The position numbers were made by a program, and so were the translations under genes. DNA of 33,892 nt from Microcaldota archaeon. GTDB lineage: Archaea; Micrarchaeota; Micrarchaeia; Burarchaeales; JACRGF01. Under the pieces are notes generated by a model. It was not told the origin of the DNA. It saw nothing but the letters and a program-made list of their open reading frames with translations, and did not search any database. This document shows, one piece after another, positions 1-33,892 of the stretch. How positions within the stretch are numbered: position 1 is the stretch's first letter; every line of letters begins with the position of its first letter. Where the stretch lies: NCBI GenBank assembly GCA_016212395.1, contig JACRGF010000044.1:1-33892 (forward strand), given 5' to 3'.

Positions 1-517
1 ACACCAACCGTTCCGCCAAAGTTGTTCTTAGAGTTTCTGCTGTTTTCTTCAACAGTAAAAACAGCAAACCACTTGCCTGAAGACTCACGCTTCAAAACAA
101 GAGTCTTAATTTTACCCTCGATTTCACGGTGCTTCCTAATAGAAATTCTTCCGAAAGGAGTCACTTCCAACTTGCTTTCAAGACGAAAGCCGAACTGCGG
201 GTAGTAAAGGCTCTTCATCCTGCCAAGAGACTTGAACCTCGGAAAACCACACTTCAAACCCTTCTTTCTCAACCTAAAAATCCGAATCACTGAATAATAA
301 ACTCTGTGAGCTACTTCCTGCTGAACCTGCGAATACAACCTGTAATCCTTAACCATTAACTGAAGCGCGTCCTTCGAAGGAAAAAAACCGAAATCATCGT
401 AAAATTTTTCGAATGCCCTAAAAGCTCGTTCCACAAACTCTTCGCTAACCACAAATGCTTAAGCATTTCCACCTCCTGCTGCTTAGATGGATACAGCCTA
501 AACTTATACGCCCTCAT
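1..517 (-). pseudogene. tnpB: IS200/IS605-type TnpB, 5' part, frameshifted and cut by window edge
   Basis: Not usable from the ORF track because the frame breaks. The minus strand starts at ATG 517 with MRAYKFRLYPSKQQEVEML, a classic TnpB amino terminus, and runs to ..LWNELLGHSKNF. Near the A/T run at 401-409 the frame must shift by one base to continue as YDDFGFFPSKDALQLMVKDY.., ..GFPRFKSLGRMKSLYYPQFGF.., ..GRISIRKHREIEGKIKTLVLKRESSGKWFAVFTVEE, which is typical TnpB. TnpB proteins are RNA-guided nucleases carried by IS605-family elements. The RuvC catalytic half lies beyond the left edge and cannot be judged. The shift could be a real inactivating mutation, a sequencing error in a homopolymer, or slippage. 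Family identification is confident; functional state is unknown. Confidence 0.88.
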
Positions 518-691
518 CACACACTCATGCTGTTTACTTCGTATAAAAACTTTTAGAGGGGGGTGACAGTCGATGCGACCGCCTTATCCACCCGCACGAC
601 GTGACGCTTGACTATCGCCATGCGGAGTTATTTACTACAAGCGTCACGCCGTGTTAAAATAGGTAGAGTTGGCGACCGCGAACAGTTTTAA
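515..691 (-). mobile_element. Outer end (LE-type) of the IS605-like element, copy 1
   Basis: The sequence immediately 5' of the tnpB start is repeated at 23611-23727. Shared blocks include catcacacactcatgctgtt, gcgaccgccttatccaccc and gtagagttggcgaccgcg, and both copies end in cgaayagttttaaa. The block can fold as CGCC...GGCG around an inner hairpin, as expected for the subterminal hairpins of IS200/IS605 ends. This copy differs by a 59-60 bp palindromic insertion (595-653). Confidence 0.8.
595..653. repeat. Palindromic insertion inside the element end
   Basis: Arms CACGACGTGACGCTTG (595-610) and CAAGCGTCACGCCGTG (638-653) pair over 15 of 16 positions around a 27-nt loop. The other copy of the element has a single base here, so this hairpin was gained here or lost there. 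It interrupts the ACCCAT/ATGGGT stem seen in copy 2. Confidence 0.85.
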
Positions 692-736
692 AGACGGCAG
701 AAACGCATGAGTATAACAAGCCATAGCAAAGTCCAA

Positions 737-841
737 GCTTCAATTTCTTTTCTCCTCTTTACAGCAAATTCACTGCTTCAATCCCTTTTCTCGCCTTCAC
801 AGCAAATTCACGAGTTCAATTCCTTTTCCAACCTTTCCTCC
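737..841. repeat. About 38-bp tandem repeat covering the thiD 3' end and downstream
   Basis: Three head-to-tail imperfect units start at about 737, 775 and 814. Each contains a form of ttcaatTTCTTTTC followed by cagcaaattcac. The third unit is the last codons of thiD (reading GIELVNLL-stop on the minus strand). The other two repeat that tail, including the stop region, downstream of the gene. Confidence 0.75.
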
Positions 842-1606
842 TCTTTCAATCGCTTGCGAAACAAATTTTTCCGCGAGCGCAACGCTTTCCTTCACGCTTT
901 TTCCTTTAGTGAGAAAAGCGGCTATTGCTGAAGCGAACGCGCACCCTCCGCCCTTCGTGCCTTTCTTTATCCTTTTCTTTTCGAACAAGACAAACTCGCC
1001 GTTTTCAAGCAGTAAAACGTCAACGATTTTTTCTTCTCCAACCCGCATTCCTTTATTTTCTTCTCCGACCTTCATTCCTTTCAACACGACGTTTTTCGCC
1101 CCGAGTTGCTGGAGTTGAATGCACGCGAGCTTTGCTTGTTGAATCGTGGATATTTTTTGTTTTGACTGAAGCAAGCACTGGGCTTCGAGAGCATTGGGGG
1201 TAATTATCGTCGCGAGAGGAAGAAGAAGGGAACGAATCGCTTTCACTGCTTTCCGCTCGACCAGACTCCCGCCCATTTGCGCGCTCATCACTGGATCAAC
1301 AATCACAAAACGAGTTTTGCTTTTCCTTATTGCATGCGCGACGGCATTTATTGTTTCAACAGTGGGAAGCATGCCGGTTTTTATTGTTTTTACGTTGAAG
1401 TCTTCGAGAATAATTCTGAGTTGTTGCTGCACGAGCGATGAAGGAAGAGGATTTGTTTTTTTGAGTGCGATAGTGTTTTGGATAGTAATTGCAGTTATTG
1501 CAGTTGCAGTGTAAACACCGAGCTTTGAAAAAACTTTCAAGTCTGCTTGAATGCCTGCGCCTGCGCTCGGGTCTGAACCGCCGATGGCTAAAGCAACTGC
1601 TTGCAT
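797..1606 (-). CDS. thiD: Hydroxymethylpyrimidine / HMP-phosphate kinase ThiD
   Basis: A 269-aa ribokinase-fold protein of normal ThiD length. The amino terminus AIGGSDPSAGAGIQADLK is the ThiD signature for pyrimidine binding. Other family blocks are KTGMLPTVETI, VIVDPVMSAQMGGSL and TPNALEA. The anion-hole/catalytic segment, usually HGTGC, reads KGGGC here: the cysteine is kept but the threonine is replaced by glycine. It should phosphorylate HMP and HMP-P in thiamine synthesis or salvage. An in-frame tandem duplication (KGMKVGEEN / KGMRVGEEK) lies near residues 174-191, probably in a surface loop. The start at 1606 fits a leaderless transcript from the A/T box at 1628-1638. No other thiamine gene is in the window. 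Confidence 0.93.
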   Translation of the reverse strand: MQAVALAIGGSDPSAGAGIQADLKVFSKLGVYTATAITAITIQNTIALKKTNPLPSSLVQQQLRIILEDFNVKTIKTGMLPTVETINAVAHAIRKSKTRFVIVDPVMSAQMGGSLVERKAVKAIRSLLLPLATIITPNALEAQCLLQSKQKISTIQQAKLACIQLQQLGAKNVVLKGMKVGEENKGMRVGEEKIVDVLLLENGEFVLFEKKRIKKGTKGGGCAFASAIAAFLTKGKSVKESVALAEKFVSQAIERGGKVGKGIELVNLL

Positions 1607-1627
1607 GGGTTTTTGTTGCTTCGAGAA

Positions 1628-1638
1628 AGTATTTAATA
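1628..1638. promoter_or_regulatory. Shared bidirectional TATA-like element (thiD / 95-aa gene)
   Basis: agtatttaata sits about 26 nt upstream of the thiD ATG (1606) on the minus strand. It also sits about 26 nt upstream of the expected start of the plus-strand transcript, just before the GAGGCGG ribosome site at 1661-1667. Spacing follows the archaeal TBP rule; not experimentally shown. Confidence 0.55.
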
Positions 1639-1672
1639 TGCGCGCGAGACAAAAAGGTTAGAGGCGGTTTTG

Positions 1673-1960
1673 ATGAATGAGTTGAGTGAAGAAAACTTGG
1701 TGGAAATTGATAATGTTACTAAGCAAAAGGTGGACGCTACTATAGACTCGATTGAATACGCGTTGCAAGGGTGGGAGAAGGAAAAAAAAACAGGCGCGCA
1801 GTTGTCAGAGAAAATGGAGAAGCTTCAAAAATGGCGTGACGCATTGAAAAAATGGAATGAGACGCACGTGTTCAAAAAAGACGACGAAGCAAGAACTCGG
1901 TTGGAACGCTTGAAAGCGTTTTATGACATTTGCAGGGAATTGGGGGCAGGAGAGAATTAG
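1673..1960 (+). CDS. Small charged helical protein, unknown function
   Basis: A 95-aa protein rich in Lys and Glu, with no membrane segment and no motif I recognise. It looks all-alpha, possibly coiled coil (EKMEKLQKWRDALKKWNE). ATG 1673 is preferred over the TTG at 1670 because GAGGCGG lies 5 nt upstream of it. The next large gene starts 2 nt after its stop, so the two are almost certainly co-transcribed and may act together. It could be a chaperone or partner of the 1032-aa protein; that is inference. Confidence 0.7.
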   Translation: MNELSEENLVEIDNVTKQKVDATIDSIEYALQGWEKEKKTGAQLSEKMEKLQKWRDALKKWNETHVFKKDDEARTRLERLKAFYDICRELGAGEN

Positions 1961-1962
1961 CT

Positions 1963-4900
1963 ATGTGCCCAGTGTTTAAAGGAGCAGAAGAAGCGGAGAA
2001 GCGCGTGAGCGACTTGCAGAGGCTAGTGCAAACTCCGGCGTTCCAGCAGTTGGGGCTTCCGCTTGAAGAAAAAAAAGAAGCGAAAGGGGTAGGGCCTGCG
2101 TCAAGAGCTTCAAATGCTGAAGCGCAAGTGCGAGCATTGGTCGGGCATGCGGGTTCTGCTGTAAAGCCAGTGTTGATCCAAGCTGCAATCCAGCAAGTTG
2201 ATGCAGGCTTGCGCGCTGTCGCGGAAGTAAGGCAAGCTACAGAAACAACGATGGTTGTAGACCGTGAAGTTCTGGGTTATTTTGAAAGACTGCTTCAAGA
2301 CACGAGGGAGAGGCTGCAGGAAGGGGATGCTGGCGCGATAGACGTAGCAATGCTTTACACCGGGTTGTTGAAAGGCTATGTTGAAGCAAGCGCGTCTGTT
2401 CAGGATGCAGGGAGAATAGAACGCGAGGCAGGCTTGCTGCACGGCTCGAAAGCGCGCGAGGCTATTGCAGGGCTTGCTTCAAGCGCGAGAAAACAATTTT
2501 ACGAGTACCAAGAGAGAGTGCGAATGTTTTTGAGAACTCCTGGAAACTCTGAACAACTGGAAGGATTGCTTGAGTTGAACGCTCTTGCTAGTAAAGCAGG
2601 CGTTTCACTTGCGAGGGCCGACGTTTACTTGCAAAAATCGAAGCAGTTTGAGGAAATGTGCGAACAAGCGTCAATTGAATTGAGCAGGCAATCGTCAGAG
2701 TATATTGGAGTGCTTGAAAGAATGAGGAAGAGCGCGCCTGCAGATGAAGATCATGCGGAACTGACGCGTGGACGGTACGAGTACGCGAGCGGTTTTGTTG
2801 ATTTGGTGCGCGATGCAGATGCACAGCTCTCTGCAGCAGTAGAGGGTTACGACCCTTCAAAGTTTTTCAATGCTGACGGCTCGTTCAACGAAGCAAACGA
2901 GCAAATGACAGTATTGAGAAAAGCAGGCGCGATAGTTGAAAGCAGTACTGGAGTGCGCGCGAGTTTTGAAGAGAAAACGTGGCAGGAATTGTTCCAGACA
3001 GAACAAAGAGAAGCGCTTGGTGGATTAACTGCAAGCGCAGTGAGGGGAACGCGCAAGGCGCTTGAAGGAGTGGACAAAGTGCTTGTCCCGAAACTGGGGG
3101 AAGACGGAAAGTTTGAAGGAATGGTTTCAGTTTTTGAAGCAACAGGAAAACAGGAGCTCGCTCGAGAGATTAGGGGAAAGTATGAGGAAGTGCTTGAAGA
3201 ATTAAGCGCGGCGCAAACAGCTTTAGCGCAAGGAAACGAGAGGGAAGCAAGAAGGCACTTGGAGAAAGCGCGCGAACTAGACGGAGAAGCGCAAGCGCTT
3301 TTTAGGGAAGCGAGCTCGAAATACCTGCAGGCTTACAGGGAAGAACGCGGGTACAGAGAGTTAAGCGCTGGAGAGAAAGGCGCGTACTTGTTTTCAAAAT
3401 ATGGGAGTTACGCATGCGACGGGATAGTGATTGGTGCAGGGATTGCTGCTGAAGTTTCAAGCAGCGGGACTGCAACACCGCTTGTGCTCGGCTTGGAAGC
3501 AGCTTACTGGAGCATGCGCGCGGGAAAAGACGTGTACGAAGATTATCAGCGCACAGGAGAACTCTCATGGGCAAAAGTAGGCGAGGGCGCGTTGTTTGCA
3601 GTGCCTGCAGTTGGAAGGTTCGCGAAAGCATACTTTGAATTGTCGAAAGGAGTGCAACTGACGATAAGCATTGCAACAGGAGTTACAAGCTTCGGGCTTG
3701 CAGGATTGGGCGTGTACGGGATAGGAACTGCTGTTGCAAGCGGAATGCGCACAGGGTTTACGAACGAAGAACTAGCAGGCTTGATTGCAGGAGTCGCGCC
3801 AATGGGCTTGGCTTTCAGGGGAGCAGTGCCTGTGATTGCAAAGTGGGGCAAAGAAAAAGTTGCAACGATTGAAATTTACCCAAGGCAGGAAACCCCGACA
3901 GTCAGGGCAGTGGCTGAACCTGCAGGAGCGCAAGTCATTCCATTTCCAAAAACGAGAAGATGGGTTGAAACAGGAAACGCGAGTGGAGAACCGAGAATGC
4001 AAAGACAGGAAGCCGGAGCCGGACCAGTGAGGATGAATGGATGGGAGCGTGGAGCTCAAGTCATTCCATTGAGAACGCCGCGAGAGCAAGTTGAAATGCC
4101 AGTAGTGCGCGAGGCAACGACTGGGCAATCGATAGAAATGCCTGGCGCGCGAGGAGGCAATGCAGAAGCGAGACGCCCTGCATTGAGAGCAGTAGAACCA
4201 ACAGCAAGGAGAAGCACTGCTGAATCCATGAAGCCAGTGGCTGAAGCAGTGCGCAAGGCTACAGGCGTGGAATCCCCTGAGTTGATGAGAGCGCTTGAAG
4301 GGTTCGTGGACGGCGCGGTGAGGGAAGTAAAAGTGTTGAACCCGCGCGAGGGGGGCGGAGTGCTGCGCGTGACGACTGAGAGCGGGCGGAGAGTTTACGT
4401 TAAAATGGTTCAAGGGCAAAAGCAAGCGCAGCAATTGCGGAACGAAGCACTGTTTCAAATAATGGGTGAAAAGGCAGGAGGAAACACGGTGAGAACGCGC
4501 ATTGTCGAGGAGGGAAGGACGACGTTTGCAGTGATGGAAGACGCTGGGACTCCAGTGTCAAGAATGTCAGAGCAGGAGATTGCAAGGCTCTCGCCACGGC
4601 AAAAGCAAGAGCTAGCAAGGCAGATGGGGGAAGACATCGCGCGTTCTTTCATACTAGGTGGAACGGACGTGCACGCGGAACAATTCATGCTCGGCAGGGC
4701 TCCGGGCGGGGGATTGCAGCTTTCGCACGTTGACAACGCGTGCTTAGCGTTCGAGCGAAGGCAAGGCAGGCTGATGGAAAAAACCCCAGCTGAAACACTT
4801 GGCCAAATGTATTCTGAAGTATCACAAGCACTCGGGCTGACAGACGAGGCAGCGCAGTCTGCAATGCGACAAGGGTTCACTGAAGGAATGAACGCAATGC

Positions 4901-5061
4901 GCGAAAGCTTTTCTTCAGGAGCGCTTGAAGCAAGGGCGAGGCTCGGAGAAGAATTTTACAGGCAAAACGAACAAATGCTTCGCGAACTCTACAGCAGGGC
5001 GCAGACAGAGCCTGAAACGGCGTGGAGCAGAATGTACGGATTGACGCTTTCAATGGACTAA
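1963..5061 (+). CDS. Large helical protein with hydrophobic centre and C-terminal kinase-like domain
   Basis: About 1032 aa. ATG 1963 is chosen over the TTG at 1930 because CAGGAGAG lies just upstream. Residues 1-480 are Ala/Glu-rich helix, largely coiled-coil-like. Residues 485-625 are Gly/Ala-rich and hydrophobic (GIVIGAGIAAEV, GVTSFGLAGLGVYGIGTAVASG), with several possible membrane segments. Residues 640-750 are a Pro/Arg/Thr linker. Residues about 780-1000 resemble an atypical (PI3/4K- or HipA-like) kinase: VYVKM for the ATP lysine, a helix Glu in RNEALF, hinge-like FAVMEDA, catalytic-loop-like DVHAEQFML and metal-site-like HVDNACLAF. No signal peptide. The canonical catalytic-loop Asn is Gln here, so activity is uncertain. 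An effector or toxin-like role is possible but unproven. Confidence 0.75.
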   Translation: MCPVFKGAEEAEKRVSDLQRLVQTPAFQQLGLPLEEKKEAKGVGPASRASNAEAQVRALVGHAGSAVKPVLIQAAIQQVDAGLRAVAEVRQATETTMVVDREVLGYFERLLQDTRERLQEGDAGAIDVAMLYTGLLKGYVEASASVQDAGRIEREAGLLHGSKAREAIAGLASSARKQFYEYQERVRMFLRTPGNSEQLEGLLELNALASKAGVSLARADVYLQKSKQFEEMCEQASIELSRQSSEYIGVLERMRKSAPADEDHAELTRGRYEYASGFVDLVRDADAQLSAAVEGYDPSKFFNADGSFNEANEQMTVLRKAGAIVESSTGVRASFEEKTWQELFQTEQREALGGLTASAVRGTRKALEGVDKVLVPKLGEDGKFEGMVSVFEATGKQELAREIRGKYEEVLEELSAAQTALAQGNEREARRHLEKARELDGEAQALFREASSKYLQAYREERGYRELSAGEKGAYLFSKYGSYACDGIVIGAGIAAEVSSSGTATPLVLGLEAAYWSMRAGKDVYEDYQRTGELSWAKVGEGALFAVPAVGRFAKAYFELSKGVQLTISIATGVTSFGLAGLGVYGIGTAVASGMRTGFTNEELAGLIAGVAPMGLAFRGAVPVIAKWGKEKVATIEIYPRQETPTVRAVAEPAGAQVIPFPKTRRWVETGNASGEPRMQRQEAGAGPVRMNGWERGAQVIPLRTPREQVEMPVVREATTGQSIEMPGARGGNAEARRPALRAVEPTARRSTAESMKPVAEAVRKATGVESPELMRALEGFVDGAVREVKVLNPREGGGVLRVTTESGRRVYVKMVQGQKQAQQLRNEALFQIMGEKAGGNTVRTRIVEEGRTTFAVMEDAGTPVSRMSEQEIARLSPRQKQELARQMGEDIARSFILGGTDVHAEQFMLGRAPGGGLQLSHVDNACLAFERRQGRLMEKTPAETLGQMYSEVSQALGLTDEAAQSAMRQGFTEGMNAMRESFSSGALEARARLGEEFYRQNEQMLRELYSRAQTEPETAWSRMYGLTLSMD

Positions 5062-5077
5062 ACGTGGAGGTTAAAAC

Positions 5078-5686
5078 GTGAAACAACTCGCGCAAACAAT
5101 TAGACCGCTTGCAGAAAAAAACGTCAGGCCTATGTTTACAGCCGTAGCACAAAGAGTTTTTGAAGCAGGCGAAGGCAGGTTTGCATTAGCAAGAACCCCA
5201 GCAGATTTATTGGCGCAACTCAAGCAGTTCGGCGAGTTTGACAGAGTGCTTGCGCTCGACGCGTTAAAGCGCTCTCCGGACAAGGAAAGCAGGCGCGTTG
5301 CACTGCTTATGACTGAAGATGAAAATGCAGGAGTGGCAAAAAGCGCTGTTCTAGTATGCGGGCAACTCGCTGGAAGCGCTCAAGCACTAAATGAAAAAAA
5401 AGAGTTTCTTGAAGCGCTGGCGAAAGCTTCAGAGAGCGGGATCAGTGAAATTCGCGAGGCAACCGCGCAAGCAATGGCATGGGTTGGCGCTGAAGGCTTG
5501 GAATTGCTGAAAAAACTTTCAAGAGACGCTGAAGACGAAGTGCGAAAACAAGTTGCAACATCATGCAGCGCGATAAAAACGCGCGAATCGCTTGAATTGC
5601 TTAAAGCGATGAAGAACGATAGTGTTGAAGAAGTGCGACAACTAGCAGGAAGACTTGCGACAAGGCTTGAAAAAGAATTGCGCTGA
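5078..5686 (+). CDS. HEAT-repeat-like protein
   Basis: A 202-aa protein whose carboxy half has the spacing of HEAT/PBS-lyase repeats: SEIREATAQAMAWVGAEGLELLKKL, EVRKQVATSCSAI and EEVRQLAGRLATRL. Such repeats form protein-binding solenoids and have no enzymatic role by themselves. The GTG start at 5078 has GGAGG at 5066-5070, only 16 nt after the stop of the kinase-like gene, so it is the third gene of that operon. It is probably an adaptor for its neighbours (inference). Its stop lies 2 nt from the end of the convergent phosphatase gene. Confidence 0.75.
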   Translation: MKQLAQTIRPLAEKNVRPMFTAVAQRVFEAGEGRFALARTPADLLAQLKQFGEFDRVLALDALKRSPDKESRRVALLMTEDENAGVAKSAVLVCGQLAGSAQALNEKKEFLEALAKASESGISEIREATAQAMAWVGAEGLELLKKLSRDAEDEVRKQVATSCSAIKTRESLELLKAMKNDSVEEVRQLAGRLATRLEKELR

Positions 5687-5688
5687 AA

Positions 5689-7098
5689 TTAGACTTGTTT
5701 TAATCCTGAAAGCAACAACTGCATGCTTGCATCTGTTTCCAAGCTGACTTCAACAAATGCGCGGCCACCTGGGTTGGAAGCATGCGTTTGAAGAGTAAGC
5801 GCGAGTCTTGAAAAAGTCGCGTACCCTGTCTTTCCGCATTTGCTGTGCCCTCTTATTAAAACAGTTGAATGCGTGCCTGCAAGAAAAGCGCGCAACACGT
5901 CAGCCCCGAAAAAACGAAAAGCGCCGCGAGTTTCATTTAACGCAAAACCACTCAAACCCTTTTTAGGCTCGTTCCAAACCAGTTGCGCTAGTTTTTCTCC
6001 GTCTAGCGAGGCGAGTTCGGCCAAAGTGAAAACTCCCTGCGGAACTCCACCGTGAAGCACGAGCACGCCGGAACCAGTATGTAACGCGAAAGGAAGGCGG
6101 TCGAACACGCGCTTGTTTACAAGCGAGTACAACCGCTTTCCACCCCTTGCTTTAAACTTTCGTGTTAACTCTTGATCAAATTCTCCGTATTTGTTGGTCG
6201 CTTCTACTTCATGGTCACCGCGCAAGAGAAAAACGTTTTCAGGAAATGCTCGCTTCAAATCGAGAAGCAACGCGAGCACCCCAACGCTTGAATCACCCCG
6301 GTCGATATAATCGCCAAGCGCAACCAGCGAGATTTTTTCTCCGCTTGAAACTCTCTCTACGAAATTTGTTTCAGAAAGCACGCGAAAAAGAGAATCAAAA
6401 TCTCCGTGCAAGTCGCCCACGAAAACAGCTTTGCCTTCACGCGACAATGAAACTAGGCTGCATTCTACTCTGGCGCCAGAATACCCGCGAGTTTTTTGTT
6501 CGTTGGCTAAAATAGATTCCACATCTAAAACCAAATCTTCAAACTGGCGAGCGTCGATTGTCTTGGCAAAGGAAAAAAAATCACTCAGAGTTTTAGGAGT
6601 GTGAGTTATGCTCCGGTAAGTTGGCTTCGCGTCAAATGCAATTCTAGGAAAAACCTCTTGTTCAGCATCATCCAACTCGCGCAGTGAACGGCTACGTGCG
6701 CCTAACAATTTCGCGAAAAAAGCGCCCCCATCTTCCACTGCCGCGCCGCCCGTGTACGAAACACGCAAGTCCTCTCCTACAAGAAAAATAGATCCAACAT
6801 TAGTAGGACTTGACAGAACTGGCCCGGAATACCGAACGTGGTCCAACGTGCCATTCTTCAAGACGATTAAAGCATCTTTGAAAGGAAGCTCGCTGAAAGA
6901 AATGTGAGTGTAAATTCCCCTGCGAACAGTTTTTTGAGCGCCTTGAATTTGCCCGGATTTGTACATGGCGCGCACTGCCCCAAGAAAATCTTTCACTTGC
7001 GCCAACGTTATATTGCCGTTTCGCACCACCCTCCATAATTCTAGCTCGCGTGAGTAATTGCGAGGTTGCAAATCGCGAGGTAGCGCTTGTTTCGACAT
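5689..7098 (-). CDS. PPP-family Ser/Thr-phosphatase-like metallophosphoesterase
   Basis: 469 aa. The carboxy half carries the ordered PPP motifs GDLHG (about residue 229), GDYIDRG (about 263), LRGDHE (about 295), HGG (about 349) and RGH (about 418). These bind the two metals and the phosphate. The usual GNHE motif is GDHE here; the replaced Asn is normally a metal ligand, so substrate or metal preference may differ. Residues 1-200 match nothing I recognise and may be a regulatory domain. It should remove phosphate from Ser/Thr or a small phosphorylated substrate. It ends beside the operon with the kinase-like protein, an attractive but unproven antagonist. ATG 7098 appears leaderless from the A/T box at 7122-7129. 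Confidence 0.85.
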   Translation of the reverse strand: MSKQALPRDLQPRNYSRELELWRVVRNGNITLAQVKDFLGAVRAMYKSGQIQGAQKTVRRGIYTHISFSELPFKDALIVLKNGTLDHVRYSGPVLSSPTNVGSIFLVGEDLRVSYTGGAAVEDGGAFFAKLLGARSRSLRELDDAEQEVFPRIAFDAKPTYRSITHTPKTLSDFFSFAKTIDARQFEDLVLDVESILANEQKTRGYSGARVECSLVSLSREGKAVFVGDLHGDFDSLFRVLSETNFVERVSSGEKISLVALGDYIDRGDSSVGVLALLLDLKRAFPENVFLLRGDHEVEATNKYGEFDQELTRKFKARGGKRLYSLVNKRVFDRLPFALHTGSGVLVLHGGVPQGVFTLAELASLDGEKLAQLVWNEPKKGLSGFALNETRGAFRFFGADVLRAFLAGTHSTVLIRGHSKCGKTGYATFSRLALTLQTHASNPGGRAFVEVSLETDASMQLLLSGLKQV

Positions 7099-7121
7099 GA
7101 ATTAATTATGAACTCGCGGGA

Positions 7122-7129
7122 ATTTAAAT
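7122..7129. promoter_or_regulatory. Palindromic TATA shared by phosphatase and tyrA
   Basis: ATTTAAAT is self-complementary. It is centred about 27 nt from both ATG 7098 (minus) and ATG 7155 (plus), so one TATA could drive two leaderless transcripts in opposite directions. Confidence 0.6.
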
Positions 7130-7154
7130 GAGTAGGTGGCATAGGATTAGCATT

Positions 7155-8447
7155 ATGCGCGTTGCAATCATTGGAGGCGCCGGGGACTTCGGCGCGCTCT
7201 ACGCACAACTCTTGAAGGAAGACGGCTTCGACGTAACGATTACGAGCAGGAGCGAAGAGAGAGGAAGAAAAAAAGCTAAAGAGTTGGGAGTAGAATCTGC
7301 GAGAGAGGAAGAAGCGTGCGCGAACTCTGAAGTCGTGATAGTTTCAGTTTCTATTCGCGCTACTGCAGAGACGATAAAGAGAATTCTTCCGTTCTTGAAG
7401 AAGGAATGCTTGTTGATGGACTTTACTTCGATAAAAACACTGGCAGTGAATGAAATGAAGAAAGCAAAATGCGAAGAGATAGTGGGCTGCCACCCCATGC
7501 ACGGCCCGAGAATAACAAGCTTGGAAGGCCAGACGATAGTGTTCACGCCGGTAAGAAAGGGAGAGCGGTTTGCGAAAATAAAGCATTTTTTCGAGAAGAG
7601 GAAGGCGCGCGTTCTTGAAACCACTGCAGACGAGCATGACGAGGCGATGGCAGTAGTGCAGGCGCTCACGCACTTTACTTACTTGTCAGCTGCAGGAACA
7701 ATAAAGGCGCTTGGAGTGGACTTGAAGCGCTCGCGCGTGTTCGCTTCCTCGCTCTACGAACTGACTATGGATTTCGTCGCGCGCATTATAGGCCAGAACC
7801 CGCAGTTGTACGCTGAAATCCAAATGTTCAACCCGAAAGCAAAGAGAGTGCGCGACGAGTTCGTAAAACAAGCGAGAGAACTGAAGAAAATAATAGACGA
7901 GAAGAATGAGGATGCGTTCATCAAATTCATGAACGAAGCAGCCAAGCACTACGGAAACTTGGAGGAAGGAATGGCGAAAAGCGACAAGGCAATAGCAGCG
8001 CTCAACGAGGAAGTGCGAAGGCTGAAAGCAGCAACTGGAAAAAAAATAGCTGTAGAAAACATTTACTCCCATGTAGTCCACTTCGGAGAGCTTGCAGAGC
8101 TTGATGCTGAAAACATAACTTTGAAAACAAAAAGCAAAACGCAGAAGCTGAAAACATCGAACGTAAAATTATTGGGCTGGAGCGAGCTGAGAGAGTGGAA
8201 AAAGAAAAACAGCGTGAAGAGAGACTACTCGTTCGTATTCTCGAAATGCGAGCCTGAAACAGTAAAGAATGCAGGCGAAGGAATAGACGAAGACGTGGTG
8301 AGCGTGGAAAAAATAGACGTGTACGAAATGGGGGAAAAAGGAACGAGCGTAACACTGCGCTTCACTATTTTCGCAGAAGCAAACCTGAAAGAAATAGACG
8401 GGAAAATAAAAAAACGGTTTGAAGGATTAGGAGCAAAAATACGGTGA
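7155..8447 (+). CDS. tyrA: Prephenate dehydrogenase fused to an FDX-ACB-like domain
   Basis: About 431 aa. The start is ATG 7155 (MRVAIIGGAGDFGALYAQ), which places the NAD(P)-binding GGAGDFG at the amino terminus as in TyrA proteins; the track's 7128 start adds nine unlikely residues. GCHPMHGP is the prephenate-dehydrogenase substrate-site block, and the helical dimerisation domain continues to about residue 290. This enzyme converts prephenate to 4-hydroxyphenylpyruvate for tyrosine synthesis. Residues about 351-431 are unusual: KRDYSFVF ... VEKIDVYE ... GTSVTLRFTIFAEANLKEIDGK ... LGAKIR follows the pattern of the FDX-ACB anticodon-binding domain of phenylalanyl-tRNA synthetase. ACT and FDX-ACB share a ferredoxin-like fold, so this could be a sensor domain. 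The dehydrogenase call is firm; the tail is probable. Confidence 0.88.
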   Translation: MRVAIIGGAGDFGALYAQLLKEDGFDVTITSRSEERGRKKAKELGVESAREEEACANSEVVIVSVSIRATAETIKRILPFLKKECLLMDFTSIKTLAVNEMKKAKCEEIVGCHPMHGPRITSLEGQTIVFTPVRKGERFAKIKHFFEKRKARVLETTADEHDEAMAVVQALTHFTYLSAAGTIKALGVDLKRSRVFASSLYELTMDFVARIIGQNPQLYAEIQMFNPKAKRVRDEFVKQARELKKIIDEKNEDAFIKFMNEAAKHYGNLEEGMAKSDKAIAALNEEVRRLKAATGKKIAVENIYSHVVHFGELAELDAENITLKTKSKTQKLKTSNVKLLGWSELREWKKKNSVKRDYSFVFSKCEPETVKNAGEGIDEDVVSVEKIDVYEMGEKGTSVTLRFTIFAEANLKEIDGKIKKRFEGLGAKIR

Positions 8448-8570
8448 ACGAGCAGAAGAAAGAGAAAAACAATGGAGAAAAATATGCGAAAAAATAAGAC
8501 GAAAACGAGTTGAATGACTACACATGAAAATAAGATGAGAGTGAATCTGAGGATTAGGAGCAAAAATACG
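8424..8570 (+). repeat. Duplicated 3' tail of tyrA
   Basis: GGATTAGGAGCAAAAATACG occurs exactly at 8424-8443 (the last codons of tyrA) and again at 8551-8570 in the intergenic space. The A-rich DNA between the copies contains no credible gene. A T-rich stretch follows at 8579-8600 and could terminate tyrA transcription. Confidence 0.85.
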
Positions 8571-8594
8571 ACGAAGCTTTTTCTTTATTTTTTT

Positions 8595-9902
8595 TTATTT
8601 AATGAATCTCTTGTGGAGCGCCTGCGCCGCCTGGACTGCCTTGTCTCCTTCCACTACTACGGAAATGCTTCGCTCGCTCGCGCTCTGCGCGATGGCGACT
8701 ACGTTAATTTTTTCTTTCGCGAGGCAGTCGAACACTGAAGCTGCAATGCCGATCTTGCCTTTCATTGAACTGCCGACTACGGACACCATCGCCAGGCCTT
8801 TTTCTACGACGATTTTCCTGCCTTTCATGAGCGGAGCGGCAATGCGTTCTATTTTTTCCGCGCTCTTCTCGTCCACGACTATTGAAACTTCACCGCACGC
8901 GGAAGATTCAGTGATGAGCAGAGGGTAAATGTTTTTCTTGCCGAGTTGGTCGACGATTGAAGAGAAGACAGTCATCATTCCAGTATAGCCTAAAAGTTCG
9001 ACGATGGCAACGTTTTTAGCGAGCGGGACAACCACTGAACTGCCTTGCTCTGCGCTGATGACAGTGCCTCCGTTGTCTTTCTCAAAGCTTTTCACTCGAA
9101 TGGGAATGCGCGCAAGCATGGCAGGCATTACTGCCTTCACGAACACTACTTTCGAACCGTAGTGCGCAAGCTCCATGGCATCAAGGTAATCAACGTTCTT
9201 CACAATCTTCGCGTCAGGAACTACCTTCGGGTCTGCAGTCATCAACCCGTCAACGTCCTTGAGAAGCACGCACTCGCACGAGAGCGCGGCAGCAATGAAA
9301 GTTGCAGTGTAGTCAGAACCGCCCCTGCCGAGAGTAGTAATCAAGCCCTGCTCGTTCAACCCAACAAAACCAGGAACAATAGGAATGCCTTTCGCTTTCT
9401 TCAACGCCTGCACTATCAACGCCTTGCTCTCCTCAATAACGAGCGCGTCGCTGAAATTGCTGTCAGTGCGAATGCCGGTTTCTTCAACTTTCAAGGCAGT
9501 TGCTTCAACGCCGGAATCACGCAAGTAGGCAGCCATTATCTCGACGACAATCCGCTCTCCGAAAGAAACAATCTTGTCGTGAGTCTGGGGCGAAAATTCC
9601 TTCAAGTAACTAATGCCAGTCAAAGTAGTCTTCAAATCATTAAGCAACGCGCGCACTTTCCGCTCGCACTCAGCCTTGTTCTTTTTCAAGCCAGCAACAA
9701 CTTCAAAATGCTTTTTCTCCAACTCGCTCAAATCAAACGAGCCGGTCTTCGCAGAATGCTCGAGCGCAATCAAAGAATCAGTAACGCCCTTCAACGCCGA
9801 AAGCACTATGACACAGTCGCCACTCTTCTGAATGATGGCAACAGTACGCTCGACGTCCGCCTTTGAATTAAGGCAACTGCCCCCGAATTTCAAAACCTTC
9901 AT
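8595..9902 (-). CDS. lysC: Aspartate kinase with two ACT domains
   Basis: 435 aa from ATG 9902, where MKVLKFGGSCLNS gives the aspartokinase nucleotide loop; the 28 residues before it in the track are untranslated leader. Other blocks are SFGERIVVEIMAAYL, GFVGLNEQGLITTLGRGGSDYTA and DVDGLMTADPKVV. The carboxy third has two ACT segments (AIVELLGYTGMMTVFSSIVDQL and VSVVGSSMKGKIGIAASVFDCL), which in this family give feedback control by lysine or threonine. It makes 4-phospho-aspartate, the first step toward Lys, Thr and Met. It is convergent with tyrA. The leader holds a perfect hairpin (9921-9944). Confidence 0.95.
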   Translation of the reverse strand: MKVLKFGGSCLNSKADVERTVAIIQKSGDCVIVLSALKGVTDSLIALEHSAKTGSFDLSELEKKHFEVVAGLKKNKAECERKVRALLNDLKTTLTGISYLKEFSPQTHDKIVSFGERIVVEIMAAYLRDSGVEATALKVEETGIRTDSNFSDALVIEESKALIVQALKKAKGIPIVPGFVGLNEQGLITTLGRGGSDYTATFIAAALSCECVLLKDVDGLMTADPKVVPDAKIVKNVDYLDAMELAHYGSKVVFVKAVMPAMLARIPIRVKSFEKDNGGTVISAEQGSSVVVPLAKNVAIVELLGYTGMMTVFSSIVDQLGKKNIYPLLITESSACGEVSIVVDEKSAEKIERIAAPLMKGRKIVVEKGLAMVSVVGSSMKGKIGIAASVFDCLAKEKINVVAIAQSASERSISVVVEGDKAVQAAQALHKRFIK

Positions 9903-9920
9903 AAAAAACACTCTTCCCCA

Positions 9921-9944
9921 AGGACAAAATCGAAATTTTGTCCT
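9921..9944 (-). promoter_or_regulatory. Hairpin with TTCG loop in the lysC leader
   Basis: On the minus strand AGGACAAAAT-TTCG-ATTTTGTCCT is a perfect 10-bp stem with a UUCG tetraloop. It ends 18 nt before the lysC ATG, just upstream of the GGGGAAGAG ribosome-site-like stretch. If the A/T box at 9971-9980 is the TATA, the hairpin is the very 5' end of the mRNA. It could be an operator, a stability element or a translational control. Confidence 0.6.
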
Positions 9945-10001
9945 GTTTGTAAATGAAAACCGCAGTTTGAATTTACAATACAACAAAAAAGGCTTTCCAA
10001 T

Positions 10002-10042
10002 CGTGAAGTCGGCAAGTTAAATGCAGTAGTGCAGACTTCACG
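10002..10042. repeat. Nested inverted repeat upstream of lysC
   Basis: CGTGAAGTC (10002-10010) pairs perfectly with GACTTCACG (10034-10042). The loop contains a smaller TGCA-gtag-TGCA hairpin. On the minus strand it is followed by a run ending in CCTTTTTT, so it could act as a terminator or as one end of a small element. Confidence 0.6.
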
Positions 10043-10045
10043 AGT

Positions 10046-10081
10046 ATTCGTTCGAATAGGCGCGAACGCCTTCGAACGAAT
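10046..10081. repeat. Long compound hairpin
   Basis: ATTCGTTCGAA (10046-10056) is perfectly complementary to TTCGAACGAAT (10071-10081), enclosing a second GGCG-CGAA-CGCC hairpin. It is directly next to the previous inverted repeat. No gene reads into it on the plus strand. Confidence 0.65.
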
Positions 10082-10197
10082 CTGATATTGTATAAGAAAA
10101 AGCTTAAAAATTGTAAAAAACGCCTGAAAACACTAAAAAAACAAAAAACAAGGGAAAAAATAGGACAGATAACCCCAAAATTGAGAACTCGCCGTCA

Positions 10198-10236
10198 CAC
10201 AACCAAAACTCAAAACTACAAAACTGAAAACTCGCT
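10198..10236 (-). terminator. T-rich terminator-like tract after the candidate ncRNA
   Basis: On the minus strand the closing stem is followed by repeated TTTT runs (TTTTCAG, TTTTGTAG, TTTTGAG, TTTTGG), the kind of oligo-T series at which archaeal RNA polymerase stops. Confidence 0.45.
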
Positions 10237-10240
10237 TTCT

Positions 10241-10356
10241 GGAGGGGGTCTGGGAGCAAGAAAGGTTCACGGCAAAGTGCTTCAAGCCCGTTGCGTATCC
10301 CGTTTCTCTCCCCGACACCCGAACACTCGAGCGTCGTCTCCTCCCACGAGCCCTCC
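10241..10356 (-). ncRNA. Candidate structured RNA of about 116 nt, family unknown
   Basis: A G+C-rich island in a very A/T-rich 520-nt gene-free region. GGAGGG (10241-10246) and TGGGAG (10251-10256) pair with CCCTCC (10351-10356) and CTCCCA (10341-10346), giving two 6-bp helices around a symmetric 4x4 internal loop. Inside, 10313-10336 forms a 10-bp hairpin with a 4-nt loop on the minus strand, using two G-U pairs that would be A-C mismatches on the plus strand, so the minus strand is favoured. A TTTTTTAAA box lies about 26 nt upstream of the stem and T runs lie downstream. I compared it by eye with 5S, SRP, RNase P and tRNA hallmarks and found no match. Confidence 0.5.
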
Positions 10357-10378
10357 GAGAAAACCTTTAAAGCGAGAG

Positions 10379-10388
10379 GTTTAAAAAA
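10379..10388 (-). promoter_or_regulatory. TATA-like box for the candidate ncRNA
   Basis: On the minus strand TTTTTTAAAC is centred near 10384, placing the expected start near 10358, next to the outer stem at 10356. A second box, CTTTAAAG, lies at 10365-10372. Confidence 0.4.
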
Positions 10389-10428
10389 CTATCGAATACT
10401 TGGTATGAAGAAGTATTACTGGACATAA

Positions 10429-11409
10429 TCATGGTTTGGAGCTTGGGCAGAAGTTGTACTTTTCCATTTTGTAGAGGTTAAGCGTCGAGTAGTCTTTGAC
10501 AGCGCCTGCGAACTCGCGCTTGAACTCGCGCATTATCGAACGGTATTCCTCCACTCCGCGCGCTTCAATGTTGAGTTCGTACTCCCACGGGCCTATCGCC
10601 TTCACAGCGTAAACAATGTTGGGGTGCGCCTTGCAGTAGGCGAGGAGGCGCGCTTCCTCTTCATCAGGCAGGTTTTGCAGGCGCAACAGCACTTTGTAAT
10701 GCAGCTGCCCGAGAGCTGCATGATTGAGCAACAGCACGTAGCCTTGAATCACTCCAGCGCGCTCGAGCTTGCGCACGCGCGTTGAAACAGAGTCTGGCGA
10801 AATTTTTACAGCTCGCGCGATTTCAACAAACTGCTTTCGGCCGTTTTCGCCGAGTTGCGCGAGAATGAGCAAATCCAAATCGTCAACTTTTTCTTCGGAA
10901 GGCACGGCGCCGAAAAGCATTTCCCTCTCCGTGCCAGCGCTTTTCCCCCCCAAATAGTCTCTCACGAAATACTGGCCTTGCACGATGGAAGCAATCTGCC
11001 TCTCTGAAATGAAAGAGTTGAACCTGTTGAGGAACGAATGCAGAAAATCGTTGTACTCCTGCACGTTGCGCGCCCAAGCCCCGAAAACCAAGTCGAACGC
11101 GCCATCACAACGCTCGACGTAAACCACTGACGAATGGCGCGTTAGCCACGCGACAATTTCATCCTCTTCTTTCTCAGTAGTGCCCTGAAACCGCACGAAC
11201 GCCTTTGTGACATAACACCCGAGCTTGCTCACGTCAATAATGCAGTAGTACTTGGAAATTACTTGCTCGCGCTCAAGGCGCGCGATGCGGTTGCGCACTG
11301 CCTCCTTGCTTAGGCGCACTTTCTTCGCGAGCGAAGAGAGCGTGGCGCGCGCGTTTCGGTCAAGCTCCCACAGCAAACGCGCATCTATTTTGTCAAGTTT
11401 TAATTGCAT
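10429..11409 (-). CDS. Tandem Lrp/AsnC-family regulator (HTH-RAM-HTH-RAM)
   Basis: 326 aa, about twice the length of a usual Lrp protein. Residues 1-150 are one complete module: LDKIDARLLWELDRNARATLSSLAKKVRLS with recognition helix KEAVRNRIARLE, then a ligand-binding RAM/ACT-like half (CDGAFDLVFGAWARN). Residues about 176-320 are a second module: DLDLLILAQLGENGRKQFVEIARAVKIS, VSTRVRKLERAGVIQGY, then AIGPWEYELNIEA. Single-chain doubling would give a built-in dimer with two different ligand sites. Likely a transcription factor sensing amino acids. The ATG at 11409 is leaderless from the A/T box near 11436. It diverges from the radical SAM gene, a candidate target together with nearby trpC and lysC (inference). 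Confidence 0.9.
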   Translation of the reverse strand: MQLKLDKIDARLLWELDRNARATLSSLAKKVRLSKEAVRNRIARLEREQVISKYYCIIDVSKLGCYVTKAFVRFQGTTEKEEDEIVAWLTRHSSVVYVERCDGAFDLVFGAWARNVQEYNDFLHSFLNRFNSFISERQIASIVQGQYFVRDYLGGKSAGTEREMLFGAVPSEEKVDDLDLLILAQLGENGRKQFVEIARAVKISPDSVSTRVRKLERAGVIQGYVLLLNHAALGQLHYKVLLRLQNLPDEEEARLLAYCKAHPNIVYAVKAIGPWEYELNIEARGVEEYRSIMREFKREFAGAVKDYSTLNLYKMEKYNFCPSSKP

Positions 11410-11417
11410 GATAATTG

Positions 11418-11440
11418 ATTTAAATGATTTTATTTATAAT
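11418..11440. promoter_or_regulatory. Divergent promoter boxes, Lrp-like gene and radical SAM gene
   Basis: Two A/T boxes, ATTTAAAT (11418-11425) and TTTATTTATAA (about 11430-11440). The second is about 26 nt from the Lrp-like ATG at 11409 on the minus strand. Either could serve the plus-strand gene. Confidence 0.5.
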
Positions 11441-11504
11441 TACTGCGTTTTAATCCTGAAAACTCGTGCGAGGGGATAAGAAGCGGTTTCGGCATAATGA
11501 AATC

Positions 11505-12680
11505 ATGCAAGCGCAAAGAATGAAAGTATTGGCGGGAACTCCGAAGCACTTGGGAGTAAGCAGAGGAGTGGAGAAAGAAAGGATAGATTATTTGATGCTG
11601 AACTTGCCTTTCAAATGCAACTATAAGTGCATCATGTGCTGCAACGGAAAGAAAGAAACAAAAAGCGGACAGCAAGCGCAAAAAGAAAACAAGCATGAGA
11701 GAAATGAAGCAGGCAAAATGCAAACACGCGAGACTCGTGAACAGCAAGCGCAAAAAGAAAAAAGGCACGGAAGGGAAGAGGCAAGCACACTTCAACCAGC
11801 AAACAGCGCGCTTTCAGTTTCTGAAATAGAGAGAGTGCTTGTTGAAGCGAAGAGTTTGGGTGCGAGAGCGATTGTTGTTGCCGGGGAGGGCGAGCCGTTT
11901 TTGATGAAGGAAGCAAAAAAAGTTATTAGTCACGCGCACTCGCTTGGAATGGCGTCCATTGTTTTCACGAACGCGAGCTTTCCTCTTGATGGGAGTGAGA
12001 GGGAAGTGAGGGAAACTACAGAGTTTTTGCTTGCGAGCAACGCAACAGTAATAGCAAGCTTTCATGGGTTTACTCCTGAAACTTATGAAAGAATTGTTGG
12101 GAGGAAAAATAGTTTTGAAAGAGCGAAAAGAAATCTTGAAGTATTGCGCGATGTTTTCAAAGCAAGCGTAGTGCAGGAAGAAGGGAGGATTGTGGTTAGG
12201 CTGGCAGTGAATTTCGTGTTGAACAAGTTGAATTTGAATGAAGTGCAGAGCATGAAAGCATTTTGTGCAGACGACGTAATGTTCGTGTGCAATCACGTGA
12301 TGCCCAGCGGTTCTGCATTGGGCGAGTGGGGCGAGCTTGTGGGAACGCGCGAGGAGTATGAGAGAATGAAAGAAATGGCTGCGCGTGAAAGCGACAATAA
12401 CGGCTTGAGCGGCTTGACTGTTGACGAAACACGGTGCGCGTACTGGGCGCGCGGAATAAGCATTGGAAGCACTGGAGAAGTTTTAACGTGCGCTTACACT
12501 GGAGAAAGCGCAGGCGCGTTCGGAAACGTGAGGGAAGACGGGCTGAAGGAATTAAAGAAAAGAGTGGATGAAAGCGTGAGGAGATTTGAGGGGGAGCACG
12601 GAGCGCATTTTTGCATTAAGAGGCACGCGCAATTTCAAGAGTACGTGCATTTAGTGAAGAGAACAAAAACTGAAAAATAG
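11505..12680 (+). CDS. Radical SAM protein with SPASM-like C-terminus
   Basis: About 391 aa. CNYKCIMC gives the CxxxCxxC ligands of the radical [4Fe-4S] cluster, and VVAGEGEPFL resembles the SAM-binding GGEP block. The carboxy part CAYWARGISIGSTGEVLTC with a later FCIKRH resembles the SPASM/twitch region that holds an auxiliary cluster. Substrate unknown; such proteins often modify peptides or small metabolites. Between the cysteine motif and the next strand is a Lys/Glu/Gln-rich insertion of about 55 residues containing an in-frame tandem duplication (exact 21-nt repeats at 11669-11689 and 11741-11761). Start uncertain: GTG 11466, ATG 11505 and ATG 11520 are in frame without a clear ribosome site; I chose 11505. 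Confidence 0.82.
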   Translation: MQAQRMKVLAGTPKHLGVSRGVEKERIDYLMLNLPFKCNYKCIMCCNGKKETKSGQQAQKENKHERNEAGKMQTRETREQQAQKEKRHGREEASTLQPANSALSVSEIERVLVEAKSLGARAIVVAGEGEPFLMKEAKKVISHAHSLGMASIVFTNASFPLDGSEREVRETTEFLLASNATVIASFHGFTPETYERIVGRKNSFERAKRNLEVLRDVFKASVVQEEGRIVVRLAVNFVLNKLNLNEVQSMKAFCADDVMFVCNHVMPSGSALGEWGELVGTREEYERMKEMAARESDNNGLSGLTVDETRCAYWARGISIGSTGEVLTCAYTGESAGAFGNVREDGLKELKKRVDESVRRFEGEHGAHFCIKRHAQFQEYVHLVKRTKTEK

Positions 12681-12711
12681 CAGGGCAACGCTGGATATAG
12701 AAAGAAAAAAA

Positions 12712-13413
12712 TCAAGCTTCAAGCGATTCATTCCTGTTGCCAACAGTTACTGGCACTGAAACACGCGCACGGGTTTTCTCTCTTATTTTCTGCCACAAGC
12801 CTTTCACCCAGTCTTTAGCCCTCTCGCGCATGCCGTTGCTGGAAGAAGCAAGGTAAGCGGCAATAGAGATGGAAGCCAATTCGACACAGACAGTGAGAGT
12901 AGTGTAAACTTCGTAGAACTTGTCATAATTAATGGTTGCTGGTGCAAATGCAACGAATGCCAATCCAAACAAGCGAAGCTTTTTTAGGAATTTCTCGGCA
13001 TCGTGCTGCATCAAGGTTTTAACGTCGCCGAGGTCTTCAGTTATAATGTCGTAGACTTTTTTTAAAGCCCAACCAACACCAAAAACTTTGATTGCGACTA
13101 ATCCTGCAAGCCAACACAACCCGCCGCTTATCCCGTGCCCGTCAAATAAGGCGACAGCAGTCGTGGAAGCAACAGTGCCTATTGCGAGAGTTGGAACAAT
13201 GAGTTTTCTTTTCGTAAGCTGGACTTTTCCCTTCGTGACTTTGCTCGCGCGCACTATCGTCCAGTCCGCTGCCTTGTGAACGCGTCTGTGAATAATGTCG
13301 TCAACAAGCAACATGCTTCTGCAAGCGAGAATGAACGGGTTTGCAGAGCGCCACCTGTCGTCGTTGCGCTGTTGCCTTCCTCTTGGGCTGTTTTTGAACA
13401 CTGGTGGTTGCAT
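12712..13413 (-). CDS. Predicted membrane protein, unknown
   Basis: About 233 aa from ATG 13413; the A/T box at 13436-13443 lies 26 nt upstream, so the extra 36 residues in the track are not translated. Hydrophobic segments are LIVPTLAIGTVASTTAVALF, GGLCWLAGLVAIKVFGVGWAL, LRLFGLAFVAFAPATI and VCVELASISIAAYLA, suggesting four membrane helices with basic loops. I recognise no family. It is divergent from another small membrane protein across an intergenic region with a perfect palindrome (13502-13519). Confidence 0.65.
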   Translation of the reverse strand: MQPPVFKNSPRGRQQRNDDRWRSANPFILACRSMLLVDDIIHRRVHKAADWTIVRASKVTKGKVQLTKRKLIVPTLAIGTVASTTAVALFDGHGISGGLCWLAGLVAIKVFGVGWALKKVYDIITEDLGDVKTLMQHDAEKFLKKLRLFGLAFVAFAPATINYDKFYEVYTTLTVCVELASISIAAYLASSSNGMRERAKDWVKGLWQKIREKTRARVSVPVTVGNRNESLEA

Positions 13414-13501
13414 GAGTAGTATTGCGCGTTTCAAGTATTTAAACCACAAGTTTAGAGTGGGTTTATTGCTTGAAAGAGTCCAAGCGCAGCAACAAGAGAA
13501 A

Positions 13502-13519
13502 GTTATTTCGAGAAATAAC
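13502..13519. promoter_or_regulatory. Operator-like palindrome between two divergent membrane-protein genes
   Basis: GTTATTTC-ga-GAAATAAC has perfect 8-bp arms. It lies between the minus-strand TATA near 13439 and the plus-strand TATA TATTTAAATA at 13541-13550, a good position for a shared repressor. Confidence 0.5.
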
Positions 13520-13580
13520 AAAAGCAGTGTTTAAACATATTATTTAAATAGTGTATTCGCGAATATTGCTTTGTTTTCAG

Positions 13581-13949
13581 GTGTTGGTTTTCGTGGTGGC
13601 TGAAAGTTTTCTGGCCGAATTGGCTGCAATAAATATTTTGAAAGGCATTCTCGCAGCTTTGAGCTTGGTGTTCCTCGCAGCGTTCTACGCGCACTGGATT
13701 GCGTTCAAGTACTCGCACAACACGATGGAGTATATCGCGAAGAGGAAGATAGTAGAGCACAACAAAGGGCTTGCAGTTGGCTTGCTCGTGCTTTCAATTG
13801 GGCTGATAGTTGACTCTCTGAACGAGTTGGGAGTGCTGAATGGCAGCGAGTACGTGCTTGCAGTCGACGTGCTGTTAGTAATCGCAGTCGCGTGCATGGG
13901 CTACTGGTATTACAAGCTCTCGCGCGAGGGAAGAAAGAAAAACAAGTGA
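13581..13949 (+). CDS. Small membrane protein, unknown
   Basis: About 122 aa with three hydrophobic stretches (ILKGILAALSLVFLAAFYAHWIA, GLAVGLLVLSIGLIVDSL, YVLAVDVLLVIAVACMGYWYY) and a basic carboxy end REGRKKNK on the likely cytoplasmic side. The TATA at 13541-13550 predicts a transcript start near 13571, so the track start at 13551 is too early. GTG codons at 13581, 13593 and 13596 are all possible. It heads a cluster with the Ig-like gene and trpC (gaps of 12 and 5 nt). No function can be assigned. Confidence 0.65.
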   Translation: MLVFVVAESFLAELAAINILKGILAALSLVFLAAFYAHWIAFKYSHNTMEYIAKRKIVEHNKGLAVGLLVLSIGLIVDSLNELGVLNGSEYVLAVDVLLVIAVACMGYWYYKLSREGRKKNK

Positions 13950-13961
13950 GAGGTGGTGTGA

Positions 13962-14378
13962 ATGGGTTTGCTTGACATGTTCGGAAAAAAAGACGTGAGC
14001 GATGAACTCGGAAAAACTCCGTACTCAGTGAAAGCGCGCTTCAACCCCATAAGGCTTGCAGTAAAGAAAGGGGAACGCGTTGACTTGTACATAGACGTGA
14101 AAAACCTTCGCTCTGAACAACTCATGACTTCGCTCGTGCTGAAAGTGCCGAAGCAACTCGGGTTCGACGCGACAGGCATTAACGACACGCGCGAAATGCG
14201 CCTCGGATTCCTAAAGCCAGGCGAAGACAGGAGCCTCATAGTGCAAGTGTACGAAAACGCGCGCACAGAGCCAGGCGACTACGACGTGACGATCACTGCG
14301 TACTGCCACTACCGCGACTACGCGCACTACTTGAGCTCAGTGGCGAAAACACTCACGCTCCGCGCAGTGAAAGGTTGA
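13962..14378 (+). CDS. Conserved beta-rich (Ig-like) cytosolic protein
   Basis: 138 aa, preceded by a strong AGAGGTGGTG ribosome site. The pattern SVKARFNPIRLAVKKGERVDLYIDVKNL, LVLKVPKQLGF, FLKPGEDRSLIVQVYENARTEPGDYDVTITAY is that of a seven-strand Ig/CARDB-type sandwich. No signal peptide: the first residues MGLLDMFGKKDV look like a short amphipathic helix. It sits between a small membrane protein and trpC, and may associate with the membrane partner. Function unknown. Confidence 0.7.
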   Translation: MGLLDMFGKKDVSDELGKTPYSVKARFNPIRLAVKKGERVDLYIDVKNLRSEQLMTSLVLKVPKQLGFDATGINDTREMRLGFLKPGEDRSLIVQVYENARTEPGDYDVTITAYCHYRDYAHYLSSVAKTLTLRAVKG

Positions 14379-14383
14379 AAGCA

Positions 14384-15127
14384 ATGCAGAATTTCTTGGA
14401 AGAAATCCTTCCGCTAGCCAAGAAAACAATTTCAACAGGCTACTACTCGAAAGAAAAAAAGAGCGGAAAAAAGAAGAAGTCGCTCGCGCAAGCAATACGC
14501 AAAGCAAAAACGCCAGTGATAGCTGAAGTAAAGCCTCGCTCTCCATCTAAAGGCGAGTTGATTGAAGGAAGAAACGCAGAAGGAATAATGAGGGAGTATG
14601 CAGCGAACGGAGCTTGCGCGATTTCTGTCTTGACTGAACCAGTGAAGTTTGGCGGGAAATTGAAATTGCTTGAAAAAGACTACGGAATTCCGCTGCTTCA
14701 GAAAGACTTTATTATTGACGAGAAGCAGATGAGCGCGAATGCAGATGCAGTGCTGTTGATTGCTGAATTCTGCAAGCTCGCAGGCGTGAATGTGAATGAA
14801 TTGGTTGAGAAAGCGCACGCGAAAGGATTGGAAGTGCTATTGGAAGTTCACTCGCTTGAAGAATTCGAGAAAGCAATGAAAACAAAAGCAGACGTGATTG
14901 GAATAAACAATAGGAACTTGGAAACTCTTGAAACAAGCATTCAAACAACAATAGACGTTTTAAAACAAGCGAAAAAGAAGGGGAAACTAGTTGTGAGCGA
15001 GAGCGGAATTTATTCCCGCGCTGACGTTGAGAAAGTGTTGAAAGCAGGAGCAGACTCTGTGCTCGTGGGAACAAGCTTGATGCAAAGCACGAAGCCTGAA
15101 GAAAAACTAAAGGAACTGGTTGGCTAA
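14384..15127 (+). CDS. trpC: Indole-3-glycerol-phosphate synthase
   Basis: 247 aa from ATG 14384, 5 nt after the upstream stop. TIM-barrel motifs of IGPS are present in order: VIAEVKPRSPSKG (catalytic Glu and Lys), SVLTEPVKFGG, LLQKDFIID (catalytic Lys), EVLLEVHSLEE (Glu), GINNRNLETLE (Asn) and VSESGIY (Ser). It closes the indole ring from CdRP in tryptophan synthesis. No other trp gene is in the window, so the pathway genes are scattered or absent. An A run after the stop (15127-15138) is the only terminator-like feature on this strand. Confidence 0.95.
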   Translation: MQNFLEEILPLAKKTISTGYYSKEKKSGKKKKSLAQAIRKAKTPVIAEVKPRSPSKGELIEGRNAEGIMREYAANGACAISVLTEPVKFGGKLKLLEKDYGIPLLQKDFIIDEKQMSANADAVLLIAEFCKLAGVNVNELVEKAHAKGLEVLLEVHSLEEFEKAMKTKADVIGINNRNLETLETSIQTTIDVLKQAKKKGKLVVSESGIYSRADVEKVLKAGADSVLVGTSLMQSTKPEEKLKELVG

Positions 15128-15254
15128 AAAAAAAAAATAAGCGCAAACAGAAAACAAAAGCGTTGAAAACAAATCTCGCACGAGTTTTGTTATTGGCTGT
15201 TCGTGGGAGAAAGCGATTATTTTTCGTTGATGTTCAGAGCAGGAGTTGTTTTTC

Positions 15255-15815
15255 TTGTGGAGAAAGCAAGTTGAGGAAGCAGCAAGGCATTTGCACACTG
15301 ATTCTACTCACGACTGGGAGCACGTGCTCAGAGTTTTGAAAACCGCGAAAAAAATAACGCGAGAGGAAGAAGGAGATGCGGAAGTAGTTGAAGCAGCTTG
15401 CTTGCTTCATGATTGCGGGTACGCTGAAGACTGGGAACAGCACGAGAAAACAAGCGCGAAAAAAACGCGGGAAATATTGAAGCAGACGAGTTTTCCTGAA
15501 GAAAAAATAAGCCTGGTAGTTTCATGCATTGAAAGCCACCGTTTCAGCGTGAAGGGAACAGACGACTCGCTTGAAGCGAAAGTACTGCGCGACGCGGACA
15601 AGCTCGACGCTATCGGGGCAGTTGGAATAGCACGGTGCTTCCTGTGGACTGGAGAACACAAAACGACTTTCCAAATTGCAGTAAGGCATTTTCACGAGAA
15701 ACTGTTGAAAGTAAAGGACTCGATGCAAACGAAAGCTGGAAAAAAAATTGCCGGGGAAAGGCACGAGTTCATGAAAAAGTTTCTTGAAGAACTGAAGAAG
15801 GAAGTAGGCGAATAA
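15255..15815 (+). CDS. HD-domain phosphohydrolase
   Basis: About 186 aa. The metal-binding series is HDWEHVLRV, then CLLHDCGYAEDW (the HD pair), ESHRF and LRDADKLDAIG, the arrangement of the YedJ/YpgQ-type HD subfamily. These hydrolyse nucleotides or related phosphates; the substrate cannot be told. TTG 15255 is preferred over TTG 15246 because AGGAG at 15241-15245 then has normal spacing; either is possible. The interval 15128-15254 shows no gene. Confidence 0.87.
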   Translation: MWRKQVEEAARHLHTDSTHDWEHVLRVLKTAKKITREEEGDAEVVEAACLLHDCGYAEDWEQHEKTSAKKTREILKQTSFPEEKISLVVSCIESHRFSVKGTDDSLEAKVLRDADKLDAIGAVGIARCFLWTGEHKTTFQIAVRHFHEKLLKVKDSMQTKAGKKIAGERHEFMKKFLEELKKEVGE

Positions 15816-15863
15816 ACAGCAAAACAATGCAAAACTGAAAACTCAAAACAGAAAACTCTTTTT

Positions 15864-15881
15864 CCCACCGGCTGCCACCCC
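15864..15881 (-). repeat. Dispersed motif GGGGTGGCAGCCGGTGGG, copy a
   Basis: On the minus strand the 18-mer is followed by AAAAAGAGTTTTC and a run of TTTTCAG/TTTTGAG units. An exact copy is at 18716-18733, and shorter or diverged versions are at 18014, 23731, about 558 and about 23655. Confidence 0.7.
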
Positions 15882-15890
15882 TCGAAAAAA

Positions 15891-15900
15891 GTTTATTAAG
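15891..15900 (+). promoter_or_regulatory. TATA-like box for the DUF763 gene
   Basis: GTTTATTAAG is centred 26 nt before ATG 15922, consistent with a leaderless transcript. Confidence 0.5.
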
Positions 15901-15921
15901 CGCGCGAATGCTTTTTTTCTC

Positions 15922-17031
15922 ATGAGAACAGGAACTGCGGACTTGCCGTTGCACGGGGGGAAAGCGCCTCCTTGGCTGTTCAAGCGAATGGTGAAACTTT
16001 CAGGAGCGATAGTTGAAGCGCTCGAGTTCGAGTACGGAGTGAACGAAGTTTTGAAGAGGCTGAGCGACCCTTACTGGTTTCAAGCATTCGCGTGCGCGAT
16101 AGGGTTTGATTGGCACTCAAGCGGGACTACCACGACTGCCTGCGGGGCTTTAAAGCTCGCGTTGAACGGGAAAGAAGAGGAGTACGGCGTGAGCGTTGGA
16201 GGCGGGAAAGGAAAAGCAAGCAGAAAAACTCCTGAAGAAATAAGGAAAGTAGGAGGAGAAGTTTTCGGGTTGAGTGAAGCAAGCGTGGAAGGATTAGTGA
16301 AAGCAAGCGTGCTTTCAGCCAAAGTGGACAACTCGTGCGTGCAAGACGACTACCAGCTCTACCACCACTGCTTGTTCTTCACTGAAAAAGGAGAATGGTG
16401 CGTGGTGCAACAAGGAATGAACGAGGAGAATAGATACGCGCGCAGGTACCACTGGCTCGGCGAGAAAGTTGAATCGTTCGTGAACGAGCCACACTCCGCC
16501 ATTTGCTGTGATGAGAGGAAGAAGCAAGCGTTGAACATGGTTGCGAGGGAAAGCAGTGAAGCGCGCAAGGCAAGCGTTGACTTGGTGAAAGACAATCCTG
16601 AACACTTGAAAAAATATTTCATGAAAGGACAGAGTTGCTTGAATGATTTTGATAGTCTGGTAATGCCAGCACACCACCCCGTGTTGCCTTGTGATTTGAG
16701 CGAGAAAGATTTTGCAGTGTTGAAGAGCGCGTACGAACTCCAGCCTGAAAATTATGAAGAGCTATTCTGCTTGAAGGGAATAGGCGCAAAGAAGATACGC
16801 GCGCTCGCGTTGTTGAGTGATTTATTGTTCGGAGTGAAAGCAAGCTGGAACGACCCAGTGAAGTATTCTTTCGCGCACGGAGGAAAAGACGGCTATCCAT
16901 ACCCAGTGGACAGGCAGGCGTACGACTATTCTATTGAAACTCTCAAGCAAGCAGTGGAAAACGCGAAACTCGGGGAAAAAGAAAAGTATGAAGCAGTGAA
17001 AAGGCTGAAGGAATGCTTGCTCGTTGTCTGA
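15922..17031 (+). CDS. DUF763 family protein
   Basis: 369 aa. The amino terminus RTGTADLPLHGGKAPPWLFKRM is the DUF763 signature, and the full expected length is present. A helix-hairpin-helix-like segment (LKGIGAKKIRALALLSDLL, about residues 285-305) suggests nucleic-acid contact. DUF763 proteins occur mainly in archaea and some thermophilic bacteria and have no proven function that I know of. It stands alone, with the toxin-antitoxin genes convergent downstream. Confidence 0.88.
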   Translation: MRTGTADLPLHGGKAPPWLFKRMVKLSGAIVEALEFEYGVNEVLKRLSDPYWFQAFACAIGFDWHSSGTTTTACGALKLALNGKEEEYGVSVGGGKGKASRKTPEEIRKVGGEVFGLSEASVEGLVKASVLSAKVDNSCVQDDYQLYHHCLFFTEKGEWCVVQQGMNEENRYARRYHWLGEKVESFVNEPHSAICCDERKKQALNMVARESSEARKASVDLVKDNPEHLKKYFMKGQSCLNDFDSLVMPAHHPVLPCDLSEKDFAVLKSAYELQPENYEELFCLKGIGAKKIRALALLSDLLFGVKASWNDPVKYSFAHGGKDGYPYPVDRQAYDYSIETLKQAVENAKLGEKEKYEAVKRLKECLLVV

Positions 17032-17047
17032 AGCTATTGGTGGCGGA

Positions 17048-17311
17048 TTAATCAGCAGAGTATTGCGCGTACCCGTCTTCCCGGTTTAAAATGTCGAACA
17101 AAATTACAGAGTTTCCTTCGACTTTGTAGATTACCATGAAGTTTTTCAAGTAAACGCGATAGTAGTTGTGAGCGTGGTGCATTCTGTGTTCGCTTGAAAT
17201 AGGGTTGGCTTGGATGTGCTCGAGCTTTTTCTCAAGCTGCAAGACAATGCTCTTGTCCAGTTTCTTGAGCCGTGCAAGAAAAAGCTTGGATGGAACAAGC
17301 GAAAACGCCAT
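17048..17311 (-). CDS. RelE/ParE-family toxin
   Basis: 87 aa, the usual toxin length. LARLKKLDKSIVLQLEKKLEHI, HNYYRVYLKNFMVIYKVEGNSVILFDILNREDGY follows the RelE/ParE fold: two helices, then a four-strand sheet with the basic RVYLK strand. RelE members cleave mRNA on the ribosome; ParE members act on gyrase; the sequence alone does not decide. Its ATG is immediately after the stop of the antitoxin gene (TGAATG), so expression is coupled. Confidence 0.87.
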   Translation of the reverse strand: MAFSLVPSKLFLARLKKLDKSIVLQLEKKLEHIQANPISSEHRMHHAHNYYRVYLKNFMVIYKVEGNSVILFDILNREDGYAQYSAD

Positions 17312-17572
17312 TCAATCACCAGACTTTTTCTTCCGCAACAAACTCTTGAGCTCGGATTCAGTGCCCAACTCAAGTTCCCCGGACTTTACGCGCCTGTCGA
17401 ACTCTTTGGCATACGCAAAGTCAGACTGCAGCTCTTCAAGCAAATGGTACTCCTTCCCCAAACCCAGCACTCCAGCGCGAATCGCTTCAGACTTAGTCTT
17501 GAAAAAACCCCGCTGAACCAACTCGCCCAAAATAGTTTCAACAACTCCACTCAAACGAACAACCGTTTCCAT
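17312..17572 (-). CDS. Ribbon-helix-helix antitoxin
   Basis: About 86 aa from ATG 17572; the earlier residues in the track lie upstream of the predicted transcript start. The amino terminus METVVRLSGVVETILGELVQRGFFKTKSEAIRAGVLGL is a CopG-like ribbon-helix-helix. The charged tail KSGELELGTESELKSLLRKKK should wrap the toxin. A TATA-like AGATATAAAA lies at 17601-17610 (plus coordinates), about 34 nt upstream. RHH antitoxins normally repress their own operon. Confidence 0.85.
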   Translation of the reverse strand: METVVRLSGVVETILGELVQRGFFKTKSEAIRAGVLGLGKEYHLLEELQSDFAYAKEFDRRVKSGELELGTESELKSLLRKKKSGD

Positions 17573-17648
17573 ACAAACACCCAGTAATTTGATACCGAAA
17601 AGATATAAAAACATTGGGTTTTGCATGGAAAGAGTATATGCACACATG

Positions 17649-17921
17649 TCAGTCTTCGTGCTCGTGCCACAACTGCCTTTTCTGGTTGATGAGTTCTTTA
17701 GCGATTTGAAGCAGTTGAGTGCTCACGCGCAACGCTTCATCAGGCGAGAGTTTTATCGCCTGCTGGCTCACGCTGTTCAGCAACCGCAAAGTAATAATTC
17801 CATCGCGCGGAAAGCCGTTGTTGAGGGAAGGAACGTCTGTTTCCAGCCTCAAAGCATTCCTGTGGTTTTCGCCTTTCTCGTCTTTCCACCAGTGAATAAT
17901 TTCCTCTTCAACCAAACTCAT
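17649..17921 (-). CDS. Small protein, unknown
   Basis: About 90 aa from the second Met (MSLVEEEIIHWWKDEKGENHRNALRLETDVPSL), chosen because CCTGGTG lies about 8 nt upstream. A TATA-like tttatatac lies near 17994-18003. It has a polar amino half and an Ala/Leu-rich helical carboxy half. I recognise no family. The neighbours are toxin-antitoxin genes, so a role in that island is possible but unsupported. Confidence 0.6.
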   Translation of the reverse strand: MSLVEEEIIHWWKDEKGENHRNALRLETDVPSLNNGFPRDGIITLRLLNSVSQQAIKLSPDEALRVSTQLLQIAKELINQKRQLWHEHED

Positions 17922-18013
17922 AGCATAACACCAGGTGAATTTCTGCACCCTTTCCCAAAACCCTCGCCTTCAAGTAAAACAAGCACCATTCCAAGTATAT
18001 AAATGAACCGAGG

Positions 18014-18031
18014 GGGGTGGCAGCCGGTGCG
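18014..18031 (+). repeat. Dispersed motif, copy b
   Basis: GGGGTGGCAGCCGGTGCG, preceded by GAGG and by a TATATAAA box about 12 nt upstream. It closely matches the element-end sequence at about 556-577 (gaggggggtgacagtcgatg), differing by three G/A or C/T changes. Confidence 0.65.
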
Positions 18032-18051
18032 CTTTTTCCTTTTTCTTTTCT

Positions 18052-18366
18052 TTAAATTAGCAGTTTTATTTCGCGTGGAGCGAGTTTTATCGTCAGAACC
18101 TTTTGGCTCAAGTCAAGCGCGTCAACAATTTCTTTCGGAATGCGCACAGAATAAGAGTTTCCGATTTTAGTCACTTTCGCAGTCAGTTTTTCTCTCTCGC
18201 TTTTCTTCATCAGCAAAAGCCATTCGGCGTCCGCAGGGTGCAGGTATTCCTCCCCGCACTTGCACTTCCACCCGCGGATTTCAGCCCCGTCTATGCGCAG
18301 CTTCGCAGGCGTAGCGAAACGAGTGCACCTGACGCATTTGAGGTTATCTTCTTCAAACTTTTTCAT
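18052..18366 (-). CDS. Zinc-finger/AbrB-type protein, probable antitoxin
   Basis: 104 aa. The amino half has a CxxC...CxC cluster (CVRCTRFATPAKL, GWKCKCGEEYLHPADAEWLL) that probably binds zinc. The carboxy half KVTKIGNSYSVRIPKEIVDALDL is a SpoVT-AbrB swapped-hairpin DNA-binding domain. Its start overlaps the stop of the upstream gene by 4 nt, the layout of a toxin-antitoxin or co-regulated pair. AbrB antitoxins usually autorepress. Confidence 0.82.
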   Translation of the reverse strand: MKKFEEDNLKCVRCTRFATPAKLRIDGAEIRGWKCKCGEEYLHPADAEWLLLMKKSEREKLTAKVTKIGNSYSVRIPKEIVDALDLSQKVLTIKLAPREIKLLI

Positions 18367-18668
18367 CTCTTCACTCTCGCGACGTGAATGACCACGAAAA
18401 CGTTCTGCTTCGTACTCTCTTGGAATGACTCGGCCACGACGACTTTGAGCGTTTCGCTTCCAGCATCAAGGCACTTTTCGAAAACGCCTTCAACGCGCTT
18501 TCTCGGAAAATCGCGCCCCTCCTCCAAAACTTTCAACACATCCTCCAGACCCAAACCCAAATCCATTAATTCTCCGTAAGCAGATTTTGTTGGAATAAGA
18601 CGCTTGCCTTTCCACGCAGGAAAACAATCAAATTGTATAAACTTGAGTATAAACAGGTTAATAAACAT
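18363..18668 (-). CDS. Probable DUF4258-like toxin partner
   Basis: 101 aa. The order helix (YGELMDLGLGLEDVLKVLEEG) then strands (GVFEKCLDAGSETLKVVVAESF, NVFVVIHVARVKR) resembles DUF4258/BrnT-type small RNases. It overlaps the zinc-finger/AbrB gene by 4 nt, and the two probably form a toxin-antitoxin unit with the toxin first. Start ATG 18668 is the longest choice; TATA-like sequence within the first codons leaves the true start uncertain. Family call is by pattern only. Confidence 0.6.
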   Translation of the reverse strand: MFINLFILKFIQFDCFPAWKGKRLIPTKSAYGELMDLGLGLEDVLKVLEEGRDFPRKRVEGVFEKCLDAGSETLKVVVAESFQESTKQNVFVVIHVARVKR

Positions 18669-18715
18669 TCACATCATCAGAAAAAAGTGGAAGCTGCTGC
18701 TTAAAAAGAAAGGCA

Positions 18716-18733
18716 GGGGTGGCAGCCGGTGGG
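18716..18733 (+). repeat. Dispersed motif, copy c
   Basis: GGGGTGGCAGCCGGTGGG, identical over 18 nt to copy a and likewise followed by AAAAA and then TTTCAGTTT-type units (18741-18775). Confidence 0.7.
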
Positions 18734-18833
18734 AAAAAACGTTTTCGGTCTTCAGTTTACAGTTTTCAGTCTTGAGTCTTGATAGTGGCAGCGGGAAAAA
18801 AGAATTTTTATTGTTTGCGCGAGAAGGTTGCTT

Positions 18834-19289
18834 ATGCAGTGCCCTTATTGTTCGAGCGCGGACTTGAAGGTTTTGGACTCGCGTGATGTTGAAGAAACTA
18901 ATTCCGTGCGCAGGAGGCGCGAGTGCGACAAATGCGGAAAGCGTTTTACCACTTACGAGCGCGTTGAAGAAGTTGAAGTGTGGGTAGTGAAAAAAAACGG
19001 CACTCGGCAAAGGTTTGACAGGGCGAAACTGCGAGGCGGGATAGAAAAATCCTGCGAGAAAACAAGCGTTCCCCACGAAAAAATAGAGCAAATCGTCGAG
19101 GAAGTGGAGAGGGAACTGCGCGCGAAAGAAAAAACTGAAGTGAAAAGCAAGGAAATAGGCGAAATGGTGATGGGAAAACTCGCTTCAGTCGACAAAGTCG
19201 CGTACATCAGGTTTGCTTCAGTCTACCGCTCGTTCGCAGACGTCAGCTCGTTCAAAAAAGAACTCGAAAAGTTATTAAAGAAAAAGTGA
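18834..19289 (+). CDS. nrdR: Ribonucleotide reductase repressor NrdR
   Basis: About 151 aa from ATG 18834, the standard length. Zinc ribbon CPYCSSADLKVLDSRDV ... RRRRECDKCGKRFTTYERVE, then the ATP-cone (WVVKKNGTRQRFDRAKLRGGIEKSCEK ... VAYIRFASVYRSFADV). NrdR senses ATP/dATP and represses RNR genes. It is mainly bacterial, so its presence here is notable. Its likely target, nrdJ, lies 4.5 kb downstream. The stop overlaps the GTG start of the next gene by 4 nt. Confidence 0.95.
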   Translation: MQCPYCSSADLKVLDSRDVEETNSVRRRRECDKCGKRFTTYERVEEVEVWVVKKNGTRQRFDRAKLRGGIEKSCEKTSVPHEKIEQIVEEVERELRAKEKTEVKSKEIGEMVMGKLASVDKVAYIRFASVYRSFADVSSFKKELEKLLKKK

Positions 19290-21397
19290 GTAGTAACTCC
19301 AAGCAAAAAACCAAGGGAGTTGAACGAAAAGTGGGAGGAGAACTAGCAACAGTGAGCGCAAAGCACGTGCAAACAACTCGACCCACGCGACAAGCCGCGC
19401 TTCCTCAACAAATGCAACAACCATTAGCAGAAGCAAGAGCAACGCAAACAGAACACGCACTTCAACTCGAACCAACAGCAAGCACAGGAACACGCGAAAC
19501 GCCTGGCGCGCAAACCCAGCAGGCAGCATCAGAAGAATTCAAAGCTAAAGCACTAGAAGCAGCAGAAAAAAACCCTGCTTTTGAAGACAGTGAAAAACTC
19601 GAGAGGGCAGTCAGGCACGCGGAACGCGCTGTGAATTACTACGACATTGAAAAAGTACTTGAAGAACTGGAAAAAGGAACTTTAGCAGGCATTGCGGCAA
19701 AAGCAAGAGTAAGCACAATGCACGAAAGAACCAATAAAGGCAAGAAGAGGATATCAAAAAAAGAATTCGAGCAACAAGCACGCGAACTGGCTGAAAACAA
19801 CCCTGACTTGAAAGGCGACGAGGAGAGGATAAGCAGGGCGTTGGATTACGCGAGGGAAATCGCCGAAGCAACAGGCAATCGGAAAGCGCTTGAAGCATTA
19901 AGCAAAACGCTCCAGCAAATAGGCGCGGTTGCAGGAGCAGCGCGCACGAACAAGCGAGGCTATTATCGTGAAAAACATTACGGCTTGCGTGAAATCCTTG
20001 AGTTCAAGCCAGGATTTTCGCCTGAAGAATACGAAGAAGCAAGGAGATTGCTCGAGTATCTTGAATTGAATTACCCAGAGGAAGCGAACGGGGAAGCGTT
20101 AGAGGTTTTGAGAGCGTGTGAAACGCTTGCAGAATTCCGGCTTGCAGTCAAGGAAGAGCTTGGCGCGAGAGAAAGCAGAGTGCAAGCAGGGGACGCGGGA
20201 GTGGAAGCAAAACAACGCACGTGGAGGGAACGGACAGGGCGCGTGTTGTTCGACCTGGTGCAAGCAAAGTTTGGAATGCACGCGAAAGGAATTTACGCTG
20301 CAAAAAGCGCGCTGGAGAACACGGTGAACGCGTGCAACGGGAACTGGAAACAGCTTGAGGCAGTGTTCGAGCTTGTTGACGAAGCGCGCGGGCCGTACTC
20401 GCTCATGTACAAGCTGAACGAAATGCCGGGCGGAAGCCAAGCGCTTGAAGAACACGAGCCAGCAAAGCGAGGCAAAGCACTGCAAGGCGACGAGGCAAGC
20501 GGTTCGCTGGAAACTGGTGAGAAAGCATTCTTGATTCGCACCCTGCGCCTTTCGAGAGAAGAAGCGAAAGAATTTGCTGAAGGCGACGAGGAAGCGAAGA
20601 GAACTGTTTTTAAGAGGCTGGAGCGAATGCGTTCAAGCGCTGCAGGAGACTCGAAAGCGCTGGAATGCATTGCCTTGCTTAAAGAAAGGTTTTCAATCGG
20701 AAGGCACAAAACAATCACTCGACTGGCTCGAGAAAGAAAAATACGAGTCCATGAAGCGAACCGCTTGCTTTCACTCACAGTTTACTACTTGCAGGATTAC
20801 AAGCTGAACGAAGAAGGAGAAGAACGAAAATTCAAGCAGACAGACAAAGCAATGGACATACTCGCGAAACTCATTAAAGAAGAAAGAAAAGCGCAGAGAG
20901 CGAAAGGAGGCCGAAGCAGATGCTTCGCCACTGACAAGGCGACGACTGGAAAAAACCATCCTGTGAGAAGGCTTGGCAGATGGGGCAGAGTGAGAACGGA
21001 ATATGAAGAAGGGAGAGATGAAAATGGGCGGAGGGAACTCGGTGCGAAAACGCCGAGGCAACAAGCACGCGCGAGAACGCCAGTACAAACTTTGACAAGC
21101 AGGCGACAACCTCCAACAACTGCACAACAACCGCAAGTGCAACAACAAGCAGAAGTTCAACCACTCGCTCAACAAACAAAATCTGCACAACAACCTGCAA
21201 CAACACGCGACCACGCGCAAGCTAATGCACAACAACAAGCAGAACGGGAACCTGAAGAACTCGCGACAGCTGCACTGCAACCACTTGTACAACAACAAGC
21301 AGAACGAGAACAACCAACAGCAGAAGCAACTGACGCGCGACAACCAACACGTGAAACGCAAGGCGAACGCAGAACACTGCATACGCAGGCACTGTAG
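19286..21397 (+). CDS. Long repeat-containing helical protein, unknown; probably 5' part of a broken gene
   Basis: 703 aa, starting with GTG 19286 inside the nrdR stop (GTGA), so translation is coupled to nrdR. Residues 1-85 are Gln/Thr/Ala-rich. Then come two related units of about 62 aa: EEFKAKALEAAEKNPAFEDSEK..GIAAKARVS and KEFEQQARELAENNPDLKGDEE..GAVAGAART. A helical domain with HTH-like stretches follows (ITRLARERKIRVHEANRLLSL). The tail is low complexity with repeated QQQAERE and EREPEELA. The frame stops at 21397, but the same composition continues in another frame, so the gene looks frameshifted. No family recognised; a DNA- or RNA-binding regulator is possible. Confidence 0.65.
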   Translation: MSSNSKQKTKGVERKVGGELATVSAKHVQTTRPTRQAALPQQMQQPLAEARATQTEHALQLEPTASTGTRETPGAQTQQAASEEFKAKALEAAEKNPAFEDSEKLERAVRHAERAVNYYDIEKVLEELEKGTLAGIAAKARVSTMHERTNKGKKRISKKEFEQQARELAENNPDLKGDEERISRALDYAREIAEATGNRKALEALSKTLQQIGAVAGAARTNKRGYYREKHYGLREILEFKPGFSPEEYEEARRLLEYLELNYPEEANGEALEVLRACETLAEFRLAVKEELGARESRVQAGDAGVEAKQRTWRERTGRVLFDLVQAKFGMHAKGIYAAKSALENTVNACNGNWKQLEAVFELVDEARGPYSLMYKLNEMPGGSQALEEHEPAKRGKALQGDEASGSLETGEKAFLIRTLRLSREEAKEFAEGDEEAKRTVFKRLERMRSSAAGDSKALECIALLKERFSIGRHKTITRLARERKIRVHEANRLLSLTVYYLQDYKLNEEGEERKFKQTDKAMDILAKLIKEERKAQRAKGGRSRCFATDKATTGKNHPVRRLGRWGRVRTEYEEGRDENGRRELGAKTPRQQARARTPVQTLTSRRQPPTTAQQPQVQQQAEVQPLAQQTKSAQQPATTRDHAQANAQQQAEREPEELATAALQPLVQQQAEREQPTAEATDARQPTRETQGERRTLHTQAL

Positions 21398-21855
21398 TAA
21401 GAAGAACAGTTGCAACTGCACAATCAGCAACACTCGAACAACCAACTGCAGAAACAACGCAAGCGCGACTTCCAGCTCAACGCGAAAGCGCGCAGCCAGA
21501 ACAAGAGCCAACAAAAACCAGAGTAGAACCACAAGCACAACCTCGAGCAGAACGAGAACCTGAAGAACTCGCGCAAGGGGGTATAGCACATGCAGCACTT
21601 CAAACAGCAGAGTTGCATGAACGCGCGCCAGTTGCAGTTGAAGCAGAACCTGCAATCCAGGCACGAGTTGGAGCAGAAGCAGCGTTGGTAGCTGTTGCGC
21701 CAGTTGAGTTGGAAGCACAATGGGTAGAAGCATTTATGCGAGAAGCAGCGCGAACGCTGAAAGCTAAAGGGATGGCTGGATACAAGCTGATGGAAGCGCT
21801 ATGCGTGGCTGGACAATTGCTGAAATTACAGGAACGAAAAAATCGCTTGAAGTAG
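21334..21855 (+). pseudogene. Out-of-frame continuation of the repeat-containing gene
   Basis: Frame 1 is open from 21334 to the stop at 21855. It encodes VATAQSATLEQPTAETTQA..EREPEELAQGGIA.. and then AQWVEAFMREAARTLKAKGMAGYKLMEAL. The EREPEELA block matches one in the previous frame (near-identical DNA at about 21238-21266 and 21545-21572). The first shift must lie between 21334 and 21397 and the second between 21768 and 21855. The track reports only the part from ATG 21613. Confidence 0.6.
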
Positions 21856-22838
21856 TTGGAAGAGCAGCGAACGTAAGAAGCCTGCGGAAAATGCTGGGGA
21901 ACATTAGAAAACAAAACGAACGGGAACGCACAGGCAAACAGTTTCCAGCGCCGGAACCCACAAGAGCATTGCCCGCACCGACGGCAATAGAAAGAACTGC
22001 TTCAAGAGAAATTCAAGCAGAAGGGCTGATGAAAGGAACGCGAACGGTTGAAGAACAAGAAAGAAAAAGCAGGGGAACAACAAGCACAAAAGAAGAAGAT
22101 TCAACTCCTAAAAAAAGCGGGCTTGAAAGAAAAAGCACGGGAAACGAGAGTTCCCTGCCAACAGCACGCGAGCCTGAAAAAGAAAACGCTGGAGCAAAAA
22201 GCGCGAGAGAAAAAGTTTCAGTTCTTGAGCGTGAACCTGAAAGAAAAAATCTTGAAGTTGCAGTTGAAAGTTTTTCGCTTGAAAGAGTGCTTGAAGCGTT
22301 GAGCTTGAACGGAAGCGGGAACGACGCAATATTGGCAGAGGCAGTGCGGCGCGTGAAAAGCGAAACAGGCGCGTTCGATTTACTGGCTGGAACGCACGAA
22401 TCGGAAGCGAAAGCGTTAGAGCACGTGTTCGGCTTGAACACGGAAAAGAAAACAGTTCCGGAAGCGTGCGACGCGTTGAGCAACGAAGGCGAACGCGCAA
22501 CTCCGAAAGAGTTGGTTGAAAAAGGGTTGCAAGTGTTGCGCGAGGCATTAGTGTTCGACGCGCTCACGTGCGACGACAGTATAAACGGAAGCTTGGAGCG
22601 CAGGCGCGAAGCACTGCAAGTCATGCGAGCGCGTGGCGCGATGCAGAAGTTGAGGAAGACAGACGCGCTCGCGTTCGAAGTGCTGGCGCGCAGGTACTTA
22701 GGCGCAGGCGAAGTTCTTTCACTCCAGCAAGTCGCGAAACAGCTTCACGAAGAAAGCGTTACTAAAAGGCTCGCGGGAACGCAGTACGTTAGAATAATTG
22801 AAAAGAGAGGCGTGGACGAACTGCTGGACAGCACGTAG
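21801..22838 (+). CDS. Helical HTH-containing protein, probably 3' part of the same broken gene
   Basis: 345 aa. It begins MRGWTIAEITGTKKSLEVVGRAANV, which reads as a helix-turn-helix that would follow naturally on GYKLMEA of the previous frame. That supports one original gene of about 1180 residues. A charged linker follows. The carboxy third (LERRREALQVMRARGAMQKLRKTDALAFEVLARRYLGAGEVLSLQQVAKQL) resembles a sigma-region-4-like or ParB-like HTH in shape only. It could be translated on its own from ATG 21801. Function unknown. Confidence 0.6.
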   Translation: MRGWTIAEITGTKKSLEVVGRAANVRSLRKMLGNIRKQNERERTGKQFPAPEPTRALPAPTAIERTASREIQAEGLMKGTRTVEEQERKSRGTTSTKEEDSTPKKSGLERKSTGNESSLPTAREPEKENAGAKSAREKVSVLEREPERKNLEVAVESFSLERVLEALSLNGSGNDAILAEAVRRVKSETGAFDLLAGTHESEAKALEHVFGLNTEKKTVPEACDALSNEGERATPKELVEKGLQVLREALVFDALTCDDSINGSLERRREALQVMRARGAMQKLRKTDALAFEVLARRYLGAGEVLSLQQVAKQLHEESVTKRLAGTQYVRIIEKRGVDELLDST

Positions 22839-22871
22839 AAAACGCGTTGCCATGCTTGCGTATTGTTAAAG

Positions 22872-22879
22872 TATTTAAA
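22872..22879 (+). promoter_or_regulatory. TATA-like box
   Basis: TATTTAAA is centred about 28 nt before ATG 22904; leaderless transcription is likely. Confidence 0.5.
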
Positions 22880-22903
22880 CGAGTTTGAAGAAAACTTTTT
22901 AGC

Positions 22904-23485
22904 ATGCATGAAGCAGCTGAAAAAGCAAGCGTGAGGCATGCGGCGAGAGTTGAAAGGGCTAGTTTTGCAAGGAAGATTCCTTTAGTTGGGCGCTTGATGC
23001 GCGGGATTCTCGCGCGCAAGGCGAATAGAAGGTATAAAGTGATTGCACTGCTCAGAAAAAAGGAAGGGAAGGAACTGTTCGAAGCTTTAGAGTTTTTTTT
23101 GAAGAGCAGGAACGAGTTCGAGCGCGCAGGCGCGTGCCACTATCTAGTAGCGTTCGGCGGGAAGGAAATAATTCCAGTGTTGAGAGAGCTTGTTGAAAGC
23201 AAGGATGACGTGACGCGCGGTTTTTACGAGTTGTTCTTGTGCAGGCTGTTCATGCTTGGAGACTTCAGCTTGGAAGTTCTCGAGAGAGCTCGGCAGATTC
23301 TCACTGCAAACGAGCAGGAAAACGCGTTCAGGCATGAAATGCTGAGAATACTATCAGAAATAGAAAGCGCGCGCGCAGGGCAATTCCGAATCATGCTGGC
23401 AGGAGGCACTTCGAGAGAAGAAAACGCTCAGGAATTAAGGCGAGTTGGAGCGTTGATGATATCAAACGCCTTGGCAAGAAGATAA
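22904..23485 (+). CDS. HEAT-like repeat protein
   Basis: 193 aa. Helical pairs such as LFEALEFFLKSRNEFERAGACHYLVAFGGKEIIPVLRELVESKDDVTRGFYELFLCRL follow the HEAT pattern. The amino terminus is very basic (RHAARVERASFARK, RLMRGILARKANRRYK), suggesting contact with nucleic acid, ribosome or membrane. It is the second HEAT-like protein in the window and is not obviously related to the one at 5078. No known function. Confidence 0.65.
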   Translation: MHEAAEKASVRHAARVERASFARKIPLVGRLMRGILARKANRRYKVIALLRKKEGKELFEALEFFLKSRNEFERAGACHYLVAFGGKEIIPVLRELVESKDDVTRGFYELFLCRLFMLGDFSLEVLERARQILTANEQENAFRHEMLRILSEIESARAGQFRIMLAGGTSREENAQELRRVGALMISNALARR

Positions 23486-23525
23486 GTGGGCAGCAGCGTT
23501 TTCTTGAATAAAAGTTAATTGTGAA

Positions 23526-23727
23526 CTACCACCCGATAAATCGGGCGCTATTTTGCTTTTGCAAAATGCGCCACATTTGCCTTCGGGCAAATTGTGGTGG
23601 CGTCTTCTTTCATCACACACTCATGCTGTTTGATTCATATAAAAACTCTTATGGGGGGTGACAGCCAATGCGACCGCCTTATCCACCCATTAAAATGGGT
23701 AGAGTTGGCGACCGCGAATAGTTTTAA
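23526..23727. mobile_element. Non-autonomous IS605-type element (PATE/MITE-like), copy 2
   Basis: The right part (23611-23727) is the same end sequence as at 515-691, starting exactly at the position of the tnpB start codon. The left part packs three hairpins side by side: CCCGAT-aa-ATCGGG; GCGC and ATTTTGC around TTTT; and CCACA-TTTGCC-ttcg-GGCAAA-TGTGG. They are enclosed by CCACC/GGTGG. A tnpB reading frame is absent, so this is best read as both ends of the element joined without the gene. The right half forms CGCC-ttatcc-ACCCAT-taaa-ATGGGT-agagtt-GGCG. Confidence 0.72.
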
Positions 23728-23728
23728 A
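23719..23728 (+). promoter_or_regulatory. Probable nrdJ TATA box formed by the element end
   Basis: tagttttaaa, the conserved last bases of the element, lies about 40 nt before the nrdJ ATG. It predicts a start near 23750, followed by an AAGGG ribosome site. Confidence 0.45.
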
Positions 23729-23763
23729 TTGGTGGCAGCCGAATTCTTTTCAAGGGTTTGCTC

Positions 23764-25872
23764 ATGGTTAAAACGTCTATCCGCGAGATTAGGAAGCGCG
23801 ACGGCAGGGTTGCTCCGTTCGAGCCTGAAAAGATAGGAACAGCAGTGGGAAAGGCGTTTGAAGCAGCGAGAGTGAAGGACGCGCGGAAAGTGGAAAAGAT
23901 AGTTGCTGAAGTACTGCGAGTTTTGGAAAAGCGTTTCGGGGGCAGCGTGCCTTCAGTTGAGAATGTTCAAGATGTTGTGGAGAACGTGTTGATGGAGGCT
24001 AAAGAAGCAAAGGCAGCGAAAGCGTACATTTTGTACAGGAGAAAGAGGAATGAAGTGCGCGAGGCGAAAAAGTTTTTGGGAGTGGAGGACGAGCTGAAAG
24101 TGAGCATTAATGCTGCTGCAGTGCTTGAGAGAAGGTATTTGCTGAAGGATGATGAGGGGAGAGTGGTTGAAAGCCCGCAGGAATTGTTCGAGCGAGTTGC
24201 AAGAACAGTTGCAGGCGCTGAAAAAAAGCATGACGCGCACGCGGACGTGAAAAAAATCGAGGAAAAGTTTTTCAAGCTCATGAGCTCGTTCAAGTTTCTG
24301 CCTAATTCGCCTACTTTAATGAATGCTGGAACGAACATCGGGCAGTTGTCCGCTTGCTTCGTGTTGCCTGTTGAAGACTCTATCAAAAGCATTTTCTCTG
24401 CAGTAATGAATTCTGCGGAAATACAGCAAAGCGGGGGGGGAGTTGGCTTTAGTTTTTCGAGGCTCAGGCCTAAAGGCGATGTTGTAAAGAGCACGCACGG
24501 CGCTGCAAGCGGGCCTGTAAGCTTCATGAAAGTGTTCGACGTTTCAACAGATGTTGTAAAGCAAGGAGGCAAGCGCAGGGGCGCGAACATGGCAGTGCTG
24601 CGAGTGGACCACTCGGACGTGCTTGATTTTGTCACTGCAAAGTACAAGGAGAAAGGGTTTGAAAACTTTAACTTGAGCGTTGCAGTAACAGACGAGTTCA
24701 TGCGCGCTGCTGAAAGAGGAGCAGAATACGCGCTTGTGAATCCGAGGACTGGAAAGCCAATGAAAACAATGAGGGCGAATGACGTGCTTGATTTGATTGC
24801 TGCAATGGCTTGGGAAGTCGGGGACCCGGGAGTTATTTTCATAGACGAAGTGAACAAGCACAATCCAACCCCTGGACTGGGTGAAATTGAAAGCACGAAC
24901 CCGTGCGGCGAACAGCCGTTGCTTCCGTTCGAAAGCTGCAACTTGGGTTCTATTGATGTTGGAAAGTTTGCAGGAAAAGGGAAAGTAGAGTGGGAGGAAT
25001 TGAGGGAAGCGATTTCAACTGCAGTGCGTTTTCTAGACGACGTGATTGATGTTAACAAGTTTCCTCTCGCTGAAACAGAGAAAATCACGAAAGCGAACAG
25101 GAAAATCGGGTTGGGAGTAATGGGGTTTGCGGACTTGCTCGTGTCGCTTGGAATAAGCTACAATTCAAAGCAAGCGCTGGAGTTTGCTGAGAAACTCGCG
25201 TCGTTCGTGCAGAAAAACGCGCGCGAAGCAAGCAAGCAACTCGCTGAAGAAAGAGGAGTGTTCCCGAACTTTGAGCAGAGCGCGTGGAAAGTGAAAGGCG
25301 AAAGAGTGAGGAACGCGACGATAACAACCATTGCGCCTACTGGAAGCATTTCAATAATTGCAGACTGTTCGAGCGGAATAGAGCCGTTGTTCGCAGTGTC
25401 GTTCGTGCGCAGCGTAATGGAAGGGACGAAACTATTGGAAACAAACAGGCAATTCGAGCAGATTGCGAAAGAAAGAGGTTTTTACTCGAGAGCGCTCATG
25501 CACAAGATTGCGAAAACTGGAAGCGTGCAAAACTTGAAGGAAGTGCCTGCGGACGTGAAGGAACTGTTCGTGACTGCCTTGGACGTGCCAGTGGAACAGC
25601 ACGTGAAAATGCAGGCTGCATTCCAAAAACACGTTGACAATGCAGTAAGCAAAACTGTAAACATGCCTCACGATGCGACTATTGAAGACGTGAGGAAAGC
25701 GTTCCTGCTCGCGTTCAAGCTCAAATGCAAAGGCATTACGGTTTACAGGTACGGAAGCAAAGGAGAACAAGTGCTCTCGCTCGGGGACGGAAAGCAAGAG
25801 GAAGAGCTGAACTACGCAGCAGCAGACTCGGATTATTCAGGAGGATGCCCAACACCGGCGTGCAATTATTGA
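23764..25872 (+). CDS. nrdJ: Adenosylcobalamin-dependent (class II) ribonucleotide reductase
   Basis: 702 aa from ATG 23764 with AAGGG upstream; the TTG at 23758 in the track is less likely. Residues 1-95 form an ATP-cone (REIRKRDGRVAPFEPEKIGTAVGKAF). Catalytic-barrel motifs follow: SPTLMNAGTNIGQLSACF, SGGGVGFSFSRLRP, the NPCGEQPLLPFESCNLGS finger-loop cysteine and Glu, and APTGSISIIADCSSGIEP. The carboxy end GGCPTPACNY provides the redox cysteine pair. It makes dNDPs or dNTPs without oxygen. The cofactor fits the adenosyltransferase gene at 27266. NrdR and dATP are the expected regulators. An IS-like element sits directly upstream. Confidence 0.96.
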   Translation: MVKTSIREIRKRDGRVAPFEPEKIGTAVGKAFEAARVKDARKVEKIVAEVLRVLEKRFGGSVPSVENVQDVVENVLMEAKEAKAAKAYILYRRKRNEVREAKKFLGVEDELKVSINAAAVLERRYLLKDDEGRVVESPQELFERVARTVAGAEKKHDAHADVKKIEEKFFKLMSSFKFLPNSPTLMNAGTNIGQLSACFVLPVEDSIKSIFSAVMNSAEIQQSGGGVGFSFSRLRPKGDVVKSTHGAASGPVSFMKVFDVSTDVVKQGGKRRGANMAVLRVDHSDVLDFVTAKYKEKGFENFNLSVAVTDEFMRAAERGAEYALVNPRTGKPMKTMRANDVLDLIAAMAWEVGDPGVIFIDEVNKHNPTPGLGEIESTNPCGEQPLLPFESCNLGSIDVGKFAGKGKVEWEELREAISTAVRFLDDVIDVNKFPLAETEKITKANRKIGLGVMGFADLLVSLGISYNSKQALEFAEKLASFVQKNAREASKQLAEERGVFPNFEQSAWKVKGERVRNATITTIAPTGSISIIADCSSGIEPLFAVSFVRSVMEGTKLLETNRQFEQIAKERGFYSRALMHKIAKTGSVQNLKEVPADVKELFVTALDVPVEQHVKMQAAFQKHVDNAVSKTVNMPHDATIEDVRKAFLLAFKLKCKGITVYRYGSKGEQVLSLGDGKQEEELNYAAADSDYSGGCPTPACNY

Positions 25873-26495
25873 AGCTGTTTTAATTCCGCAAGCAAAAGTT
25901 TTTTCCATTTCTTGAATTCAGTGAAGCTCATTCCCAAGTATTCAATATCGTCGTCCGGAAAATCGCGCAAAACCCGCAACAGTTCAGAAGGATATAAATG
26001 CTTGCCGTGCTTCGACAGGATTTCTGCGTATTTCTTCCAATCAATCCCAGCACGCGAAATTATCGTTAGAATGTCTATCGCGTCCTTCTGCCCTTTCACG
26101 CTGTTTCTCCTCTCGATTTCAGCGCCTTGCTTCAAAACAAGCAAAGCTTCTGCTGAAACAGTTTTTATTCCTTGAATTTTGACAGAGTAGCGCTCGAGTT
26201 GCTCTACTGGAATTGAAAGCTGGGAGTAATGGGGAACGTAAACGTCAATGTCAAACTTGTCCCGCTTCACTTCGTATTTCTTGAGGCGCTCGTTCTTCTC
26301 CAAGCGATACTGCCTTCGCAGCGCGTCCAGCGTCTCGTAATCAACGACGATGTCGATATCCTTGCTTTTGTGCAAGCTAGTGTGCAGAAAGGCAGCCCAG
26401 CCGCCGATTAAAATAAAATCGAATTCTTTAGCCAGCTTCAGCAATTCAAGCCAACTGTCTTGCGTGAGCAACTCGCTCCAAAACTCTTTAGCCAT
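25866..26495 (-). CDS. AbiEii-like nucleotidyltransferase
   Basis: About 209 aa from ATG 26495 (MAKEFWSELL), one base after the stop of its partner gene. IGGWAAFLHTSLHKSKDIDIVV is the NTase motif GG-x(n)-KDIDIV with its metal-binding Asp pair, and FDIDVYV supplies the third Asp. QGIKTVSAEALLVLKQGAE and DAIDILTII match AbiEii-like family blocks. In type IV toxin-antitoxin systems such proteins transfer nucleotides to targets such as tRNA. The 3' end overlaps the nrdJ stop by 7 nt on the other strand. Confidence 0.82.
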   Translation of the reverse strand: MAKEFWSELLTQDSWLELLKLAKEFDFILIGGWAAFLHTSLHKSKDIDIVVDYETLDALRRQYRLEKNERLKKYEVKRDKFDIDVYVPHYSQLSIPVEQLERYSVKIQGIKTVSAEALLVLKQGAEIERRNSVKGQKDAIDILTIISRAGIDWKKYAEILSKHGKHLYPSELLRVLRDFPDDDIEYLGMSFTEFKKWKKLLLAELKQLQ

Positions 26496-26496
26496 C

Positions 26497-27102
26497 CTAA
26501 ACACCCATTTTTTTATCCAACTCTGCCAAAAACTCTTTCGCCTGCCAATCGCGCAAGTTCCACAAGTCAACGAAAAGCAGCGCGTTCGAAGCAACGCTGT
26601 TCTCACAAGCCAATTCGAGCTTTTCAGGTTTTTTTAACACGAACAAATTTGCAGGCGATTGGCGCTTTGTTTCCTGTTGCGGAAAGCGCTTTGCAATCTG
26701 CTTAGCTGCAAAATCACTTGCGTAAACGTACACGCTCGCGTAATCAGCAGGCACGCTCGAGAACTTGAACTTGAAGCCTGTAAAACCAGTGAAAATTACT
26801 TCCGCAGGCAAATGCTTTTCTGCAAACGAAACACCTTCCTCTACGCTGGCGGAAAAGATAACGTCTTTCTTCAAATTCCTCGCGCTCGCCCAATACAAGA
26901 GAATTTTCTTGGCGTCAACAACCCGAAAATTCATTCCGCCAACTACTACCGCACCCATCTTCACCAAAGGCGAGAGCGCGTTGTTCACAGTGCTCGTGGA
27001 AATTCCAAGCTGGCGCGCCAGCTCAAGCTGCGTAAACTTCGCCTGCCGTTGCTCGAAAAAACAATGCAGCACCAGCGCATAAACCAGCTCTTTCTTCTTC
27101 AT
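26497..27102 (-). CDS. AbiEi-like winged-helix antitoxin/regulator
   Basis: 201 aa. The amino-terminal winged helix is FTQLELARQLGISTSTVNNALSPLVKMGAVVVGG; then a mixed domain (VDAKKILLYWASARNLKKD.., VIFTGFTGFKF, YVYAS) and a helical tail VDLWNLRDWQAKEFL. An HTH protein immediately upstream of an NTase is the AbiE arrangement. Such antitoxins bind inverted repeats in their own promoter; one is present at 27135-27148. Leaderless ATG 27102. Confidence 0.75.
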   Translation of the reverse strand: MKKKELVYALVLHCFFEQRQAKFTQLELARQLGISTSTVNNALSPLVKMGAVVVGGMNFRVVDAKKILLYWASARNLKKDVIFSASVEEGVSFAEKHLPAEVIFTGFTGFKFKFSSVPADYASVYVYASDFAAKQIAKRFPQQETKRQSPANLFVLKKPEKLELACENSVASNALLFVDLWNLRDWQAKEFLAELDKKMGV

Positions 27103-27126
27103 GCTTTCGATTTAGAACATAAGCAG

Positions 27127-27164
27127 TATTTAAAGGTTTCGAAAAACCTCGAAAACTATAAATA
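27127..27164. promoter_or_regulatory. Divergent promoter with inverted repeat (AbiE-like operon / adenosyltransferase)
   Basis: Minus-strand TATA TATTTAAA at 27128-27135 lies about 29 nt from ATG 27102. Plus-strand TATA TATAAATA is at 27157-27164. Between them GGTTT-CGAA-AAACC (27135-27148) is a perfect inverted repeat that could be the autoregulatory operator. Confidence 0.5.
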
Positions 27165-27265
27165 TGGCAGAAAACAACGTTCAAGAGAGAAGAACTTTGG
27201 TGAACGGATGCTGGAGGCTTTTAATTAGTTTTCTGCGAACGTGTTCTGCTTGAAGGTGTTTCAGC

Positions 27266-27772
27266 TTGGGTTTCGTTTATGTTTACACTGGCGATGGCGC
27301 GGGAAAAACCACTGCAGCACTAGGGCTGGCGTTGCGCGCTGTTGGGCACAAGCACAAAGTAGTGGTAGTGCAGTTCATGAAAGGATGGGAGAATACAGGC
27401 GAGTTTATTATTCAAAAAAACCTCGCGCCTTTCTATGAAATCAAGCAATTCGGAACGCGAGAGTTCGTGGACTTGAAAAACCCAAGTGGCGAGGATAAAG
27501 GGAGAGCGGAAAAAGCAATGAACTTTGCTTTCGAAAAATTAAAGGAAAAGCCGAACGTGCTTATTCTGGACGAAGTGAATTTAGCTTGCGCAATTGGATT
27601 AGTTGAAGTGAAGCAACTGCTCGAGTTGATTGAAAGCGCTGACGAAAAAACAGCAATAGTCTGCACTGGAAGGAACGCGCCGAAAGAATTATGCGAGCGC
27701 GCGGACTTCGTGACTGAAGTGGAAAATATTAAGAGAAAAAAAATAAGCGCGCACGAAGGAATAGAATACTAA
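27266..27772 (+). CDS. cobO: Cob(I)alamin adenosyltransferase (CobA/CobO/BtuR type)
   Basis: 168 aa, family length. YTGDGAGKTTAALGLALRAVGH is the P-loop, then VVVVQFMKGWENTGE, NVLILDEVNLACAIGLV (Walker-B-like) and VCTGRNAPKELCERADFVTEVENIKR. It adenosylates corrinoids to make adenosylcobalamin, the cofactor of NrdJ encoded 1.4 kb upstream. No de novo corrin genes are in the window, so salvage is likely (inference). The TTG start at 27266 is supported by GAAGGTG 8 nt upstream; no ATG fits. The leader from the TATA at 27157 is about 80 nt long. Confidence 0.92.
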   Translation: MGFVYVYTGDGAGKTTAALGLALRAVGHKHKVVVVQFMKGWENTGEFIIQKNLAPFYEIKQFGTREFVDLKNPSGEDKGRAEKAMNFAFEKLKEKPNVLILDEVNLACAIGLVEVKQLLELIESADEKTAIVCTGRNAPKELCERADFVTEVENIKRKKISAHEGIEY

Positions 27773-27783
27773 TTCTTTTTTTA
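27770..27783. terminator. T-run between convergent cobO and pcn
   Basis: taattctttttttac directly follows the cobO stop and can end plus-strand transcription; pcn ends just beyond it. Confidence 0.45.
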
Positions 27784-28527
27784 CTCTGCTTCTATTCTTG
27801 GCGCGAGGTAGTACGCGATTTTCGCTTCCCCAATGGCGTACTCTATTTTGAGCGGAGTGTTTGTTTTTAGGTTTAGCACGAGTTGCGCGTCGTCAGGGCA
27901 TGCTTTCACCATGTCGTCCAAGTACTGGAGCGGGAACGTGGCGCGCGCCTTGTTCTTCGCCTGCATTTCCTGAACCACGTCGCCCACGTTGGCGCTTTGC
28001 GCGAGCAAGTCCGCAGAATCGCCTTTCACGTCTATGGTAAACCCGTCGCTTGTTGCTTCAAGCGTCAAGTGCGAGCTTAACAGCGCGGCGTCTTTAAGCA
28101 CTTCCTTGAACGCCGAGGGCTTTAAGAGAATGCGCGCGTCGTGCTCTATCTTCGGCTCTTTCTGCGCGCCTGCTGGGATGTCTATGAGCGGGACTTTGAA
28201 GCTCCTCTTGTTGTTTTCGCTTGAAAACTCGAGCTCGAGCTTGTTTTCCTCGGCGTGCATTGACAGTTTTTCGTTCGAGCGCGAGCGCGCGAGAATTTTC
28301 GAGAGCGAGTCGATGTTCAAGCTGATTTTGCCTGCTGAAGTTACGGAGTAAATGGAAAAGCTCGTTTTTGGAGCAGAAAAGACTACCATCGCGATTTGCG
28401 ACGGGTCCATTGCCTTCAGCTGAATGCAGTCCTCCTTCACTTCAAAAGTGCCCTCGTCAACCAAGTTGGCAATAGCGTCGACACAGTTCTTCCAAAACTT
28501 CGCGTCGTCAACAGTAATCTCAAACAT
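27781..28527 (-). CDS. pcn: DNA polymerase sliding clamp PCNA
   Basis: 248 aa from ATG 28527 (MFEITVDDAKFWKNCVDAI), with GGAGAGTGG 5-6 nt upstream; the six earlier residues in the track are leader. Clamp blocks are CIQLKAMDPSQIAMVVFSAP, the interdomain linker region LIDIPAGAQKEPKIEHDARI, and the carboxy domain ATFPLQYLDDMVKAC ... NTPLKIEYAIGEAKIAYYLAPRIE. It forms a trimeric ring that tethers polymerases, FEN1 and ligase. It is a key marker that the window is archaeal. Confidence 0.97.
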   Translation of the reverse strand: MFEITVDDAKFWKNCVDAIANLVDEGTFEVKEDCIQLKAMDPSQIAMVVFSAPKTSFSIYSVTSAGKISLNIDSLSKILARSRSNEKLSMHAEENKLELEFSSENNKRSFKVPLIDIPAGAQKEPKIEHDARILLKPSAFKEVLKDAALLSSHLTLEATSDGFTIDVKGDSADLLAQSANVGDVVQEMQAKNKARATFPLQYLDDMVKACPDDAQLVLNLKTNTPLKIEYAIGEAKIAYYLAPRIEAE

Positions 28528-28569
28528 GCAAACCACTCTCCACACGATGCGGTTTTATTGGCGTGGAAA

Positions 28570-28580
28570 GAATTTAAAAA
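28570..28580. promoter_or_regulatory. TATA region shared by pcn and the antiporter gene
   Basis: gaatttaaaaa lies about 26 nt from the predicted starts of both divergent transcripts (about 28549 minus and about 28601 plus). Each start is followed by a good ribosome site. Confidence 0.55.
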
Positions 28581-28615
28581 TAGTTGTTCACGAATAGAAG
28601 TTCAGAGGCGTCTTG

Positions 28616-29608
28616 ATGTTGTTCGCAGTTTACCTTGCATTGGCGGCAATTGGAGTACTGTTTATTGCAAAAGGCTCGGACTGGGCTACGGACAGCCTCG
28701 TGCCAGTGGCGAAAAGGCTTGGAACAAGCCACGTTGCAATAGTAATAATTCTAGTTTCAATAATGATTTCACTGCCAGAAGTAATAGTGGCAGTCTCTGC
28801 AGCGTTGATGGACCACGGGGAAATTGGTTTGGGTGTAGTGCTCGGGTCAGTGATTGCAAACATTGGCTTGATGGTAGGCTTGAGCGCAATGATTCGGCCT
28901 CTTCCAATAACGAAAGGAATTATTTTGCGGGACGGCGTGTTCGCGCTCGCGGTAGTAATAATGATTGCAGTGCTCAGCTTTGACAGGACGATAAGCGCCC
29001 CGCAGGGAGGCGCGCTTTTGCTCATGTTTGTTCCCTACGCCATAAACGTGTGGGAACAGGAAAAATCAAAGTCCCACGACGAAAAACAAAGACAGATGAA
29101 AGCAGTTGAAGTGGAATTGACGCTCATCGGATTTCACATTGGAAAAATGAACGGAGGCATTGGAACGTTCCTTCTCGGAATGGGCGTAATGCTCGCAGGA
29201 GCGGAAATATTCACTCTATCGCTCGTGAAAATGTCTGGAGTTCTCGGAGGAAATTTTGACTTGGTGATTGGCTTGACGCTCGGAGCGCTCGGCCCGACGA
29301 TTCCAAACATTGCGTCGGCAGTGCGCGCGACGGTAAAAGAAATCGACCATGTTGCAATAACAGAAACGCTCGGCTCGAATATTTTCACTCTCCTCGTAAC
29401 ATTCGGCCTGCTCAGCATGCTCAGCCCAACAGTAATAACAATCTCCGCCTACTGGTTCAACCTCGTAATCCCAGCAATGCTTTTAATGAGCTTCATGCTC
29501 ACCTACTTCATGGTGACAGACTACAAAATCACGCGATTGGAAGGAGGAATACTGTTCATTACGTACGCAGCCATATTCGCCTTAAGCGTGTACTCGGCAG
29601 GAGTTTAG
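28616..29608 (+). CDS. CaCA-family cation antiporter (YrbG-like Na+/Ca2+ exchanger)
   Basis: 330 aa from ATG 28616 with AGAGGCG upstream. About ten membrane helices and two alpha-repeats. The first is IVIILVSIMISLPEVIVAVSAAL...GVVLGSVIANIG. The second is IGLTLGALGPTIPNIASAVRAT...ETLGSNIFTLL. The second repeat has PN where most exchangers have PE, losing one of the two cation-binding acids. The ion pair or stoichiometry may therefore differ. A central charged loop (EQEKSKSHDEKQRQMK) separates the halves. Membrane location is certain, substrate is not. Confidence 0.88.
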   Translation: MLFAVYLALAAIGVLFIAKGSDWATDSLVPVAKRLGTSHVAIVIILVSIMISLPEVIVAVSAALMDHGEIGLGVVLGSVIANIGLMVGLSAMIRPLPITKGIILRDGVFALAVVIMIAVLSFDRTISAPQGGALLLMFVPYAINVWEQEKSKSHDEKQRQMKAVEVELTLIGFHIGKMNGGIGTFLLGMGVMLAGAEIFTLSLVKMSGVLGGNFDLVIGLTLGALGPTIPNIASAVRATVKEIDHVAITETLGSNIFTLLVTFGLLSMLSPTVITISAYWFNLVIPAMLLMSFMLTYFMVTDYKITRLEGGILFITYAAIFALSVYSAGV

Positions 29609-29615
29609 TTGCTGC

Positions 29616-30617
29616 TTATTTTTTTTCTATTTTCGTAACTAGAGGAATTTTCGTTCCACACTCAGGGCACGTTCCTTCCTTAGTAATGCTGTTTTCAACA
29701 ACTGAAAAACCAGCCCGGTCGATAAGCAGTTCTTTGCAGTTAGGGCACCACGTGTTGTTGCCCTCTAAATCCCGAATGTTGCCTGAGTAAACAAAGCGAA
29801 CGCCTTCATCCAAAGCAATTTTCCTCGCCTTCATTACAGTTTCAGGAGGAGTTGGCGGAATAGCCATTTTGTTCGCAGGGTAGTAAGCAGTAAAGTGAAG
29901 CGGAATGTCCTTGCTTAAATCCCGCACCCACTTTGAAAGCGCGCGAATTTCATCAATAGAATCATTAAGCGTTGGAATGAGAAGAACAATCAACTCAACG
30001 TGCTGAAGCTTGTGCAAGAGCTTGATTGAGTTGAGAACATGCTCGAGTTGCGCGCCACCGCAAACAGTTTGGTAAAACTTTTCGCTGAACGCCTTCAAAT
30101 CAATTCGCGACGCGTCAACAAAATCCATCAGCGCAATTGCCTCCCTGCTCATGTAGCCGTTAGTTACAAAAACATTGTACAACCCAAGTTCTCTAGCTAA
30201 TCTTGCAGTGTCATGCGCGTAATCGAAAAAAATCGTCGGCTCAGTGTAAGTGTAAGCAATCCCGCTCGTGCCTTTCGCCAACTCAACCATTTTCTCTGGA
30301 GGAATTTCTTCGCCCGAAATTTGCGTTGGCTGGGAAATCGAAGCGTTCTGGCAGTGCAAGCAAGAAAAATTGCATCCTACTGTTGCGAACGAAAGGCATT
30401 CTGTTCCAGGGAAAAAATGGTAGAACGGCTTTTTCTCTATCGGGTCTATCGCGTAAGAACAGCACTTTCCGTAAACAAGAGAGTAGAGAATGCCGTTCCT
30501 GTTCTCGCGCACTTTGCAAAAACCGCGCGCGCCATTTGGAATAACGCAACCACGGTTGCACAACTTGCATTGCACTTGCTTGCCTTCAAGCTTTTCGTAC
30601 AACATTGCTTCCTTCAT
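29616..30617 (-). CDS. amrS: AmmeMemoRadiSam-type radical SAM enzyme
   Basis: About 333 aa from ATG 30617. Two early cysteine pairs (CKLCNRGCVIPNGARGFCKVRENR), then the radical SAM site VGCNFSCLHCQNASISQ, TYTEPTIFFDYAHDTA and HFTAYYP. A carboxy zinc-ribbon-like WCPNCKELLIDR..CPECGTKIP ends the protein. This family is usually linked to AMMECR1 and MEMO proteins; neither is in this window. The reaction is not established. The minus-strand TATA ATTATTTAAC near 30640 would give a leaderless mRNA, although the upstream gene ends only 28 nt away. Confidence 0.92.
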   Translation of the reverse strand: MKEAMLYEKLEGKQVQCKLCNRGCVIPNGARGFCKVRENRNGILYSLVYGKCCSYAIDPIEKKPFYHFFPGTECLSFATVGCNFSCLHCQNASISQPTQISGEEIPPEKMVELAKGTSGIAYTYTEPTIFFDYAHDTARLARELGLYNVFVTNGYMSREAIALMDFVDASRIDLKAFSEKFYQTVCGGAQLEHVLNSIKLLHKLQHVELIVLLIPTLNDSIDEIRALSKWVRDLSKDIPLHFTAYYPANKMAIPPTPPETVMKARKIALDEGVRFVYSGNIRDLEGNNTWCPNCKELLIDRAGFSVVENSITKEGTCPECGTKIPLVTKIEKK

Positions 30618-30645
30618 GAAAATCACGCCGCCATCTGTTAAATAA

Positions 30646-32940
30646 TCAACGTCTTGTTGGCCTATACCTGCGGATTGCGTCGCTTGCACTATCAAGCATG
30701 CCAAGAATTGATTCTTCGAAGGCTTCTGATTCTAAACCTCTGACAGAAACTTCCCCGTTCTCAAAAGTTATTGCTATTTCATCACTTGCACTCATGCGGA
30801 CATGGAATGCATACTCATCGTCTATGTAAAAACTTCTTTGGTATTCCCAATCACCTGGCAAACTCAAAACTACTCGCCCGTTGGTGATTCTATCGTTTAT
30901 GCCCAACTCACCTTCGATCTCACGTTCGATACTTTCAATTCGTAGAGTTTTATTAGTAGTTTCCCCAGGATCATTACCATTCTGGAATGAACTGCTATCC
31001 CAAGTCATTTCTGCGTCTGTGCCTCCTCCTTCCTGCAAGGCATACTGTGCGGATTCAAGCGTTAAGCCGTACCGGGCACCAAGCGCGTATATTGCCAGTG
31101 TGAGAAATGTTCTTCCGCATTGGTTTGAGGGATACATTCGCTCCTCAGGGCTTAAACTGTTCCAATATTGCGTGAAATCCTCAGCAATGTTGTGTAATAG
31201 TGCTAATGCGATTTGTTGGTGTTCTAGGTTATAACTTTCATAATCAAGCGAATTTAGCACTATAAAATGGGTGTGGTATCTGCTTATAATGTGCGCATAA
31301 TCACTGCCCAGCGCTGTTTCCAATAAATCCCGAACATCAAATTCGTGGACGGTTAACACACCAGACCAACTAGCAAGCTTTGAACTATTATAGGACTGCT
31401 CGAGAAATGATGAATCTTCTTGCTGGTTATACCTGTTGCGGAATTGCTTGAGATGCTCGCCATAAATGAGATGCATTGATTCATCGTGCTGGTCTATTAA
31501 TTGCTGGACGTCTACCACACCGTATTGTTCCATTTCTCCTAAAAGGCGAACTGTAAGCAACATTATCATGGCGTCTTGTTGCACGTAATTGAAACCATGT
31601 ATTAATCCGTTCAAGTAATACAGAATCATTTCAGCATATGATCGACCAGTTATGTCTGAAATTTCTTCAGGCATATTCACTTCACCACTCCGGAGTAGGT
31701 AACCAAAGAATTTTTCAGGCCCTAAAACATGCAGCAAAATCATGGATAGGTTTACGTGCGGACCGTATACTATCCCAGGATGTGTTATCTCTCCGTTGGC
31801 TAAACTTATAATTAGCGTTAACATTTCAGTAGAACCTTCAGACAAGATGCCCCCATTCCAGGAGTCTGTTTCTTCAGTTTCTGAATTCAAGCTAGAAACA
31901 GTGGTCAAGAACACGTGCCCAAACTCATGTAAAACAGTGCGTTTCCAATATTCTCTTCCTTCTCGAGTCGCTAGATCCCAATCAGCAATTTTTATGTTTG
32001 GATATACGCCCTGACACCAGGTTCCATCTCTGTGAATAACAACGTGGATATTACTCAACATTTCGTTCAATGCAGTATCGTCTATTAGACCGCGGATGTT
32101 TACTTCAAACCCCATCATCAATAATCCGTCAGTTAACCACGTAATGTAATTCTCTTTCACTTCTGTCAAGAATTCATTTATTGTTCTAGCTTGATCTGAA
32201 ACAGCTGCCAGGTCTATCTCAACGATTCCACCGTATTCTCTGAATTCTACACTTGATTTTTCTGCAATTCTATAAACTCTCGCGATCGGATGAAAACAAT
32301 AAACTTCTTGGGTTTCGGGATTATAGTAGACATGATTAGTAATTACGCGTGGAGTTCGTATCCCGCTGGAAGATCCTTGTTCAACATAAAGCAATTCGCC
32401 GCTTATCTCTCTCACATTGCCGTCTTCATCCACTACACCTAAGGGGTGTGTGGCAGGAACAGTTTCAATTGAAAACGCTATTTTAGAATGTCGGGGAAGT
32501 TCTATTTTTCTTTGCATTCTCACTATTTGCACGCTCACTTCGTCAGTCTTCGTTGGTGTTTCTTCTCTGAAAAAATTGAACAGAATAGAATCGTATTGCA
32601 TAGTCTTTTTGTTTTGATGATTTATTTGCTGGATGCTTCTTTTAACTGAGTCAAGTTTTATCACGGACTTTATAAATACTGTGAGCTTTCTCGCTTCTCG
32701 AGGTTTCTTCGTTTTGTAAATCCGTAAAAGCCCAGAAAGTTCGTTATACTTGTATGCGAATAACTCTGAAATTCTTAGTATTAGCCGTTCTCTTTCAACA
32801 GAAAAATTTCTGCCGTTCAAAAGTGGATCGCCCAGAAATTCTTTTCTGAAAGTTTTTTCGTCATTAGTTAAAATGAGAAGCGTTCTTCTGCTGAAAAGCT
32901 TCTCTAATTCGTCCATTGCGTTACTTTTTCTTTTTAGCAT
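30646..32940 (-). CDS. Large HEFGH metallopeptidase-like protein, unknown family
   Basis: 764 aa from ATG 32940, two bases after the stop of the NFACT-R gene (TGACGATG); the 76 residues added in the track overlap that gene. Residues 1-130 are basic and helical. Residues 140-330 are a beta-rich region. HEFGH at 338-342 is a zincin site, and SEGSTE at 367-372 offers the third zinc ligand expected of a gluzincin. The rest is helical, ending in a beta segment (EWEYQRSFYIDDEYAFHVRM-like) and a basic tail RRYRPTRR. No signal peptide or membrane segment, so it is probably cytosolic. Base composition is more A/T-rich and less GCG-heavy than its neighbours. Confidence 0.78.
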   Translation of the reverse strand: MLKRKSNAMDELEKLFSRRTLLILTNDEKTFRKEFLGDPLLNGRNFSVERERLILRISELFAYKYNELSGLLRIYKTKKPREARKLTVFIKSVIKLDSVKRSIQQINHQNKKTMQYDSILFNFFREETPTKTDEVSVQIVRMQRKIELPRHSKIAFSIETVPATHPLGVVDEDGNVREISGELLYVEQGSSSGIRTPRVITNHVYYNPETQEVYCFHPIARVYRIAEKSSVEFREYGGIVEIDLAAVSDQARTINEFLTEVKENYITWLTDGLLMMGFEVNIRGLIDDTALNEMLSNIHVVIHRDGTWCQGVYPNIKIADWDLATREGREYWKRTVLHEFGHVFLTTVSSLNSETEETDSWNGGILSEGSTEMLTLIISLANGEITHPGIVYGPHVNLSMILLHVLGPEKFFGYLLRSGEVNMPEEISDITGRSYAEMILYYLNGLIHGFNYVQQDAMIMLLTVRLLGEMEQYGVVDVQQLIDQHDESMHLIYGEHLKQFRNRYNQQEDSSFLEQSYNSSKLASWSGVLTVHEFDVRDLLETALGSDYAHIISRYHTHFIVLNSLDYESYNLEHQQIALALLHNIAEDFTQYWNSLSPEERMYPSNQCGRTFLTLAIYALGARYGLTLESAQYALQEGGGTDAEMTWDSSSFQNGNDPGETTNKTLRIESIEREIEGELGINDRITNGRVVLSLPGDWEYQRSFYIDDEYAFHVRMSASDEIAITFENGEVSVRGLESEAFEESILGMLDSASDAIRRYRPTRR

Positions 32941-32942
32941 CG

Positions 32943-33716
32943 TCAATTCACCTTGCTCGTCCCATTCGGAAGAACTTGAAGCAGCTCGTCTATTTCGCAC
33001 TCGAATTTTTTCGCTAATTCCTTCGCGAGCTCGCCTTTCTCTTTTCTTCCGCCTGGCGTTAGGGAAACGAATTTGTCGAAGCGCGCGCTTCCTGCTTTCT
33101 CTGGAGCGCATACTACTCCGCTCGCACTCACTCCAACAAGCACGCCCAGCCCAGTTCCCTTGAACCACTTGCGTTCTCCGGCAATCGCGAACGCGCCCCG
33201 CCCAATGAAGCCGCTCATTGATTTCTTGCCAACTTGCTCTTTCTTTACAGCGTAAACGTCAACAGCAGCGTTCCCGATCCTCCACGCGTTCGAGTAGGAA
33301 GCGGCAAACTGCGCTGCTTCCTCAAGAGTCCGCTCTGGCGCAGTAACGCCTTGCTTTATTACAGTGGCAGCGCCTCCTTGAATGTCAGCATGCAAAAACA
33401 AGTCGCCTTCAACGCAGTACTTCGAGAAAACCAAATCGTTCTGGCCGGCATCCCTGCCAGCAATAACGAGGAAACCGTCGCTCGAGAAAAACCAGCGGAA
33501 TTTTTCAAACCACTCGTTATTTCTCTTTACCCTAATTTTTGATTTCTCTTTACCCTCAAATTTCGCAATCTTTTTTTCAAGCTCTGCCAACTGCCTGCGA
33601 GTTTCTTCAAGCGCCTTTTCAGCGCCCTTAGCCTTTTCGCGCAGCTTCTTCGCCTCATCGTAATAAACAGCAGCGTTCTCGTTCAAATCCCTGCGCACGT
33701 CTAATTCGATCTTCAT
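32943..33716 (-). CDS. Stand-alone NFACT-R domain protein (Rqc2/NEMF-like, DUF814)
   Basis: About 257 aa from ATG 33716 (MKIELDVRRDLNENAAVYYDEAKKLREKAKG). A short coiled coil, then the NFACT-R core: WFEKFRWFFSSDGFLVIAGRDAGQND, KYCVEGDLFLHADIQGGAATVI, then YSNAWRIGNAAVDVYAV, SGFIGRGAFAIAGERKW. Full Rqc2/NEMF proteins have NFACT-N and HhH domains before this; both are missing, either split to another locus or lost. Full-length relatives act on stalled large ribosomal subunits. The TATA-like cttattaatta near 33741 suggests a leaderless mRNA. Co-transcribed with the metallopeptidase-like gene. Confidence 0.88.
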   Translation of the reverse strand: MKIELDVRRDLNENAAVYYDEAKKLREKAKGAEKALEETRRQLAELEKKIAKFEGKEKSKIRVKRNNEWFEKFRWFFSSDGFLVIAGRDAGQNDLVFSKYCVEGDLFLHADIQGGAATVIKQGVTAPERTLEEAAQFAASYSNAWRIGNAAVDVYAVKKEQVGKKSMSGFIGRGAFAIAGERKWFKGTGLGVLVGVSASGVVCAPEKAGSARFDKFVSLTPGGRKEKGELAKELAKKFECEIDELLQVLPNGTSKVN

Positions 33717-33859
33717 GCAAATAATTTGGAGCATAATTAATAAGAAAGAATATGTGTTGTCCTGAATTAAGTTTCTCTCGTTGATTAGATTTGTCAATCA
33801 TCGTATCACCATTTTCATGCTAATCTTTTTCTTCGTTCTCATTTTCCGCACGAAGGCTT

Positions 33860-33878
33860 GGGCTGGTGTTTCCAGCCC
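33860..33878. terminator. Perfect hairpin followed by T run
   Basis: GGGCTGG-tgttt-CCAGCCC is followed by GTTTTT on the plus strand. No plus-strand gene in the window ends here. It may terminate a minus-strand gene beyond the edge poorly, or be a repeat end; orientation is unclear. The interval 33717-33892 holds no gene I can support. Confidence 0.5.
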
Positions 33879-33892
33879 GTTTTTCAGGCTCA

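Follow-up and report, generated by a model that had tools for sequence, protein, structure and literature searches.

Archaeal prephenate dehydrogenases (TyrA) may carry a C-terminal tail whose regulatory role has been presumed but left unspecified since 2005: what is this tail, and what might it sense? The fusion, termed TyrA-REG (COG4937), was described in that year with a putative regulatory C-terminal domain (excerpts of PMC1173090). A further member of it is encoded in the 33,892-nucleotide stretch of Microcaldota archaeon DNA analysed here (hereafter the window), where a preliminary description made from the letters alone had read the tail as an FDX-ACB domain, the anticodon-binding domain of phenylalanyl-tRNA synthetase (PheRS). 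We examined the identity, architecture, distribution and conserved residues of this tail and weighed the functions that these would suit.

The tyrA gene and its surroundings

The tyrA open reading frame encodes 430 amino acids on the forward strand (7155..8444, stop codon 8445-8447); an in-frame ATG lies upstream at 7128, and homologues begin at the Met encoded at 7155. The product matched the NCBIfam model NF006408 (PRK08655 prephenate dehydrogenase) from end to end with an E-value of 5.8e-122, residues 1-430 aligning to model positions 7-441 at 407.6 bits, slightly below the curated equivalog cut-off of 422. The catalytic core is present, with both the nucleotide-binding domain PDH_N (residues 17-154, 7203..7616 (+); PF02153, 9.5e-25) and the dimerization domain PDH_C (residues 158-260, 7626..7934 (+); PF20463, 4.5e-22) scoring above the Pfam cut-offs, and its best match in the PDB, by sequence and by structure alike, was H. 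influenzae TyrA (2pv7). To judge from its sequence, the gene product belongs with the TyrA-REG prephenate dehydrogenases of Archaea, sharing with COG4937 (PRK08655/NF006408) the same length, the same tail and a match along the whole chain. The novelty of the fusion that the preliminary description had implied does not hold, because TyrA-REG was described in 2005 (excerpts of PMC1173090). NCBIfam also holds full-length models for it. COG4937 presumably now bears the title 'FDXACB'.

Upstream and divergent from tyrA lies a gene for a calcineurin-like phosphoesterase of 469 amino acids (5692-7098 (-)), with a long N-terminal part belonging to no known family. Downstream and convergent is an aspartokinase with an ACT domain (8598-9986 (-)), which served us as a negative control. 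It adjoins a gene for an Lrp/AsnC-type protein of 326 amino acids (10432-11409 (-)) with two tandem helix-turn-helix units (HTH_24 and HTH_AsnC each matched twice), a possible amino-acid regulator located near tyrA. Elsewhere in the window, at 18828-25869, a gene for an NrdR-type zinc-ribbon/ATP-cone repressor lies upstream of one for an ATP-cone-bearing large subunit of ribonucleotide reductase, and the open reading frames between the two had no Pfam match or merely weak HEAT-like matches. Long open reading frames lacking a Pfam match were found at 1930-5058 (+) (1043 amino acids) and 19286-21394 (+) (703 amino acids).

Architecture of the tail

An AlphaFold model built from the alignment (pLDDT 92.6) was used to delimit the parts of the tail. 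A helix linking core to tail (residues 269-292, 7959..8030 (+), from DSSP of the model) leads into the C-terminal extension, which begins at about residue 293. Next comes a small beta-barrel predicted by AlphaFold and Foldseek to have a five-strand Sm/Hfq-like fold (residues ~297-339, 8043..8171 (+)), with strands at 297-302, 308-316, 320-324, 329-333 and 337-339. A connecting helix with a conserved Trp348-Lys349 pair follows (residues 342-351, 8178..8207 (+), from the alignment and the model), and the chain closes with the FDX-ACB domain of about 78 residues (353-430, 8211..8444 (+)), supported by hhalign, the PDB profile search and Foldseek. The preliminary description had placed the FDX-ACB domain in the last 80 or so residues, and the motifs it quoted do occur there (residues 351-430, 8205-8444); it had missed the barrel and with it the true extent of the tail.

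Among small domains, the top Foldseek matches of the barrel were M. jannaschii Hfq and a designed SH3-like barrel. Superposition on M. jannaschii Hfq (2qtx_B) gave an rmsd of 1.0 Å over 48 columns (TMt 0.75, E 0.03) at 14% identity. No Pfam Sm/Hfq match was obtained among the tail members and the barrel lacked any sequence-level match; we therefore describe it by fold only. It also differs from Hfq in not being a free ring-forming protein. Ranked by Foldseek E-value the best match was to MscS/YbiO (2e-4), but homology to MscS-type channels was rejected at an rmsd of about 10 Å and a TMq of 0.32-0.37; this match probably reflects a shared order of small barrel and alpha/beta domain.

Relationship of the tail to PheRS

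FDX-ACB was the only Pfam family to match the 95-residue tail, at 16.3 bits and an E-value of 0.014. This single-sequence score is below the gathering cut-off of 31.1, so we do not claim the tail as a member of PF03147 but only as a homologous, divergent FDX-ACB domain. Pfam run across the whole assembly from which the window comes returned no FDX-ACB match, and no other FDX-ACB domain was found in that genome. When the 35 tails of our alignment A1 were compared singly with Pfam, 34 matched FDX-ACB individually (best 4.7e-6). The tail profile searched against all PDB sequences gave the C-termini of PheRS beta chains as its sole significant matches (2rhs_B, 7e-4). In profile-profile comparison with hhalign, a tail profile from 52 filtered sequences matched an FDX-ACB profile built from the PheT loci of bacteria at 97.7% (P 1.5e-12), whereas a control profile of 49 ACT matches of aspartokinases and related proteins and the reversed tail profile each scored 0.2%. 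The predicted fold of the domain is ferredoxin-like, beta-alpha-beta-beta-alpha(-beta), and superposes on PheRS FDX-ACB, with Foldseek placing PheRS chains at 2.5-3.3 Å over 86-93 columns (2rhs_D at 2.5 Å over 86). AlphaFold may have learnt the PheRS structures; the sequence results stand independently of it.

Could the FDX-ACB assignment nevertheless be mistaken, the tail being an ACT or some other ferredoxin-like domain, or could the match be due to chance? The sub-threshold Pfam score and the frequent resemblance of beta-alpha-beta folds to one another speak for such an error, but profile, profile-profile and structural comparisons all picked PheRS FDX-ACB, and we consider it very improbable. 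ACT identity was rejected on the hhalign result and on Pfam, where the tail gave no ACT match at E-values up to 10; chance was rejected on the reversed-profile control. We conclude that the tail is almost certainly homologous to the FDX-ACB domain of PheRS. The preliminary description, which had named ACT as the alternative and profile-profile comparison and structure prediction as the check, is upheld on this point, and its reading of the gene as a prephenate dehydrogenase with an FDX-ACB fusion is borne out by the NF006408 match together with these three lines of evidence.

Among the closest known systems is the FDX-ACB (B8) domain found in mitochondrial PheRS and in the beta chain of bacterial PheRS. 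Compared with it, the TyrA tail has a shorter beta3-alpha2 loop without the 'RTLtdeE' segment, is preceded by the Sm-like barrel and is fused to a dehydrogenase. ACT-tailed TyrAs such as that of B. anthracis (5uyy) likewise end in a ferredoxin-like domain, a probable ligand sensor, but the two kinds of tail are not homologous at the profile level.

Distribution of the tail

The preliminary description had suggested a survey of domain fusions in archaeal TyrA. In the window's phylum the tail occurred in 3 of 245 genomes, all from the window's own order, and the other TyrAs of the phylum stop at about residue 280. In a second archaeal phylum, reached via a Haloarchaeobius record, 53 of 197 genomes encoded the tail or its divergent form; with Pfam FDX-ACB alone the domain was detected in 10 of 295 genomes of this phylum, always within TyrA. 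Every tail match in the two surveys (53/197 and 3/245 genomes) fell within a TyrA reading frame or broken pieces of one, and no free-standing copy was found across the 197 and 245 genomes. The module therefore appears dedicated to TyrA, which argues for an intramolecular role.

Several apparent exceptions were discarded. Extra tail matches in three genomes (G115, G129 and G246) proved to be split TyrA genes, and a weak NF006408 match to linker and barrel in G404 was judged by eye to be a false positive from a malic-enzyme-like sequence. We infer that the M. jannaschii control match is the TyrA of that organism. In a tree of TyrA cores, whose reliability suffered from some long branches and from L114 being read in a wrong frame, the tailed proteins of the window's order grouped together and were not nested in the tailed clades of the second phylum. 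A genome of the same class encodes a TyrA fused to prephenate dehydratase and ACT (TyrA-PheA-ACT, 601 amino acids; L011:574-2376 (-)), a different regulatory solution within this class.

A putative guanine-binding pocket in the tail

Human mitochondrial PheRS reads G34 of its tRNA via Asp364, Phe366 (equivalent to Tyr-beta731 of T. thermophilus), Ser375 and Arg414, and the Asp364Gly substitution abolishes aminoacylation (PMC7540514). In T. thermophilus the D-x-Y...S motif of the domain lies at 729/731/742 (phmmer numbering). The profile alignment sets four TyrA residues on these positions. Asp388 and Tyr390, within Asp388-Val-Tyr390 (8316..8324 (+)), correspond to Asp729/Tyr731 of T. thermophilus PheRS beta and Asp364/Phe366 of the human enzyme, which bind G34; Ser398 (8346..8348 (+)) corresponds to Ser742 and human Ser375, which contacts G34 O6; and the C-terminal Arg430 (8442..8444 (+)) corresponds to the terminal FDX-ACB arginine and to human Arg414, which contacts G34 N7/O6. 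An arginine near the end was present in 38 of 38 PheT sequences, and from domain length we infer that human Arg414 is this residue.

The pocket is strongly conserved in TyrA tails: Asp388 in 62/62, Tyr or Phe at 390 in 62/62, Ser or Thr at 398 in 54/62 and Arg430 in 61/61. Identity over the FDX-ACB domain between the window and the second phylum is merely 23-30%. Ranked by variability, all four residues fall within the lowest 13 of 78 positions, for which the chance is ~5e-4. The eight sequences with Ala or Gly in place of Ser398 are L095, L096 and L098-L103. These same sequences carry hairpin segments of 18-42 residues between the equivalents of Tyr390 and Ser398, where the others have 4-10. 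One divergent TyrA group (L112-L115) has lost all four residues and ends in Lys; its tail is homologous to that of the window in profile comparison (95.6%) and has the same layout of barrel and ferredoxin-like domain, providing a natural control for pocket function.

Strict retention in most tails with joint loss in one group is the pattern expected of a functional site. Arg356, Asp357, Thr400, Arg402, Gly424 and Gly426 are conserved about equally to the pocket residues; since G34 reading does not explain these six, part of the conservation is structural. As read from the aligned sequences, the four residues that form the guanine pocket in PheRS FDX-ACB are retained in the TyrA tail, and we consider it probable that this pocket functions in ligand binding.

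What the tail may do

We favour, tentatively and at somewhat short of an even chance, a regulatory module dedicated to TyrA with a guanine ligand, carried by a G34-containing RNA or a nucleotide; L-tyrosine in the same pocket is a close rival. The tail would act allosterically, capturing guanine in the Asp388/Tyr390/Ser398/Arg430 pocket. The captured base would most likely be G34 of an anticodon loop, which both tRNA-Tyr (GUA) and tRNA-Phe (GAA) carry; otherwise it would belong to a free guanine nucleotide. Once filled, the pocket would alter the activity of the TyrA dimer, and tyrosine synthesis would thereby be tied to translation or to the status of nucleotides. The preliminary description's hypothesis that the tail may exert tRNA-linked or Tyr/Phe-linked control gains real support from the conservation of the four G34-reading residues. 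A more specific reading, in which archaeal TyrA would sense the anticodon loop of tRNA-Tyr or tRNA-Phe (or a guanine nucleotide) with the help of an Sm barrel of RNA-binding type and set tyrosine synthesis to match, we regard as rather unlikely. Against the guanine module in general, reading a single G would not in itself tell tRNA-Tyr from the many other G34 tRNAs, Ser398 is replaced in eight sequences and the whole pocket is lost in L112-L115.

That the ligand is a guanine base and not an amino acid is itself slightly less likely than not. A pocket of Asp, Arg, Tyr and Ser could equally hold a tyrosine zwitterion. It is quite possible, although not what we would expect, that the tail is a feedback sensor of L-tyrosine (or Phe), working like ACT on an FDX-ACB scaffold and inhibiting the dehydrogenase, with Arg430 to the carboxylate, Asp388 to the ammonium group and the ring stacked on Tyr390. 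The retained residues chemically suit an amino acid, a C-terminal ACT domain serves other TyrA lineages (as in B. anthracis TyrA, solved with tyrosine), and a PheA-ACT fusion occurs in the same class (L011). Moreover, excerpts of PMC1173090 name the archaeal extension 'REG', presume a regulatory role and cite inhibition of the M. maripaludis enzyme by tyrosine. That inhibition needs no tail, because tyrosine can also act at a TyrA active site (A. aeolicus TyrA, 3ggg, was solved with tyrosine). In its geometry, moreover, the pocket is a purine site, and the tail has no relationship to ACT.

The tail might instead be a structural or oligomerisation module, with the barrel and the ferredoxin-like domain keeping the dimer together and the conserved residues needed for folding. 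Sm-like barrels commonly oligomerise, no part in G34 reading is known for several of the nearly invariant tail residues and the tail is never free-standing, all of which would fit. Yet TyrAs of this phylum that lack the tail look complete, and folding by itself hardly accounts for Asp388 or for Arg430, with which the chain ends; we consider a mainly structural role improbable. The guanine-binding regulatory module remains our preferred reading.

A literature search of open-licence papers found none linking FDX-ACB with prephenate dehydrogenase. In its excerpts, PMC1173090 neither resolves the tail into Sm-like barrel and FDX-ACB nor mentions a G34 pocket. Within the open-licence literature, the retained pocket and the Sm-like barrel of the TyrA tail thus appear to be new. 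If the ligand is tRNA, a biosynthetic enzyme would be under the control of an anticodon-reading domain outside the synthetases, giving a metabolic enzyme a direct readout of tRNA; if it is tyrosine, a pocket for reading a base would have been adapted to an amino acid. With its guanine pocket intact and an Sm-like barrel in front, the FDX-ACB domain makes the function of REG in archaeal TyrA testable with a few point mutants.
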